Of a DNA stretch of 64,000 bases, positions 1 to 64,000 are shown piece after piece; positions within the stretch are counted from its first letter, which is position 1; each line of letters starts with the position of its first letter. Source of the DNA: Deferrisoma camini S3R1 (GTDB lineage Bacteria > Desulfobacterota > Deferrisomatia > Deferrisomatales > Deferrisomataceae); the NCBI RefSeq assembly GCF_000526155.1, contig NZ_JAFN01000001.1:144824-208823 (forward strand), in the 5' to 3' direction. The position numbers and the translations under genes were made by a program. Under the pieces are notes generated by a model that did not search any database, was not told the origin of the DNA, and saw nothing but the letters and a program-made list of their open reading frames with translations.

Positions 1-3000
1 AGGCGCTCCCGAGCTTCGTCCATGGCCACGGCCCAGCGCAGCCACTCGGGCTCCCGTTCCTGGATGCACCTCCACTGATCCTCGATGGTGCCCGAGTCCA
101 GGCACGCTTCGGCCGTCTCGAGCCACCTGCGGGTCGCCTCGGCCCCGGCTTCATCGAGGGTGCGCTTTATCTCCCACTTTTGGCGCTCCGTTAATTTTTT
201 CCCTTCTGCCACCTCCTGTTCCACCAAGTCGCCCACGAAGGGCATCACCCTTTTCTCGATGACATCCCCGAAGTCCTGGGGGGTGAGCGCCTCGCGGATC
301 TGGCGGCGCAGTTCCTGCGCCCGACGCATCGTGTCGGCCTCGGTCGCCTGCGCCGGGTCGCCGTCGGCCACCGGCTCGGGCGCCGGAGGCGGCGGATCGT
401 ACACCGGCTTCTGCTCGTCGTACTCGACGTCCAATCTCTGGCCCGTATCGGGGTGCTGCACCTGAACCCGGGTGCGGCCCGAGGGCGTCCGCCTCACGGT
501 GCCGGTGGGGGTGATCTCCTCCACGGTTCCGTCCGCCTCTCTGCGGGTCTGGAACTCGGGCTCCGGTTCCCCGGCCCGCGAGATTTGGGGTGCGGGGCCT
601 GGGGGAAGAAGCAGGGGGCCGGCCCGCTCCTCGAACCCGTAGGCGCGCACGCGCACATCCCACCGGTCGGAGTCGGGGTCGGGCCGCCACGCCTCGAACC
701 GGTACTCTCCCCCCTTCCACCGGACTTGCAGCATCCGGCCCTTGGGCGGGGAGTCCTGTTGCACGGCCAGGACCTCGGCCGCCCCCACCCGCGCGGAGCG
801 GCGTACCCCCTGGACGAGGATCTGCCCGTCCCCGGCCTCGAGCAGCCAACGCCCCTGCTCCTGTTCGCGGGCCTGCCCGCCCTCCCACCGGCCGTCCTGC
901 GGGTACCACGTGAGCTCTGGGGTCGGATCGGACACGATCCCGCGCCCCAGGAATTCGGCCGGCCGCACCTCGAACCGGCCCGGGTACAGCCGCACGCTCA
1001 CGCCGGCGTCCCGGTGGGCCGCCAGGGCGTAGCCGCCCGCGTCGGTTTCCAGGTCGAACACCAGGTCGCCGGGCGTCCACTCGGCCCGGGCCAGGTCCCC
1101 GTCGGGCTGCACCTCCACCGGGTCCCCCGCCTCGTAGATCCGCGTCCACCCGTCGCCCTTCACCTTGACGTACCCCGTGCCCTCGTAGGCAAGCCAGACG
1201 GTCTCGCCCCGGAACGGCACGCGCACCCTGGCACCGGAGAGCGCCCCGGTGATGTCGATGGCACCGGTATCGGGATCGCGGAGCGGGTCTTTGGGCTCGC
1301 GCCGGATCCACTGGCCCCGGGGGCCGTGGAGCCACACGAATCCCCGCTCGTACCGAACCGTCCAGCCCTGCAGGTCCGCGCCGGGCGGGCCGGGCGGTTT
1401 CGGCTCCTCTGCCTCCACCACCTCCTGCCCCGGATCGGGCCTGGGCGGTTCGTTGGGCCGATCGGGCTCCCGGCCCAGGCGTTTTTTCAGGTAGTCCCAG
1501 AAGCCCGTGGCCGCATCCCACGCGGCCTCGCCAGCCTTCCACACGAGGATCCCCGGCGCGGCCAGGGGGGCCAGCACATACTCCCACCGCACGAGACCCG
1601 TGAGCTTGTCCCAGGTGAGCACCCCGGTCACGTCTTCCAGGTCGACGGGGATCTCCACCCGGAACAGCTTCTCCGGCTCGGGCCGGTCCGGATCGGCCCC
1701 GGGCGCGGTGTAGCGCTCGAACGCCTCCGGATCCACGTTCTCGTACTCCTCCACCCGGCCGTCGGGCCGTTCGATCCGGTACCGCCTGGTGCTGGCGTTG
1801 TACGTGTAGATCGTGCCGTCCTCGGCCAGCCGGCGGGCCGCCTTCACGTTCCCCTGCTCGTCCCTCAGTTCGTAGGGGGCCTTGGGATCGTCCAGCACCC
1901 GCTCCAGGTACCGAACGGCCGCCTCCAGGTGCTCCCGGGCCGGTTCGGGCAGCCCTTCGTCCCCCAGGGCCCGCTCCAACACGTCCACGGCCGGCCCGGC
2001 CTGAAGGGCGAACCCCGCGAGATAGGGGTCGGTGGCGATCCGGGACACCGCCACCACCGAGCCCTCCACCAGGCCCGCCGCGGTGCCGGCCTCGCCCAGC
2101 AGGGGAGCCAGGTCCTGGAGCAGGCCCCGGGCCGCCGCCAGCACAGCGTCGGGATCGGAGGGGTCCGCCAGGAGCAGGGCGGTCCCCATGCGGCGGGCCA
2201 CGTACAGGGCCACCCGAACGGCCCGCCGGGCGTTCTCGTCGCGGGCCATGTCCTCCAGGGTCTCCAGGGCCTCCTCCGCGAACCGCAGGACCCGGCGACC
2301 GTCGGGCGGGGCCGGGCCCTGCCACACGTTCATCTCGGCCGCGAGTTCCATCGTCCGCGCCAGGAGCGTGAGGCCCAGGCGGACGTCCCGGTCCAGGGGC
2401 ATCTGGGCGGCTGCGCCGGCGATGCGGGCCGCCCCCCGGAGCACCGGGCCCGGCTCGGGCGGTTCGGACGCCTCGGCCGCCCGGGCCAGGAGTATGGCCT
2501 CGGCCAGCACGGCCCGGACCAACTCCACCGTCTGGGGGGTGTAGTCCAGTTGGGAAAGGTCGGGGTCCTGGCCCACCTCGTACACGGCCTTGTCGGCGGC
2601 CCGCAGGAGCTTCACCGAGGCGGGGTCCTCGCTTTCGGCGGTCACCACCTCCCAGGCCCGTTCCAGGGCGTCGAACAGGGTGAAGGCCAGCCCGGGGATC
2701 GGCGGATCCCGGCCCGCCGCCTCGGCCACGGTGTTCACGGCCCGGGCTATGGTCCGCTGGGTCTCCACGACCCAGAAGAACCGCTGCCTGGCCCGATCGG
2801 CCGGGTCCTCGATGGCCTCCACCTCGGCCACCCGGAGCACCTGGGCCAGCACGTTCAGCACGGCGATGACCTGGGCGTCGTAGGGATCGTAACCGGGCCG
2901 GGCCACGCAAAACTCGGGCCTGTCCGCGTTGGCCCGCCTGAGGTCGTCGACCAGGGGGATCACGAGCTCGCGCACCACCCGGCCCGCGTCCGGCGAGTCG

Positions 3001-6000
3001 CCCGAAAGGGCGGGGTGCTCCACCCATCCCAGCACTCTCCGGGAAAGGGCCAGCCCGTTTCGGATGTCCCGCTCCCCGACCCCGGTGGTTTGACTGATCG
3101 CCGTCACGATGGCATCGGCTGCGTCGGGGTTCTGATCGGCCAGGGCGCACGCCGCGTCCGGGATCGATGCGATCACCTCGAGCACCTGGTTCAGGTCGAC
3201 CTGGGGCGGAGCACCCGGTCGGGGGTTCCGGAGATCCTCGATTACGTCCAGCATCAGCTCCGCCAGCCGGACCATGAGGGGAAGCAGGGGCTGCTCGCTC
3301 TTCACCGGCTCCATCTCGGCAAGACTCCGCGCGAACTCGGCCGCCTCCCTCAGGGTTCTCCACACGTCCTCCGCATCGAGCCCGCCCTGCTCCAAGAACT
3401 TCCGGGCCGGCAGCACCGGCAGGTGGACGCCCAGGGTCACGGTCCGGGCCGGATCGCTCTCGTCGTCCAGGCTCAGGAGGATGCCGGTGAGCAGGTTGTC
3501 CAGGGTGCGGACCACGGCGAGCGCCAGTTCCTCGGGGGGAATCTTCTCCAGGTTGACCAGGTTGCCTACGTCCCGCACCAGATCCTTGATCATGTCGGGC
3601 CCGAATTCCTTCCACTTCTCGGCGTCGTCCGGAAGCTCGATCTCGATGTCCAGGCCTGCCTCTTCGGCCAGTTTGGCAAGGAGGATCTCGATCACCTCCG
3701 CGGCGCTCACCAGAAGGTTGGCGCCGTCGGTCACGAGCATCCGGTTGAACTCCTCCATCAGGGGCGCGCACGCGGCCGCGAGCCCAGCGGCGGCGCCTCC
3801 TGTGGCGCCGGTCGCTGCCGCACCGGCCTCGGCGCACACGTCGGCCGTCAACGCCAGGGCGAGGGTCGTGCTGAACGCCACGGTGTCCCCCACGAACCGA
3901 CCGAAGGACTCGGCCTCCTCTGGCATGTCCAGCAGCGCCTCGGCGGAGGCGGTTCCCAGCTTGGCCCCGGTGCGGCCGATGTTCATGCCGGCCAGGAGCG
4001 CGCGGAAGGTGTGCACCCCCGCGCCCAGGGACACCCGCTCCACCAGGGTGCCGTCGTCGGTGCGCACCACATCCGCAACACCCACCAGTTTGAGCACCCC
4101 CAGCACCGAGAACTCCCCCTGGCCAAGGAAGCCCTTGAACTCCTCGGCCTGTACCGACTCGCCTTCTTCGTCCGGGAACCACACGCCCGAAGCCGTGGAG
4201 GCGATGCTCTCGGCCACCGCGTCCCTGCCGAAGGCGTTCACGTACCGCAGGTTGACCCGGCCCACCACGTACCCGCGGGAGTCGCCGCAGATGGTGTTGC
4301 GCGAGGCATCTTCGGGCCTCTCCCCGATCCGCTTCACCAGATCGTCCGCCGCCTGTTGTAACTCCGGAAAGCCCCAGGGGATCTCGTCGACGCCGTTTTC
4401 CTTCAGCAGATCCGCGCAGCTTTGCTCCGGGCCCGAAAGGAACGGAACCCGGGCGCCTGATGCCGTGTGCTGGATCCGCACCCTGCGGCTGCCGAAGAAC
4501 GGAAAGTGCAGGGTCCCCTCGAACGTGACCAGGGGAACCGCGGCCGCCACGGCCGCGCGAGCCTCGCGGTCGGTCCGCAGGCCCAGGGCCGACGAGGGCG
4601 CGGCCTCGGTCTGAGGCTGGCTTCCGCCGGCGCGAGCAGCGGCAGTGGGCGCGTACCGGGCGAACCGGATCTCGCCCGAAGGGGTGAAGGGGATGCCCAG
4701 GAACCCCACGGAGCCCACGGGTTCCACCCGGGGGCTGGCACGCGGGTCGCCGTCGTAGCCGATGTTGCCGTCCGGAAAAATGTCCAGGGTGATCTTGAAA
4801 TCGCCGGTGCCCGACGCTCCCCCCGGGGGGATCTGCCACCGGGACCCCCCGGCGCCGGTGGCCGCGCCGAGCACCTCGGCCCGCGGGCTCGCCACGCCGA
4901 ACTCCGGGCCGCCCAGTTCGGGGGGCACGTCAAAGGTGATGCCGGCGTCCCGGATCTCGATGCGGTCGGTGTCGAACACCACCCCCCGGGCCGGGCCGTA
5001 GTCTGCCGTGCGGGCCGGGTCGGGCCGGTCCATGTACAGCCAGAACCCCCTGAGTCCCCCCTCTTCCAGCGGTCCGTCGATCACGAACGCGCCGTCCGAC
5101 AGGACGCCCCAGCGCCACGGCTGCCCCTCCATTGGCACGTAGTCCATGGGCGAAACCGAGCCCCCGCGCTCGGCCTCGGTTACGGCCGCGTCCTTCATCT
5201 CGGCCTGATAGCCCGGGCCCCTAGGGGGGGCGGGTTCCGCGTCGGCAGTCGGCCCGGCCATGTCCACCCCGTATCCCGCCGTGCCCCGTTCACCGGGTCG
5301 GTCGCCCGGGCCGGCCATGTCCACCCCATATCCCGCCGTTCCGGAGGCTCCGCCCCTGCGGGCCCAGTCGCCCGGGGGGGGTGCCAGCCGGGCACCCTGC
5401 CCGATGGCCTGGCCCCCGCCTCCGGGATCCCGCGCCCACCCGGACGGCCCCGTTCCCCAGCCTCCGGACCCGGCGCCCTGGCCCACGTCCTCGTCCGCGT
5501 CCACGATGTTGCCCAGGGGGCGTGCCACGTCCGGGTCCACGGCCTCGTCGCCCCCGGTCCGGTCCGTGCGGCCGCCCGAGCCGGGGCGGGCCCCAGAACC
5601 CGGTCTCCGGCCAGGGGGACCCGTGGGATTGCCCAGGGGGTCGCGGGGGACTTCGACCTCCAGGTCGCCGGTCTCTACCCAGTGCCCGGGACGGGGCGTG
5701 GAGAGGACGGGTCCTTTGCCGCCCTCACGGGCAGGGGATGGGAAGGGCCCTGGCACGCCTTTCGTCCCCCCTGGGCGGGGCAGGGGGCCCTGCGGCGGCA
5801 CGTAGTACCGGCCCGGGTACAGGGTGACGCGCCAGTAGGCCAAGGGCCATCCCCCCTCGGCCGGAGGGGCCAGCAGGCCGTCTTCGGGCACCAGGATCGA
5901 GCCGTCCGCAGCCACCGAACCCTCGAAGGCCAGGGTCAGGCCCGCAGGAGGCGGCACGCGGATCACGCCCCGCGCCCGGTTCTCCACCAGGGCGCTCTCC

Positions 6001-8753
6001 TCCACCCGGAGCAACAGGTTCTCCACCCGGCCGTCGAACGCTCCCACCTTGCGGCTCCACGCACCGGCGCCCACGAACGAGCCGCCTTCCAGGTGGAGCC
6101 CCGGCCCCCGGGCGTAGGCATCCCTCAGGAGCTCGGTTTGCTCCCGGAACGCCTCCTCGTCGGTCGGCCAGGTGAACAGGGACGGGTTCTGGGACTCGGC
6201 CACCGCGGTTCGGGTGGTGGCCGCCCCCCCGGCCAGCACCAGCCGGGCCCGGTCCGGCCGGTACGTGAACCCGTCGATGGTCACGGCCGGAAGATCGCGG
6301 GTCATGACCTCGGTGTGGAAGCCCCGAAGCGTCGTGCCCTCCGGGTCGCCCCGGCGCAGGTGGCGGAACGCGAGGGTTCCCCCGCCCAGGTCCTGGGGCA
6401 GCCGGATCCAGCCGGCCAGGTCCAGGCCCCCGACCCCGCCGTCCACCAGGTCGAACGTTCCGCCCGAGAACCCGATGCGGAACCCCGAGGGGGACAAGGG
6501 CTCCATCTCGCCCCTGGGATCGCCCTTCAGAACGTCCGGGGGCACCTCCGAGGCGCGGACCACTTCCACCCCCTCGGCCGACACGGAGCCGGCGGGTGAG
6601 ATCCGAAGGAACGGGGCCCGCCCGTAGAGCCAGGCCGGCTCCCTCGTGTCGAAAACCCCCAGGAGGGCTTCGTCAAAGCTGGTGAAGGAAACGTCGTCCA
6701 GCGCTCGCACCGGCACGCGCACCAGGGCCGAGACCAGGGCCAGCCCGGTCCACTCCGGGTCGTCGGCCGCGGCGCCGTAGCCCAGGTGGGGCGAAAAGTC
6801 CATCAGCAGGCGGCTCCCCCCGGCGAACACGTCCACCGGCAGATAGGTGCTCTCCACCCCGGGGGGCGGGACGTTCCCCGGAAGCACGGTGCCCGGCGGC
6901 ACCGCGGCCTCGGCCACGAACTCCCCGCCGTTCAGGACCGGCACGTCCCGGGCCCCCACCCACACCGGCGCCCGGGGGGACCAGGGTGTGGTGGCCGTGA
7001 TCACCACGGCCACGTCCGCCCGGGCCCGCTCCGGCTCCAGCCTCAGGGCCTGGATCCGAACCGTGTGGCCGAAGAGCTGCAGCGTGACCGGATCGCCCGC
7101 CAGTTCCGCGAGCCCCCGCGTGGCCCTCCACGCCAGCGGTTCGCCCGATGGATCACCCCTCACCCCCTCGAACGCCACCTCCACCGGCGTGCGGTTCCCG
7201 TCGCCCCTCCACCGCACCACGCCGCGGCCGTAAAGGCCCCAGCGGGTGGAGCTGCTGGCATCGTACTCGGTCACCTCGATCCGGAAGCCCGCCATGTCCA
7301 GGTACGAGGGAAGCCCGCCCGGAAACCGCCCCTCCACCGGCTTGCGCGCCACGGGCACGTACTCGGAAAAATCAAAGGCGCCGGCCCCCTGGGCGGGCAC
7401 GGCCCGCCAGACGAGCCGCGCCGTGTCCAGGACCACGGCCCCCTCCTTGAGGCGGAAGACCAGCTCACCCTGCTCCCGGGTCAGGGGGACGTCCCAAGCC
7501 ACGGGCAGCTCGGCAAAGCTCCCCCGGCATTCCAGGCGGGCCCGGGCCCGGTCCACGCCCTCCTGGAATGCCTGGGGCGACTCGACCAGGGTGAGGTATC
7601 CGGACTGCTCCACCCATGGATTCCCAGCCCCTGAGGCCACCGGCGAGCCGCAAGCGGGAAGCGGGGGAAGCCCCGTTACGGACACGAGCCCCGAGGCGAC
7701 CTCGTGGACCTCGATCTGGAGGGCCTGTCTTTCCTGGAACGAGCTGTTCTCCACCCGAACGCGCAAGGTCACCCGGCGGCCGGCCTCCACCTCGGCCCGC
7801 TCCAGCCGGTTCAGGCTCTGGAGCAGCCGCTCCAGCGGAGGCTGCACCTCGCCTGTGCGCTCCTCCACCGAGGCCGGGGCCACCTCCACGGACCGGAAGA
7901 ACACCCCCCCGGGGGGTGGCGGCCGGGCGAGGCGGAACGAACCCTCCTCGCTGCGCACCGGGGGGCTTCCGTCGGCCGGGAAACCGATCACCCGCCAGCG
8001 GTACCCCCCGGCGCCCAGGGCCACCACCCGCCCCAGGTCGGGTATCCACCAGGGCTTCCGAACCTCGGCCGCGAGCACCGGTCCGGTTTTGCCCTCCGCA
8101 CGCCCCTTTCCGGACGCCCCCTTGGGCGAGACGGGCGCCTCACGGTTCATCTCCACGCGGAACCGGTCGAAGAACCCCGGGGGCGCGTCCACGGGCCGCC
8201 AGGCGAAGGACAGGAGCCGGGGGGCCAACCGCTGGCCCTCGGCCGGCGCGGTCAGCCGGATTCCGGGCCGCCGCGAGGGGGGGACCCGTTCGGCCACGAA
8301 GTAGGTGATCTCGGGCACCGCCAGGGCCGAGGGCTGCCCCGAGCCGTTGTCAAAGGTGAGGGTCACGGTGTGGGGGCCCGGCTCGAACGTGGGCAGGGCC
8401 ACCCCGGTCTTGTCGGACCGGGTCACCAGGTCGGTCCCGAAGGTAAGGGTCTCCACGGTCTCCACCAGGATCCGGCCGTCCACGATCCACTGGATCCGCA
8501 GCGTTCCGTTCCCCTGGTAGCGGAACAACGCCTCGGCGTAGAACCCGGGCTCGTCCTTGGCCACGGTCTGGCGGCCCGTGCCGTTGGGGAACCGCAGCTC
8601 CACGTGCTCCACCACGACCACCGGCGACGCCGTGGAGGCCCCCACTCCCTCGACCGCGATCTCCAGTTCCGCGGCCCTAACCCCCCCCGGGGCCTTCGCC
8701 AGGAGGAACGCAATGCCGGCGAGCGACCCGAACCGAAGCACCCGTCGGACCAT
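1..8753 (-). CDS. Giant exported protein of unknown function (3' end outside window)
   Basis: An uninterrupted reading frame runs from an ATG at 8753 to the left edge, giving about 2,917 residues with no stop. AAGGAG lies 7-8 nt before the ATG. Residues 1-28 are a signal peptide. Residues about 30-135 form a beta-rich domain that is also found in the lipoprotein encoded just upstream; both contain ALPTFEPGPHTVTL. A fibronectin-like stretch follows (about 150-260), then a long beta-rich region. Residues about 995-1180 are a Gly/Pro-rich linker that repeats AGYGVDMAGP twice. Beyond residue about 1600 the protein becomes alpha-helical, including an Ala-rich hydrophobic stretch near 1630-1660. 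Cysteines are few. I do not recognise a family. The gene is last in an operon with an outer-membrane barrel and a lipoprotein, so a large cell-surface or secreted protein is the likeliest reading. Function is unknown. Confidence 0.85.
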   Translation of the reverse strand, partial: MVRRVLRFGSLAGIAFLLAKAPGGVRAAELEIAVEGVGASTASPVVVVEHVELRFPNGTGRQTVAKDEPGFYAEALFRYQGNGTLRIQWIVDGRILVETVETLTFGTDLVTRSDKTGVALPTFEPGPHTVTLTFDNGSGQPSALAVPEITYFVAERVPPSRRPGIRLTAPAEGQRLAPRLLSFAWRPVDAPPGFFDRFRVEMNREAPVSPKGASGKGRAEGKTGPVLAAEVRKPWWIPDLGRVVALGAGGYRWRVIGFPADGSPPVRSEEGSFRLARPPPPGGVFFRSVEVAPASVEERTGEVQPPLERLLQSLNRLERAEVEAGRRVTLRVRVENSSFQERQALQIEVHEVASGLVSVTGLPPLPACGSPVASGAGNPWVEQSGYLTLVESPQAFQEGVDRARARLECRGSFAELPVAWDVPLTREQGELVFRLKEGAVVLDTARLVWRAVPAQGAGAFDFSEYVPVARKPVEGRFPGGLPSYLDMAGFRIEVTEYDASSSTRWGLYGRGVVRWRGDGNRTPVEVAFEGVRGDPSGEPLAWRATRGLAELAGDPVTLQLFGHTVRIQALRLEPERARADVAVVITATTPWSPRAPVWVGARDVPVLNGGEFVAEAAVPPGTVLPGNVPPPGVESTYLPVDVFAGGSRLLMDFSPHLGYGAAADDPEWTGLALVSALVRVPVRALDDVSFTSFDEALLGVFDTREPAWLYGRAPFLRISPAGSVSAEGVEVVRASEVPPDVLKGDPRGEMEPLSPSGFRIGFSGGTFDLVDGGVGGLDLAGWIRLPQDLGGGTLAFRHLRRGDPEGTTLRGFHTEVMTRDLPAVTIDGFTYRPDRARLVLAGGAATTRTAVAESQNPSLFTWPTDEEAFREQTELLRDAYARGPGLHLEGGSFVGAGAWSRKVGAFDGRVENLLLRVEESALVENRARGVIRVPPPAGLTLAFEGSVAADGSILVPEDGLLAPPAEGGWPLAYWRVTLYPGRYYVPPQGPLPRPGGTKGVPGPFPSPAREGGKGPVLSTPRPGHWVETGDLEVEVPRDPLGNPTGPPGRRPGSGARPGSGGRTDRTGGDEAVDPDVARPLGNIVDADEDVGQGAGSGGWGTGPSGWARDPGGGGQAIGQGARLAPPPGDWARRGGASGTAGYGVDMAGPGDRPGERGTAGYGVDMAGPTADAEPAPPRGPGYQAEMKDAAVTEAERGGSVSPMDYVPMEGQPWRWGVLSDGAFVIDGPLEEGGLRGFWLYMDRPDPARTADYGPARGVVFDTDRIEIRDAGITFDVPPELGGPEFGVASPRAEVLGAATGAGGSRWQIPPGGASGTGDFKITLDIFPDGNIGYDGDPRASPRVEPVGSVGFLGIPFTPSGEIRFARYAPTAAARAGGSQPQTEAAPSSALGLRTDREARAAVAAAVPLVTFEGTLHFPFFGSRRVRIQHTASGARVPFLSGPEQSCADLLKENGVDEIPWGFPELQQAADDLVKRIGERPEDASRNTICGDSRGYVVGRVNLRYVNAFGRDAVAESIASTASGVWFPDEEGESVQAEEFKGFLGQGEFSVLGVLKLVGVADVVRTDDGTLVERVSLGAGVHTFRALLAGMNIGRTGAKLGTASAEALLDMPEEAESFGRFVGDTVAFSTTLALALTADVCAEAGAAATGATGGAAAGLAAACAPLMEEFNRMLVTDGANLLVSAAEVIEILLAKLAEEAGLDIEIELPDDAEKWKEFGPDMIKDLVRDVGNLVNLEKIPPEELALAVVRTLDNLLTGILLSLDDESDPARTVTLGVHLPVLPARKFLEQGGLDAEDVWRTLREAAEFARSLAEMEPVKSEQPLLPLMVRLAELMLDVIEDLRNPRPGAPPQVDLNQVLEVIASIPDAACALADQNPDAADAIVTAISQTTGVGERDIRNGLALSRRVLGWVEHPALSGDSPDAGRVVRELVIPLVDDLRRANADRPEFCVARPGYDPYDAQVIAVLNVLAQVLRVAEVEAIEDPADRARQRFFWVVETQRTIARAVNTVAEAAGRDPPIPGLAFTLFDALERAWEVVTAESEDPASVKLLRAADKAVYEVGQDPDLSQLDYTPQTVELVRAVLAEAILLARAAEASEPPEPGPVLRGAARIAGAAAQMPLDRDVRLGLTLLARTMELAAEMNVWQGPAPPDGRRVLRFAEEALETLEDMARDENARRAVRVALYVARRMGTALLLADPSDPDAVLAAARGLLQDLAPLLGEAGTAAGLVEGSVVAVSRIATDPYLAGFALQAGPAVDVLERALGDEGLPEPAREHLEAAVRYLERVLDDPKAPYELRDEQGNVKAARRLAEDGTIYTYNASTRRYRIERPDGRVEEYENVDPEAFERYTAPGADPDRPEPEKLFRVEIPVDLEDVTGVLTWDKLTGLVRWEYVLAPLAAPGILVWKAGEAAWDAATGFWDYLKKRLGREPDRPNEPPRPDPGQEVVEAEEPKPPGPPGADLQGWTVRYERGFVWLHGPRGQWIRREPKDPLRDPDTGAIDITGALSGARVRVPFRGETVWLAYEGTGYVKVKGDGWTRIYEAGDPVEVQPDGDLARAEWTPGDLVFDLETDAGGYALAAHRDAGVSVRLYPGRFEVRPAEFLGRGIVSDPTPELTWYPQDGRWEGGQAREQEQGRWLLEAGDGQILVQGVRRSARVGAAEVLAVQQDSPPKGRMLQVRWKGGEYRFEAWRPDPDSDRWDVRVRAYGFEERAGPLLLPPGPAPQISRAGEPEPEFQTRREADGTVEEITPTGTVRRTPSGRTRVQVQHPDTGQRLDVEYDEQKPVYDPPPPAPEPVADGDPAQATEADTMRRAQELRRQIREALTPQDFGDVIEKRVMPFVGDLVEQEVAEGKKLTERQKWEIKRTLDEAGAEATRRWLETAEACLDSGTIEDQWRCIQEREPEWLRWAVAMDEARER

Positions 8754-8775
8754 ACCGCCTCTCCTTCGGTTGGCC

Positions 8776-9231
8776 TCACTCCATCGCCACGAGGTACCGC
8801 ACCACCGGCGGATCGAACCCGGGCCTCGGCTCGCGAATCCTCAACGTCACGGTGTGGGGCCCGGGCTCGAAGGTGGGAAGCGCGCCCGCCGGGGTGGTCA
8901 GCTCGAAGGTCCTTCCGTAGGTCACGGTGCGCGTGACCGTCTCCACCACCCGGCCGTCCACCACCCAGTCGGCCCGGAACGCCCCGTTGCCCGAGCACCG
9001 GATCACCGCCCGGGCCACGAGCCGGGCCCCCTTGGGCACGGTGATCGAGCCGAACCCGTTGGGAAAGGTGATCTCCAGCCGCTCGATCCGGAGGGGGCCG
9101 GTGGTGGCCCCGCCCTGGACCGGCGGAAGCGTGGGCGGGCCGGGCGGGGCTTGGAGTGCGCCCGCACACCCAGCGAGCAGCACGGCCAGGGCCCCGGCCA
9201 GGATCGTGCGCACCCGATGTCCCGCGCACAT
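8776..9231 (-). CDS. Small lipoprotein sharing a domain with the giant protein
   Basis: The 151-residue product starts with a lipoprotein signal peptide whose lipobox is LLAGC (Cys at about residue 22). A short Pro-rich linker follows, then one beta-rich domain of about 105 residues. That domain is clearly homologous to residues 30-135 of the giant protein: both have a FPNG motif, a VDGR motif and the identical string ALPTFEPGPHTVTL. The ATG lies one base after the stop codon of the upstream barrel gene, and the stop lies 22 nt before the giant gene, so the three are translated from one message. The lipidated copy may be a membrane-bound partner or docking unit for the secreted giant protein; this is inference. 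Confidence 0.85.
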   Translation of the reverse strand: MCAGHRVRTILAGALAVLLAGCAGALQAPPGPPTLPPVQGGATTGPLRIERLEITFPNGFGSITVPKGARLVARAVIRCSGNGAFRADWVVDGRVVETVTRTVTYGRTFELTTPAGALPTFEPGPHTVTLRIREPRPGFDPPVVRYLVAME

Positions 9232-9232
9232 G

Positions 9233-11452
9233 TCACCACTCTGTCTCCGCCCGGAACCGGTACGGCACTCCCAGGTTGAACGTCAGGAACACCACGGACT
9301 CCCTCCGGTCGCGGGAAGGGTCGTTGTGGTCGTCGTGGCGGTTGTAGTCGGCCGACACCGCCAACTGCACGTTGGCCCAGCCCAGGCCGACCCGCTTGAG
9401 CAGGGCCTGCACGTTCCACGACAGCCGCACGCTCCCGTTCAGGGTGGCCGTGTTGACCGAGCCGTCCGACGTGTCGGCCCTCTGGTAGGAGCCCTGGCCC
9501 GAGAGATCCACGACCTCGGGCCACAGGGGCAGGGTCAGGCTCAGGGTGGCCAAGCGCGTGCGGTACACCGGGCCGTCCGAGTCGGACTCGTTGTACGAAA
9601 GGCTGGGGGTGATGGAGAGCCGCTCGCCGTTCCACCCTCCGGAAAGGGTGATGCTGCGGGTGCGCGCGTCCGACCCGCCCGAAAGGCGGTTCTGGAGGAA
9701 CCCCATGCTGGCGCTGAGGCCGGCGTTCCAGTGGTCCCGGCCGTATGAAAGCCCCGCTTTCACGGTGTGGTTCACGTTGTCCACGGCCTGGCCGCCCGGG
9801 GGCTCGGAGCGGCTCTTCTGACGGGATACGCCGTAGCCCAGATTGAGCGCGGGCCAGCCCGGCACCGCCACCCCCACCGAGGCGTTCCCCGCCAGGCTCG
9901 ACACGATGGGCCGGTCGTCGTCCCGGTCCACATTGTCCTCGCTGTAAGCGCCTGAAAGATTGAGAGAGATGGGGCCGAGCCCGGAGGAGAAGCCCGCTTG
10001 CACGGCCTGGCGGTCGCCCGTGAAGTTGGGGTTGGCGATGGTGGCGTAGTCCGATCCGTAGCGCAGCAGCCCCAGCGAGAGCGAGCCCACGCCCAGATCT
10101 CGGCTGGCGTTGACCTGCCACGCGGTGTCGGCCTGCATGCCCGGGCCCTGGGTGGTGTCCGGATCGAACCGGCTCCACGCGAACTCGCCGCCCAGGTTCG
10201 TTCCGAACAGGGTGCCCCGGAACCCCAGGCCCACGGTCCGGCCCCGGGAGGGGCCCAGGCTCGTTCCCGTGTTGAACCCGGCCCGGCTCTCGTTGCGGCC
10301 CGTGACCGCGCTCAGGTGGATGGAGAACCGGTCGTCCGGGAGCAGGGGGGCCTCCACGGCCAGGCCGTACACCTGGCTTCCCGGGTCGTCCAGCGACACC
10401 CCCGCCTCGAACCCCTCCACCGTGTCGGCCCGCACGTTGTAAAGGCGTGCCTTGATCCCGCGAACCTCCAGGTTCAGCCGGGCCCCCCGGCGGGCGAACC
10501 CCGAGGCGGTGAGCGGGGTCTCGTCGATGGACAGGTCTCCGAACTCGAACGACTGGGTGCCGTAGGCCAGGGTGAGCAGGTACCCCGAGGAGATCGTGAA
10601 CTCGTCGGGGGCGTCCTTGACGTACTGGAGGTTCACACCGGAGAACCGGGCCGCGAACTCGCCCTTCTGGGCCGAGAACTCCAGGTTCAGGTTGCCCGAG
10701 ACCCGGTCGGACGAGGCGGTGTCTCGGCTGCTGACGTTGCGGCCGTAATTGAACGACACGCTTCCGTCCACGGCCAGTACGCCCTTGGGCCCGCCGACCG
10801 GGCCTTCCGCCACGAACGGCACCTCGACTCGGTGGCCCCCCGGGACCTCCGCGACCAGCACGTGCCGGCCGGGCTCCAGCGGGGCCGGGGGCACGTAGCG
10901 GACCTGGGACCCGTGCCTCTCCACCGCGGACGTGACATCCGCCCCGTCCAGGAAGAAGCGGACCCCGGCTGAGGCCCCGTCCAGACCCATCACCAGGGGG
11001 CCCTGGGCCGGAACGCGGCCGTTCGGGGCCCCCACCAGGGCCGCCCCCCGGAGCCCGGTGGCCGCCACCTCGATCCGGTAGGGGTGGTAGGTCGGGTAGA
11101 CCGCCGGATCGGTGACCACCCGGCCGTCGGCCGTGGTCACCTCCAGGTAGTACTCCACGCCCGGCGGCACCACGGCGGAAGCGGGAATCTCCACCGAGAC
11201 CCGTCCGTCCCGGACCGGAAGCTCCGCCCGCTGGTACGGCCGGGTGCCCGCCACCCGGTAGTAGAGCACGGCCCGGACGGGCTGGACGTCCACCGTGCGG
11301 GAGAAGACCGCAGCCTCCCCCGCCGAGTAGCGCGGCGGAACGGCCGCCACCGACCGGGCCGAGCCAGGCCACACCGCCGCGGCGGCGAGCAAGGCCAGGA
11401 ACCGCAGGTGAGGTTTACTGCGACATCCGGGGGCATCGGCTCGGCGTTCCAT
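9233..11452 (-). CDS. Outer-membrane beta-barrel protein with N-terminal Ig-like domains
   Basis: The product is 739 residues. It has a signal peptide (hydrophobic core about 17-35, cleavage near SARSVAA). Two Ig-like segments follow (about 40-215), including FFLDGADVT. From about residue 230 to the end there are alternating amphipathic strands rich in Tyr, Gly, Asn and Asp, as in large transmembrane barrels. It ends in Trp (FRAETEW), the kind of aromatic C-terminal residue recognised by the barrel-assembly machinery. The ATG at 11452 has GGAGGGG 6 nt upstream. It is first in an operon with the lipoprotein and the giant protein. It could export, anchor or display the giant protein, or be a separate porin; I cannot assign a named family. 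Confidence 0.8.
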   Translation of the reverse strand: MERRADAPGCRSKPHLRFLALLAAAAVWPGSARSVAAVPPRYSAGEAAVFSRTVDVQPVRAVLYYRVAGTRPYQRAELPVRDGRVSVEIPASAVVPPGVEYYLEVTTADGRVVTDPAVYPTYHPYRIEVAATGLRGAALVGAPNGRVPAQGPLVMGLDGASAGVRFFLDGADVTSAVERHGSQVRYVPPAPLEPGRHVLVAEVPGGHRVEVPFVAEGPVGGPKGVLAVDGSVSFNYGRNVSSRDTASSDRVSGNLNLEFSAQKGEFAARFSGVNLQYVKDAPDEFTISSGYLLTLAYGTQSFEFGDLSIDETPLTASGFARRGARLNLEVRGIKARLYNVRADTVEGFEAGVSLDDPGSQVYGLAVEAPLLPDDRFSIHLSAVTGRNESRAGFNTGTSLGPSRGRTVGLGFRGTLFGTNLGGEFAWSRFDPDTTQGPGMQADTAWQVNASRDLGVGSLSLGLLRYGSDYATIANPNFTGDRQAVQAGFSSGLGPISLNLSGAYSEDNVDRDDDRPIVSSLAGNASVGVAVPGWPALNLGYGVSRQKSRSEPPGGQAVDNVNHTVKAGLSYGRDHWNAGLSASMGFLQNRLSGGSDARTRSITLSGGWNGERLSITPSLSYNESDSDGPVYRTRLATLSLTLPLWPEVVDLSGQGSYQRADTSDGSVNTATLNGSVRLSWNVQALLKRVGLGWANVQLAVSADYNRHDDHNDPSRDRRESVVFLTFNLGVPYRFRAETEW

Positions 11453-11538
11453 GCATACCCCTCCACTGTGGTGGGATGCGGCATCGAGGAACGCAGATGG
11501 GTTTGATCGGGAAAAGTACCGCGGCGGGGATTCAGCCA

Positions 11539-11556
11539 GGTAACGACTTTGGTAAC
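11539..11556. promoter_or_regulatory. Direct repeat GGTAAC-N6-GGTAAC, candidate operator
   Basis: Two identical GGTAAC hexamers start 12 bp apart in the 141-bp gap between the BTAD regulator and the barrel gene, followed by an A-rich run. SARP/BTAD-type regulators are known to bind direct repeats near the -35 region of target promoters. The position fits control of the barrel operon, but no binding is shown. Confidence 0.4.
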
Positions 11557-11593
11557 TAAAAAGAAAAAAAGAGAGAAGAATCGCTTCAGCCGA

Positions 11594-13705
11594 TCAGTCG
11601 CTGCCGCCTTTCGCTTTGTTCGCGAGCAGTCGGAGGGCCGGGCCGGGAGGTATGCCGAGGGTGTCGCGGAAGAACGCCTCCGCCTGCCGGAAGGTCCGGA
11701 GAGCCTCCACCGGGTACCCCCGGCGGATGAGCTCCTTCATTTTCAGCGCATACAGCCGCTCGGACATCGGGTTGACAGCCACGGCTTGGGAGAGGAGGTC
11801 ATTGAGGTCTCCCCGGAACCCGTCTCGGTCGGCCCGATCCGCCACCCCTTCCACCAGGCGCACGTGGAGGTGCCGGAGGGCTTCCCTCCGGCTCTCGATC
11901 ACGCCGTGGGAGCCGTCCCCCGACAGGAAGTCTCCTTGGTACAGCTCCAGGGCCCGGACCATCTCCCGGGCGGAGCGGTTGCGAAGTGCGGCACGGGCGG
12001 CCGTTTCGAACACGAGGCAGTCGGCGAACACGACGGAGCGGGAGAGGGAGAGCCGGCCGTGCTTCCAGTGGAGCCACCTCAAGGCCTCGGCTCCGGGGGG
12101 CAGGCCCACGACCCGTAGCCGGGCCAGAGCGGTTTTGAGGTTCGCGCGGGCCTGGTCGCCGAGGGCATCGGGCCACAGGAGCTCGGTCAGCCGGTCCACG
12201 GGCACCTTCTCTCCCCCCAGGGCGAGCAGGAGCTTCAGCAGTTGCTGGGTCCGGGAGGAGCGCCATCTCCGGTCGTACACGGTGTGGCCGAGTATGGTCA
12301 GGGAGAAGCCGCCCAGGCTGCGGATCTGCACCGGACGGTCCGGGTCGGGGATCGTCCACCTCGCCCCCGCCGGCCCGGTGCGGATCTCCAATCGGTCCAG
12401 CAGGCGCTGCGTGAACTCCGGAGGCCGGAAGGCCGACAGGAGGGGGCGCCCCCGAGGCAGTAGCTTTCGGACCCCATCCAGCAGTTTCCGGGCCTCATCC
12501 GTCTCGCCGCGGTCGGCCAGGATGGCCGCCCGGTCCAGAGCCGCCCCCTCGGCGAACAACACCCATCCCTGATCCTGGCAGGTCGCCATCGCCTCGTCCA
12601 ATCGGGCCGCTGCTTCCTCCTTCTCGTTGAGGTCGGCCAAGGCCAGGGCCTGGAGCACCCGGATCATGGTTTGGGTCGGCAGGCTTTCGGCCCGGGCCGC
12701 CGCCCGCTCCCCCCGCTCGGCATGGACCAAGGCCCGGTACGGCCGGCCCGCCCCCAGGTAGAACAGGCCCACCGAAAACTGCATGAGTGCGGCGAAGAAG
12801 TGGACCTGTTCGCCCACCGCAAGCTGCCGGACGCTGGCCTCGAGCAGGGGGACCTCGTCCTCGTGGCGGGCCAGGGAAGCGGCCAGTAGCCGGGCCCCCT
12901 GGAGCAGGAGCCGGACGGAGACCCGCCAGTCCTCGGGGGCCAGATCCACCCCGACGTTCCGAAGAGTCTCGCACGCCTTCCCCGGCCGGCCAGCCGTGCT
13001 CAACACGATCCCGAGCATGATCCTGTGGTACAGGCGGGCGTACGAGGTGCGTGGCGCCCGGTCCAGGAAAGGGGCGGTTTCCTCCAGAACGACCCCTGCG
13101 CGCTCCGTACGGCCCTGGTATGCCAGGGCCAGCGCCTGGAGGGTGGCGCCGTACAGGGTCATGGCGGCCGAGCGGGCCTCCTCCGCGGCCTGGCGCTGGA
13201 GTTCCAAGGCGGCCAGCGTCTGGTCCAGGTTCCCCTGGTGGAACAGGAGCATGAGCGCCCGGAAGGCGAGCGCGGAAGAGCGGGCCAGGGGGGAGAGATC
13301 CTTCCGCTCGGCGAGCCGGTCGATCCGATCGGCCCACGGGCGGGATCGGGACCAGTCCACCCCGAAGTCCCACAGGGCCGCTATCGCCAGCCCGCAGGCC
13401 GCGGCCGCCCCCTCGGCGTCCCGGTTCACCCGGAACATCCGGTACAGCAGGGTGACGTCCCGCAGCACCTGCCGCAGGTCGCGGTCTGCGGGTAGGGGAG
13501 ACGCGGCTCCTTCCAGGAGCAGGAGCCGCGGGGACAGGCCCGGGCTGCGCCGGGGACGAAGAGCAGCCATGTGCCGACGGATGGCGGGCACGTCCATCTC
13601 GAACCACCATACCAGCCCTCGCCGGGCGAGTTGGGCCGCGAACTCGTCCCACCTCTCCTCTTGGGCCAGGTCCCCAAACTCGGGGAGGAGATCCCGAGCT
13701 TCCAA
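11594..13705 (-). CDS. BTAD/SARP-like transcriptional regulator with TPR array
   Basis: The 703-residue product has a long helical N-terminal region (about 1-450) that looks like tetratricopeptide repeats. A winged-helix DNA-binding domain of OmpR type follows (about 465-560, with RSLGGFSLTILG and the helix-rich LLKLLLALGG). The end is a BTAD-like helical domain (about 570-690, with LYQGDFLSGDG and NPMSERLYALKMKEL). There is no P-loop, so this is a stripped-down relative of MalT/AfsR-type regulators without the NTPase. The start is TTG at 13705, with AGGAGG 7 nt upstream and a promoter-like sequence above it. It precedes the barrel-lipoprotein-giant operon on the same strand and is its obvious candidate regulator. 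The signal it senses is unknown. Confidence 0.85.
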   Translation of the reverse strand: MEARDLLPEFGDLAQEERWDEFAAQLARRGLVWWFEMDVPAIRRHMAALRPRRSPGLSPRLLLLEGAASPLPADRDLRQVLRDVTLLYRMFRVNRDAEGAAAACGLAIAALWDFGVDWSRSRPWADRIDRLAERKDLSPLARSSALAFRALMLLFHQGNLDQTLAALELQRQAAEEARSAAMTLYGATLQALALAYQGRTERAGVVLEETAPFLDRAPRTSYARLYHRIMLGIVLSTAGRPGKACETLRNVGVDLAPEDWRVSVRLLLQGARLLAASLARHEDEVPLLEASVRQLAVGEQVHFFAALMQFSVGLFYLGAGRPYRALVHAERGERAAARAESLPTQTMIRVLQALALADLNEKEEAAARLDEAMATCQDQGWVLFAEGAALDRAAILADRGETDEARKLLDGVRKLLPRGRPLLSAFRPPEFTQRLLDRLEIRTGPAGARWTIPDPDRPVQIRSLGGFSLTILGHTVYDRRWRSSRTQQLLKLLLALGGEKVPVDRLTELLWPDALGDQARANLKTALARLRVVGLPPGAEALRWLHWKHGRLSLSRSVVFADCLVFETAARAALRNRSAREMVRALELYQGDFLSGDGSHGVIESRREALRHLHVRLVEGVADRADRDGFRGDLNDLLSQAVAVNPMSERLYALKMKELIRRGYPVEALRTFRQAEAFFRDTLGIPPGPALRLLANKAKGGSD

Positions 13706-13741
13706 CTCCAGCCTCCTGAGAACTTCCGGAAAACAAACTTT

Positions 13742-13769
13742 ATTTTACATCGAAGCGGATCGGCGGCAA
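13742..13769 (-). promoter_or_regulatory. Sigma-70-like promoter for the BTAD regulator
   Basis: On the minus strand TTGCCG (13769-13764) is separated by 16 bp from TAAAAT (13747-13742), in an AT-rich patch just upstream of the ribosome-binding site. The match is moderate and the site was found by eye. Confidence 0.4.
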
Positions 13770-13795
13770 GTATGAGGGGCGTCTGGGCCTGGGCG

Positions 13796-13833
13796 AAAAA
13801 GAGCCCCGGGGGGAGGAGGAGCCCGCCCGGGGC
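13796..13833 (-). terminator. Rho-independent terminator after the octaheme cytochrome
   Basis: On the minus strand GCCCCGGG (13833-13826) pairs with CCCGGGGC (13810-13803) and is followed by TCTTTTT. It lies 24 nt after the cytochrome stop codon and separates the conduit operon from the regulator gene. Confidence 0.75.
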
Positions 13834-13856
13834 GTAGGGGGAACGTGACCCTGGGG

Positions 13857-16800
13857 TCAGGGTCGGGACAGGGTCTGGAGGAAGCAGCCGGTGGAGCCGC
13901 TGGTGTCCCCGCTTTCCGGGGTGGGGGCCGGCTCCTCCGCGGTCACGGGCTCCTCCCCGGGCTCCACCGGGGTCAGGCCGGCCAGCTTGGCGAACGCCCG
14001 GGCAGCCTCCTCGGTGTGCTCCAGGATCTCGGCCTGGGTGGCGCCGATCAGGTCGGCCGGGGTCACCATGCCGGTGGTCTCCACCGTGGAGAAGTCGGGC
14101 GCCACGTCGTCGGTGTCGCCGTCGCGGTTCACGTCCACGGGGTGGATGTAGCCCACCTCGGGCTCGACCCAGATCTTGCCCTTGGCCACGAGCCCTTCGA
14201 AGTTCTCGATGGTCCAGGGCAGGAAGGTAACCGTGCGGTTCGACAGCCGGGCGTTCAGGACCACGTCCGGGTCGCCGCCGTAGACCGGCTCGGTGCCCTG
14301 GGCGTGGCAGTCCACGCACTGGCGGGTTGTGCCGGCCTCCACCACCCCCGGCGGGGGGACCATTTTCCCGGTGGTCGGGTCCACCCCGCCCAGCTTGTCG
14401 TAGTCCTTGGCCGCGCCCAACGCCTGAGATGCGGGAAGCACGTTGTGGGTTACGGTGAAATAGTGGGCCACGATGGCGAGCCGCAGGTTCGCGTCGTAGT
14501 TGGGTGAGGGCCGGCCGGCGTACTGGTCCTCCTTCTCCAGCACCGTCTTCAGGGCCGCCTTCACCAGGTCCAGCTCGGTCTCGTTGGAGATCTCGGGCCG
14601 CAGGTCGAAGTTGTCGTCCCACACGATCGTGGCCGGGTCGTACGCGGTGATCGCGCCGGACTCGTCCCGGGTGACGGAGCTCGAGATCAGCACCATGCCG
14701 ATCTGGTGGCGGCCGGGCATGACCTCCCGGGACACCGCGCCGGCCAGGATCGAGTTGAGCTCCCGGGGGGCCAGCACCCGCATGCTGGCCGGATCGTCGG
14801 GGTCGTAGACCACCCAGGTCACGGCCGCCACGGGGTTGCCCGGGTAGATCTTGATCTTCCCGTCCCGGTCGGGCTTCTTGTAGAGCACCGGCGTGAACTC
14901 GAAGTAGCTCTTCCCGTTGGCCGTGCGGAAGAACTCCGCCATGTCCGCCGGGTCGAAGTTCCCCTCGTCGTCGGGCACGGGGATCGTGGCCGAGCCGTCC
15001 GGGTCGGTCATCATGGTGTAGAACATGGCGTAGGGGTCCAGGGCCCGGTCCGAGCCGAACCCGGGCTCCTTGTCCTCCAAGCGCAGCTTCTGGGCCACCA
15101 GCGGGTCGGGCCCGTTGGGGTCGAAGTAGGCGATGGAGGTCACCACGTCCATCCCGAAGATCGGGTTCGACTGGCCGACCCACTGGAGCCCCCCGATCCC
15201 GTAGAACGGGGCCGCCGCGTAGTAGCCCGGCTGGGGGTCCTGGATGCCGAACGCGGCGAAGAACGAGAACGGCACCATCTGGGAGATGTCTCCCGGGTCG
15301 GCCGGGTTGGGCATGAACCGGGAGTCGAAGTTGTAGGAGAACCCCATGGAGTAGTCGAAGGCCCGGAACGGCCAGTACCTCTTGTAGGGGATGTGGCAGG
15401 TCTCGCAGGCCACGTTCTCGAAGTGGTCCGCCACGATCTCCTCGGACCCGAAGTTGTCCCGGTGGGCCAGGGTCATCTGGTCCAGGTTGTGGCAGTCGGT
15501 GCACACCTTGACCTTCTGGAAGTCCAGGTCGTTTCGCACCGTGCCGCCGGTGTCGATGCCCTTGCCGAAGTTGTGGTCGGGCGCGGTCGGCCCCTGGTCC
15601 TTGGACGCGTGGCAGTCCACGCACTCCACGCCCCGGGCCGCATGCACGTCGTAGCCGGCCAGGTCTCCCCGGCTCTTCCTCCCGGCCTCCACCTCCTCCA
15701 GGGCCTTGTCGTAGTTCTCCTCGCCGTCGTACTCCATCTTCCAGAAGGTGCCCCGCTTGGGGATGTCGGCCTTCATGCCCATCACGTCGGGCCGGATGTA
15801 CAGCCCCTGGTTCACGGGGTCGCGGAAGCCCACGTGGCACCGGCCGCAGATCAGGTCCCACTTGTGGCCGCCCGTGTCGTCGCTGGCGAGCAGGGGGGCT
15901 TTGGTGCCGGACTGGGCGGCGAAGAGCTCGAGATCGTCCGGGTCGTAGTAGGTCTGCACCGTGAAGTAGTTCTGCACCTCGTCCGGGACCTGGGAGAGGC
16001 TCACCCCGTCCTTCTTCACCAGCTTCACGTAGGCCAGGGGCACCCCGTCCCCGTCCAGGTCGAGCCCCATGAGCCCGCCCGTGGCCGCGTACTTGAAGTA
16101 GTAGCCCAGGAACTTGCGGCTGCCCCACACCTTGTCGCCGTTCGCGGCGGTCACGGCGTTCACGGCCGGGCTGTAGGCGTTGTGCATCTTGAACCCGCTC
16201 GTGCCGCCGGCCTCGTCGGGCTTGCCGCCCTCGACCATGGGGATCTTGACCGAGTCCCGGGTGCTCGCCACGGGCGAGTTGGGCGCCGCGTAGAACCGGC
16301 CGGGCTCGAAGGTGCCAGAGAGGGGGCTCGAGTACCGGTCGATCGAGAACACCTCGTACCCTTCGGGGATCTCGCCCGGGGTCGGGTACCGGCCCACCGA
16401 GATGGCCCAGATGTCGGCGTAGTCGTCCCGGGCCTCGTTCATCCTGGCGATCAGGAAGATCTTGAGCCGGGGCGCGTAGTTCTGGGCGTCCACCCCGTTG
16501 GCGGTGTGGAGGCGGTTCGCGTAGGGATCGAGGTGGCAGGTCAGGCACTCGGCCTCCAGCACCCCGCTCTCGCCCCAGTCGTGCAGGTGGGGGGCCGACA
16601 GGGCCGGGGAGGGCCCGCCGCCCATGAGGTCCCGGGCCATGTAGAACGGCGCCGCTCCGATGTCCTCCACGTCGTACCGGTAGTAGTCCCCGTTCCAGGC
16701 GCCGAACTCACCGGCCTCGATCCGGTCGCGGTTGGCCTGGAAGAACTCGTCGTACCGGTTGCCGAACCGGTCCACCTCGTAGGGGCCGCCGCCCATGTGG

Positions 16801-17318
16801 CACGAGGTGCAGGTGGCGATCTCGTCGGCCGTGCCGATGTCGAACCGGGTGGGGTCCGGATTGTTCTGTGCCGCCAACTGGCGGTACGAGGGCGGTCACC
16901 AGGCCCCGAACTGGCCGGGCGCCGTGATGTTGTACAGCGTGGGCAGGGTGGCCAGGAGCCCGTCCGGCCCGGCCAGCACCTTGCCCAGGTCGTCGGCGAA
17001 GCCGTCACCGTCCGAGTCCACCCGCTCGTCCAGCCCGAGCTGGAAGTGGTAGGCCGAGGTGATCTTCTCGTACGAGTGGCACAGCCCGCAGGTCTGCTTG
17101 GGGCTCATCGGCGGGCCGGAGACGAGGGCCCCTTCCTGGCCGTTGGCGGCCAGGGTGTCGCTTGCGTCCAGGTTGGTCCGCACCGGATCGCCCACGCCGT
17201 CGTGGTCGGCGTCCGAAAAGGTGCGGATCTCGATGGCCGGATGGGCCAGCGCCGGCGCGGCCGAGGCCAGCAGGCCGGGCAGCGCCAACGAGGTGAGGAG
17301 GGTCGGGATCTTTCTCAT
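13857..17318 (-). CDS. Octaheme c-type cytochrome with in-frame UGA, candidate selenoprotein (ExtKL-like)
   Basis: The frame starts at ATG 17318 (GGAGAGG upstream) with a signal peptide (LLTSLALPGLLASAAPALA). It runs about 141 codons with one heme motif (CGLCH), meets a single in-frame TGA at 16896-16898, and continues in the same frame to 13857 with seven more CxxCH motifs (CTSCH, CLTCH, CGRCH, CVDCH, CTDCH, CETCH, CVDCH). Full length is about 1,153 residues. The part after the TGA has no signal peptide and no good start, so two separate genes are unlikely. A hairpin at the right distance after the TGA fits a bacterial SECIS. From memory, Geobacter ext operons for selenite/tellurite reduction encode a multiheme (seleno)protein called ExtKL. 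A Ser/Thr/Gly-rich tail ends in GCFLQTLSRP. It is last in the operon after the porin and the 12-heme cytochrome, and is probably secreted or periplasmic. A nonsense mutation or sequencing error (TGG to TGA) remains possible. Confidence 0.8.
16868..16898 (-). promoter_or_regulatory. Candidate bSECIS element with its UGA codon
   Basis: Reading the minus strand, UGA (16898-16896) is followed after 11 nt by CCGCC-AGUU-GGCGG (16884-16871), a perfect 5-bp stem with a 4-nt loop. It is extended by G-C and U-A pairs below one A/C mismatch (16887-16868). The loop G lies 18 nt after the UGA. Bacterial SECIS elements need a short apical stem with a G near the start of the loop at about 16-37 nt. In DNA this rich in GC, chance hairpins are common. 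Confidence 0.5.
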
Positions 17319-17357
17319 GGTTCCTCTCCGTGGGATTGGGTTTTGCAAGGCCCGGTT

Positions 17358-18332
17358 TCAATACCCTTGGGGGTGGCACGCCAGGCACGAGGGGTCGGTG
17401 CGCCCGTGGCAGACCCGGCACGACTCCGTGTCCGCGGCCCCCTGGATCCGATGCCCCGAGGCGAGCCAGCCGTTCCGGGGGGCGTGGCTGCGGGGGGCCT
17501 CCCGGTGGCAGTCGGAGCAGAACGTGGCCGTGTGGCAGGCGCGGCAGGTGTCGCGGTCGTGGCGGGCCTCGAGGCCGTGGCTGCGGTCCTTCCAGCCCAC
17601 GGTGTGGCTCCGGGGCTTCTCCGTTCGGTGGCAGGTGCGGCACGCGTCCGGCCCGGGGTGGCAGGTCCGGCACACGGCCTCGGGCAGGTCCGTGCGCCGG
17701 CCGTGGCGCTGCTCCCACAGCCCGTCGTGGGAGGGGGGGCGTTCGCCCCGGCGGATGCGGGCGTGGCAGGTGGAGCAGTCGGTCGGCGCCTCGTCCCCGT
17801 CGTGGCACCCCAGGCACGTCTCCATCGTGGGAAACTCCACCGAGGCCAGGTTCTCGGCCCGCGGGGTGGGTCCGTGGCACCGGACGCAGTCCACGTCGGC
17901 GTGGGGCTCGTGGGCGAACGTCACGTCGGCGTAGGTGCGGCCCCGTGGGGCCTTGGACACGGTGTAGTCCTCGTCGCCGGAGCGGGTGTGGCACGTGAGG
18001 CACGCCTCGGAGGGGTTCGCCTCGTCGATGTCGTGGCACTCCTTGCAGGGCTCCATGCCGGTTCGAAGCCCCTCGTCACCCCCGTGGCAGTCGGTGCATG
18101 CTGCCTCCTCCGCATGGAGGGCGTGGGAGAACCGAAGGCCGGTCTCCTCCCGGCACCCGGCCAGCAGCGCTAGCGCCGCGCCAGCCGCCAACACTGCGAT
18201 GCGAGCCCGTCTTATTCCCCCAGCGCCGAAACCGGCGAGCCAGGGGGCCGCGCCCGGCTCTCCGCCAGGTCCCTTGCCCCCCCGCTCGGGGAGGTGAGTG
18301 CGCCCATTCGATTGCCGGCTGAGTAGCTTCAT
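17358..18332 (-). CDS. Dodecaheme c-type cytochrome lipoprotein
   Basis: The product carries twelve CxxCH heme-binding motifs in about 260 residues (CTDCH, CKECH, CLTCH, CVRCH, CLGCH, CSTCH, CRTCH twice, CRACH, CSDCH, CRVCH, CLACH). A lipobox LLAGC marks membrane anchoring. It lies between the porin gene and the octaheme cytochrome gene and would be the heme relay through or beside the porin, as in porin-cytochrome conduits of Geobacter. ATG 18332 (or 18338) follows the porin stop by only a few bases and has AGGGG upstream. From that start about 37 residues precede the hydrophobic signal core. This segment (18230-18300) consists of a GC-rich dispersed element also found in intergenic DNA, so the true N-terminus is uncertain. 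No convincing alternative start was found downstream. Confidence 0.85.
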   Translation of the reverse strand: MKLLSRQSNGRTHLPERGGKGPGGEPGAAPWLAGFGAGGIRRARIAVLAAGAALALLAGCREETGLRFSHALHAEEAACTDCHGGDEGLRTGMEPCKECHDIDEANPSEACLTCHTRSGDEDYTVSKAPRGRTYADVTFAHEPHADVDCVRCHGPTPRAENLASVEFPTMETCLGCHDGDEAPTDCSTCHARIRRGERPPSHDGLWEQRHGRRTDLPEAVCRTCHPGPDACRTCHRTEKPRSHTVGWKDRSHGLEARHDRDTCRACHTATFCSDCHREAPRSHAPRNGWLASGHRIQGAADTESCRVCHGRTDPSCLACHPQGY

Positions 18333-18341
18333 GGTCATCCC

Positions 18342-19679
18342 CTAGAAACGGACCGTGACGCGGGTCTCCACCGCGTGGATCTCCTCGACCCCGTAGAGCT
18401 CCTCGATCAGGTCGTCGGTGTCCCGGCGGTAGGTCAGATCCGCCGACCACCGCGAGCCGGGCCGGTAGGCGAGCCCCAGCTCCAGGCTTTGGGCCACCAG
18501 GTTCTCCAGGTCGTTGTTGATGTCCTCGTCCTTGCGGTAGTACGCGGCCGAGGCCACGAACCCGCGGGGCAGCCGCTGCTCGGCGTCCAGCGAGTAGGAG
18601 AGGCTTCGGGCCTCGGGGCCGTCCAGCCGGTCCTCGAGCCACCACGACAGGCCGGCCCGGAGAGAGAACCCCGGAATGCCCGGATCGAACACCCCGAAGC
18701 CCGCCTGCACCACGTCGAAGCTGGTGTTCGAGGCGCTCTCGTAGTGGTCCTCGTCGATCAGATCCCGCTTGGTGTAGGCGCCGCTCAGGGTCAGGTGGTC
18801 CCCCAGCCGCTGCTCCACGGCCAGCCGGTACTGGTTGTAGGGGGCCTGGCGCTCCAGGCTGAGGCGCTCCAGTCGGTACCGGCCGGGGTCGGCGTCCGCG
18901 GTGAAGTCCAGGAGGAAGTCGTCGTCCTCCTCGTTGCCCACCTTTTTGTACACGCTGGCCGTGATCTCGGTGCTGGTGGGGTCCCACCAGAGGGTGGCCG
19001 ACACCAGGGCCTCGCGCAGGTCGCCGTTCACCCACTCGGCGCTGGCTTTGGCCCAGGCGAGGTCGCGGAGCGTCTGCCGTACGGTCAGCCGCAGCAGGTC
19101 GTCGAAGTAGTCCAGGTAGTCGGCCCGAAGCCGGCCGCCCCAGGGAAGCCGGGCCTCGGCCGCCCCGCCCCAGGCGGCGTCCCGCTCCAGATCCTCGTAG
19201 TACTGCACCAAGCGGCCGCCGAAGGCCTCCACCGACGCCTCCACCGGCAGGGGCAGGCGCACGCGGGCCCCGGCCCCGTCCAGGTGCACGGGCTCGGCGC
19301 TCTCCCACGAGAACCGGCCGGCGGTGAGCTCCACCGCGCGCAGGGGCCGGGACACGAGCCCCAGGTCGTACACGAACAGGTGACTGCCGCCGGGAAACCG
19401 GTCCACCGAGCTGTAGAACACCGAGTCCGGCTCCTCCTGGCCCAGGTCCCACCGGAACGCGCCCGAGAAGAAGGCCCGGCTGTTCACGGGCAGGCCTTGC
19501 GCCTCCAGGACCAAGAGCTGGGAGCCGTACGCCCCCCGGTCGTCCTGGTCGGGGGCGGCGTCGGCCCACGACGCCCGCAGGGTGGTGCGGGACGTGCCGG
19601 AGAGGGTCCACGCTCCGGCTCCGCCGGCGCCCAGGCAGGCGGTCAGCCCAATGCCCAACGCGATCACGACTGGTTTCAT
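18342..19679 (-). CDS. Outer-membrane porin of a porin-cytochrome conduit (ExtI-like)
   Basis: The 445-residue product begins with a signal peptide (MKPVVIALGIGLTACLGAGG, cleavage near AGA-WTL). It then alternates short amphipathic strands throughout (for example RLSLERQAPYNQYRLAVEQRL and SWWLEDRLDGPEARSLSYSL) and ends in Phe (VRF), typical of a transmembrane barrel of 16 or more strands. ATG 19679 is chosen because GAGGA lies 5 nt upstream; the frame is open further but without a ribosome-binding site. Two multiheme cytochrome genes follow on the same strand, which identifies it as the barrel through which electrons cross the outer membrane. From memory it resembles ExtI of the Geobacter selenite/tellurite operon in context. 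Sequence identity could not be tested. Confidence 0.75.
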   Translation of the reverse strand: MKPVVIALGIGLTACLGAGGAGAWTLSGTSRTTLRASWADAAPDQDDRGAYGSQLLVLEAQGLPVNSRAFFSGAFRWDLGQEEPDSVFYSSVDRFPGGSHLFVYDLGLVSRPLRAVELTAGRFSWESAEPVHLDGAGARVRLPLPVEASVEAFGGRLVQYYEDLERDAAWGGAAEARLPWGGRLRADYLDYFDDLLRLTVRQTLRDLAWAKASAEWVNGDLREALVSATLWWDPTSTEITASVYKKVGNEEDDDFLLDFTADADPGRYRLERLSLERQAPYNQYRLAVEQRLGDHLTLSGAYTKRDLIDEDHYESASNTSFDVVQAGFGVFDPGIPGFSLRAGLSWWLEDRLDGPEARSLSYSLDAEQRLPRGFVASAAYYRKDEDINNDLENLVAQSLELGLAYRPGSRWSADLTYRRDTDDLIEELYGVEEIHAVETRVTVRF

Positions 19680-19733
19680 GGCGTCCTCAGGACCGGAAAA
19701 TGTGAGAAAAGGAACATGCCGGTTCCGCATACT

Positions 19734-19749
19734 TGCATGGCTCGTGCCA
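19734..19749 (-). promoter_or_regulatory. Sigma-54 (-24/-12) promoter of the conduit operon
   Basis: Minus-strand TGGCACGAGCCATGCA matches the consensus TGGCACG-N4-TTGCA at every defined position but one (A for the first T of the -12 box). The GG and GC dinucleotides have correct spacing. It lies 55 bp upstream of the porin ATG. Sigma-54 promoters need an AAA+ enhancer-binding activator, and a palindrome suitable as its site lies about 100 bp upstream. Confidence 0.7.
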
Positions 19750-19844
19750 CAGGGAACGGCACGGGGAGGATATCGAAAATACACACGGATATAAACGGCT
19801 TGCGACCAAGATCCGTCGCCGCCCCGGCTTGGGGAGGCGCGGTT

Positions 19845-19884
19845 TTGTTTCAAAGGTTTCGGGTGTTTGAAACAAGGTGAAACA
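19845..19884. promoter_or_regulatory. Upstream activator palindrome TTGTTTCAAA-N11-TTTGAAACAA
   Basis: TTGTTTCAAA (19845-19854) and TTTGAAACAA (19866-19875) are perfect inverted repeats with an 11-bp spacer. A third half-site, GTGAAACA, follows at 19877-19884. It sits about 95-135 bp upstream of the -24 element, the usual place for an enhancer-binding protein. The AT-rich perfect palindrome stands out in this GC-rich DNA. Confidence 0.6.
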
Positions 19885-19995
19885 CTGCCGTGAAAAATGA
19901 CCGGGCGGCCCCCATGCCTCCAGCCGGGGTGTTGGGACGCAGGTCTACCTGAAATTCAGGTTCCCGGCGTCTCAGCTTCCGATCGTCCTATCGGA

Positions 19996-20053
19996 AATCC
20001 CCCATCGGCCCTGGGGGGCCCTGCAACGGGGAGAGTAACTTTCCCTGAACCGG
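19996..20053 (+). repeat. Dispersed element A, copy 1
   Basis: The element has the layout AATCCCCCxTCGGCCC, an internal GGCC-type palindrome, then an ACGGGGAGA and GTAAC core. The same layout recurs at 20327-20386 (plus), 45222-45275 (minus) and 47001-47058 (minus), with a weak copy at 38237-38288. The best core is CAACGGGGAGAAGGGTAACG. All copies are intergenic. Confidence 0.65.
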
Positions 20054-20193
20054 GTAGCTGCGGCGGGGCATGGGTTTCAGGAACCGGAATTCAGCGGACA
20101 GGATACAGGGAAGGAACGACAGGCTTGATCCGGCGTCCGACGGCGTGCGGTCACAACCTGTCCACTGGAATCTGTCTTCTGCCCCCTGATTCG

Positions 20194-20277
20194 CAGGCCC
20201 CATGCCCCCCCGAGACCGTGAGGTAGTGTCAAAGAGGCGGGCCATACTTGGAACACTCTGAAATCAAGTAGGTTTTC
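20194..20277 (+). repeat. Dispersed element B, copy 1 (CGAGACCGTGAGGT)
   Basis: About 80 bp align with 38131-38212: CAGGCCCC, then CGAGACCGTGAGGT, a CAA(A/G)GAGGCG block, CTTGGAA and finally GGTTTTC or GGGTTTC. Both copies lie between a tandem-repeat or GC-rich element and a following gene. Confidence 0.55.
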
Positions 20278-20280
20278 ATG

Positions 20281-20315
20281 CGTCCTAGCGTCCCAGCCTC
20301 CCAGCGTCCTAGCGG
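20281..20315. repeat. 8-bp tandem repeat tract
   Basis: Four degenerate octamers in phase: CGTCCTAG, CGTCCCAG, CCTCCCAG, CGTCCTAG. The same octamer family occurs in many other intergenic gaps of the window. Confidence 0.75.
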
Positions 20316-20326
20316 AAGTTACATAG

Positions 20327-20386
20327 AATCCCCCCTTCGGCCCTGGAGGCCTCTACGATGGAGAAGGGGAACGTGCGTTGGTCCGG
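20327..20386 (+). repeat. Dispersed element A, copy 2
   Basis: This is the closest plus-strand match to the copy at 47001-47058. It shares CCCCCTTCGGCC, then GGAGAAGGG and ACGTGCGTTG. It lies upstream of the chemosensory operon. Confidence 0.65.
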
Positions 20387-20497
20387 CGCCGTTTCCGGCG
20401 GCAGGGCAAGGCCGGCCGGCGCCCGGGCTAAAGCCGCGGGGGGGCCACGCCGATCCGTAGCCCGAGTGTACAGAGCCGTTTGCGCGCGAGGATGGTC

Positions 20498-21463
20498 ATG
20501 CCGTTGGAAGGCACACTGAGCTACCGGGACCTGGCGCATCTCCTCCAGGTGGTCGGCGCCTCGAGGAAGTCGGGCGTGCTGGAGATCCGGTACGAGGACC
20601 GGCTCGCCCGCCTGGTGTTCCGGGACGGCCGGCTGATCCGGGCCGAGTCGAACCAGCGGCATCCGGAGCTGGGGGAGCTCCTGGTGCAGGCCGGCGCCCT
20701 GACGAGCCGGGATCTCCAGCGGGCGCTGGGACGCCAGAGCGCGGAGGGGGAGGAGCGCCGGATCGGGACCCTCCTGTGCGAGGAGTTCGGGGTGGCACCG
20801 GAGACGATCCAGGAGGTGCTTTCCCGCCAGTTCCGGGACATCGTGTTCGAGGTGCTCCGGTGGCCGGGCGGGACGTTCCGGTTCGAGTTCGGCGAGCCCG
20901 ACGAGGTGATGGACCGGTTCTCCCTAAACCCCTCGGCCTTCATCCTGGACGTCGGGATCCAGGCGGGGTTCCTGGCGGAGGAGGGGCTGGCCCGGGAGGA
21001 CGCCACCCTCGACTCTCCGCGGGTCGTGGTGGAGCTCGGCGATCCCCGGTTGCGGGACGCGTGCGCCCAGATGTGGAGGCGCAAGCGCAAGAAGGTGGTG
21101 GTCGTCCCGGACCCCGGCCGGCTCGCCACCGTGTTGGGGGACTGGCCCACCGAGGCCCCGTCCCCCTGGGTGATCACCGGCATCGGCCCGGAGCCGGGTG
21201 AGGAGGCCTGGAGCCGGATCGAGGCGATCCGCGCCCTGCAGCCCGCCTGCGTGCTGGTGGTGGTGGGGGCCTGTCGGGACGCCGGGGTGCGGGTGCGGGC
21301 CGCCGACGCGGGGGCCGACGCCTACGTGCCGGCCCCGTGTCCGGCCGATCTGGACGGCCCCCATGCCGAGGCCCACCTGGACGTGTTCCTGCTGCAGCTG
21401 CAGCGGGCGGTGGAGCACGCAGCCGGGGTCGAGGAGCCTCGGGCCGGAGAGGCCGGGGCATGA
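20498..21463 (+). CDS. DUF4388-domain protein with a receiver-like C-terminus
   Basis: The 321-residue product starts with a DUF4388/PATAN-type domain (MPLEGTLSYRDLAHLLQ, then GVLEIRYEDRLARLVFRDGRL). A helical middle region resembles the DUF4388-associated output region (LGELLVQAGALTSRDLQRALG and FGVAPETIQEVLSRQFRD). From about residue 195, a Lys/Arg run and VVVVPDPGRL begin a segment that looks like a degenerate response-regulator receiver (ending AADAGADAYVPAP), without a clear phospho-acceptor. ATG 20498 is preferred because GAGG lies 6 nt upstream; ATG 20492 is possible. DUF4388 proteins often accompany signalling systems in Desulfobacterota and Myxococcota. Its stop overlaps the cheA start (ATGA), so it is the first gene of the chemosensory operon and probably feeds into it. 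Confidence 0.85.
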   Translation: MPLEGTLSYRDLAHLLQVVGASRKSGVLEIRYEDRLARLVFRDGRLIRAESNQRHPELGELLVQAGALTSRDLQRALGRQSAEGEERRIGTLLCEEFGVAPETIQEVLSRQFRDIVFEVLRWPGGTFRFEFGEPDEVMDRFSLNPSAFILDVGIQAGFLAEEGLAREDATLDSPRVVVELGDPRLRDACAQMWRRKRKKVVVVPDPGRLATVLGDWPTEAPSPWVITGIGPEPGEEAWSRIEAIRALQPACVLVVVGACRDAGVRVRAADAGADAYVPAPCPADLDGPHAEAHLDVFLLQLQRAVEHAAGVEEPRAGEAGA

Positions 21464-23508
21464 ACTGCGTGCCGGACGAGAACGTCCAGGAGTTCCTGGC
21501 CGAGGCCGAGGAGATCCTGGACCGGCTCGCCGACGACCTGGCCGAGCTGGAGCAGACCCCCGAGGGAGACGAACCCGACCCCGAGGTGGTCAACAGCATC
21601 TTCCGGGCCGCCCACAGCCTGAAGGGCATCTCGGCCATGTGCGGCTTCGGCCAGATCACCGAGGTGGCCCACAAGACCGAGACCCTGTTGGACGGTGTGC
21701 GCATGGGCCGGGTCGGGTGCACCCGGCCGGTGATGGACCTGCTCTACGAGAGCCTCGACCTCCTTCGGAATCTGTGCTCCCGCCTGGCCCAGGGCCAGGC
21801 CCCGGAGGACCCCGGAGTGCCGGCGTTTGTGGAGCGGCTGATCCGGGCGGCCGAGGGGGGGGCGGGGAGCGACGAGGACGGCCTGGCCGCTTTGGGGCTC
21901 GGAGACGAGGTCCTGGCCGTGCTCACCGAGTACGAGCGCCACCGCCTCGAGGCCACCCTGAAGAACCCCAACCGGACCCTGGTCCGGGTGAAGGTTGGGT
22001 TCCCCTTCGAGACCTTCGACACGGACCTGGAGGCCCTGAACGCCACGCTGAAGGGCCTGGGGGAGATCATCTCCACCCTGCCGGGCACCGGCGAGGGCGC
22101 CCCGGATCGCATGGAGTTCGAGCTCCTGGTGGGCCTCAAGGCCGATCTGGAGGAGGCGCGGGCCGCGGTGGCCGCGCACGGGGCCCAGGTGGAGGAGCTG
22201 GCGCCGCCGGCGCGGCCGACTCCCCCCCCGGCCCCACCCCCTGCCTCGTGCCCGGCCGAGCCGCCCTGCACCGGGGCCCCGGCCGCACCCGAGGCGTGCC
22301 GGCCCCCGGCAGAGGGGGTGCGGAGCTTCAGCCAGTCGATCCGGGTGGACCTGACCAAGCTCGATGCGCTGATGAACCTGGTGGGCGAGCTGGTCGTGGC
22401 CCGCAGCCACATCCACCTGGTGATCGACCGGCTGCGGCGGGAGCAGGGGCTCACCGGAGCGGTGATCGAGCTGGCCAAGGCCCAAAAGGACCTGGACCGG
22501 CGGCTCACCGATCTTCGGGAGGCGGTGATGGACGTGCGCATGGTGCCCCTGGGCCAGCTGTTCTCCAAGCTCCAGCGCACCCTTCACAAGATCCTGCGCA
22601 CCACCGGCAAGGAGGTGGACCTGGAGATCCGGGGGGCCGACACCGAGATCGACAAGCTGATCGCCGAGGAGCTGGGCGACCCCCTGATCCACGTGATCCG
22701 AAACGCGGTGGACCACGGCATCGAGCCCCCGGACGAACGGGAGGCGAAGGGCAAGCCCCGGCGGGGCCGGATCGACCTGGTGGCCCACCAGCGGGGGAAC
22801 CACGTGGTGATCGAGGTGGCGGACGACGGGGCGGGCATCTCGCGGGAGCGGGTGCTCCGGAAGGCCGTGGACCGGGGAATGGTGGACCCGGACGCCCACC
22901 TCACCGACAAGGAGGTGCTCGACCTGGTGTTCGAGCCCGGTTTCTCCACCAAGGACCAGGCCACGGAGATCTCCGGCCGGGGGGTGGGCATGGACGTCCT
23001 GCGGAAGAACATCGCCCGGCTGTCGGGCATGATCGAGCTCAGCAGCGAGGAGGGCCGGGGGACGCGGGTGACCATCGTGCTGCCGATCACCATGGCCATC
23101 ATTCAGGCCCTGCTCGTCCGAGCGGGCACCATGCGGCTGGCCGTGCCGCTGAACAGCGTGCTCGAGACCCTGTCCCTGGCGGAGCAGGAGGTCGACCGGA
23201 TCGAGGGCCGTCCGGTGCTGCGGCTCCGGTCCGACACGATCCCCCTGGTGCGGCTGGACCGGGCCCTGGGGGTGGATCCGGGCTCGGAGAACGGGGCGGG
23301 CTACGCCGTGGTGGTGGGGGTGGCGGAGAAGCGGCTGGCCCTGATGGTGGACGAGCTGCTCATCCAGCAGGACGTGGTCATCAAGAGCCTGGGGTCCCGG
23401 CTCAAGGGGGTACCGGGCATCGCCGGCGCCACGGACCTGGGGGACCAGCGCCCGATCCTGGTGGTGGACGTGGCGTCGTTGGTCAAGGAGGCGGAGGCCC
23501 ATGCCTGA
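21460..23508 (+). CDS. cheA: Chemotaxis-type histidine kinase CheA
   Basis: The 682-residue product has all CheA modules in order. The HPt domain has the phospho-acceptor His52 in AAHSLKGIS. A linker and P2-like region (about 150-250) is followed by a Pro-rich spacer. The dimerisation helices carry LDALMNLVGELVV. The HATPase domain has an N box (HVIRNAVDHGIEPPDE), a G1 box (VADDGAGI) and a G2 box (GRGVGMDVLRKNI). A C-terminal CheW-like domain completes it. It lacks a fused receiver domain. The ATG overlaps the previous stop by 4 nt and the 3' end overlaps the cheW gene by 8 nt, indicating translational coupling. In the cytoplasm it would phosphorylate CheB and a response regulator that is not encoded nearby. 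Confidence 0.95.
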   Translation: MNCVPDENVQEFLAEAEEILDRLADDLAELEQTPEGDEPDPEVVNSIFRAAHSLKGISAMCGFGQITEVAHKTETLLDGVRMGRVGCTRPVMDLLYESLDLLRNLCSRLAQGQAPEDPGVPAFVERLIRAAEGGAGSDEDGLAALGLGDEVLAVLTEYERHRLEATLKNPNRTLVRVKVGFPFETFDTDLEALNATLKGLGEIISTLPGTGEGAPDRMEFELLVGLKADLEEARAAVAAHGAQVEELAPPARPTPPPAPPPASCPAEPPCTGAPAAPEACRPPAEGVRSFSQSIRVDLTKLDALMNLVGELVVARSHIHLVIDRLRREQGLTGAVIELAKAQKDLDRRLTDLREAVMDVRMVPLGQLFSKLQRTLHKILRTTGKEVDLEIRGADTEIDKLIAEELGDPLIHVIRNAVDHGIEPPDEREAKGKPRRGRIDLVAHQRGNHVVIEVADDGAGISRERVLRKAVDRGMVDPDAHLTDKEVLDLVFEPGFSTKDQATEISGRGVGMDVLRKNIARLSGMIELSSEEGRGTRVTIVLPITMAIIQALLVRAGTMRLAVPLNSVLETLSLAEQEVDRIEGRPVLRLRSDTIPLVRLDRALGVDPGSENGAGYAVVVGVAEKRLALMVDELLIQQDVVIKSLGSRLKGVPGIAGATDLGDQRPILVVDVASLVKEAEAHA

Positions 23509-24040
23509 CCGGACCGAGGCCTTGGCCGCGTGGCGGGCCCGGCTCCGGCAGGTGCTGGACGCCGAGGCCCTGGTCGAGCCCGAAGAGGAGGCCCCCGAAA
23601 CGCCCGCGGTTCGGACGGAGCTGCTGGAGGTCGAGGTTTCGGGCGAGCGCTACGGGTTGCCGGTGGAGTGCGTCGCCGAGATCCTCCGGCCCCGGCCGAT
23701 CACCCCCGTGCCCCGCACCCCCCCCTGGGTGCTCGGCATCGCCGGGCTTCGGGGCGTGGTCCTGCCGGTGGTGGACCTGGCCCTGCGCCTGGGGCTGGAG
23801 CCGGGCCCGGAGTCGCGCCACCAGAGGATCGTGGTGGTGCGGGACGGCGAGGAGCTCCTGGGGTTCCGGGTGGACCGGGTGGTGGGGGTGGTTCGGCTCG
23901 GTCCGTCCGAGGCGGCCGAGGAGGGGACGAACCGATTCCTGCGGGGGATGGGCAGAGATCGGGAGGGCCGCACGCTGGGGCTGCTGGATCCGGAGGCTCT
24001 GTGCGAGTTCCGGGTGGGTCAGGAGTGGAACGCCGCATGA
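23501..24040 (+). CDS. cheW: CheW-like coupling protein 1
   Basis: The 179-residue product has an N-terminal acidic extension of about 40 residues. A CheW domain follows (LLEVEVSGERYGLPVECVAEILRP, GIAGLRGVVLPVVDL, GFRVDRVVGVVRL). It would couple receptors to CheA. It overlaps cheA by 8 nt and the second cheW by 4 nt. Two adjacent, diverged CheW genes suggest that each serves one of the two receptors encoded next. Confidence 0.9.
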   Translation: MPDRTEALAAWRARLRQVLDAEALVEPEEEAPETPAVRTELLEVEVSGERYGLPVECVAEILRPRPITPVPRTPPWVLGIAGLRGVVLPVVDLALRLGLEPGPESRHQRIVVVRDGEELLGFRVDRVVGVVRLGPSEAAEEGTNRFLRGMGRDREGRTLGLLDPEALCEFRVGQEWNAA

Positions 24041-24507
24041 GCGAGGGGAGGCTGGAGTTCCTGTGCTTCGACGTGGGGCGGCGGCGTTTCGCCGTCGACA
24101 TCCGGGTCGTGCGCGAAATCCTCCGGCCCCGGCCGCTGACCCGGGTGCCGGGGGCCCCGCCCACGCTCCGGGGGGTGTTCAACCTGCGGGGCGAGCTGAT
24201 CCCGGTGGCCGACGTCCACCGGATCCTGGGCGAGGTCCCGCCGCCCAGGGCGGGCGAGGAGGCCAAGCTGCTCGTGGTGCACCCCGGCGGACGGCCGTTC
24301 GGGATCGAGGTGGACCGGCTGGCGGAGGTGGAGTCGGTTCCCCTGGATGCCCTGGCCCCGGTGCCCGGGTCGGAGGAGCCGGGCGCCAGCCTGGTGGTGG
24401 CCATGTTCCGACGCACCGACGCGGCCGAGGACGTGGTGCTGGTCCTCCGGGCCGGCGCGCTCCTTCCGGAACCGGTGGTCAAGGAGGTGACCCATGAAGG
24501 GGTCTGA
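24037..24507 (+). CDS. cheW: CheW-like coupling protein 2
   Basis: The 156-residue product is a single CheW domain ([55 protein letters not shown]). It shares the motif [13 protein letters not shown] with the corresponding EILRPRPITPVP of the first CheW, so the two are probably tandem duplicates. The start ATG overlaps the previous stop (ATGA) and the 3' end overlaps the next gene by 14 nt. Confidence 0.9.
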
Positions 24508-25912
24508 CGTTCGGTGGTGGGCCGCGGGGGGCGTGTTGGGGGCGGTGTGCGCCGGGGCCGGGGCCGTGGTCGGGCCGTGGGCCGCCGTGGGGGCGCTGGT
24601 GGTGGGGGCCGGGATGGCCGCGCGGTGGAACCGTATCACCCGCGACGCGGTGGAGGAACGGGAGCGGGAGCTGGCCCGGGCCGCGGCCGATCCGGCGGCG
24701 GAGCGGCCGGCGTGGCTGGAGGACCTGGTGACCGAGCTGAACCGGACCCGGCAGGAGAAGGTCCGGGTCGAGACCGTGGCCGCGGCAGCCCAGGCCGAGG
24801 CGGCCGCGGCCCGCGAGGCGGGTGCGGCCGAGGCGGCCCGGCTCCGCAAGGCCGTGGCCGAGGTGCTCGGGCAGTTGGAGGAGTCCCTGGGCAACGGCGG
24901 GGAGGAGAACCCCTGCCACGCGCTCGACCCCATCCTGTCGGACCTGACGGCCCACGCGGAGGAGCAGCGGGCCAACGTGGAGCGGTCCGTGCAGACCCTG
25001 CAGGAGGTGCTGGCCGGCCTGGGGGACGCGGCCCGGCAGTGGGCCGACACGGCCCGGGCCCTGGAGACCTTTGCCTCGTGGTACCGGGAGGCGGGCCACG
25101 CCTTGCCCACCCTCGCCGCGGTGGCCGAGGTGCCGGCCGAGGCGCCCGCCCTGGAGGAGCTGGCCGAGTCCGTGGGGCCGGCCGTGGCGGGGCTGGAGGC
25201 CTGCGTGCAGCGGTTCGACCGGCTGCGGCAGAGGTGGGACGAGGCCCTGGCCGCGATCGGCGCCCTGGGGGAGCAGGTCCAGTCCGTCGGGTCGATCCTG
25301 AACGTGATCGAGGACGTGACGGAACAGACCAACCTCCTGGCCCTGAACGCGGCGATCCTGGCGGCCCAGGCCGGGGAGCATGGCCGCGGGTTCGCGGTGG
25401 TGGCCGACGAGATCCGAGACCTGGCCGAGCGCACGGCCGAGTCCACCAAGGAGATCGGAAGCCTGATCGAGGCCATCCAGACCGGCTCGGCCCGGGCCGT
25501 GGCCCTGCTCGACGACGAGCGGGGAGCCCTCCACGAGGGGGTGGGGGCCCTGGAACGGGCGGTCGCCAGGACCCAAGGGTGGGCCGAGGCCGCGGCCGCG
25601 GCCCGGGACGAGGTTCGGGGGCTGTTGGAAAAGGCCCGGGCGCCCCTGGAGCGGGCGAAGGAGGCGGTGCGTGCCTGGGGTGAGGCGCCGCCCCTGCCCC
25701 GGCCGCCGGCGGTGCCCGAGGTGCCCCGGGACGAGGAGGGAACGGGGCTCAACCGGGTCCAAGAGCTGTGTGAGGAGGGGGCGTTCCTGGTGGGACAGCT
25801 GCGGGACTCGGTGGCCGAGGCGGCCGACGAGATGGGCCGCCGGCTGGGCGGGGCGGCCCGGGCCGCGGCCGCCCTGCGGGCGCTGGCGGACCAGGGGGAG
25901 GCGCAGGGATGA
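24494..25912 (+). CDS. Methyl-accepting chemotaxis-type receptor without a sensor domain
   Basis: The 472-residue product has two short hydrophobic segments (about 8-43) forming a membrane hairpin. A long charged coiled coil follows (about 45-260). The conserved receptor tip is at about 268-325 ([48 protein letters not shown]). The return helix is Ala-rich and interrupted by a Pro-rich stretch (about 395-412). There is no periplasmic or PAS sensing domain, so it may sense membrane state, act through a partner, or structure the array. It overlaps its neighbours by 14 and 4 nt. Methylation-site pentapeptides are not obvious. Confidence 0.85.
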
Positions 25913-28026
25913 GGAGCCTCCGGGTACGCATAACCGCGGCCGTGGCCGCCGTTCTCCTGCTGGGCAGCGGCACGGCCTTCGTGTGGTACGCCGTCCACCG
26001 ATATCAGGGGGTGGAGGCCGAGTCGGTCCACTACGGCCGGTCCCTGGCCGACGGGCTGGCCGGCGCGGTGGAGGCGAGCCTGCTTCGGATGGACACGGAC
26101 CGGTTGGAGGAGACGCTGTCCGCCATGGCCCAGACCGGGCTGTACGACGCCGCGGCCGTGGTGGGCCGGACCGGCCGGATCCTGGCGGCCTTCCCGCCGC
26201 TTCCCGACCGGGTGGATCCCATGGCCGAGCCCCGCTGCGCGGGATGCCACGGCCGCCGGCCCCCCCTGCCCTACGAGGAGCTGGACCGGTCGGTGGCCGA
26301 CCGGCCGGTGGTGCGGGTGTTCCGCGCCATCGCCAACGGTCCCGCGTGCCAGGGCTGCCACCCCGCGTCGGACCGGGTCCTGGGGTATCTGTTCCTGGAC
26401 GCATCGGTGGCGAGCCCGTACTCCCGGCTGCTCCGGGAGGCCTGGACCGTGCTGGCGGCCGGTGCCGGGACCATCGCGGTGGTGGTGCTGGGGGTGTACG
26501 GGGTGTTGCGCTTCCTCCTCACCAAGAGGATGGAGCGGCTCGAGGAGATGGTGGACCGGTTCGAGGCCGGCCTGCCGTTGGAGGACCCGGAGGAGGAGCC
26601 CTCGGACGAGCTCGGCCGCATCGGTGCGGCCCTTTGCCGGGCCGCCCAGCGCAGGCGGGCGGTCCTGGCCGAGGTCTCGTCCCTGGCGGCCACCCTGCGG
26701 GAGCGGGGGGTGGAGGTTCAGCTGGCCCTGAGCCGTCTGCGCGAGGGGGTGGAGCGGGGCAAAGGGGTGGCCGGGGCGGTGCTCGCCGCGGTTCAGGGCC
26801 TGGACGAGGCGCTGGAGGAGACCCGCTCCCACCTGGACGCGATCGCCTCGTCCACCAGCGACAACTCCACGAGCCTGGTGGAGATGTCCGCCAGCATCGA
26901 CGAGGTGGCCGGCAGCGCCGACGAGCTGGCCCAGCAGGTCTCGGCAACGGCCGCGAGCGTGCTCCAGATGGTCCAGTCCATCGGCGAGGTGGCCGAGAAC
27001 GTGGAGGGCCTGGCCCGGGAGACCGAGGCCACGGTCTCGTCGATGAGCCAGATCGAGGCCTCCACCCGCCAGATCGAACGCAGCGCCCGGGACGCGGCAG
27101 GGTTGGGGGTGCGGGTGTCCGAGGCGGCCGAGGAAGGGGTGCGGGCCGTGGAGGCCACCCTCGAGGGGATCCACGACTCCTACCAGGTCATCCAGGACAC
27201 GGCCCGGATCACCGGGGACCTGGCCGAGGCCAGCCGGAGCATCCAGAGGGTGGTGAAGATCATCAACGAGATCAACGACAAGACCAAGCTCCTGGCCCTG
27301 AACGCCGCCATCATCGCCGCCCAGGCCGGGGAGCACGGCCGCAGCTTCGCCGTGGTGGCCCACGAGATCCAGGGGCTGTCCGACCGCACGGCCGCGAGCA
27401 CCGGCGAGATCTTCCGGATCGTGCGGGGCATCCAGGAGCAGGCCGAGGCGGCCAACGAGGCCGTGGCCCGAGGCCAGTCCGCCACCGCCCGCAGCGTGGA
27501 GCTGGCCGAGAGGGCCGGCCAGGCCCTCCGGCACATCCTGGACACGGCCCGCACCGCGAGCCGGATGAACCAGCAGATCCTCGAGGCCACCGAGGAGCAG
27601 GCCCGGGGCAGCCAGAACGTGGTGGGCTCGATGCAGCAGGTGGCGGCCATGGTGGAGCACATCCGCCAGGCCGCACGGGAGCACCGAGAGAGCGGGGACC
27701 TGGTGGGCCAGTCCACCGAGATCATGCGCAACCTCACCGAGCAGGTGAAGCTGGCCACGGCCGAGCAGGCCGAGGTGAGCCGGTACATCTCGGACGCCAT
27801 CTCCGCCATCGACCGGAACCTGCAGGACCTGCTGGGGGCCGTGGCCAGGGAGCGGGAGGAGACCGAGCGGATCCTCGGCCACATGCATGAGCTGCGGGCC
27901 CGCAGCGGGGAACAGGAGTCCGGGGTGGAGGAGGTGGAGACGGTCATCCGCGAGCTCCAGACCCAAATCGACGGCCTGGAGCGCAGGGCCCAGGCCCTCC
28001 TGGGCGGACGGGGGGCGACGGCGTGA
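25909..28026 (+). CDS. Methyl-accepting receptor with periplasmic di-heme c sensor domain
   Basis: The 705-residue product has a transmembrane helix at about 8-28, a periplasmic domain, and a second helix at about 178-203. The periplasmic domain holds two heme-c motifs, CAGCH (110-114) and CQGCH (147-151). A HAMP-like linker and a full signalling domain follow, with the tip at about 455-510 ([36 protein letters not shown]). Heme-c chemoreceptors of this type are known from Geobacter and relatives, where they sense redox potential or small ligands. Here it is the only receptor in the operon with a sensing domain, so it is probably the input of the whole pathway. Start and stop overlap the neighbouring genes by 4 nt each (ATGA). 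Confidence 0.92.
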
Positions 28027-29060
28027 GGAAGGCCCGGATCCTGGTGGTGGACGACAGCCCCTACGTGCGGCGGTTCTTGCGGGAAGCGCTGGAGCCCGAG
28101 CCGTGGGTGGCGGCAGTCGAGGGAGCCACCAACGGCCAGACCGCCCTGGCCAAGGCCCTGCACGCGCCCCCGGACCTGGTGACCCTCGACCTCCACATGC
28201 CGGTCATGGATGGATTCACCTTCCTGCGGCTGTTCCGGGCCCGGTTTCGGGCGCCGGTGCTGGTGGTCAGCTCCCACGCCGACCTGGAGAACGTGGAGCG
28301 GGCCATGGAGCTGGGAGCCAACGGCTTCATCTCGAAGCCCGAGGATCCCTACCGGAACCTGGACGCCATCGTCGAGGAGGTGAGGGCCAAGGCCCGCAAC
28401 GCCTTGGAGCTGCGGGTCCCCCGGGCCGAGGACGGGGGGGCGGGCCGAGGCCGGCACCCGCCCCCCCGGGACTTCCCGGTGATCGCGATCGGCGCCTCGT
28501 CCGGGGGCCCCCCGGGGCTCCAGTACCTGCTCTCGGCGCTGCCCCCCACCCCCCTTGCCGCGGTGCTGATCGCCCAGCACATGCCCGCGGGGTTCACCGA
28601 GGCGTTCGCCAAGCGGCTGGACCGGGTGCTGCCGTTTCCGGTGCGGGAGGGCAGGGAAGGGGCGGCGGTGGGCCCCGGAGAGGTGTGGATCGCGCCGGGG
28701 GGGCGGCACCTGACCGTGGACCCCGGGGGGCGGCTGCGGCTGGAGGACGGGGCCCAGAGCCTGTACAGCCCCAGCGTGGACCGGCTGTTCGAGACCGCGG
28801 CCGCGGCGTTCGGGGCCCGCCTCACCGCGGTGGTGCTCACGGGAATGGGCCGGGACGGGGCGGCCGGGGTGGAGGCGGTGAAGGCGGCGGGGGGGGCGGT
28901 GATCGCCGAGTCGGAGAACACCGCGGTGATCCACGGTATGCCCCGTCAGGCCGCCGCCACGGGGTGTGTGGACGAGGTGCTGTCCCTGCCCGAGATCTCG
29001 TTGCGGCTGCTGGAGCTCGCCCGGGGGGAACCCCTCACCGGATCCACAGCCCTCGGGTGA
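28023..29060 (+). CDS. cheB: CheB protein-glutamate methylesterase
   Basis: The 345-residue product has a receiver domain with phospho-acceptor Asp56 (LVTLDLHMPVMDG). A short linker leads to the methylesterase domain, with catalytic Ser in GASSGGP (about 159-160), His in QHMP (about 186) and Asp in TGMGRDGAAG. It would remove methyl groups from receptor glutamates once phosphorylated by CheA. It is the last gene of the operon. No CheR methyltransferase is encoded in this cluster, so the opposing reaction must come from elsewhere. Its 3' end overlaps the convergent DUF6178-like gene by 26 nt. Confidence 0.95.
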   Translation: MRKARILVVDDSPYVRRFLREALEPEPWVAAVEGATNGQTALAKALHAPPDLVTLDLHMPVMDGFTFLRLFRARFRAPVLVVSSHADLENVERAMELGANGFISKPEDPYRNLDAIVEEVRAKARNALELRVPRAEDGGAGRGRHPPPRDFPVIAIGASSGGPPGLQYLLSALPPTPLAAVLIAQHMPAGFTEAFAKRLDRVLPFPVREGREGAAVGPGEVWIAPGGRHLTVDPGGRLRLEDGAQSLYSPSVDRLFETAAAAFGARLTAVVLTGMGRDGAAGVEAVKAAGGAVIAESENTAVIHGMPRQAAATGCVDEVLSLPEISLRLLELARGEPLTGSTALG

Positions 29061-30750
29061 ACCGGGGGTCGGGAACCTCGTCCGGGGCCAGGTGGCCGAA
29101 CTCCTCCTCCAGCAGCCCGAAGCACTCCAACACGAACTCCCGCAGGAACATCCGGTCGGTCCCCGACAGGGGCAGCAGCAGCTCCACCCACTCCACCGAG
29201 GCGTCGGCCAGGCTGGGCTTCACCCGGCGGGGCGGCCGGTCCTCCTCCCACACCTTTGCCAGACCCTCCCGGGCCCGTCGGCGGGGAATCGGGGCGAACC
29301 GGAACCCCCGGTCGAGGGCCGCGTTCACGAGCGAGGTGAGGAACACGGTCGAGGTCTTCAGGTGCTCCGGCTCCAGGTCCCGCAGGGCCTCCTTGCAGTC
29401 GTCGAGCCGCAGATCCACCACCGACAGCAGGAACCGCCCCAGGAACTCCGCCTTGTCCACGGCCCGGCTCGCCCGGTCCACCTCCGACACGGCGCGAAAC
29501 TCGCGGTAGACCGGGGCGGCCTCGTCCCCGGCGTACCACAGGGGGTGGGGCCGCAGCAGGCCGTCCAGGATCTCGCCCAGGGGCGGGTCGAGGAACAGCA
29601 GCCGCTCCTTGTGCCCCTCGGGCCAGCCCCGGCGGAACACGTGGCGGGCCCGGTTCCGGGCGGCCGCGATCCGGGTCCAACCCACCCGGAACAGGTGCTG
29701 GAGCCAGTGGCGCTCCAGCAGCCGGGCCGCGGCCTCCTCGTCGGGGCCGGCCAGGGCCTCGAGCCCGATCGCCAGGTACCCCGCCACCTTGGCCAGGGCC
29801 CGGCCGTAGCTCTCCATCCTGTCCAGGTCCAGGCGGTCCGCCACCATCACCCGGTTCGTCAAGGTGGCCAGCTCCAGCTGGATCGACTCGGCCGCGGCCG
29901 GGTCCCGCACCCGGCCCAGGGCCCTCACCACCAGGTCGGGCGCCACCGAAGGGGCCGCGATGGGATAGCGGGGGGCGGCCTCGGGCTCGCCGTCGGGGTC
30001 CGGCGTGGGCGGCCCCCCCCGCACCGGCAGCTCCCGGGCGGAGGTCACCTCCATGGGCACGTACACCTCCATGGCCTCGTCCCACTCCGGAAACCCCCGC
30101 ATGGCCAGCCGCCGCACCCGCTCCTGGTACACGTGCTCCTCGAGCTCCGAGTCCACCTCGCCCAGCAGGGCCTCCATGAGTCGGAGGTACCGGTCCGGAT
30201 CGGCCTGCCGGAGCACCCCGAGGACGGTCTTGACCAGGTCCTCGTGCTCGGCCGCGCAACGCACGTAGTAGAACCCGTCCACCGTGATCGGGGCCCGGCC
30301 GGGCAGATCCTGGAACGGATCCTCGTCCGGTTCGTGGGGCCGGACCACCCGCACCACCCGGCCCAGGTAGAGGGTGAGGTCCGCCAGGTCCAGCTGCCGG
30401 AGCCACCGGGCCAGGGGGGCCTCGCCGCACGAGGCCAGGAGCCGGAGCCAGGGCACGACCCGGCCCGGCCGCACCCGGTCGCCCTTCCACAGCTCCAGGT
30501 CCAGGAAGAACTCCACCTGGTCGGCCCGAGCGTGGGCCAGCACCAGGGGCACGTTGTCCGGGTCCATCTCCTTGAGCGTGAAGTACAGCTCCTCCGGGGG
30601 CAGCAGGGCCACCACGGCCGCCAGCCGCGGGGTGGCCAGCAGACGCTCCTCGCGGGCCTCGCCCCGGAGGCTCAAGATCTCGTCGATCTCCCGGCGAAGC
30701 GGGGTGGCGATCACCTGCCCCCGCCGGGCAGGGGTCTGGACTTCCGACAT
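29035..30750 (-). CDS. DUF6178-like protein
   Basis: The 571-residue, mostly helical, soluble protein has no signal peptide or membrane segment. Its layout matches, from memory, the DUF6178 family common in Geobacter and relatives. Recognisable stretches are LPPEELYFTLKEMDPDNVP near residue 52, WLRQLDLADLTLYLGRVV near 115 and EDEDPFQDLPG-like acidic motifs. An acidic/Pro linker lies at about 240-265. The function of the family is not known. ATG 30750 has AGAGGA upstream. The gene faces the chemosensory operon tail to tail and overlaps cheB by 26 nt. The family assignment comes from general resemblance and should be treated as moderate. Confidence 0.7.
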   Translation of the reverse strand: MSEVQTPARRGQVIATPLRREIDEILSLRGEAREERLLATPRLAAVVALLPPEELYFTLKEMDPDNVPLVLAHARADQVEFFLDLELWKGDRVRPGRVVPWLRLLASCGEAPLARWLRQLDLADLTLYLGRVVRVVRPHEPDEDPFQDLPGRAPITVDGFYYVRCAAEHEDLVKTVLGVLRQADPDRYLRLMEALLGEVDSELEEHVYQERVRRLAMRGFPEWDEAMEVYVPMEVTSARELPVRGGPPTPDPDGEPEAAPRYPIAAPSVAPDLVVRALGRVRDPAAAESIQLELATLTNRVMVADRLDLDRMESYGRALAKVAGYLAIGLEALAGPDEEAAARLLERHWLQHLFRVGWTRIAAARNRARHVFRRGWPEGHKERLLFLDPPLGEILDGLLRPHPLWYAGDEAAPVYREFRAVSEVDRASRAVDKAEFLGRFLLSVVDLRLDDCKEALRDLEPEHLKTSTVFLTSLVNAALDRGFRFAPIPRRRAREGLAKVWEEDRPPRRVKPSLADASVEWVELLLPLSGTDRMFLREFVLECFGLLEEEFGHLAPDEVPDPRFTRGLWIR

Positions 30751-30945
30751 GCAATCCTCTTGACGGCAGGGCGGCGGAAGGGGGCCGCCGCCCGGTTCGT
30801 GTTCTTGGGGCCGGGCGGAAGCGTAACACGGGGCCGCAACGGCCGACCAGAGCCGGTTGCCGGCCCGCGGCGAACCCGGTACGATCGCGGCCCCAAACCT
30901 TCACCGGCCCGGGACGAGACCGGGCCCAGGAGGGCGTGCGACGTG

Positions 30946-32481
30946 ATGGGAACGGCGAGGAGATTGCGGACTCTTTCGTTGCCCCGGCGGGCCGCGTGGG
31001 CCCTGGCGATCTGCCTGGTGGCCGCCGCCACGGCCGCGGCCAACCCCGGGGGCTCCCTCGAGGGCCGGGTGCAGGAGCACCGCCTGGCGAACGGGCTCAC
31101 CGTGCTGGCCCTGCGGCGGGGGGTGGCACCGGTGGTGAGCCTGCAGATGACCTTCCGGGTCGGCGGGGTGGACGAGCCGTCGGGCTACACCGGCATGGCC
31201 CACCTGCTGGAGCACCTCCTGTTCAAGGGAACCCGGACCCTGGGAACCCGGGACTGGCAGAGGGAGGAGCCCCTGCTGCGGCAGATCGAGCGGGTGGGGC
31301 GGGCCCTGGACCGGGAACGGCGCAAGGGGGACCGGGCCGACCCCCAGGAGGTCGAGCGCCTGCGGGCGGAGCTCCGGCGGCTGCAGGAGGAGCACCGGTC
31401 GCTGGTGCTCAAGGACGAGATCGACGCCATCTACACCCGCAACGGGGCCGTGGGGTTCAACGCGTTCACCAGCTCGGACCTCACCAGCTACATCGTGAGC
31501 CTGCCTTCGAACCGGCTGGAGCTGTGGGCCCGGATCGAGTCGGAGCGGATGCGCGACCCGGTGCTGCGGGAGTACTACGTGGAGCGCGACGTGGTGGTGG
31601 AGGAGCGGCGCCAGCGCTACGGGTCGGACCCGGACGGCCGGCTCTACGAGACCCTGCTGTCCACGGCGTTCCGGGCCCACCCCTACCGGGACCCCGTGAT
31701 CGGCTGGCCGGCCGACCTGGAGACCCTGGACCTGGAGGCCACCCGGCGGTTCTTCCGGGACTACTACGGGCCCGACAACGCCGTGATCGTGGCGGTGGGC
31801 GACGTGGACCCCCCCGCCTTCTTCCGGTTGGTGGAGCGGTACTTCGGCGACCTGCCGGCCCGGGGGGTGTCGCGCCGGCCGATCACCCGGGAGCCCCCCC
31901 AGCAGGGGCCCCGGCGGGCCGAGGTGTGGTTCGACGCCGAGCCCCGGCTGGTGGTGGCGTTCCATAAGCCCACCCTGCCCCACCGGGACGACTACGTGTT
32001 CGACGTGATCGAGGCCGTGCTGACCGACGGCCGAAGCTCGCGGCTGGTGCGCGAGCTGGTGGACCGGCAGCGGGTGGCCGCCTCGGTGAGCGCGGCCAAC
32101 GGGCTGCCGGGCGCCCGGTACCCCAATCTGTTCGCGGTGTTCCTGACCCCGCTGCAGGGGGTGGGCGTGGACGAGGCCGAGCGGGCGCTCCTGGCCGAGC
32201 TGGACCGGCTGGGCCGGGAGCCGCCCACCCCCGAGGAGCTGGAGCGGGTGCTTCGCCGGCTCGAGGCCTCGCGGGTGCGTAGCCTGCTGTCCAACTCGGG
32301 GCTGGCACGGCGGCTCGCCTACTTCCAGGCTCTGACCGGCGACTGGCGCTACATCGAGGAGCACCCCCGGGTCCTCCGGACCATCACCCCCGACGAGGTG
32401 GCCGCGGTGGCCCGCCGGTACCTGACCCCCCAGAACCGCACCGTGGTGGTGCTGCGGCCCCGCCCGGAGGAGGACCGATGA
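30946..32481 (+). CDS. M16-family zinc metallopeptidase, catalytic subunit
   Basis: The 511-residue product has a signal peptide (hydrophobic 16-32, ATAAA-NPG). The M16 peptidase domain has the inverted zinc motif HLLEH (His86, Glu89, His90). A distal acidic cluster, YVERDVVVEERRQRYG, supplies the third zinc ligand. An unusual charged coiled-coil insertion of about 65 residues (about 105-170) separates the zinc motif from the conserved NAFTSSDLTSYIVSLP. A C-terminal M16 domain follows. The ATG at 30946 lies 11 nt after AGGAGGG; a GTG at 30943 has better spacing and would add one residue. The last codon overlaps the next gene, which encodes the non-catalytic partner. It probably degrades peptides in the periplasm. 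Confidence 0.9.
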   Translation: MGTARRLRTLSLPRRAAWALAICLVAAATAAANPGGSLEGRVQEHRLANGLTVLALRRGVAPVVSLQMTFRVGGVDEPSGYTGMAHLLEHLLFKGTRTLGTRDWQREEPLLRQIERVGRALDRERRKGDRADPQEVERLRAELRRLQEEHRSLVLKDEIDAIYTRNGAVGFNAFTSSDLTSYIVSLPSNRLELWARIESERMRDPVLREYYVERDVVVEERRQRYGSDPDGRLYETLLSTAFRAHPYRDPVIGWPADLETLDLEATRRFFRDYYGPDNAVIVAVGDVDPPAFFRLVERYFGDLPARGVSRRPITREPPQQGPRRAEVWFDAEPRLVVAFHKPTLPHRDDYVFDVIEAVLTDGRSSRLVRELVDRQRVAASVSAANGLPGARYPNLFAVFLTPLQGVGVDEAERALLAELDRLGREPPTPEELERVLRRLEASRVRSLLSNSGLARRLAYFQALTGDWRYIEEHPRVLRTITPDEVAAVARRYLTPQNRTVVVLRPRPEEDR

Positions 32482-33890
32482 GCACGAAGGGGTGTTTCCG
32501 GAAAGCCGTCCTCGTCCTCGCCGCGCTCGGGCTCGCGGCCTGTGCCGGCCGGCGGCCCCTGGATCCCCGGACCGCCGAGTTCCCCCCGCCCCGGCTGCCC
32601 GAGATCCGGGTGGGCCAGGGCTCGTTGGGGCAGGGGCCGGCGTGGTTCTGGGTGGAGGACCACGACGTGCCCCTGGTGCGGCTGTACCTGGCCGTGCGGG
32701 CCGGCGAGGTGTACGACCCCCCCGACAAGGCCGGCCTGGCCCGGGTGGCGAGCCTGGCCTGGCGCACCGGCGGTGCCGGGGACCTCTCCCCCGAGGCCTT
32801 CGACCAGGCCCTGGAGAGCCGGGGCATGGAGCTCGAGCTCCGGTTGGGCCGGGACAAGGGCTGGATCTCCCTGACCGTGCTGCCCGACGACCTGGACCGG
32901 GGCCTGGATCTCCTGGCCCGGCTCCTGTGGGACCCGGCGTTCCGGCCCGACCGGGTGGACTGGGCCAGGGCCCAGGTGGCCGAGGGGCTCCGGCGGGAGG
33001 AGGACGACCCCCAGAGCCTGGCGTTCCGGGAGATGCGGCGGGCGCTGTTTCGGGGCCATCCCCGTGGCCAGACCCCCACCGAGGGGTCGGTGGCTCGGAT
33101 CTCCCGGGAGGACGTGGTGGCCCTGCACCGGCGGCTCGTGGGCGCCGGCGCCTGGACCGTGGGTGCGGTGGGGGACTTCGACCCCGACCGGTTGGGCCGC
33201 CGGCTGGCCGAGCTGCTGGGCGGTCTGCCCCGGGACGGCGGCGCATTCCCCCGGCTTCCCCCGCCCGAGGAGCCTGCCCCCGTCGCGGTGGTGGTTCCCC
33301 GGCCCCTGCCCCAGGCTACGGTGGTGTGGGCCTGGCTCGGGCCGGAACGCACCGCCCCGGACTTCGGGCCCATGGAGGTGTGCGATCATCTGCTCGGAGC
33401 CGGAGGGTTCGGATCCCGGCTGGTGCGGGAGATCCGGTCCAACCGGGGGCTCGCGTACAGCGTGGGGAGCTTCTACCAGGCCCTGCCGTCCTTCGGGGTG
33501 CTGGGCGCCTACGGCCTGACCAAGACCGAGACCGTGGGCCAGGTGGTGGAGCTGATGGCGGCCGAGGTGCGGCGCCTGGCCGACACCCTGAGCCCGGCCG
33601 AGGTGGCCCAGGCGCGCCGGAGCCTCGTGACCCGGTACGTGTTCCGGTACGACGATCCGGCCAACCTGGTGCGCGACCGCATGGGGAACCTGCTGGACGG
33701 CCTGCCCCTGGACCTGGGGGATCGGTACCCCGAGGCCGTGGCCGCCGTGACCGTGGAGTCGGCCCGCCGCGCGGCCCGGACCCACCTGGACCCGAGCCGG
33801 GGCGTGTGGGTGCTGGTGGGCGATCTGGACCCGGCCGACCCTCGGTGGACCCGCCTGGGCACGGTGGAGGTGGTGCGGGTGGAGAAATGA
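32478..33890 (+). CDS. M16-family lipoprotein, non-catalytic subunit
   Basis: The 470-residue product has a lipoprotein signal peptide (LAACAG, Cys at about 22) and two M16 domains. The position of the zinc motif reads KAGLARVASLAW, so HxxEH is missing and the subunit cannot bind the catalytic zinc. The C-terminal domain keeps the Arg/Tyr substrate-binding signature (SRLVREIRSNRGLAYSVGSF). Such pairs of one catalytic and one R/Y-bearing M16 protein form heterodimers in many bacteria. Its start overlaps the catalytic-subunit stop (ATGA). Lipidation would tether the complex to a membrane. Confidence 0.9.
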   Translation: MSTKGCFRKAVLVLAALGLAACAGRRPLDPRTAEFPPPRLPEIRVGQGSLGQGPAWFWVEDHDVPLVRLYLAVRAGEVYDPPDKAGLARVASLAWRTGGAGDLSPEAFDQALESRGMELELRLGRDKGWISLTVLPDDLDRGLDLLARLLWDPAFRPDRVDWARAQVAEGLRREEDDPQSLAFREMRRALFRGHPRGQTPTEGSVARISREDVVALHRRLVGAGAWTVGAVGDFDPDRLGRRLAELLGGLPRDGGAFPRLPPPEEPAPVAVVVPRPLPQATVVWAWLGPERTAPDFGPMEVCDHLLGAGGFGSRLVREIRSNRGLAYSVGSFYQALPSFGVLGAYGLTKTETVGQVVELMAAEVRRLADTLSPAEVAQARRSLVTRYVFRYDDPANLVRDRMGNLLDGLPLDLGDRYPEAVAAVTVESARRAARTHLDPSRGVWVLVGDLDPADPRWTRLGTVEVVRVEK

Positions 33891-33910
33891 CTGCCAACCG
33901 GAGGACGACG

Positions 33911-36900
33911 ATGCCGGAACCCGACCTCTCGGTCGAGAAACGCCTGCAGGGGCTGGAGGAGCACGAGCTTCAGATCCTGGAGCTGATCGCCGTGGTGCCG
34001 GCGCCCAAGGGACTGGGGGAGTTGGTCGACGTGGCGTCCCTGGCGGAGATCTGCTCGTCGAAACGGGCCCGGGCAGCCCTCAACCGCCTGGCCGCGGACG
34101 GCCTGATCCAAAAGAAAGGCCGACGGTTCTCCTGCGCCCCCGAGCTGGAGCACCACCTCGTCCGCAGGCTGGTGCGGCAGGGGCACTACGAGATCGCCCA
34201 GATCGCCGCAGTGGCGTTTGAGCCGCGGGGCTTTCCCCTGCACTCCTGGCTCTGGGACCGGGATCAGTTGGAGCGCGAACTGCGAGTCGCCCTTCTGGGG
34301 GGCGTGCTGTCCGAGGCCAGCGAGCTTGCCCAGGCGGCGATGGACCGGTTCCCCAAGGACGCGGCCCGGCTCCACCCCTACCGCTGGGTGCTGGATCGTC
34401 TGTTCGACCCGGAGGATCTGCTCCGACTTCCGGACCAGCTCCTCCACGAGGTGCTCTCGGAGGTGGTTTGGGACGGGTTCTGCCGGTTCCGGAACGAGGC
34501 CGAGTACCTGGGCGTGATGGAGGAGATGCTCCGCCAAGGAAGGGCTTCCCCCTGGATGGCCTGCTTCCTCGCCACCCACTACCTGTGGATCGGCCTTCCG
34601 GAACTGGCAGAGGAGGTGATCTCCGCCCTGGAACCGAGCTTGGACACCCTGAGCATCCTCGGGATGGTGGCCTGTATGAGGGGCCGGCCGGCCGAGGCCT
34701 TGGAGCGGTTCGCCGAGGCGGAGCGGTTGCTGGAGAAGGGCGCAAGGGGGAGGAAAAAACCGGCCCTGCGCGAGATCCCGGGCCTGTTCCAGGTGGCAGC
34801 CCTGCTTAGCACCGGACGCCGGGAGGATGCGGAAGCGGCGGAGGAGCGGCTACTCCTGCTCAAGCAAGGAAAGGGGGCTTTCCGGCCGACGCTCCAGCGG
34901 CTCCATCGCATTGTTCTCCAACGGCTGGGTCGGCGGGGCGAGGCCGAGGCCGTCGATGTGGACGCCGGGGGCGTGGCGGGGGACCATCCCTACGACCTGT
35001 TCGAGTGCATCGCACGCCGTTGGGACCGCGGCAAGGGGGAGCGGTTCCCGTGGAAGGCGCTCGAACGGATCCGGACCCGGGCGGCCGAAGGGGGGTTGCT
35101 GTGGATCGCGGCCGAGGCGTCGTACCTGCAGAGCCTGCGAACGAACGCCCCTCCGGAGGTGGGCAAGGCGGCGGAGGAGTTCTTCCGGGAGGCCGGACTC
35201 CGGCCCCTGGCGGAGCTGCTTCAGCCCACCGAGCCGTGGGAGACCGCGCTGGAGGCCCTGGGCGGGGTGGCCGATGCCACGGACTCCGGCCGCCCCGAAG
35301 CCGCGCCGGACACCCGGGTCGTGTGGTGCCTGGAACTGGTCGGATCCGGGGTGCGCCTGGAGGTGCGGGAGCAGAAGCGGACCCGCCGGGGCAAGGGATG
35401 GACGAAGGGGCGGAGGATCGATCCGTACCGGCACCTCGACCGTCTGGTGTGCGCCGAGGCCCTGCCCCCCGAGGACGAGAGGGTTCTGTTCGCCCTGCTG
35501 CGCAAGGGACGCCGGTACGGCGATCCCCTGAGCTACTGGAGCGGTGCGGATGCCGGCCTGCTCCTCAAGGCCCTGGTGGGCCATCCGAGGGTCGTATGGG
35601 CCCACGATCCCCACACCCCCATCGAGGTGGTGGTGGAGGAGCCGGTGCTCGAGGTGACCCGGACGCGGGGCGGGTACCGGGTGCGGCTCGTGCCCCACAT
35701 TCCCCACCTCATGGGCTCGGTGGTGGAAGCGGACGGCCCCCGTCGGATCCGGCTGGTGGAGGCCGGGCCGGTGCACCGCCGGATCGCGGCCGTGATCGGA
35801 TCGGGGCTCACGGTGCCGACATCGGGGCTGGAGCGCCTCCGTGAGGCGATCGGCGGGGTGGCGCCGTTCCTCACGGTCCGTTCCGAGGTGGAGGGCGTGG
35901 GAACCGGCGTGGAGGTGGAGGAGGCGGACGACCGGGTGCGGCTGCGCCTGAGGCCCCAAGGGAAGGGGCTGACGGTCGAGGCCGGGTTCCGGCCGTTCGG
36001 GACGGAGGGCCCGTTCGTTCGGCCGGGGGAGGGCGATGCCACCCTGGTGGCCGCCGTGGCCGGCAGACGGCGGGCGGTCCGCCGGGATCTGGCGGCCGAG
36101 AAGCGCCGGGTGGCCGAGGTGCTGAGCGGCTGCCCCGGGCTCGGCGATCTGAGGGGCGACCGGTGGGACTGGGAGGTCCCCACGACCCACGAGGCCCTCG
36201 ACCTGCTCCTGTTCCTCCACGACCTGGGCGACCGGATCGGGGTCGAGTGGCCCGAGGGCGAGGAGATCCGGGTGTCGAAGCCGCTCACCCCCGACGCCCT
36301 GCGGGTCTCGGTTCGGGGCGGGGAGCACTGGTTCGCGGTGTCGGGGGAGATCGATGTCGACGAGGACCAGGTGGTGGCCATGCGGGAGGTCCTGGAACAC
36401 CTGCGGGAGGCTCCGGGCCGGTTCGTGCCCCTGGGGGAGGGGCGGTTCCTGGCGCTGACCGAGGCGTTTCGCCGGAGGCTGGAGGACCTCGACGCGCTCC
36501 TGGAGCGGCACGGCCGGGGGTTGCGGATGCCGTCGCTGGCCGCGCCCATGCTCGAAGAGGTGGCCGGGGAGGCGGGAGGGTTCCGTACCGACCGGACGTG
36601 GAAGGAGCACCTGCAGCGCATCCGGGAGGCCGCCCGGCTGGAGCCGGAGCTCCCCGACGGGTTCCGGGGTGAGCTCCGGCCGTACCAGCTCGAGGCGTTT
36701 CGCTGGCTGTGCCGGTTGGCCCACTGGGGGGCCGGCGCCTGCCTGGCCGACGACATGGGGTTGGGCAAGACCGTGGAGGCCCTGGCCGTGATCGCCCGCA
36801 GGGCTTCGAACGGCCCGACCCTGGTGGTGGCCCCGACCTCGGTGGGGCCCAACTGGGCCGAGGAGGCCCGCCGGTTCACCCCGGAGCTGCGGGTTCACGT

Positions 36901-38047
36901 GTTCTCCGAGGCGGACGACCGGCAGCGGCTCCTGGAAGGCCTGGGGCCCCACGATCTGGTGATCGTGAGCTACGGCCTCCTACGGCGGGAGGCGGACGCA
37001 CTGGCCGGGGTGGAGTGGGAGACCGTGGTCCTGGACGAAGCCCAGGCCATCAAGAACCCGGCGGCGCTCCAGACCCGGGCGGCCCTGCGGCTGCAAGGCC
37101 GGTTCCGGATGGTCCTGACCGGCACGCCCATCGAGAACCATCTGGGCGACCTCTGGTCCCTGTTCCGGTTCCTGAACCCGGGGCTCCTCGGCTCCCAGAA
37201 ACGCTTCCGGGAGCGGTTCGTGCTGCCCATCGAACGCAGCGGCGACGACCGGGCGCGGGAGCGGCTGCGAAGGCTCGTGGGGCCGTTCCTGCTTCGCCGG
37301 ACCAAGGACCAGGTTCTGAAGGAGTTGCCGCCCCGCACCGAGACGGTGCTGCGGGTGGACCTGACCGAGAAGGAAAAGGCCCTGTACGAGGCCCTTCGGA
37401 TCCGGGCCCTGGAGCACCTGGAGCGCGCGGACGACGGCCCCGAGGCCCAGAAGCGCGTGGCCGTGCTGGCCGAGCTGATGCGCCTGCGCCGGGCCTGCTG
37501 CCACCACAGGCTGGTGGTCCCCGACGCGGACCTGGCCGGATCGAAGCTGGAGGCGTTCGGGGAACTGGTGGAGGAGCTGCGGGAGAACCGCCACCGGGCC
37601 CTGGTGTTCAGCCAGTTCGTGGATCACCTCACGGTGGTCCGGGAGTACCTGGACGCCCGGGGCGTTCCCTACCAGTACCTGGACGGCTCCACCCCCTCGC
37701 GCCAGCGCCAGCGGTGGATCGACGCGTTCCAGGCGGGGGAGGGGGATCTGTTCCTGATCAGCCTCAAGGCTGGGGGCACCGGCATCAATCTGACCGCCGC
37801 CGACTACGTGATCCACCTGGATCCGTGGTGGAACCCCGCGGTGGAGAACCAGGCCTCGGACCGGGCCCACCGCATCGGCCAGACCAAACCGGTCACCATT
37901 TACCGGCTGGTGGCCCGGGGGACCATCGAGGACAAAATCGTGGATCTCCATGCCCGCAAGAAGGAGCTGGCCGAGGGGATCCTCGCGGGCTCCGACTCCC
38001 CCCGGTTCTCCTTGGAGGAGCTCATGGAGCTGCTGCGTGGAGGGTAG
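33911..38047 (+). CDS. SNF2-family DEAD/DEAH-box helicase with large N-terminal region
   Basis: The product is about 1,378 residues. The C-terminal 450 form a SNF2 ATPase: motif I DDMGLGKT (about 947), motif II DEAQ (about 1042), TGTPIENHLGDLWSL, and the helicase-C motifs LVFSQF, SLKAGGTGINLT and RAHRIGQTKPVTIYRL. Residues about 30-110 resemble a winged-helix unit (LAEICSSKRARAALNRLAADGLIQKKG). Residues about 110-430 are helical repeats of TPR type, and about 470-900 form a beta-rich linker. No SWIM zinc motif was seen. ATG 33911 has GGAGG 6 nt upstream. ATG 33887 overlaps the previous stop and would add eight residues. SNF2 proteins remodel or translocate along DNA; the role here is unknown. 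Confidence 0.88.
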   Translation: MPEPDLSVEKRLQGLEEHELQILELIAVVPAPKGLGELVDVASLAEICSSKRARAALNRLAADGLIQKKGRRFSCAPELEHHLVRRLVRQGHYEIAQIAAVAFEPRGFPLHSWLWDRDQLERELRVALLGGVLSEASELAQAAMDRFPKDAARLHPYRWVLDRLFDPEDLLRLPDQLLHEVLSEVVWDGFCRFRNEAEYLGVMEEMLRQGRASPWMACFLATHYLWIGLPELAEEVISALEPSLDTLSILGMVACMRGRPAEALERFAEAERLLEKGARGRKKPALREIPGLFQVAALLSTGRREDAEAAEERLLLLKQGKGAFRPTLQRLHRIVLQRLGRRGEAEAVDVDAGGVAGDHPYDLFECIARRWDRGKGERFPWKALERIRTRAAEGGLLWIAAEASYLQSLRTNAPPEVGKAAEEFFREAGLRPLAELLQPTEPWETALEALGGVADATDSGRPEAAPDTRVVWCLELVGSGVRLEVREQKRTRRGKGWTKGRRIDPYRHLDRLVCAEALPPEDERVLFALLRKGRRYGDPLSYWSGADAGLLLKALVGHPRVVWAHDPHTPIEVVVEEPVLEVTRTRGGYRVRLVPHIPHLMGSVVEADGPRRIRLVEAGPVHRRIAAVIGSGLTVPTSGLERLREAIGGVAPFLTVRSEVEGVGTGVEVEEADDRVRLRLRPQGKGLTVEAGFRPFGTEGPFVRPGEGDATLVAAVAGRRRAVRRDLAAEKRRVAEVLSGCPGLGDLRGDRWDWEVPTTHEALDLLLFLHDLGDRIGVEWPEGEEIRVSKPLTPDALRVSVRGGEHWFAVSGEIDVDEDQVVAMREVLEHLREAPGRFVPLGEGRFLALTEAFRRRLEDLDALLERHGRGLRMPSLAAPMLEEVAGEAGGFRTDRTWKEHLQRIREAARLEPELPDGFRGELRPYQLEAFRWLCRLAHWGAGACLADDMGLGKTVEALAVIARRASNGPTLVVAPTSVGPNWAEEARRFTPELRVHVFSEADDRQRLLEGLGPHDLVIVSYGLLRREADALAGVEWETVVLDEAQAIKNPAALQTRAALRLQGRFRMVLTGTPIENHLGDLWSLFRFLNPGLLGSQKRFRERFVLPIERSGDDRARERLRRLVGPFLLRRTKDQVLKELPPRTETVLRVDLTEKEKALYEALRIRALEHLERADDGPEAQKRVAVLAELMRLRRACCHHRLVVPDADLAGSKLEAFGELVEELRENRHRALVFSQFVDHLTVVREYLDARGVPYQYLDGSTPSRQRQRWIDAFQAGEGDLFLISLKAGGTGINLTAADYVIHLDPWWNPAVENQASDRAHRIGQTKPVTIYRLVARGTIEDKIVDLHARKKELAEGILAGSDSPRFSLEELMELLRGG

Positions 38048-38109
38048 GGGGCTGACGGGTCAGACCAAGTTGCGTTCAAACCAAGATCTATCCGGAGGGG
38101 CCGGGACAA

Positions 38110-38301
38110 GGGGCCGCGCTCGGCTCTCCACAGGCCCCTCGCCCCGAGACCGTGAGGTGACGCCAAGGAGGCGTGATCACTCTTGGAATGCTGGGAGATC
38201 GCGGCGGGTTTCGAGCTTTCCAGCCGTTCCAGCCTTACATCGGGCCGCAGGCCCATCACGGATCGCTTGCAACGGGGCGGCGAACATGGCACTTTTGTGG
38301 C
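38110..38301. repeat. Repeat-rich gap: elements C, B and a weak A copy
   Basis: The gap before the ATPase gene holds the core GGGGCCGCGCTCGGCTCTCC (38110-38129, element C). The second copy of the CGAGACCGTGAGGT element lies at 38131-38212. A weak copy of element A, with GGGCCGCAGGCCC and GCAACGGGG, lies at 38237-38288. Nothing else was recognised. Confidence 0.6.
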
Positions 38302-39588
38302 ATGAATGAAAATTATTCAAAATCAGAATGGAAATACAAAAAACGCTGGCTGGGCGGCCCGATCCGGGACGCGGTGGCGGCGTTCCCCGTGGTGGTGCTC
38401 ACCGGCGCTCGGCAGGTGGGCAAGAGCACGCTGCTTCGCCACGAGTTCGGCGAGTTCGCCTACCGCTCCCTGGACGACCCAGCCATCCGGGTCCAGGCGC
38501 GGGAGGACCCCGCCTCGATCTGGAAGGGGCTCGACCGGGTCGTGATCGACGAGGCCCAGTTGGAGCCGGCGGTATTCTCGGCGGTCAAGTTGGCGGTGGA
38601 CACTTCGGAGCGGGCGCGGCGGTTCATTCTGTCGGGTTCCTCCAACATCCTGCTGATGGAGAAGGTCAGCGAGTCGCTGGCGGGCCGTGCCGCCTATTTC
38701 GAGCTCGGACCGATGACGTGGTCCGAGGAGGCCGAGGCCGGGCCGCCGGAGCGTTGGGAGGGGCTCTGGGACCCCGATCTGGAGCTTCGGGAACAGGATG
38801 CCGGAACATTGGACTCGACACCGTTTCTGCTCCGGGGGCTCATGCCGCCGGTCATGGCCTTCGAGAGGACCGACCAGGCGGTTCGCTGGTGGGACGGATA
38901 TGTTCGGACCTACCTGGAAAGGGATCTCCGGGCGCTTTCCCAAATAGAGTCCCTGGTGGATTTCCGGCGCATGATGGAGGCGTTGGCCCTGCGGAGCGCA
39001 AACGTCCTGAACCAGACGGAGCTGGCAAGGGCGTGCGGCATGAGCCAGCCGACGGTCCACCGATACGTCAAGCTGCTCGAGGTCACCCACGTCGTCACCC
39101 GGGTGCGGCCGTTTCTGTCGAGCCGGCTCAAGCGGGTGACGAAGTCTCCAAAGGTCTTTTTCCTCGACCCGGCACTGAGCGCGTTTCTCGCCGGGTATCA
39201 CGATGCGAGTTCGATCCTGGCCGCGAGGGAACGGGGTGCTTTTTTGGAGGGGCTGGTGTACCTCCACCTGAAGGCGGCGGCCGGACTTTCGGTGCCCCCT
39301 GCCCGGGTCCTGTTCTGGAGAACGAGCACCGGTGCAGAAGTGGATTTTGTGGTGGAGAGGGGAAGAAGGGCGCTGGCGGTCGAGGTGAAGGCGACTACAA
39401 ACCCCACCCTTCGGGACGCGAAGGGGTTGCTCCGCCTCCAAGAGGCGGAACCCTCGGTCTTTCGGGGGGTCCTTCTGCACGGAGGCAGCCAGGTGCGATG
39501 GCTCCATTCCAAAGTGGTCGCGGTGCCTTGGTGGTGGCCGTGGGTTGGATCGTCGTGGCAGCCGAGGGGAACCTCCCCTTTCCTGTAG
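38302..39588 (+). CDS. ATP-binding protein of the AAA/DUF4143 type
   Basis: The 428-residue product has a P-loop ATPase domain with Walker A GARQVGKST (35-43) and Walker B VVIDEAQ (about 86-92), and SGSSNILL after it. A winged-helix-like segment follows (TELARACGMSQPTVHRYVKLL). The C-terminal DUF4143 region resembles a PD-(D/E)xK nuclease fold (TSTGAEVDFVVERGRRALAVEVKAT). Such proteins are frequent, patchily distributed and functionally undefined. The first 50 bp are AT-rich with no ribosome-binding site seen, the upstream gap is made of dispersed repeats, and the C-terminus has a Trp-rich extension. Together these suggest acquisition by transfer. Confidence 0.85.
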   Translation: MNENYSKSEWKYKKRWLGGPIRDAVAAFPVVVLTGARQVGKSTLLRHEFGEFAYRSLDDPAIRVQAREDPASIWKGLDRVVIDEAQLEPAVFSAVKLAVDTSERARRFILSGSSNILLMEKVSESLAGRAAYFELGPMTWSEEAEAGPPERWEGLWDPDLELREQDAGTLDSTPFLLRGLMPPVMAFERTDQAVRWWDGYVRTYLERDLRALSQIESLVDFRRMMEALALRSANVLNQTELARACGMSQPTVHRYVKLLEVTHVVTRVRPFLSSRLKRVTKSPKVFFLDPALSAFLAGYHDASSILAARERGAFLEGLVYLHLKAAAGLSVPPARVLFWRTSTGAEVDFVVERGRRALAVEVKATTNPTLRDAKGLLRLQEAEPSVFRGVLLHGGSQVRWLHSKVVAVPWWWPWVGSSWQPRGTSPFL

Positions 39589-39633
39589 GAGCGAGCTCCA
39601 GTTCGCGATCCGGGCCGACCATCGGCCCCGCCC
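39589..39633. repeat. REP-like short palindromic sequence
   Basis: The stretch after the ATPase stop contains TAGGAGCGAGCTCCAGTTCGC and a CGGGCCGACCATCGGCCCC palindrome. It resembles REP-type intergenic sequences of Proteobacteria and lies between two convergent genes. Confidence 0.35.
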
Positions 39634-40614
39634 CTACCCCCCCTCCATCGGCCGGCCAAGAGCCCGGGGGGCGGCGCCGCGGAAGGCCCGCACCAGGCGC
39701 CGGGCCCACGGCCGGCCCGCCGCCCACCGCTCCACCGACTCCCGTTGGCTCAGCCCCATGAACAGCAGGGTGAAGATCATCAAGGGGAACGGGGCCACCT
39801 GGAACACCTGGGCCGGCACCGATGGAAACGCCTCCTGGAGGGGGATGCCCGCCACCTGGAGCAGGGCGAACAGCACGGCTCCCAGGGCCACCTTGACGGG
39901 GTGCCAGCCCCCGAAGATCACGAGCGCCAGGGCGATCCAGCCGATGCCCTCGGCGCCCTGGGGCCGGCCCCACCCCGGTTTCAGGGCCAGGGAGTAGGCC
40001 GCGCCCGCCAGGCCCACCAAGGCCCCGCCAACCACCGCGCACACCATCTGCACCCGCCGCGGCGCGATGCCCCGGGCGTAGGCCGCCTCGGGGTGCTCGC
40101 CCACCGCCCGGACCTCCAGGCCCCACTTGGTGCGGTACAGGACCCACCACAGGGCCGGGATCAGGACCAGGCTCAGGTACACCACGGCGTTGTGGCGGAA
40201 CAGGACCGGCCCCAGCACCGGCAGGTCCGCGAGGCCCGGCACCGGCAGGGGCGGCACCTGGGGTCCCTGGATCCGGGAGTAGGGGTTGCCCAGGAAGTAC
40301 GCCAGATCCCGGCACATCAGGGTGAGCACGAACCCCACGGCCACCTGAGACACCCCCAGGACCACGCCGGCGAACCCCACCAGGGCGGCCACGGCCCCAC
40401 CCACGGCCGCGGCAGCGGCAAACCCGAGGGCCACGCTCCCCGTGTCGTGGGCCACCGCAAAAGCGGCCATGGCCGCCAGCAGGATCGTGCCGTCCAGGGA
40501 GAGGTTGATCAGCCCGGCGCGCTCGGTGAGGGTCTCCCCCAGGGATGCGAGCAGGATCGGGGCGGCCGTGGCCACCACGCTGGCGGCCAGGAGCACGAGG
40601 GAGAACTCGTTCAT
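39634..40614 (-). CDS. BMP-type ABC transporter permease 2
   Basis: The 326-residue inner-membrane protein has about nine hydrophobic segments. It contains the family signature ERAGLINLSLDGTILLAAMAAF near the N-terminus and AVGEHPEAAYARGI in the cytoplasmic loop. These mark the YufQ/NupC-like permeases that work with basic-membrane-protein (BMP) binding proteins, mostly nucleoside importers. The ATG at 40614 overlaps the stop of permease 1 by 4 nt. It is last in a three-gene transport unit. Confidence 0.9.
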   Translation of the reverse strand: MNEFSLVLLAASVVATAAPILLASLGETLTERAGLINLSLDGTILLAAMAAFAVAHDTGSVALGFAAAAAVGGAVAALVGFAGVVLGVSQVAVGFVLTLMCRDLAYFLGNPYSRIQGPQVPPLPVPGLADLPVLGPVLFRHNAVVYLSLVLIPALWWVLYRTKWGLEVRAVGEHPEAAYARGIAPRRVQMVCAVVGGALVGLAGAAYSLALKPGWGRPQGAEGIGWIALALVIFGGWHPVKVALGAVLFALLQVAGIPLQEAFPSVPAQVFQVAPFPLMIFTLLFMGLSQRESVERWAAGRPWARRLVRAFRGAAPRALGRPMEGG

Positions 40615-41636
40615 GCCTGCCTCCGCGCCCGGTGGACGCCCCACCCCTGGGCGAGCAGCACTGCCAGCACCGAGGCCCCTTGGATCACGCCGCTCAGGGA
40701 CGAGTCGAGCTGCAGGGCCATGGGCAGCTGGACGCTGCCCACGTTCAGGCCGGCGAAAAACAGGGCGATCGGCGCCACCGGCCCCAGCCGGAACCCGGCC
40801 AGCATGGTCACCAGGAGGGCCAGGTAGCCGTAGTTGCTGGAGATGGCCGGGATCAGCCGGTGGTAGACCGCCGTCACCTGGATCACCCCGGCCAGCCCCG
40901 CCATGCCCCCGGCCAGGGCCATGGCCAGCAGCAGGTACCGCTCGGGGGGCAGCCCCAGCAGATGGGCGGCCCGGGGGTTGCCCCCCACGGCTCGCAGGAA
41001 CAGCCCCACCCGGGTGCGGCCCAGGAGCCAAGCCGTGAGGACGAGGGCGCCGACCGCGCAGCCCAGGGCCACGGGCGAGAGGCGCCCCCAGGAGAAGTTG
41101 GGCAGCCACAGCTCGGGGGGGAACGGCACGGTGCCGCTCATGGAGGCCACCCCGGGCCGCTTCCACGGGCCGAAGATGAGCCACAGCACGATGCCCTGGG
41201 CCACGAAGTTCAGCCCCAGCCCGGCGAAGATCTCGTTGACGCCTCCGCGGGTGCGCAGCACCCCGGCGGCCAGGGACCACCCGGCTCCCAGGAGCACCCC
41301 GGCCGCCATGGCCAGGGCCAGGAGCACCCCCGGCGGCACGTGGCCGGCTCCGGCACGCAGGGCCCAGGTGGCGCCCACCGCCCCCAGGATCACCTGGCCT
41401 TCGACCCCGATGTTCCACAGGCCGATCCGGAACGTGTAGATGAGCCCGCAGGCGCACAGGGTCAGCGGCACCCACACGGTGAGGACCCGGGCGAGCTTCG
41501 ACACCGACCCGAAGGATCCCCGGACGAGAAGGGCGAACGCCTCCAGGGGCGGGGCGCCGGTGAGCAGCAGCACGCCGGTGGTGAAGGCGAGGACCAGCCC
41601 GGCCGCCGCCAGGATCTCGAAGGCCCGGGTCCTCAT
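40611..41636 (-). CDS. BMP-type ABC transporter permease 1
   Basis: The 341-residue inner-membrane protein has a long hydrophobic N-terminal helix and the signature FRIGLWNIGVEGQVILGAVGATWA. It also has RTRGGVNEIFAGLGLNFVAQGI and AVGGNPRAAHLLG, as in YufP-like permeases. It pairs with permease 2 to form the membrane channel of a nucleoside-type importer. The start ATG overlaps the ATPase stop by 4 nt. Confidence 0.9.
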   Translation of the reverse strand: MRTRAFEILAAAGLVLAFTTGVLLLTGAPPLEAFALLVRGSFGSVSKLARVLTVWVPLTLCACGLIYTFRIGLWNIGVEGQVILGAVGATWALRAGAGHVPPGVLLALAMAAGVLLGAGWSLAAGVLRTRGGVNEIFAGLGLNFVAQGIVLWLIFGPWKRPGVASMSGTVPFPPELWLPNFSWGRLSPVALGCAVGALVLTAWLLGRTRVGLFLRAVGGNPRAAHLLGLPPERYLLLAMALAGGMAGLAGVIQVTAVYHRLIPAISSNYGYLALLVTMLAGFRLGPVAPIALFFAGLNVGSVQLPMALQLDSSLSGVIQGASVLAVLLAQGWGVHRARRQA

Positions 41637-43129
41637 GGGGCCTCGACCGTGGCGGAGGGGGCGGCCGGCCGGGCAGGGGAGGGCGCGGTCTTCCCGGCGA
41701 TGGCGCTTCCCAGCTCGGCCACCGAGGTCTCGGCGGCGGCCACGTCCGCCACCAGGAGGCCGTCGTGGAACACCAGCACGCGCTCGGCCACCATGAGGAT
41801 CTCGTCCAGCTCGGGCGAGCTGAACACGATCGTGGCCCCCCGGGCCTTGTGGGCCAGGAGCTGCTCCCACACCCAGTGGGCCGACTCCAGGTCCAGGCCC
41901 CGGGTGGGGCTCTCCAGCAGGAGCAGGCGGGGCCGTTCGGGCAGAAGGGCCAGCAGCACCCGCTGCTGGTTTCCACCGGACAGGGCCTCCACCGGCGTGC
42001 CCGGCTCCCCCCGGATCCGGTACCGGCGGATGGCCCCCTCGGCCCGCTCCTCCGCGCCCCGCCAGGGGGCCAGGAAGGGAATGCGGGGGCGGCCGAGGGC
42101 GAAGTGGTCCAGCACGGTGAGCCCCTGGACGAGCCCCTCCTCGAGCCGGCCCGACGGCAGGAACGCCACACCGCGCTCCCGGAGCCGGCGGTACCCGCCC
42201 GGCGGGGCCCCGCACACCTCCACGGCGCCCCGGTACGGCCGGCTCAGTCCGGCGGCCAGGCGCAGGAACACGTTCTGCCCCGCGCCCTCCACCCCGGCGA
42301 GGCCCACCACCTCGCCCTCACGGATCGTGACCGAGCAGCGCCGGAGGCCCGACCGGCCGCCGGTGGCCCACGCGTCCCGGAACGACACGATCGGCGCACC
42401 GGGGGCGCCCGCCACCTTTCGGGGAACGGCCGGCGGCTCGCCGAACATCATCTCCAACAGCTCCCGGGTGCGGAACGGCCGCTCGGCCCGGCCGGCCACG
42501 GCGCCCTGGCGGAGCACCGTGATCTCGTCGCACAGGGCCTCCACGTCCTCAAGCTTGTGGGACACCAGGAGCACGCTGCGGCCCTCGTCCGCCAGGCGCC
42601 GGAGCGCCGAGAACAGGATCTCGCGCTGGACCCCCGAGATGCCGGTGGTGGGCTCGTCCAGGATCAAGACCCCCACGCCCAGGCTGAGCAGCCGCAGCAG
42701 CTCCAGCTGCTGGCGCTCGCCCACGGTCAGGCGCTCGAGCGGCATGTCGGGGTGCACGGAGAAACCGAGCTCGGCGGCCCGGGCCTCCAGGTCCCTGCGG
42801 AGCTCCCGCGCGGGCACCCACGGCCGGCCCAGGGCGTAGTTCTCCAGGGCGGTCATGGCCAGGAAGTCCATGGGGTCCTGGTACAGCATGCCCACGCCCC
42901 GGGCCACGGCCTCGGCCGGGGTGCGCCACCGGACCTCGTCGCCTTCGAGCAGGATCCGGCCCGAGGTGGGACGGGTGTACCCCGCCAGGATCCGCATCAG
43001 GGTGCTCTTGCCCGCGCCGTTCTCCCCCAGCACGCCGTGGATGGTGCCGGCGCGCACCTCGAGGCTCACGCCCCGGTTGGCGTGCACCCGGCCGTACCGC
43101 TTGTGGATGTCGTCCAGAACGATGTGCAT
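41633..43129 (-). CDS. BMP-type ABC transporter ATPase, two nucleotide-binding domains
   Basis: The 498-residue product has two fused ABC domains. The first has Walker A GENGAGKST, signature LTVGERQQLELL and Walker B VLILDEPT. The second has a degenerate Walker A (GVEGAGQNV, no Lys), signature LSGGNQQRVLL and Walker B RLLLLESPTRGLD. This RbsA/YufO-like asymmetry is normal for sugar and nucleoside importers. It energises the two permeases encoded directly downstream. Confidence 0.92.
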   Translation of the reverse strand: MHIVLDDIHKRYGRVHANRGVSLEVRAGTIHGVLGENGAGKSTLMRILAGYTRPTSGRILLEGDEVRWRTPAEAVARGVGMLYQDPMDFLAMTALENYALGRPWVPARELRRDLEARAAELGFSVHPDMPLERLTVGERQQLELLRLLSLGVGVLILDEPTTGISGVQREILFSALRRLADEGRSVLLVSHKLEDVEALCDEITVLRQGAVAGRAERPFRTRELLEMMFGEPPAVPRKVAGAPGAPIVSFRDAWATGGRSGLRRCSVTIREGEVVGLAGVEGAGQNVFLRLAAGLSRPYRGAVEVCGAPPGGYRRLRERGVAFLPSGRLEEGLVQGLTVLDHFALGRPRIPFLAPWRGAEERAEGAIRRYRIRGEPGTPVEALSGGNQQRVLLALLPERPRLLLLESPTRGLDLESAHWVWEQLLAHKARGATIVFSSPELDEILMVAERVLVFHDGLLVADVAAAETSVAELGSAIAGKTAPSPARPAAPSATVEAP

Positions 43130-43505
43130 GCTTTGTGGCTACTAAAACCTTCAAACGTATTGCCAGGGTGCGGGGTGGGGGCCTGGTTCCGGCCGGGCGC
43201 GAGGGCGGCATCCGATCGCCGCGCCTTCTCATGCCGCCGCTTGCGCGTCGATCCGGGCCACCATAGCGGAACCCTTGGGATCCGGCGGCGGTCCGGACCT
43301 TCGGAGGGCGCGGCGAGCTGAGGGGCCGCACCCGGCGCTCCACCAGACCCCCACCCCGCACTCCCCAAGGGGAAGGGGGCACGAGCCTAGCAATACTTTC
43401 GTTGGAATCAGAAAAAGGCTAGAAAGCTAGAAGGCTGGGAAGCCGGGAGGCGAAAACCGTCGGCCACCGGGCCGAGCCTCCCAAGATCCAGCCTCTAGTC
43501 TCTCG
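43130..43505. other. 376-bp gap between binding protein and ATPase genes
   Basis: The gap separates the binding-protein gene from its transporter genes. It holds a 200-bp inverted-repeat element (43168-43361), four 8-bp repeats (43419-43450), one CTAGTCT heptamer (43495) and a minus-strand stem-loop just after the binding-protein stop (GGGAGGC with GCCTCCC around 43445-43483). Confidence 0.65.
43168..43361. repeat. Inverted-repeat element with 20-bp arms (element C family)
   Basis: GTGCGGGGTGGGGGCCTGGT (43168-43187) is the near-perfect reverse complement (19 of 20) of 43342-43361. Similarity continues inward through GC-rich blocks and a shared CGCCGCGCC motif. The right arm contains the core GGGGCCGCACCCGGCGCTCC (43322-43341), which also occurs at 18244, 38110 and 45040. 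Confidence 0.65.
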
Positions 43506-44681
43506 CTATTTGGCGCTGCTCTGGCCCTCCATGCCCTGGAGGAGCTGCTTCATGTACCAGATCTGCTTGTCCGTGGCGGCCTGGCCAGCGGCCAGGAACG
43601 GGGAGCCGTCCTGGTAGTTGAGCGGTCCCTGGAACAGGTTGACCTTACCGGCCCCCAGGTCCCGGACGAACGCGTCGAGCTGGGCGCGTACGTCGGCCGA
43701 CAGGGCCGGGCCCGGCAGGAACCCCACCGAGCTGGTCTCCTGGTCGTTGATGTCCTTCCAGTCGGGCCCCAGCCACAGCCACTGGGACTTCCACTTGCCG
43801 GCCATGGCCTGCTGAATCAGCATCTTGTACCCCGGGAACCAGTTGAAGTAGGGCACCCCCAGGCACACGTCACCCGCGCCCTCGCACGCCCCGGCGTAGT
43901 CGTAGGGAACCGCCCAGACCTCCTTGCCCTCCTTGCGTTTCTGCTGGGCCACCACCACGGCCTCGGTGGTGTCGATGCCCGACACGAGCACGTCGTAGCC
44001 CGAGTTGAAGAAGTTCTGGGCCACCTGGGTGGGGTCGGCGGTCACGCCCGGGATGTTGAACCAGAACCCGATCCAGTTCACCCGGAACTTCAGCTCCGAG
44101 GCGGGGCGCTTGCGCACGTGCTCCCAGGCGTAGCGGGCCCCCAGGTAGGAGGACACGGCCAGCCGCCGGGTCTCGTCGTTGATGAGGGGGCCGAGGTAGC
44201 CGATCTTGCCCGTGCGGGTGGTCAGCGCCGCCACGAACCCCGCCATCATCTTGGCGTATTCCATCCTGCCCATGAGGTTGCTCAGGTTCTTGGGCGCGTT
44301 GCCCGCCAGCACGTGGTCGCCCGACACGTGCACGAAGTACACGTCCGGGTGCTCCAGGGCCGCCTCCACGATGCCGTCCTTCATGTCGTCGGAGTTGGCG
44401 ATGATCAGGCGGCACCCCTTCTCCACCATGTCGTCCACGAGCTGGGGGATGGTGACGCCGGGGCGATCGGCCGGGTTCACCTTGTCGATGTAGATCATCT
44501 CGGTGCCCGGGAGCTCCTTCTCGATCCGTCGGCCGGCCTCGTAGTGGGCCTGGCTCCAGCCCCGATCGTTGTAGGGGCCCACCAGGAGCAGGCCGAACCG
44601 GAAGGTGCCCGCGCCGGCGCCGGTCGGCAGGAACACCGCTGCCGCCGCGATGAGCGCGATGATCTTGGTCAGCGTGCGCAT
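43506..44681 (-). CDS. BMP-family substrate-binding protein
   Basis: The 391-residue product has a signal peptide (IIALIAAAAVFLPTGAGA). The BMP fold begins FRFGLLLVGPYNDRGWSQAHYEAG, with VEKGCRLIIANSDD and GYLGPLINDETRRLA typical of the family. There is no lipobox, so it should be free in the periplasm. It would capture a nucleoside-like solute for the ATPase and two permeases encoded downstream after a 376-bp gap. The start ATG 44681 has GGAGGAAAGG upstream. Confidence 0.88.
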   Translation of the reverse strand: MRTLTKIIALIAAAAVFLPTGAGAGTFRFGLLLVGPYNDRGWSQAHYEAGRRIEKELPGTEMIYIDKVNPADRPGVTIPQLVDDMVEKGCRLIIANSDDMKDGIVEAALEHPDVYFVHVSGDHVLAGNAPKNLSNLMGRMEYAKMMAGFVAALTTRTGKIGYLGPLINDETRRLAVSSYLGARYAWEHVRKRPASELKFRVNWIGFWFNIPGVTADPTQVAQNFFNSGYDVLVSGIDTTEAVVVAQQKRKEGKEVWAVPYDYAGACEGAGDVCLGVPYFNWFPGYKMLIQQAMAGKWKSQWLWLGPDWKDINDQETSSVGFLPGPALSADVRAQLDAFVRDLGAGKVNLFQGPLNYQDGSPFLAAGQAATDKQIWYMKQLLQGMEGQSSAK

Positions 44682-44774
44682 GGTCCTTTCCTCCTGTGTG
44701 AAGGGAGCGCCGTGGGAAAGCTAGAAGGCCAAAGGGCCTTCGCTAGTGTTCCGTTCCCCAAAAAAGTATATCCG

Positions 44775-44950
44775 TTCCGGGGGTGGGGCTGGGGGCTCCG
44801 ACGAAGCGCGACGGCCGAGCAGCTCGGGCCGCCCGGCGCGAGCGGTGCGGCCGCGGCGCGTGCTCTCACGCGCCGCAGCGGACCGCGCCGAGGCGGCCCC
44901 TGCAAGGCCGTTCAGCGAAGGAGGGGCCCCCAGCCCCACCCCCTCGGGAA
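44775..44950. repeat. 176-bp imperfect palindrome
   Basis: The outer arms contain a perfect 17-nt inverted repeat (GGGGGTGGGGCTGGGGG at 44779-44795 against 44927-44943), flanked by TTCC and GGGAA. The centre is a perfect 10-bp stem, GCGGCGCGTG-CTCT-CACGCGCCGC (44853-44876). The whole could fold as one long hairpin RNA or be a miniature mobile element. Confidence 0.65.
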
Positions 44951-45023
44951 TGCACGAACTTGCGAACCATGACACTAGGCAGCGTGGCGGCCAGGCGGCT
45001 CTCGAACCGCGCCAAATCTCGGT

Positions 45024-45207
45024 GGGCGTGGGGTCTGCTGGAGAGCCGCGTGCGGCTCCTTGGCTCGCCGCGCAGCGCCTCCAACGCTCGCACCGTGAAT
45101 TCGTTCAGGCCCCACCAAACTGTCATGACCCCCCCGCCTGTGTCCCGTGCCTGCGCGGCGAATCTCATGCCCGGCTTCGCGCGCGGCCGGAAGCAGACCC
45201 CACGCCC
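45024..45207. repeat. 184-bp inverted-repeat element
   Basis: GGGCGTGGGGTCTGC (45024-45038) is perfectly inverted at 45193-45207. Both arms continue into a related TCGCCGCGCAG block. The left arm carries, on the minus strand, a 17-of-20 match to the core of element C (45040-45059). Confidence 0.65.
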
Positions 45208-45221
45208 CCGCCAAGGCCCCA

Positions 45222-45275
45222 GGATCACTGAACGTTACCCTTCCCCGTTGCCGAGCCCCGCGGGGCCTGACGATT
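45222..45275 (-). repeat. Dispersed element A, copy 3
   Basis: Minus-strand GGGGCTCGGCAACGGGGAAG then GGGTAACGTTC and GATCC match the order of blocks in the other copies of element A. Confidence 0.6.
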
Positions 45276-45297
45276 CTTCCAAGCCGCGATCTCCACC

Positions 45298-45325
45298 CTA
45301 GTCTCTAGTTTCTAGTCTCTAGTCT
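45298..45325. repeat. 7-bp tandem repeat overlapping the sirtuin stop
   Basis: Four in-phase heptamers: CTAGTCT, CTAGTTT, CTAGTCT, CTAGTCT. On the minus strand they encode the last residues (ETRD) and the stop codon of the sirtuin. Confidence 0.75.
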
Positions 45326-46067
45326 CTACCAAGGCCATCGTCCGGTCGGCCAGGTCCTGGAGCACGCGGCCGGCTTTGCCCTCCAGGAACACGTCGGTCA
45401 CGGACTCGGTCAGGTGGGTGGGGGCCAGGTTCACCTCGATCACGGCCGCGCCGGCCTGCTTGGCCACCCAGGGCATCTGGTTGGCCGGGGCCACCTCGGC
45501 CGAGGTCCCCACCACCAGCATCACCCGGCACGAGGCCGCCACCCGGTAGGCCTCGCGCAGGGCTCCCTCCGGGATCGGCTCGCCAAAGAACACCACGTCG
45601 GGCTTGAGCAGGGCCCCGCACCCGCAGGCCGGCGGATGCCCGCGCTGCCGGGCCTCGTTCCGGGAGATGCGTGCCCCGCACGCCAGACACGAGAGCGTCC
45701 GATGACTGCCGTGGAACTCCACCACCTTCCGGCTGCCCGCGGCCTGGTGCAGGCCGTCGATGTTCTGGGTGATCACCCCCGTGACCACCCCGGCCTGCTC
45801 CAGCCGGGCCAGGGCCTCGTGGGCCGGGTTGGGGCGGGCCGCGTCCAGCACGGCCTCCATCTCGGCCAGCATCTTCCAGACCTTGGCCGGGTCGGCCCGG
45901 AACGCCTGGATGGTGGCGTACTCGGCCGGGTCGAACCGCTCCCACAGGCCGCCGCGGCTGCGGAAGTCGGGGATCCCGCTCTCCACGCTGATGCCCGCGC
46001 CGGTGAGCACCGCCACCCGCCGGCGCACGGCCATGAGCCTGGCCGCCTCGCTCAGGCGCTCTTCCAC
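45312..46067 (-). CDS. Sirtuin-type NAD-dependent protein deacylase
   Basis: The 251-residue product has the sirtuin signature [15 protein letters not shown], the NAD-pocket motif [13 protein letters not shown], and the catalytic His in FHGSH. Four zinc-binding Cys (CLAC and CGC with an upstream Cys) precede [19 protein letters not shown] and EVNLAPT complete the Rossmann fold. The start is GTG 46067, preceded by AGGGAGGG at good spacing; an ATG at 46034 would cut off the conserved first helix. The gene overlaps the upstream reductase by 16 nt, so they are translated together. It would remove acetyl or longer acyl groups from lysines. Its neighbourhood of acyl-CoA genes makes control of acyl-CoA enzymes plausible. 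Confidence 0.92.
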
Positions 46068-46894
46068 GGCTGCCCTCCCTCTTGGAACTCCTCGATGCGT
46101 GTGCGGATCTCCCGGATGCGGGCCTTGAACCGGGGCCCCGAGGGCAGGATCCGGTCCGAGAAGTGATGCTGCATCGACCGGTCGCTCCACCGCGGCTCGG
46201 CGCCCGGGGCCGGCACGAACCGCCTCCCGCCGTTCCGGTCCTCCCACGTGCCCGGCAGGTCGCACAGCAGGCAGTGGGCCGTGCCGTCGGGCCGGGTGGT
46301 CACCAGGTCCAGGTGGCACACCGGGCAGGGGCCCGGGTCTCCCCGGTACGCGGTCTCGCCCCGGCCCAGAGCCCGGCCGGCCTCCAGGGCCCGGTCGCAG
46401 GCGGCCGGGTCGTCGAAGATCTCGCCGGGACCCTGGGCGTGGCCGATGAACTGGTCCACCACCGGCATGCCCAGGAACAGGAAGAACAGGCTCACCTGGG
46501 CGAGTGCCAGGGGCTCCCACCCCGGCACGCCGGCTGCCACCAGGGCGAGGCCCGGCTTCCCGACGAACTCCCGGCGGATCCCGAACCGGATCATCCGGTC
46601 GTGCAGGTTCTTGATCTGGGCCGTGGCGCCGAGCACGTAGCACGGCGAGCCCAGCACCACCGCGTCGGCCCACCGCATGGCCTCGAGGAACTCGGGGAGC
46701 CGGTCCTTGCGCACGCAGTCCCGATCCTTGAACACGCAGGCCATGCACCCCACGCAGGGCCCCAGCTCCAGGTCGGGGATCCGCAGGAACCGGGTCTCGG
46801 CCCCCTCTTCGGCCGCGCCCCGCAGGGCGGTGTGCACGAGGATGTCGGTGTTGCCCCACCGGCGGCAACTGGCACTCAGACCGAGGACGTTCAT
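46052..46894 (-). CDS. Iron-sulfur flavoprotein-like NAD(P)H/FMN reductase
   Basis: The 280-residue product begins with the flavodoxin-like phosphate-binding loop [15 protein letters not shown]. Next come a cysteine cluster, [14 protein letters not shown] (about 47-60), like that of iron-sulfur flavoproteins, and the FMN-binding segment [20 protein letters not shown]. The C-terminal third carries CPVCH and CLLCD, a probable zinc-ribbon pair not usual in the family. There is no signal peptide, so CPVCH is not a heme site. ATG 46894 has GGAGGG upstream. It overlaps the sirtuin gene by 16 nt. It is probably a cytoplasmic redox protein of unknown partner. Confidence 0.8.
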
Positions 46895-46916
46895 CGGATT
46901 CCCTCCGTGAATCTGG

Positions 46917-46990
46917 CTGGGAGGCTAGAAAGCTGGGAGGCTCAAAAACCTCACGGATTTCCACACGTTCTAGTCTCTAGTTTCTAGTCT
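46917..46990. repeat. 8-bp and 7-bp repeat tracts
   Basis: Octamers CTGGGAGG, CTAGAAAG, CTGGGAGG (46917-46940) are followed by heptamers CTAGTCT, CTAGTTT, CTAGTCT (46970-46990), upstream of the reductase gene. Confidence 0.7.
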
Positions 46991-47000
46991 CCAGCTCGCC

Positions 47001-47058
47001 CCGGATCAACGCACGTTACCCTTCTCCCGTTGTAGGGTCGCGCAGCGGCCGAAGGGGG
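47001..47058 (-). repeat. Dispersed element A, copy 4
   Basis: On the minus strand CCCCCTTCGGCC, an internal GC palindrome, then CAACGGGAGAAGGGTAACG and TGCGTTGATCC follow directly after the livF stop codon. It might act as a terminator-like or mRNA-stabilising structure. Confidence 0.65.
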
Positions 47059-47783
47059 CTACCCTCCCAGATACGCCCGCTTCACCTCCTCGTTGGACAG
47101 GAGGTGGTCGGTGGGGCCCTCGGCCACGATGCGGCCGGTGTCGAGCACGTAGCCCCGGTGGGCGAACTTGAGCGCGAGGGCCGCGTTCTGCTCCACCAGG
47201 AGGATGGTGACCCCCTCCTGGTTCAGCCGTTTCAGGGCCCGGAACATCTCGTACTTCAGCACCGGAGCCAGGCCCATGGAGGGCTCGTCCAGCAGCAAGA
47301 CCCGGCATCCGGTCATGAGGGCTCGGCCCACGGCCAGCATCTGCTGCTCGCCCCCGCTCAGCGACTCGCTGCGCTGCCGACGGCGCTCCCGGAGCCGGGG
47401 GAACAGCTGGAACACGCGCTCCAGGTCCTTGACCACGCCCGGGTCTCCCCGGCGGGCATAGGTGGCCAGCTCCAGGTTCTCCTCCACCGTCAGGTTCCCG
47501 AAGATGCGCCGGCCCTCGGGGACCAGGGCCATCTTGAGCGCCCGGACCACGTCGTGGGGCTCCACGCCCAGGATGCTCCGGCCCCCGAACCGGATGTCGC
47601 CCTCGGCCACCCGGGGAGCCTCGGGCGGGGGCAGCCGGCAGATGCTCAGGAGGGTGGTGGTCTTGCCCGCGCCGTTGGCCCCGATCAGGGTGACCACCTC
47701 GCCCTCGTCCACGGTGAAGCTGATGCCGTGGAGGGCCTCGATGCTGCCGTAGCGGACCACCAGGTTTTCGATCTCGAGAAGCA

Positions 47784-47784
<1 letters not shown>
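47059..47784 (-). CDS. livF: Branched-chain amino acid ABC transporter ATPase LivF
   Basis: The 241-residue product is a single ABC domain with Walker A GANGAGKTT, signature LSGGEQQMLAVGRALM, Walker B VLLLDEPSMGLAP and the LivF-type ending (VEQNAALALKFAHRGYVLDTG). It would drive uptake of branched-chain or related amino acids together with LivG. The start ATG overlaps the livG stop by one base. It is last in the livKHMGF unit. Confidence 0.93.
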
Positions 47785-48551
<767 letters not shown>

Positions 48552-48559
48552 GGCTCCCC

Positions 48560-49636
48560 TCACTTGAACCGGAAGAACCGCCGGAGGCGGGGGAACACGT
48601 CCGCCAGTTCCCGGTTGCCCAGGATGCCCTCGGGCCGGAACTGCATGAGGAGGATCAGGAGGAGCGGGATCACGATCCACTTGATGATCTGGAGCGGCCG
48701 GAGGGCCTCCAGGAGCAGGGTGAACAGCACGGCGGACAGAACCGAGCCCGACAGGCTGCCCATGCCCCCCAGGTACACCATGACCAGGGCCTCGGTGGAC
48801 TTGAGGATGCCGAACGAGCCGGGGTTCACGTACCCCACGATGTGGGCGAACAGGCCCCCGGCCACGCCCGCCAGGCCCGAGCTCAGCATGAACGCGGCCA
48901 CCTTCATGCGGTTCGTGTTCACGCTCATGATCTCGGCCGCCACCTCGTCCTGGCAGATGGCCATCACGCCCTTGCCGTAGGTGGAGTACACGAACCGCCG
49001 CAGGATCCACAGGGTGAACACGGCGAACCCGAACGACCACAGAAGCATCCAGGGCAGGTCCCAGGCTCGGCCCATGGCCTTGACGACCCGCTTCATGCCC
49101 ATGAACCCCCGGGACCCGCCGATCACGTCCAGGTTCTCCACCGCGCTGATCACGATGTAGTTGGCCGCGATGGTGATGATGGCCAGGTAGTCGCCCCGGG
49201 TGCGAAACGACGGGATCGCCACCAGCAGCCCCGCCAGGGCCGCGGCCACCCCCCCCACCAGCACGATCAGCGGAAACCCCACCAGGGCCCACTCGGGGGG
49301 CAGCAAGGGCGGGCCGAACACCCGATCCTTGGCGAACAGGAGCACCCCCAGCACGGACGACACGTAGGCACCCACCGCCATGAACCCGCCATGGCCGCAG
49401 GAGAACTCGCCCATGTATCCGTTCACCAGGTTCAGGCTGGCCGACACGATCACGTTGACGGCCATGAACATGATCACGGTCTGGGTGTACTTGGTCAGGG
49501 CCCCGCTCTGGCCGACCCAGAGGAGCACGGCCAGGCCGGCGAGCGTGAGGGCCGGCACGCTCCAACGCTGGAACGCGGTGGATCGTGCGGCCGCCCCGTC
49601 GGGCCGCACCGCAACGCTAGAGGGTTGTGAGGTCAT
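48560..49636 (-). CDS. livM: Branched-chain amino acid ABC transporter permease LivM
   Basis: The 358-residue inner-membrane protein has about nine transmembrane helices. It carries LNLVNGYMGEFSCGHGGFMAVGAY (the LivM signature), RTRGDYLAIITIAANYI and GGMGSLSGSVLSAVLF. A short charged tail ends the protein. It is separated from livH by a 182-bp gap filled with tandem repeats. Confidence 0.92.
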   Translation of the reverse strand: MTSQPSSVAVRPDGAAARSTAFQRWSVPALTLAGLAVLLWVGQSGALTKYTQTVIMFMAVNVIVSASLNLVNGYMGEFSCGHGGFMAVGAYVSSVLGVLLFAKDRVFGPPLLPPEWALVGFPLIVLVGGVAAALAGLLVAIPSFRTRGDYLAIITIAANYIVISAVENLDVIGGSRGFMGMKRVVKAMGRAWDLPWMLLWSFGFAVFTLWILRRFVYSTYGKGVMAICQDEVAAEIMSVNTNRMKVAAFMLSSGLAGVAGGLFAHIVGYVNPGSFGILKSTEALVMVYLGGMGSLSGSVLSAVLFTLLLEALRPLQIIKWIVIPLLLILLMQFRPEGILGNRELADVFPRLRRFFRFK

Positions 49637-49650
49637 GGTTCCTTAAGGTC

Positions 49651-49817
49651 GGTCTTCGGTCTTCGGTCGTCAGTCTGCGGTCGTCGGTCGTTGGGAACTG
49701 CCGTGAATCGGGAAGGCCGTAAATCGTAAATCGTGAATCGTGAATCATTGGGACCTTCCAGCCTCCCAGCCTTCTAGCCTTCTAGCTTTCCAGCTTTCTA
49801 GCCTCCTAGCTTCCCAG
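49651..49817. repeat. Three tandem-repeat tracts between livH and livM
   Basis: Six heptamers of GGTCGTC type lie at 49651-49692. Four heptamers (CGTAAAT twice, CGTGAAT twice) lie at 49718-49745. Eight octamers of CCTTCTAG/CCTCCCAG type lie at 49754-49817, the last ending one base before the livH stop codon. This is the richest repeat gap in the window. Confidence 0.8.
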
Positions 49818-49818
49818 C

Positions 49819-50733
49819 CTAAATTTTCGTCGTCTTCGCCACCCCGAACAGCCCGGTGGGCTTGAGCGAGAGGATCACCAGGAGCACGGTGAACGCGATC
49901 AGGTCCCGGAACGTGCTCGGGAAGAACGCCACCACCAGGATCTCCACGGCCCCCAGCAGGAACCCCCCCACGAACGCCCCACGGATGTCGCCGATGCCGC
50001 CCACCACCGCCGCGATGAACGCCTTCCACCCGATCAGGGCCCCCATATAGGGCTCGAGCACGGGGTAGGACATGGCGAACAGCACCCCGGCCAGCCCGGC
50101 CATGGACGAGCCCAGTATGAACGTGAACACGATCACGGTGTCGATGGGGATGCCCATCAGGGGCACGGCGAACTTGTCGTAGGAGATGGCCCGCATGGCC
50201 ATGCCGATCTTGGTGCGGGTCACGATGAAGTGCAGCAGCACGAACACGACGAGCGCCGCCAGGATCACGGCGATCTTGAGGTTGGTGAAGCTGACCCCGC
50301 CCACCGTGTACACCACCTCGTTGATCAGCTCGGGGAACTTCTTGCGGCTCGCGCCGAGCAGGGCCAGGTTGCCGTGCTCCAGGATCAGGCCGGCCATGAG
50401 GGCGGTGATCACCACGTACAGTCGGTTCGCTCCCTTGCGACGCAGGGGGCGGTACGCCACCCGCTCCAGCGTCACCCCCACCACCGCGGTGAGCGCCATG
50501 GTGGCCGGGATGGTCACGGCCAGCACCACCCAGCCGGGCAGCCCGGCCGCCTGGGTCAGCAGGAAGGTGGCCACGAAGAACCCGATGTACGCGCCCACCA
50601 TGAACACGTCGCCGTGGGCGAAGTTGATGAGCAGGAGCACCCCGTACACCAGGGAGTACCCCAGAGCGATCAGGGCGTAGAAGCTGCCCCACTGCAGGGC
50701 GTTCAGTAGGTTCTGCACGATGGTGGAGAGCAC
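49819..50733 (-). CDS. livH: Branched-chain amino acid ABC transporter permease LivH
   Basis: The 304-residue inner-membrane protein has about eight helices and the LivH signatures ALIALGYSLVYGVLLLINFAHGD, ERVAYRPLRRKGANRLYVV, TKIGMAMRAISYDKFAVPLMGI and GGIGDIRGAFVGGF. The start is GTG 50733, with GAGG 7 nt upstream; the longer open frame has an unlikely Arg/Pro-rich leader. It lies 70 nt after the livK stop, with a strong hairpin between them. Confidence 0.9.
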   Translation of the reverse strand: MLSTIVQNLLNALQWGSFYALIALGYSLVYGVLLLINFAHGDVFMVGAYIGFFVATFLLTQAAGLPGWVVLAVTIPATMALTAVVGVTLERVAYRPLRRKGANRLYVVITALMAGLILEHGNLALLGASRKKFPELINEVVYTVGGVSFTNLKIAVILAALVVFVLLHFIVTRTKIGMAMRAISYDKFAVPLMGIPIDTVIVFTFILGSSMAGLAGVLFAMSYPVLEPYMGALIGWKAFIAAVVGGIGDIRGAFVGGFLLGAVEILVVAFFPSTFRDLIAFTVLLVILSLKPTGLFGVAKTTKI

Positions 50734-50761
50734 GGTCCGCCTCGCTCGGAGAGGAAGCAAA

Positions 50762-50788
50762 CCGGGGGCGGCGGGCCGCCGCCCCCGG
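50762..50788 (-). terminator. Intercistronic stem-loop after livK
   Basis: CCGGGGGCGGCG pairs perfectly with CGCCGCCCCCGG around a 3-nt loop, 15 nt after the livK stop. The following bases lack a clean U run, so it may be an mRNA stabiliser or partial terminator that raises binding-protein levels over permease levels. Confidence 0.6.
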
Positions 50789-50803
50789 GGGCTCACAACG
50801 GGG

Positions 50804-51964
50804 CTACGGGCACACCGACTCGGTGAACACGAACTCGCCCTGGTCGCTGATCTTCACGACCACGGCGCACTTGATCGGGTCGCCCTGCTCGTCGAACCGC
50901 ATCTTGCCGGTGATGCCGTCGAACTCCTTGATGCCGGCCATGGCGTCGCGGACGGCCTTGCGGTCCTTGTCCAGGTCGCCGGTGAGGCCGCCGGTGTCCT
51001 GGATGGCCTGGAGCACGATCCGGGTGGCGTCCCAGGTCAGGGCGGCCACGTCGTCAGGGGTGTAGCCGTACTTGGCCTGGTAGCGCTCGATGAACTCCTT
51101 GGTGGCGCCGGTGGCCCCGGCCGCGGCGTAGTGGGTGGAGAAGTAGTGCCCCTTGCAGTCGTCGCCGCACAGCTCCATCAGCTCGGCCGAGCCCCAGGCG
51201 TCCGACCCCATGAACGGCCCGGTCCAGCCCAGGTTGTGGGCCTGCTTCACGATCAGGGCCACCTGATTGTAGTTGTCGGGCACGAAGATGAAGTCCGGCT
51301 TGGCCGCGATGATCTTGGTGAGCTGGGCGCTGAAGTCCTGGTCCTTGGTGCCGTGGCTCTCGAACGCCACCACCGAGCCGGCCCCGTGCTTCTTCTCGAA
51401 GTCGGCCTTGAAGATCTCGGCCAGGCCCTTGGAGTAGTCGTTCGAGAGGTCGTAGATCACGGCGGCCGTCTTGGCCTGGAAGGTCTTGGTGGCGAAGTCC
51501 ACGGCCACCGGCCCCTGGAACGGGTCGAGGAACGCGGCCCGGAACACCCACGGCCGGTCCTTGGTGGTGTCGGGGTTGGTGGACCAGGGCGAGATCATCG
51601 GGGTCTCGTTGTCGTCGCACACCTGGCCGGCGGGCACGGCCTGCTTGGAGGAGTTGGGCCCCACGATGGCCAGCACCTCGTCCTGCTCGATCAGCTTCAA
51701 GGCCGTGGTCACCGCCGACTCGGCCTTGGACTCGTTGTCCTCGTAGATGAACTCGAGCTTGTAGGTCTTGTCCCCCACCTTGAGGCCGCCCTTGGAGTTG
51801 ACGTCCTCCCGGAGCATCTCGGCCGCGTACTTGGACGACTCACCCACTTTGGGGATGTCGCCGGTCATGGGGATGTTGAACCCGATCTTGATGGTGTCGG
51901 CCGCCCAGGCCGGCACGGCCAGGGCCAACCCCAGGGTTGCCGCCAGGATCCAGGACCTTCGCAT
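50804..51964 (-). CDS. livK: Branched-chain amino acid-binding periplasmic protein LivK
   Basis: The 386-residue product has a signal peptide (ILAATLGLALAVPAWA-ADT). A type I periplasmic-binding fold begins IKIGFNIPMTGDIPKVGESSKYAAE, with EDNESKAESAV and AIVGPNSSKQAVPAGQV. ATG 51964 has AAAGGAGG 6 nt upstream; the open frame extends further but without a signal-like start. It is the first gene of the livKHMGF unit, downstream of the terminator of the HMG-CoA-lyase-like gene. Confidence 0.92.
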   Translation of the reverse strand: MRRSWILAATLGLALAVPAWAADTIKIGFNIPMTGDIPKVGESSKYAAEMLREDVNSKGGLKVGDKTYKLEFIYEDNESKAESAVTTALKLIEQDEVLAIVGPNSSKQAVPAGQVCDDNETPMISPWSTNPDTTKDRPWVFRAAFLDPFQGPVAVDFATKTFQAKTAAVIYDLSNDYSKGLAEIFKADFEKKHGAGSVVAFESHGTKDQDFSAQLTKIIAAKPDFIFVPDNYNQVALIVKQAHNLGWTGPFMGSDAWGSAELMELCGDDCKGHYFSTHYAAAGATGATKEFIERYQAKYGYTPDDVAALTWDATRIVLQAIQDTGGLTGDLDKDRKAVRDAMAGIKEFDGITGKMRFDEQGDPIKCAVVVKISDQGEFVFTESVCP

Positions 51965-52036
51965 GGACGCCTCCTTTCGGTGGATGAAGGAATCGGAAAG
52001 GGGGTGCGGATCATAGAGGAAAAAGCCCCCAAGACG

Positions 52037-52074
52037 CAAAGGAAAACCGGGGTGGACCCTCGGTCCACCCCGGT
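52037..52074 (-). terminator. Rho-independent terminator after the HMG-CoA-lyase-like gene
   Basis: ACCGGGGTGGACC and GGTCCACCCCGGT form a perfect 13-bp stem with a 3-nt loop. On the minus strand it is followed by TTTTCCTTT, 27 nt beyond the stop codon. It separates the lyase-like gene from the liv unit. Confidence 0.8.
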
Positions 52075-52100
52075 CGGTGGGCTTGGCCGTTCGTCCGGCC

Positions 52101-53114
52101 CTACCTTTTCTCGCCCAGGATCCCTTTCTCCTTGTCGTACACGATGCCCTGGTGGGGCACGGGGCCGGCCTGGAGGAAGTTGCTGCGGAGCCGGCGGTTC
52201 AGGGTCTGCTCGGCCTTCCGGCCCAGCTCGAGGAGCTTGTCCATGTCGAGCCCGGTGCGCACCCCCATCTCCTCGAACATGCCCACCAGGTCCTCGGTGC
52301 AGGTGTTGCCCGCGTAGCCCCGGTGGTACTCGGCCGCGCCGGTCTTGGGCTGGCCGCCGATGGCGCCCAGGGAGGTGTCGAAGTACCGGAACCCGAAGGT
52401 CAGCGCCACCAGCGAGCACGCCACGCCCCAGCCCCGGGTGTCGTGGAAGTGCACCACCACCTCGTCGGTGGTGAACCCCTCGGCCAGCATGTACTCGTAG
52501 AACTCGCTCACCTGCCGGGGGTTGGCCACGCCGGTGGTGTCGCCGAATCCGATGAAGGTGGCGCCGATGTCCTTCCACCACTTGCCCATCTTCGCCACGT
52601 GGTCCAGGGGCACGTCCCCGTTGATGGGGCATCCGAAGCTGGTGAGCACCCACCCGAACACGGTGTGGCCCGTGTCGATGGCCCGCCGGGTCATCTGCTC
52701 GAGCAGCTTCTTGTTCTCGTCGTGGGTCATGTTCACGTTGGCCAGGTTGTGGGCCTCGCTGGCCGAGATCACCATGGCGATCTCATCGACCCCGTACCCC
52801 TCGTCCTTCGACTTCACGGCCCGCTCGATGCCCTTCAGGGTGGTGCATATGGCCCGGTAGTCCACCCCCTCCTTCCGGGGGATCTGCCGCAGCACCTCCT
52901 CGGCGTCGGCGAACTGCTGCAGGTACTTGGGGTGGGCGAAGTTGGTGGCCTCGATCTTCCGGAACCCCGCCTCGACCATGCCCGTGATCATCTCCACCTT
53001 CTTTCGGGTGGGCACGATCAGGGGCTCGTTCTGGAGCCCGTCCCGGGCCCAGCACTCGCCGATGATCACCTCGTCGGGAAGGTTCATCCGGTGAAGCCTC
53101 ATGGTGTCGCACAT
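52101..53114 (-). CDS. HMG-CoA lyase-like DRE-TIM protein lacking the catalytic Cys
   Basis: The 337-residue TIM-barrel protein has the DRE-TIM motif CWARDGLQNEP near residue 22, EATNFAHPKYL, and the metal-binding VHFHDTRGWG. In HMG-CoA lyases the barrel then reaches a GGCP loop whose Cys is catalytic. Here the loop reads GAIGGQPKTGAAEYHRG, so Gln takes that place, followed by GNTCTEDLV. It may catalyse a different aldol-type cleavage or a carboxyl-transfer-related reaction. ATG 53114 has AGGAGG 7 nt upstream. It sits between an enoyl-CoA hydratase gene and the liv unit and ends in its own terminator. Confidence 0.75.
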   Translation of the reverse strand: MCDTMRLHRMNLPDEVIIGECWARDGLQNEPLIVPTRKKVEMITGMVEAGFRKIEATNFAHPKYLQQFADAEEVLRQIPRKEGVDYRAICTTLKGIERAVKSKDEGYGVDEIAMVISASEAHNLANVNMTHDENKKLLEQMTRRAIDTGHTVFGWVLTSFGCPINGDVPLDHVAKMGKWWKDIGATFIGFGDTTGVANPRQVSEFYEYMLAEGFTTDEVVVHFHDTRGWGVACSLVALTFGFRYFDTSLGAIGGQPKTGAAEYHRGYAGNTCTEDLVGMFEEMGVRTGLDMDKLLELGRKAEQTLNRRLRSNFLQAGPVPHQGIVYDKEKGILGEKR

Positions 53115-53135
53115 GGGAGTCCTCCTTTTGTTCGG

Positions 53136-53215
53136 CTAAGCGGCTGGGAGGCTAGGAGGCCAGGAGGCGTCCCAACGTCCCAGCGTCCTAACGTCTCAAC
53201 GTCTTACCGTCCCCG
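53136..53215. repeat. Ten in-phase 8-bp repeats overlapping the hydratase stop
   Basis: CTAAGCGG, CTGGGAGG, CTAGGAGG, CCAGGAGG, CGTCCCAA, CGTCCCAG, CGTCCTAA, CGTCTCAA, CGTCTTAC and CGTCCCCG follow without a phase break. This joins the CTGGGAGG and CGTCCCAA types into one tract. The last units overlap the end of the hydratase gene. Confidence 0.8.
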
Positions 53216-53986
53216 ATACTCCGGCTTCCTCTTCTCACGAAACGCCCTGAGCCCCTCCAGGCGGTCCTCGGTGGGGATCAGGGTCTCGTAGCAGGTGCTC
53301 TCGAACACCAGGGCGTCGGTCAGATCCATCTCCATGCCCCGGTCGATGGCCCGCTTGGCCGCCCGGACGGCCAAGGGGCCGTTGCGACAGATGGCCTCGG
53401 CCAGCTCCCGGGCGGTGTCCAGGAGCCGATCGGGCGGGCACACCCGGTTCACCAGGCCGATCTCCAGGGCCTCGGCCGCGGTGATCCGCTTGGCCGTGAA
53501 GATGAGCTCCTTGGCCTTGGCCTTGCCCACGATCCGGGGGAGCCGCTGGGTCCCGCCGGCGCCCGGGATGATGGCCAGGCTCGTCTCGGTGAGGCCCAGG
53601 GTGGCGGTCTCGCTGGCCACCCGCAGGTCCGAGGCCAGGGCCAGCTCGGTTCCGCCGCCCAGGGCCACCCCGTTCACCGCGGCGATCACCGGCATGGGAA
53701 GGTTCTCCACCTCGGTGAAGGTGGCCCGGATCGTGTGGATGTAACGTCGGACCTGGTCCTCGCTCATGCCGGCCCGCTCCTTGAGGTCCGCGCCGGCGCA
53801 GAACGCCCGGTCCCCGGCACCGGTGATGATCACGCACCGCACCGAGGGGTCGAACCGGATCTCGTCCAGGGCCTCGTTGAGCTCCCGGAGCATCTGGAAC
53901 GAGATCGAGTTCATCACCCGGGGCCGGTTCAGGGTGAGCAGGCAGAGGCTGCCATCCTTTTCGACGAGAACGGTGGGCTCGCTCAT
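53204..53986 (-). CDS. Enoyl-CoA hydratase, AUH/methylglutaconyl-CoA hydratase-like
   Basis: The 260-residue crotonase-fold protein has oxyanion-hole motifs FCAGADLKE and GVALGGGTELALASD. Its catalytic segment GLTETSLAIIPGAGGTQRLPR closely follows human AUH (3-methylglutaconyl-CoA hydratase), as does AKELIFTAKRITAAEA. ATG 53986 is preceded by AAGGAG. With an HMG-CoA lyase gene directly upstream, hydration of 3-methylglutaconyl-CoA to HMG-CoA in leucine breakdown is the likely reaction. A general short-chain hydratase role cannot be excluded. Confidence 0.88.
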   Translation of the reverse strand: MSEPTVLVEKDGSLCLLTLNRPRVMNSISFQMLRELNEALDEIRFDPSVRCVIITGAGDRAFCAGADLKERAGMSEDQVRRYIHTIRATFTEVENLPMPVIAAVNGVALGGGTELALASDLRVASETATLGLTETSLAIIPGAGGTQRLPRIVGKAKAKELIFTAKRITAAEALEIGLVNRVCPPDRLLDTARELAEAICRNGPLAVRAAKRAIDRGMEMDLTDALVFESTCYETLIPTEDRLEGLRAFREKRKPEYRGR

Positions 53987-54008
53987 GGCTCGGTCTCCTT
54001 GTGAAGGG

Positions 54009-54137
54009 CTGGAAAGCTAGAAGGCTGGGAAGCTGGGAGGCCGTCCGCCGCGGGGCGTTGGTCGTTCGTGGTTCGAGCTTCCCCAACGACTCACGATTCA
54101 CGATTTACGATTTACGACCAACGTCCTACCGTTCCAA
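54009..54137. repeat. 8-bp and 7-bp repeat tracts between hydratase and HMG-CoA lyase genes
   Basis: Octamers CTGGAAAG, CTAGAAGG, CTGGGAAG, CTGGGAGG lie at 54009-54040. An inverted copy of the CGTAAAT/CGTGAAT heptamers of 49718-49745 lies at 54089-54117. Octamers CGTCCTAC and CGTTCCAA at 54122-54137 span the lyase stop codon. Confidence 0.75.
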
Positions 54138-55028
54138 CGTCTCCGCCCGGGCGAGGCGCGCCCGGTTCGCCCGGGCCGCTTCGGCCAGGCGGTCCCCGTC
54201 CACACCCGTATCCACCCCCAGGGTCCGGAACAGCGCCGCGAGCTCCTCCAGGTCCTGGTTTCCCTCCGGCTCGTCCAGGGCGGGGCAGCCCCCGAGCCCG
54301 CCCAGGGACCCGTCGAACCGCCGGACCCCGGCCAGCCAGGCGGCGAACGCGGCTGCGCCGGCCGTGCCCACCGGGTCGTGGAGGTGGACCCCCAGGCTCT
54401 CCAAAGGAACCACCTCGGCCACGGCCCGGACCCTCGCGGCCACCTCCACGGGGGAGGCCCCCCCTAAGGTGTCGCACAGGGTCAGCTCCGAGAACCCCAG
54501 GTCCCGGGCGGCCCGGCACAGCGCCACCACCCGTTCCTCCGGCACCGGCCCCTCCACGGGGTCGGCCCAGGCCATGGAGAGCGCCAAGCGCATGCGGACC
54601 CCGGCTCCGGCCGCCGCCTCGGCCATGGGCCCGAGCTCCCGTAGCACCTCCTCGATCGGTCGGCCCAGGTTGGCCCGGCTGTGGGCCTGGGTGGCCGAGA
54701 GCAGGCACACCACGTTGCGGGCGCCGGCGGCGAGTGCGTCCTCCAGGCCCCGGCGGTTGGGGACCAGCACCCACGCCCGTTCCGCGTGGGTACCGAGCTC
54801 CCGCACCACCTCGGCCGTGCCCGCCATCTGGGGCACCCGGCGCGGGTGCACGAAGCTTCCCACCTCGGCCTCGGGCACCCCCGCATCGAGCACCTCGGCC
54901 ACCCAGCGGGCCCGCTCGGCCGGTGGGAGCACGGCCGGCACCGACTGGAGCCCGTCCCGGGCGGACACGTCCACCAGGGTCACCGTGCGCGGTGCGGCGT
55001 TTGCCAGTTCACGTAAAGTGCAAGACAC
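54126..55028 (-). CDS. Hydroxymethylglutaryl-CoA lyase
   Basis: The 300-residue TIM-barrel protein has DVSARDGLQSVP (the HMG-CoA-lyase form of the DRE-TIM motif), SFVHPRRVPQMA, the metal-binding HLHDPVG, and the intact catalytic loop GGLGGCP. It would cleave HMG-CoA to acetyl-CoA and acetoacetate, the last step of leucine degradation. The start is GTG 55028, with GGAGGAGG about 7 nt upstream. The first codons include TTA, rare in this DNA, inside an ACTTTACGTGAAC near-palindrome that may double as an operator. It is followed by the AUH-like hydratase gene. Confidence 0.88.
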   Translation of the reverse strand: MSCTLRELANAAPRTVTLVDVSARDGLQSVPAVLPPAERARWVAEVLDAGVPEAEVGSFVHPRRVPQMAGTAEVVRELGTHAERAWVLVPNRRGLEDALAAGARNVVCLLSATQAHSRANLGRPIEEVLRELGPMAEAAAGAGVRMRLALSMAWADPVEGPVPEERVVALCRAARDLGFSELTLCDTLGGASPVEVAARVRAVAEVVPLESLGVHLHDPVGTAGAAAFAAWLAGVRRFDGSLGGLGGCPALDEPEGNQDLEELAALFRTLGVDTGVDGDRLAEAARANRARLARAETLER

Positions 55029-55365
55029 AACCGATCCTCCTCCCGGAGAGGGCTGTATACATGGAGCCTTTGTCGCTCGTCAACACTGTATTGCACGGAG
55101 CGCCGACGGCGGGTGGGGGGTGTGGCCGGGGTTCGCCGCCCGCCTCCGCGGACGGCCGGCGAGAGACCGGCGGCGGAGGCGGCGGGGGCGGCCTGGAGAG
55201 ATTGTGTTGCAATGTCGGCGGGTTGCCGGTGCTGGCGGCGGTGCGGCGGGGAAGCGGAGCGCGTCCGCACTTGACGTTAGGTGCGTGTCGGGTTGACCGG
55301 AGAAAGCGAACGGTGTTATACCACTCCGGCCGCGATACCGACCGTAGGGTGGATAAGGAGGCGAC
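55029..55365. other. 337-bp divergent promoter region
   Basis: This gap between the HMG-CoA lyase gene (left) and the second transporter operon (right) should contain both promoters. Seen are a sigma-70-like pair facing right (55293-55322), a TTGACGTTAGGTGCG motif at 55271 and long GC-rich stretches. No reading frame is convincing. Confidence 0.6.
55293..55322 (+). promoter_or_regulatory. Sigma-70-like promoter of the second transporter operon
   Basis: TTGACC (55293-55298) and TATACC (55317-55322) are separated by 18 bp, 43 bp upstream of the first ATG. Five of six and four of six positions match consensus. Identified by eye. Confidence 0.45.
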
Positions 55366-56160
55366 ATGGACGAACGGCCTGTCCAGCTCCAGGTGGACGA
55401 CATCCATCTGAGCTTCGGCGGAGTCAACGCCCTGATGGGCGTGGGGTTCCAGGTGTACCAGGGCGAGATCTTCTCGATCATCGGTCCCAACGGCGCCGGC
55501 AAGACGAGCATGCTCAACTGCATCAGCGGCCGGTACCACCCCCAGCGGGGTCGGATCGTGTTCGAGGGGCGGGAGATCACGAACCAGCCCCCGGCCACCC
55601 GCGCCGAGATCGGGATCTCGCGGACCTTCCAGAACATCGCCCTGTTCAAGGGCATGACCGTGCTCGACAACCTGCTGATCGGCCGCCACATCCACCTGAA
55701 GACCGGGTTCCTGAAGGGCGGCATCTATCTCGGCCCCTGCCAGCGCGAAGAGATCGAGCACCGGAGGTTCGTGGAGGACATCATCGATTTCCTCGAGATC
55801 GAGCACATCCGCAAGAAGATCGTGGGCACCCTGGCCTACGGGCTGCAGAAGCGGGTGGAGCTGGCCCGGGCCCTGGCCCTGGACCCCAAGCTGATCCTCC
55901 TGGACGAGCCCATGGCCGGCATGAACCTGGAAGAGACCGAGGACATGGTGCGCTACATCCTCGACATCAACCAGGAGCGGGGGATCACGGTGATCCTGGT
56001 GGAGCACGACATGGGGGTGGTCATGGACATCTCGGACCGCATCGTGGTCCTCGACTTCGGCCAGAAGATCGGGGAGGGCACGCCCGACGAGGTGCAGAAG
56101 AACCCGGACGTGGTCCGGGCGTACCTCGGGGCCGAAGACGAAACCTTCTTGGGCCGGTAG
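55366..56160 (+). CDS. LivG-type ABC transporter ATPase, second system
   Basis: The 264-residue ABC domain has Walker A GPNGAGKTS, SRTFQNIALFKGMTVLDN, signature YGLQKRVELARAL and Walker B LILLDEPMAGMN. The end, VLDFGQKIGEGTPDEVQKNPDVVRAYLG, is of LivG type. ATG 55366 has AAGGAGG 5 nt upstream. It opens an operon in which an acyl-CoA synthetase gene comes next, before the permeases. The substrate may thus be a carboxylic acid rather than an amino acid. Confidence 0.92.
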   Translation: MDERPVQLQVDDIHLSFGGVNALMGVGFQVYQGEIFSIIGPNGAGKTSMLNCISGRYHPQRGRIVFEGREITNQPPATRAEIGISRTFQNIALFKGMTVLDNLLIGRHIHLKTGFLKGGIYLGPCQREEIEHRRFVEDIIDFLEIEHIRKKIVGTLAYGLQKRVELARALALDPKLILLDEPMAGMNLEETEDMVRYILDINQERGITVILVEHDMGVVMDISDRIVVLDFGQKIGEGTPDEVQKNPDVVRAYLGAEDETFLGR

Positions 56161-56178
56161 GAAGGGAGGAAAGAGCTT

Positions 56179-58098
56179 ATGGTCGACCTTCCCCTCGACA
56201 CCTTTCCCAAGCTCCTTCGCCACAACGCCCGCAAGTGGGGCGACGACCGGGTGGCCATGCGGGAGAAGGAGTTCGGGATCTGGCAGCCGTACACCTGGAA
56301 GGACTACTACGAGCACGTGAAGTACTTCAGCCTGGGCCTGGTGGCCATGGGGCTCAAGAAGGGCGACACGATCTCGATCATCGGCGACAACCGGCCCGAG
56401 TGGCTCTGGGCCGAGCTGGCCGCCCAGTCCGCCGGGGCGATCGGCATCGGCATCTACCAGGACTCGATCCTGAAGGAGGTGTCGTACATCATCAACCACG
56501 CCGCCTCCCGGTTCGTGGTCGCCGAGGACCAGGAGCAGGTGGACAAGGTGCTCGACATGGGCGACGAGATCCCCACGGTGGAGCACATCATCTACACCGA
56601 CCCTCGGGGCATGCGCAAATACGACGACCCCCGGCTCATCTACTTCCCCGAGGTGGAGGAGCGGGGCCGGGAGCTCGAGAAGAAGAACCCCGGCATCTTC
56701 GACCAGATGGTCGACGCCACCGATCCGGAGGCCTGCGCCCAGATCTGCACCACCTCGGGCACCACGGGCAACCCCAAGCTGGCCATGCTGAGCCACCGGA
56801 ACATGCTGAGCATGGCCGCGAACCTGGGCAAGGTGGACCCCAAGTACGAGTCGGACGAGTTCGTGAGCTTCCTGCCCCTGCCTTGGATCGGCGAGCAGAT
56901 GATGTGCGTGGCGAGCGCCCTGCTGTTCGGGTTCACCGTGAACTTCCCCGAGGAGCCCGAGACCGCCACCGAGAACATCCGGGAGATCGGGCCCCACGTG
57001 ATCTTCAGCCCCCCGCGGGTGTGGGAGAACCTGGCCGCCACGGTGCAGGTGAAGATCATGGACGCCTCGCCGTTCAAGCGGTTCCTGTTCCACAAGTGCC
57101 TGCCCGTGGGGTACATGTGGGCCGACCTCAAGTTCCAGAAGCAGCAGCCCACCTTCTGGCAGAAGGTCCAGTACGGGCTGGCCTACCTGATCATGTTCCG
57201 GGCCCTGAAGGACCGGCTGGGGTTCACGAACATCCGCTCGGCCTCCACCGGCGGCGCGGCCCTCGGGCCCGACACCTTCCGGTTCTTCCACGCCCTGGGC
57301 GTGAACCTGAAGCAGATCTACGGCCAGACCGAGATCTCGGGGATCTCGTGCATCCACCACGACGGCGACATCAAGTTCGACACCGTGGGCAAGCCGATCC
57401 CCGAGACCGAGATCCGCATCCACAACCCCGACCCCAAGGGCGTGGGCGAGGTGATCTCCCGAAGCCCCGCGCTGTTCATGGGCTACTACAAGAACGAGGA
57501 GGCCACCCGCGAGACCATCGTGGACGGGTGGCTGTACTCGGGCGACGCGGGGTACTTCGACGAGGACGGGCACCTGGTCATCATCGACCGGATGAAGGAC
57601 ATCATGACCCTGAAGGGGGGCGAGCGGTTCAGCCCCCAGTTCATCGAGAACAAGCTCAAGTTCAGCCCCTACATCAAGGAAGCCGTGTGCATCGGCCACG
57701 AGCGCGAGTACATCATCGCCATGATCTGCATCGACTACGGCATCGTGGGCAAGTGGGCCGAGGACCGGCGGATCAACTACACCACCTACACCGACCTGGC
57801 GTCCAAGCCCGAGGTGTACGGGCTGATCGAGGGCGAGGTCCGCAGGGTCAACGAGAGCCTGACCGAGCACCAGCGGATCCGCAAGTTCGTGCTGCTGTAC
57901 AAGGAGCTCGACGCCGACGACGACGAGCTGACCCGTACCCGGAAGGTGCGCCGCCGGTTCATCGACCAGAAGTACGCGGACATCATCGAGGCGATCTACG
58001 CGAACCAGCCCGAGATCCACATCGACACGGTGATCCGGTACCAGGACGGCAAGACCTCCCAGCTCAAGACCACCCTGGTCGTGCGCACCCTGGAATAG
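56179..58098 (+). CDS. Long-chain-type acyl-CoA synthetase (AMP-forming)
   Basis: The 639-residue adenylate-forming enzyme has the P-loop TTSGTTGNPKLAML (about 190-203), YGQTE (about 381), the hinge YSGDAGYFDEDGHLVIIDRMKD (about 452-475) and the Lys-containing region GGERFSPQFIENKL. It converts a free acid, ATP and CoA to acyl-CoA. The long-chain FadD/ACSL layout (N-terminal LLRHNARKWGDDRVAMREK) suggests a hydrophobic substrate. It lies 18 nt after the LivG-type gene and 36 nt before the permease genes, so it is part of the transport operon. It could trap the imported acid as a CoA ester. Confidence 0.92.
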   Translation: MVDLPLDTFPKLLRHNARKWGDDRVAMREKEFGIWQPYTWKDYYEHVKYFSLGLVAMGLKKGDTISIIGDNRPEWLWAELAAQSAGAIGIGIYQDSILKEVSYIINHAASRFVVAEDQEQVDKVLDMGDEIPTVEHIIYTDPRGMRKYDDPRLIYFPEVEERGRELEKKNPGIFDQMVDATDPEACAQICTTSGTTGNPKLAMLSHRNMLSMAANLGKVDPKYESDEFVSFLPLPWIGEQMMCVASALLFGFTVNFPEEPETATENIREIGPHVIFSPPRVWENLAATVQVKIMDASPFKRFLFHKCLPVGYMWADLKFQKQQPTFWQKVQYGLAYLIMFRALKDRLGFTNIRSASTGGAALGPDTFRFFHALGVNLKQIYGQTEISGISCIHHDGDIKFDTVGKPIPETEIRIHNPDPKGVGEVISRSPALFMGYYKNEEATRETIVDGWLYSGDAGYFDEDGHLVIIDRMKDIMTLKGGERFSPQFIENKLKFSPYIKEAVCIGHEREYIIAMICIDYGIVGKWAEDRRINYTTYTDLASKPEVYGLIEGEVRRVNESLTEHQRIRKFVLLYKELDADDDELTRTRKVRRRFIDQKYADIIEAIYANQPEIHIDTVIRYQDGKTSQLKTTLVVRTLE

Positions 58099-58134
58099 GA
58101 CCCCTGCAACCCGGTTGCCGGTTTCGGAGGCATC

Positions 58135-59025
58135 ATGGAATTCTACGTTCAGCTCTTGATCAGCGGGCTCGTGCTGGGCTCGATCTACGCCCTGGTGGCC
58201 CTGGGGTTCGCCATCATCTACAAGTCCACCAGCGTGGTGAACTTCGCCCAGGGCGAGTTCCTCATGGTGGGCGCCTACTTCTGCTTCTCGATGGTGGTCC
58301 AGTACCAGGTGCCGTGGCTGTGGGCCTTCTTGATCACCATGGTGTTCTCGGTGGTGCTGGCCCTGCTGGTGGAGCGGCTGGTGCTGCGGCCCATGATCGG
58401 CGAGCCGGTGATCTCGATCATCATGGTGACGATCGGGCTGTCGTCGGTGCTTCGCTCGGTGGTGACCGCGGTGTGGGGCACCCAGATCAAGACCTACGAC
58501 CCGCCCCTGTTCCCGGACACGCCGATCAACCTGGCGGGCATCCCGATCAGCCAGGTGTACCTGTGGAGCTTCGGGCTCTCGGTCGTGCTGCTGGTGCTGT
58601 TCGGCCTGTTCTTCAAGTACACCAAGGCCGGGATCGCCATGCGGGCCACGGCGTTCTCGAACCAGGTGGCCCTTTCGATGGGCATCAGCGTGAAGCGCAT
58701 CTTCGCCCTGGCGTGGTGCATCTCGCTGGTGGTGTCGTCGATCGGCGGCATCCTCATCGGCAACATCAACGGCATCAACATCTCCCTGGGCCACTTCGGG
58801 CTCAAGGTCTTCCCGGCCGTGATCCTGGGCGGGCTCGACTCGATCCTGGGCGCGGCCGTGGGCGGCATCATCATCGGGGTGCTCGAGAACTTCTCGGACG
58901 GCCTCCTGAAGACCTGGTTCGGGCTCCAAGGGATCAAAGAGGTGGCGCCGTTCGTGTTCCTGGTGATCATCCTGATGGTGAAGCCCTACGGCCTGTTCGG
59001 CACCGAGGAGATCGAGCGGGTCTAG
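58135..59025 (+). CDS. LivH-type ABC transporter permease, second system
   Basis: The 296-residue inner-membrane protein has about eight helices and the signatures ALVALGFAIIYKSTSVVNFAQGE, ERLVLRPMIGEPVISIIMVT, TKAGIAMRATAFSNQVALSMGI and GGLDSILGAAVGG. The start ATG 58135 has GGAGG upstream. It pairs with the LivM-type permease encoded 80 nt downstream. Confidence 0.92.
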   Translation: MEFYVQLLISGLVLGSIYALVALGFAIIYKSTSVVNFAQGEFLMVGAYFCFSMVVQYQVPWLWAFLITMVFSVVLALLVERLVLRPMIGEPVISIIMVTIGLSSVLRSVVTAVWGTQIKTYDPPLFPDTPINLAGIPISQVYLWSFGLSVVLLVLFGLFFKYTKAGIAMRATAFSNQVALSMGISVKRIFALAWCISLVVSSIGGILIGNINGINISLGHFGLKVFPAVILGGLDSILGAAVGGIIIGVLENFSDGLLKTWFGLQGIKEVAPFVFLVIILMVKPYGLFGTEEIERV

Positions 59026-59105
59026 CAGGGGCGGGTTGCGGACAGCGGGGTGACGGATCCACACGCGGCGGCCCGGCCGCCCATGCCTGAAAGCAGGAAA
59101 CCGAC

Positions 59106-60158
59106 ATGAGCGTGAATCACTGCGGTGATTTCAAACAGACCTACAAGGACGACATGCGGGTGCTCCAGACCCGGTTCATCCGGTTCTGGGTGTACGGGTT
59201 CGTGGTGTTCCTGTACGTGTTCCCGCTGATCGCCTCGACCTACGTGGTGAGCCTCACCAACATGATCGGGATCGCCGTGATCGGCGCCCTGGGCATCAAC
59301 ATCGTCACGGGGTTCACCGGCCAGATCTCCCTGGGGCAGGGGGCGTTCCTGGGGGTGGGGGCGTTCTCCTGCGCGTTCTTCATGAACGAGTGGGGGATCC
59401 CGTTCTGGCTCGCCATGCCCATGGCGGGGCTCGTGACCGCGGCCGTGGGCATGATCTTCGGCATCCCGAGCCTGCGCTTGAAGGGCCTGTACCTGGCCAT
59501 CGCCACCCTGGCCGCCCAGTTCATCCTGGAGTACCTGTTCCTGCACCTCGAGGGGATCACGGGCGGCTCCAACGGGGTGATGTTCCCCTCGCCCCAGGTG
59601 GGGGAGTTCGTGTTCGACACGGACCAGAGCATCTACTACGTGATCATCACGGTGGCGGTGCTCACCACCATCTACACCACGAACCTGTTCCGGTCCAAGG
59701 ACGGCCGGGCCTTCGTGGCGGTGCGCGACCACTACCTGTCGGCCGAGATCATGGGGATCCACCTGTTCAAGTACCGGCTGCTGTCGTTTGCGATCAGCTC
59801 GTTCATCGTGGGCATCGCCGGCAGCCTGTGGGGCGCCTACACCCAGTACATCACCCCCGAGCACTTCACCATCGCCGAGTCGATCAACTACCTGGCCATG
59901 ATCATCATCGGCGGCATGGGCAGCGTGCTGGGCTCGATCTACGGCGCCATCTTCATGACCCTGGTGCCGAACCTCTTGAGCTACGGCACCTCGGTGCTGG
60001 CCAACGTCTGGGCGGGCGCGGGCGATCTGATCATGAGCCTGAAGGAGGGCATCTTCGGGCTGATCGTGGTACTGTTCTTGATCTTTGAGCCGGACGGGCT
60101 GGCCCACCGGTGGAAGCTGATCAAGGCGTACTGGAAGCTGTATCCGTTCAGCTACTGA
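59106..60158 (+). CDS. LivM-type ABC transporter permease, second system
   Basis: The 350-residue inner-membrane protein has about nine helices. Signatures are LGINIVTGFTGQISLGQGAFLGVGAF, IPSLRLKGLYLAIATLAAQFI, DHYLSAEIMGIHLFKYRLL and GGMGSVLGSIYG. ATG 59106 follows AGGAAA; an internal ATG at 59154 would omit a soluble leader. It lies upstream of the binding-protein gene. Confidence 0.9.
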   Translation: MSVNHCGDFKQTYKDDMRVLQTRFIRFWVYGFVVFLYVFPLIASTYVVSLTNMIGIAVIGALGINIVTGFTGQISLGQGAFLGVGAFSCAFFMNEWGIPFWLAMPMAGLVTAAVGMIFGIPSLRLKGLYLAIATLAAQFILEYLFLHLEGITGGSNGVMFPSPQVGEFVFDTDQSIYYVIITVAVLTTIYTTNLFRSKDGRAFVAVRDHYLSAEIMGIHLFKYRLLSFAISSFIVGIAGSLWGAYTQYITPEHFTIAESINYLAMIIIGGMGSVLGSIYGAIFMTLVPNLLSYGTSVLANVWAGAGDLIMSLKEGIFGLIVVLFLIFEPDGLAHRWKLIKAYWKLYPFSY

Positions 60159-60287
60159 TCGGGAAAGGAGGTGAGCCGGGAGCGGAAAACCCAAAGAACG
60201 TCGCTGGTGCACGTCGAGGGAGGGATTTTCGGTTTCGGTTTCGGAAAACGTGGCCCTGTGCCAACCCATGGGAAGAGGAGGATGGAC

Positions 60288-61457
60288 ATGAAACGCTGGA
60301 TCCGTGCCCTTTCGGTCGCCGCGGCCGTCGGTTTCGCCGCGAGCGCCACGGCCGCCGACACCATCGTGATCGGCCACATCGCCGACCTGACCGGCCCCAC
60401 CTCGGCGGTGGGCAAGCCCTACGCCGACGGCGTGCAGGCCTACGCCGACTGGCTGAACTCCCACGGCGGGGTGAACGGCAAGAAGGTGAAGCTGCTGCGC
60501 TCGGACTACGCCTACAAGATCCCCGAGGCCCTGAACCTGTACAAGAAGTTCAAGACCGTGGACCGGGTCCTGGCGATCCAGGGCTGGGGCACCGGCGACA
60601 CCGAGGCCCTGACGAAGATGGTGGGCAAGGACAAGATCCCCTACTTCTCGGCCTCGTACTCGGCCCACCTGACCGACCCCAAGAAGGCCCCCTACAACTT
60701 CTTCATCGCGGCCGACTACTCCACCCAGCTTCGGGCCGGCCTCAAGTACCTCAAGGACAACTGGAACGAGAGCCGCAAGCCGAAGATCGCCTTCATCTAT
60801 CCCGACCACCCCTATGGCAAGGCTCCGATCCCGGCCGGGAAGAAGTACGCCGAGGAGCTGGGCTTCGAGATCGTGGGTGAGGAGAACGTGGGGCTGCGGG
60901 CCATCGAGGCCACCACCCAGCTGCTGAACCTCAAGAAGAACGAGCCTGACTTCGCCTGGATCGGCGGCACCACCCCGTCGGCGGCCGTGATCCTGAAGGA
61001 CGCCAAGAAGCTGGGCCTCAAGACCAAGTTCCTCATCAACATCTGGGGCAACGACGAGAACCTGTTCAAGCTGGCCGGCGACGCGGCCAACGGCGCCCTG
61101 GGGCTGCAGGCCGCGGCCGTGTACGGCGACGACGTGCCGGGTATGAAGACCATCGTGGAGGTCACCAAGGGCGAGCACCAGATGACCCACTTCATCCGGG
61201 GCTGGGTGTCGATGATGGTCATGGCCGAGGGCCTGAAGCGGGCCGACGCGGCCGGCGACCTGACCGGCCCAGGCCTCAAGAAGGCCCTGGAGACCCTCAA
61301 GGACTTCGACACCGGCGGGCTCACCGCGCCCATCACCTACACGGCCGACGACCATCGGCCGAACCTCTCGGCCAAGATCTACGAGTACCAGGGCGGGAAG
61401 ATGGTCTACAAGGCCACGGTGGAGCTGCCGCGCCGGGCCGACTGGCTGGGCTTCTAA
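60288..61457 (+). CDS. LivK-type periplasmic binding protein, second system
   Basis: The 389-residue product has a signal peptide (ALSVAAAVGFAASATA-ADT). A type I binding fold begins IVIGHIADLTGPTSAVGKPYADG, with WGTGDTEALTKMVGKDKIPYF. ATG 60288 has AGGAGG 6 nt upstream, better placed than ATG 60282. It differs clearly from the LivK of the first system. Its company of acyl-CoA ligases suggests a different ligand, perhaps an aromatic or aliphatic acid. Strong hairpins follow its stop. Confidence 0.9.
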   Translation: MKRWIRALSVAAAVGFAASATAADTIVIGHIADLTGPTSAVGKPYADGVQAYADWLNSHGGVNGKKVKLLRSDYAYKIPEALNLYKKFKTVDRVLAIQGWGTGDTEALTKMVGKDKIPYFSASYSAHLTDPKKAPYNFFIAADYSTQLRAGLKYLKDNWNESRKPKIAFIYPDHPYGKAPIPAGKKYAEELGFEIVGEENVGLRAIEATTQLLNLKKNEPDFAWIGGTTPSAAVILKDAKKLGLKTKFLINIWGNDENLFKLAGDAANGALGLQAAAVYGDDVPGMKTIVEVTKGEHQMTHFIRGWVSMMVMAEGLKRADAAGDLTGPGLKKALETLKDFDTGGLTAPITYTADDHRPNLSAKIYEYQGGKMVYKATVELPRRADWLGF

Positions 61458-61472
61458 GCCGGAGATCCCGGA

Positions 61473-61541
61473 GGGGAGGCCCCTTGGGGCCTCCCCCCTT
61501 TCGGGGAGCCGCCGGCAAAGGCCGGCGGCTCCCCGAAAGGG
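61473..61541 (+). terminator. Tandem stem-loops after the second binding-protein gene
   Basis: The first hairpin pairs GGGGAGGCCCC (61473-61483) with GGGGCCTCCCC (61486-61496). The second is a perfect 21-bp stem with an AAAG loop (61496-61541). No U run follows, and the LivF-type gene starts 28 nt later. A role in mRNA stability or partial termination is likely. Confidence 0.7.
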
Positions 61542-61569
61542 AAACACCCGTCTCACGGAGCAGACTCCC

Positions 61570-62364
61570 ATGCTGAAGGTCAACAACATCGAGGTCGTCT
61601 ACAACGACGTGATCCTGGTCCTCAAGGGGCTCTCCCTGGAGTGCGAGGAGGGCAAGATTACCACCCTGCTGGGGGCCAACGGGGCCGGCAAGTCCACCAC
61701 CCTCAAGGCCATCTCGGGGCTCCTCAGGAGCGAGGAGGGGGAGGTCACCGAGGGCACCATCGAGTTCAACGGCGAGAAGATCAACGGGAAGGACCCCGAG
61801 GAGATCGTGCGGATGGGGATCTTCCAGTGCATGGAGGGCCGCCGGGTGTTCGAGGACCTGACCACCCACGAGAACCTCCTGTGCGGGGCGTACACCCGCA
61901 AGGACAAGGCCGGGGTCCGGCGGGACCTGGACCTGGTGTACGACTTCTTCCCGCGGCTCAAGGAGCGGCGCAACCAGCTCGCCGGGTACCTGTCGGGCGG
62001 CGAGCAGCAGATGCTCGCGATCGGCCGGGCGCTCATGGCCCGGCCCAAACTGATGTTGCTGGACGAGCCGAGCCTCGGGCTGGCCCCGCTGCTGGTGAAG
62101 GAGATCTTCTCGATCATCCAGAAGATCAACGAGGAGGAGAAGACCACGATCCTCCTGGTGGAGCAGAACGCCAACCTGGCGCTGAAGGTGGCCACCTACG
62201 GCTACATCATGGAGAACGGCAAGGTGGTCTTGGACGGGCCCAGCGAGAAGCTCCGGGAGAACGAGGACGTGAAGGAGTTCTACCTGGGGGTGGGCGAGAG
62301 CGGTCACAAGCGCTCGTTCAAGAACGCCAAGCATTACAAGCGCCGGAAACGGTGGCTGTCGTAG
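61570..62364 (+). CDS. LivF-type ABC transporter ATPase, second system
   Basis: The 264-residue ABC domain has Walker A GANGAGKST, signature LSGGEQQMLAIGRALM, Walker B LMLLDEPSLGLAP and VEQNANLALKVATYGYIMENG. A basic C-terminal extension (KRSFKNAKHYKRRKRWLS) is longer than in the first LivF. It completes the second transporter. Confidence 0.92.
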   Translation: MLKVNNIEVVYNDVILVLKGLSLECEEGKITTLLGANGAGKSTTLKAISGLLRSEEGEVTEGTIEFNGEKINGKDPEEIVRMGIFQCMEGRRVFEDLTTHENLLCGAYTRKDKAGVRRDLDLVYDFFPRLKERRNQLAGYLSGGEQQMLAIGRALMARPKLMLLDEPSLGLAPLLVKEIFSIIQKINEEEKTTILLVEQNANLALKVATYGYIMENGKVVLDGPSEKLRENEDVKEFYLGVGESGHKRSFKNAKHYKRRKRWLS

Positions 62365-62680
62365 GAAGGCTGGAAAGCTAGAAGGCTGGGAGGCTGGGAG
62401 GCCACAGATCGGCACAGATTTGCACGGATCTTGGGAGGGACGAGGGCTTCCTGCCGTGGAGGGGTAGCCGGCGGATCCGGCTGCTGGTGGGGTTGAGACC
62501 TCCGCTTTTCCTCCATCTGTGTTCATCTGTGTAAATCTGTGGCCGATGGGTTGCGAAAACGCTGGAAGGCCGTTCGTCGCGGAGTGGCCGCCTAGCCGCC
62601 TAGCCGCCAAGCTGCCCGGCGGACGCGAAGCGCCCCAACGACTAACGATTGACAACCGCACTTCCGGAGGGCATCCAGAC
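62365..62680. other. 316-bp gap with inverted heptamer arrays and octamer repeats
   Basis: Octamers CTGGAAAG, CTAGAAGG, CTGGGAGG, CTGGGAGG (62370-62401) start 6 nt after the LivF-type stop. CACAGAT-type heptamers at exact 10-bp spacing lie at 62403-62429 and, inverted, at 62515-62541. Further octamers CCGCCTAG twice and CCGCCAAG lie at 62588-62611. No promoter was identified. Confidence 0.75.
62403..62541. repeat. Inverted arrays of CACAGAT at 10-bp spacing
   Basis: CACAGAT, CACAGAT, CACGGAT start at 62403, 62413 and 62423. The reverse complement ATCTGTG starts at 62515, 62525 and 62535. The exact helical spacing and opposite orientation resemble protein-binding arrays; related ATCTGTG strings are also scattered in other genomes. 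Confidence 0.7.
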
Positions 62681-63937
62681 ATGGACCGGACGACCGGGTT
62701 TCTGAACGAAGAGCTCGAGACCCAGAGCTGGGAGGCGCAGCAAGAGGCGCTGTCGCGCCGGTTGCGCGAAACGGTGGCCCACGCCTACGAGCACGCCCCC
62801 TACTGGCGGCGGGTCATGGACGAGGTCGGGGTGTCGCCCGCGGACATCCAGGGGGTGGACGACCTGCCCAAGCTCCCCGTGACCCCCAAGGCCAAGCTCG
62901 TGGAGATCCAGGGCGCCGAGCCGCCGTTCGGGGGACTGCTGGGTATGGCCGTGGAGCGGATGCAGCGGGTGTTCCGGTCGCCCGGCCCGATCTACGACCC
63001 CCAGGGCCCCGGCGAGGGATGGGGCTGGGAGGAGGCCCTGTTCGCCGCGGGGTTCCGACCGGGGGACATCTCCATCAACACGTTCAGCTACCACATGACC
63101 CCGGCCGGCATGATGTTCGACGACGCCCTCCGGAGCCTGGGGTGCCCCGTGGTGCCCACCGGGGTGGGGGAGCGGGAGACCCAGGTGGAGATCATGCAGC
63201 GCCTGGGGGTCAAGGGGTTCGTGGGCATGGCCTCGTTTCTCCTGCAGATCGGCGAGAAGGCTAAGGCGTTGGGCGTGGATCCCCGCCGGGCCCTAGGCCT
63301 GGAGGTGGCGTTCGTCACGGCCGAGCCCCTTCCGGACAGCCTGCGTTCCTCGGTGGAGGAGATGTTCGGGCTGATCCTCCGGCAGGGCTACGGCACGGCC
63401 GACTGCGGGTGTATCGCGTACGAGTGCTTCCACAAGGGCGGCATGCACGTGGTGAACCGGGCCGTGGTGGAGATCGTGGACCCCACCACCGGCCGCCCGG
63501 TGCCCGAGGGGGAGACCGGCGAGGTGGTGGTCACCCTGTTCCACAAGGCCTACCCGCTGCTTCGGTTCGGCACGGGCGACCTCTCCGCCTTCCTGCCGGG
63601 TGGGTGCGAGTGCGGGCGGGCCACGCCCAAGCTCAAGGGGTGGCTGGGCCGCGCGGACCAGCTCGTGAAGGTGAAGGGCATGTTCGTGCACCCGGGCCAG
63701 CTCCAGGCCGTGTTCCGGGAGTTTCCCGAGGTGGAGGGGTTCCGGGCGGTGGTGAGCCGCGAGAACAACCGCGACCGCCTGACCCTGCGGGTGGTGAGCC
63801 GGGAGCGCTCCGAGGGCTTGGCCCAGAAGATCGCCGGCCGGCTGCGGGACGTGCTGCGGATCGGGGCCGAGGTGGAGTGGGTGGACGGGCTGCCCGACGA
63901 CGGAAAGGTCATCGAAGACACCCGCACCTGGGACTGA
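62681..63937 (+). CDS. Phenylacetate-CoA ligase-like (PaaK-type) enzyme
   Basis: The 418-residue adenylate-forming protein shows PaaK-type landmarks: the N-terminal LRETVAHAYEHAPYWRRVMDE, VTAEPLPDSLR, QGYGTADCGCIAYEC, LLRFGTGDLSAFLPGGCECGR and GRADQLVKVKGMFVHPGQ. The usual Ser/Thr/Gly P-loop of the superfamily is replaced by FRSPGPIYDPQG, so it belongs to an atypical subgroup. The substrate is probably a carboxylic acid, not necessarily phenylacetate. ATG 62681 is preceded by CCGGAGG at longer than usual spacing. A MerR-type gene starts 3 nt after its stop. Confidence 0.85.
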   Translation: MDRTTGFLNEELETQSWEAQQEALSRRLRETVAHAYEHAPYWRRVMDEVGVSPADIQGVDDLPKLPVTPKAKLVEIQGAEPPFGGLLGMAVERMQRVFRSPGPIYDPQGPGEGWGWEEALFAAGFRPGDISINTFSYHMTPAGMMFDDALRSLGCPVVPTGVGERETQVEIMQRLGVKGFVGMASFLLQIGEKAKALGVDPRRALGLEVAFVTAEPLPDSLRSSVEEMFGLILRQGYGTADCGCIAYECFHKGGMHVVNRAVVEIVDPTTGRPVPEGETGEVVVTLFHKAYPLLRFGTGDLSAFLPGGCECGRATPKLKGWLGRADQLVKVKGMFVHPGQLQAVFREFPEVEGFRAVVSRENNRDRLTLRVVSRERSEGLAQKIAGRLRDVLRIGAEVEWVDGLPDDGKVIEDTRTWD

Positions 63938-63940
63938 GGC

Positions 63941-64000
63941 ATGGGTCAACCGGCGCGAAACGGCGGCCCCCCGCCCCTCAAGATCGGGGAGTTGGCCCGG
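63941..64000 (+). CDS. MerR-family regulator, first 20 codons only
   Basis: ATG 63941 opens a frame reaching the right edge whose residues 13-20 read LKIGELAR, the start of the MerR DNA-binding domain (usual form: IGELAxxxGV). MerR-type regulators such as LiuR control branched-chain amino acid and acyl-CoA catabolism in many Proteobacteria, which fits the neighbours. Most of the gene lies outside the window. Confidence 0.6.
   Translation, partial: MGQPARNGGPPPLKIGELAR

Follow-up and report, generated by a model that had tools for sequence, protein, structure and literature searches.

Transcriptional control of outer-membrane electron conduits is, to our knowledge, poorly known outside Geobacter and Shewanella. 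A porin-cytochrome operon of Deferrisoma camini S3R1 raises the question of which promoter would serve such a conduit, which upstream sites would govern that promoter, and which protein would bind them. The operon lies in a stretch of 64,000 nt (NZ_JAFN01000001.1, positions 144,824–208,823 of the forward strand), termed the window below; coordinates without a prefix are those of the window.

The upstream DNA of the operon in this genome (G000, 4.24 Mb) was compared with that of two congeners, G001 and G002, whose porins are 96 and 95% identical to the query, and of the same-family member G003, whose porin is 56% identical. The comparison also took in order-level relatives, including G004 and G005, with porins just 27–30% identical, as well as G009 and G010 (40%). 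The G002 assembly is 81% complete and consists of 380 contigs. Searches for activator orthologs covered 39 relatives and then 395 genomes of the phylum.

The operon and its probable selenocysteine cytochrome

The conduit genes and the regulator gene downstream of them are as follows.

18342–19679, minus strand: predicted outer-membrane beta-barrel (porin), 445 aa, with signal peptide; first gene of the operon
17358–18338, minus strand: periplasmic 12-heme c-type cytochrome, 326 aa, with 12 CXXCH motifs and Cytochrome_C7 and CIII Pfam matches
13857–17318, minus strand: surface multiheme cytochrome with 8 CXXCH motifs and an in-frame TGA at 16896–16898
11594–13705, minus strand: BTAD (SARP-like) regulator gene (PF03704), downstream of the conduit

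The gene order, porin, 12-heme cytochrome and surface cytochrome, is that of an operon likely to encode an outer-membrane electron conduit. This assignment is likely rather than proved, because the barrel call rests on a structural model of moderate confidence (mean pLDDT 70.6, strand-rich) and on modest similarity, the nearest solved folds being outer-membrane barrels with modest TM-scores only. The porin has no Pfam match. In the read-through surface cytochrome, an MtrC/MtrF-like domain scores 31.1 bits, barely above the cut-off of 30.

The surface cytochrome is almost certainly a selenoprotein, in which the TGA is probably read as selenocysteine. The in-frame TGA is kept in G001, G003, G009, G010 and the distant G004. 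In the first four of these, the DNA that follows it, including the hairpin CCGCC-AGTT-GGCGG, is nearly invariant, although the proteins are just 57–97% identical. A tRNA-Sec gene was found in all six genomes searched. The stability of the SECIS-like hairpin is ordinary (z -0.41); its support comes from conservation. Multiheme cytochromes that contain selenocysteine are known in general (PMC5877670, PMC13188914). The Deferrisoma protein did not match the ExtKL selenocytochrome model, and an Rfam search of the window returned no match.

The putative sigma-54 promoter element and the upstream half-site array

The following elements lie upstream of the porin gene.

19734–19749, minus strand: putative sigma-54 -24/-12 element TGGCACG-AGCC-ATGCA (TGGCACGAGCCATGCA), one mismatch to TGGCACGNNNNTTGCA
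19845–19885, minus strand: array GTTTC-N5-GTTTC-N8-GAAAC-N4-GAAAC, from the alignment of G000, G001 and G002
19883–19879, minus strand: half-site one, GTTTC
19873–19869, minus strand: half-site two, GTTTC
19860–19856, minus strand: half-site three, GAAAC
19851–19847, minus strand: half-site four, GAAAC

The first-pass annotation described a near-consensus -24/-12 element here, and this element is present about 54–70 bp upstream of the porin ATG (19679). Its GG and GC dinucleotides have the 10-bp spacing of the TGGCACG-N4-TTGC context. It is the sole match in the window with at most one mismatch to the consensus. A motif match alone is weak evidence, because at this threshold the genome holds 66 sites versus 93 for the reversed control, which is no enrichment. 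Shuffled upstream regions (150 bp before the gene) reach the combined place, orientation and score of the element in about 0.1% of cases. It is also kept in G001, G002 and G003 as TGGCAYG-N4-NTGC, with G003 reading TGGCACG-AAAC-GTGCT. The gene rpoN is present in G000–G003 and is encoded in the query genome at C1:1081980–1082456 (PF04552, E 1.7e-61). The predicted transcript of the operon starts at about 19723, the ribosome-binding site of the porin is GAGG, and a search of the porin upstream region for a sigma-70-like promoter found none. A short inverted repeat, GGAAC-CGGCAT-GTTCC, occupies 19711–19726 of the minus strand at the predicted start, and the 5′ leader stretch GTTCC-TTTTCTCAC is largely kept within the genus.

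Farther upstream, the reported palindrome TTGTTTCAAA-N11-TTTGAAACAA is exact at 19845–19875. Its near edge and the -24 box are separated by 96 bp, in agreement with the earlier estimate of about 100 bp, and the additional half-site noticed beside it is GTGAAACA at 19878–19885. Shuffles of the window never yield the palindrome, even with 3 mismatches allowed, and a genome search that tolerated up to 3 mismatches gave this one copy alone. A fourth half-site, CGAAACC, was overlooked in the first pass and lies inside the palindrome “spacer”. The palindrome thus consists of halves two and four of a larger array, with half three between them, and the additional half-site is half one.

The alignment of G000, G001 and G002 supports the array of four half-sites, rather than the palindrome, as the conserved unit. 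Invariant positions number 17 of 20 within the half-sites and 27 of 89 in the spacer that leads to the promoter (p 9e-6, Fisher test), and in G001 the two middle halves are altered symmetrically, from GTTTC to GTTGC and from GAAAC to GCAAC. The array is a single site in its own genome, with orthologous sites in G001 and G002. The remaining upstream DNA of G003 can scarcely be aligned; TGTTTCA and TGAAACA flank differently arranged half-sites there. The outer half-site stands 134, 135, 136 and 135 bp away from the -24 box in G000, G001, G002 and G003, respectively.

Looser versions occur in the two order-level relatives G004 and G005, at array-to-promoter distances of 122 and 111 bp. The gap before the porin contains GTTTC, GCAAC, GAAAC and GGAAC in G004, and GTTGC, GAAAC, GTTGC and GAAAC in G005; shuffle p-values for such loose half-site variants are optimistic because the variants were picked after the data had been seen. 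The G005 gap also holds a -24/-12-like element, GGGCACA-TGAA-TTGCT, and the G004 gap a weaker one, TGGCTTC-CTTC-TTGCA, for which the shuffle p is 0.08 and near which lies another candidate. The array and the -24/-12 element are both missing upstream of the porins of G009 and G010.

The array has the form of an enhancer (UAS), with inverted half-sites some 80–200 bp upstream that are conserved with the promoter. The enhancer-dependent architecture claimed in the first-pass annotation is supported for the promoter and the upstream sites, which are conserved across diverged genomes, and its single palindrome gives way to four half-sites. No published GTTTCA/TGAAAC activator site was found in a search of the literature, and no support was found for a PrpR-like identity of the array. 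Other TGTTTCA..TGAAAC pairs in the genome are parS or one site that resembles a ribosome-binding site and start codon. The intergenic region at 19900–20480 exceeds its G002 counterpart by about 440 bp and carries a diverged 39-nt direct repeat (19994, 20326).

The candidate activator and competing explanations

An activator unlinked to the operon had been predicted, and no sigma-54 activator domain was found in the 64-kb window, out of about 30 genes with this domain in the genome. A genome scan with the palindrome, suggested as a way to both the regulon and the activator, matched only the palindrome itself. The activator candidate came instead from the neighbourhoods of relatives. Immediately before the porin gene of G004 and G005, on the same strand, stands an activator gene that is an ortholog (71 and 69%, respectively, over about 550 aa) of the following gene of the query genome.

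C1:22657–24327: candidate activator, 556 aa, with PAS, sigma-54 AAA+ and Fis HTH domains; behind nusB, about 140 kb from the operon

The domains span residues 121–228 (PAS), 248–415 (AAA+; PF00158, 236.6 bits) and 508–542 (Fis HTH; HTH_8, 53 bits). The Walker motif, GAFTGA and the C-terminal Fis HTH of an enhancer-binding protein are all found. Moreover, ESGTGKE, GAFTGA and an identical recognition region, SRTTLWRRMRDLGIR, are kept in all five genomes that have the gene, and in all five it lies behind nusB.

The distribution of the gene follows that of the array. Orthologs occur in 5 of the 395 phylum genomes (G000, G001, G003, G004 and G005), and each of the 5 has an array-bearing operon, although these counts are not independent events because the genomes are related. 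The N-terminal 250 residues have orthologs in G001, G004, G003 and G005 only (97, 64, 60 and 58%) across the 39 relatives and the 395 genomes, and other matches reach at most 40% over one PAS domain. No ortholog is present in G009 and G010, whose operons lack both the array and the -24/-12 element. In the incomplete G002 assembly the ortholog was not found, though operon and array are present. Taken together, these comparisons suggest, with a probability of roughly 75%, that the operon is under a sigma-54 promoter and the four-half-site array, with the product of C1:22657–24327 as the most likely activator.

The promoter and array could be real and another of the roughly 30 activators could bind, one candidate being the response regulator at C1 ~1817000, which in G009 and G010 has an ortholog (68–69%) some 2 kb upstream of the conduit. 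This is unlikely, as those two genomes lack array and -24/-12 element before the porin and have an apparent tRNA gene between regulator and conduit, and only the nusB-linked activator adjoins array-bearing operons and tracks them.

It is more improbable still that the array is bound, independently of sigma-54, by a repressor or by the linked BTAD protein, whose gene directly follows the cytochrome genes. SARP proteins bind direct repeats about one helical turn apart, and the array repeats, at 9–10 bp, are comparable with that spacing. However, the BTAD protein is disfavoured because its co-conservation with the array fails: the gene occurs in G000 and G001 only, is absent from 16.9 kb that surround the operon and array of G003, and is 72% identical between G000 and G001, versus 96% for neighbouring genes. 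The far-upstream position of the array, its fixed distance from the -24/-12 element and the negative search for a sigma-70-like promoter in the region also speak against this explanation.

Very improbable is a degenerate parS bound by ParB or a relative: TGTTTCA is a ParB half-site, the array shares GTTTCA with parS, and TGTTTCACGTGAAAC, which matches published parS TGTTTCACGTGAAACA (PMC5450999), has two copies near 3.18 Mb in this genome and is present in relatives too, but parS consists of two half-sites with a 2-bp centre, which no array spacing fits, and the G001 half-sites drift (GTTGC, GCAAC, GGAAC) while its parS sites are exact. The parS-like TGTTTCACGTGAAACA copies lie at G000:C1:3180288–3180303 and 3183388–3183403, and their half-site identity with the array is probably a coincidence.

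The nusB-linked activator is given no known name, because its scores for the named equivalogs NifA, NtrC, NorR, PrpR, FhlA and ZraR are all under the NCBIfam cut-offs (NifA, 385 vs 529 bits). A multiheme cytochrome gene, unlike those of the conduit, comes next after it in G000 and G001 (L179:7586–8476; C1 ~21585–22475) and is a possible second target. No array was seen beside this gene, and neither it nor the conduit was found near the G003 activator. Autoregulation was considered and rejected, since the surroundings of the activator gene in G000, G001 and G003 showed no array and no -24/-12 element of good quality.

Proposed mechanism, known systems and neighbouring genes

The porin-cytochrome operon would be transcribed from the sigma-54 promoter at 19734–19749 of the minus strand. 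A hexamer-forming enhancer-binding protein, most likely the C1:22657–24327 product, would bind the four GTTTC half-sites (about -125 to -160), reach RNA polymerase at the -24/-12 element by DNA looping, and open the promoter through ATP hydrolysis once its PAS region has detected an intracellular signal, which is probably redox or metabolic. In this scheme we infer binding and activation as well as the transcript start and the nature of the signal. Conserved Cys residues of the PAS region (VC..VF...ECPF) make a redox or metal input possible. With the conduit tied to sigma-54, its expression probably depends on the intracellular signal that the PAS domain reads.

The arrangement of promoter, enhancer and activator is ordinary in kind, and the assignment of activator, site and promoter is specific. 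The unlinked activator of the first-pass annotation now has a particular candidate gene, and the triple is concrete and open to in vitro testing without host genetics. A narrower proposal, that the selenocysteine conduit is controlled by an activator dedicated to one operon, with operon and nusB-linked activator gene separated by about 140 kb and recognition helix and array kept, is put forward tentatively, at slightly less than even odds.

One-component sigma-54 activators of Desulfovibrio vulgaris have regulons that comprise one to four operons, with multiple half-sites; DVU2956 has three, and DVU3142 has been discussed as the regulator of an octaheme cytochrome (ohcBAC) electron transport system (PMC4641369). 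The Deferrisoma case appears analogous in its small regulon, in the recognition of its activator through co-localisation in relatives, in half-sites upstream of a -24/-12 element and, as for DVU3142 and ohcBAC, in a multiheme electron-transfer operon as the putative target. It differs in the order to which the organism belongs, in its half-site, GTTTC, and in an activator gene that stands apart from the target in the Deferrisoma genome.

Among the reported RpoN-regulon results for Geobacter sulfurreducens, omcB responds to RpoN overexpression (PMC2725144), and an IHF study gives an activator-promoter separation of usually 100–140 bp in Geobacter (PMC7962754). To the extent of the available text of these reports, Deferrisoma resembles G. 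sulfurreducens in the putative link of sigma-54 to cytochromes of extracellular electron transfer and in the activator-promoter distance, and no activator paired with a specific site for a porin-cytochrome conduit came up in that text. The candidate shares AAA+ and Fis-HTH domains with NtrC, ZraR and NifA, and among solved structures ZraR (1ojl) and a Nif-specific regulatory protein (9qq6) are its best relatives. Unlike activators of that type, it has a PAS N-terminus and no receiver, and it falls below their equivalog cut-offs.

A divergent chemosensory cluster (20480–29060; DUF4388, CheA, CheW-like, two MCPs and CheB) adjoins the conduit in this genus and is not found beside it in G003. An ARAGORN call of tRNA-Tyr at 28733–28808 lies inside the cheB coding sequence and is likely a false positive. 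The MCP encoded at 25909–28026 has CXXCH heme motifs (CAGCH and CQGCH).
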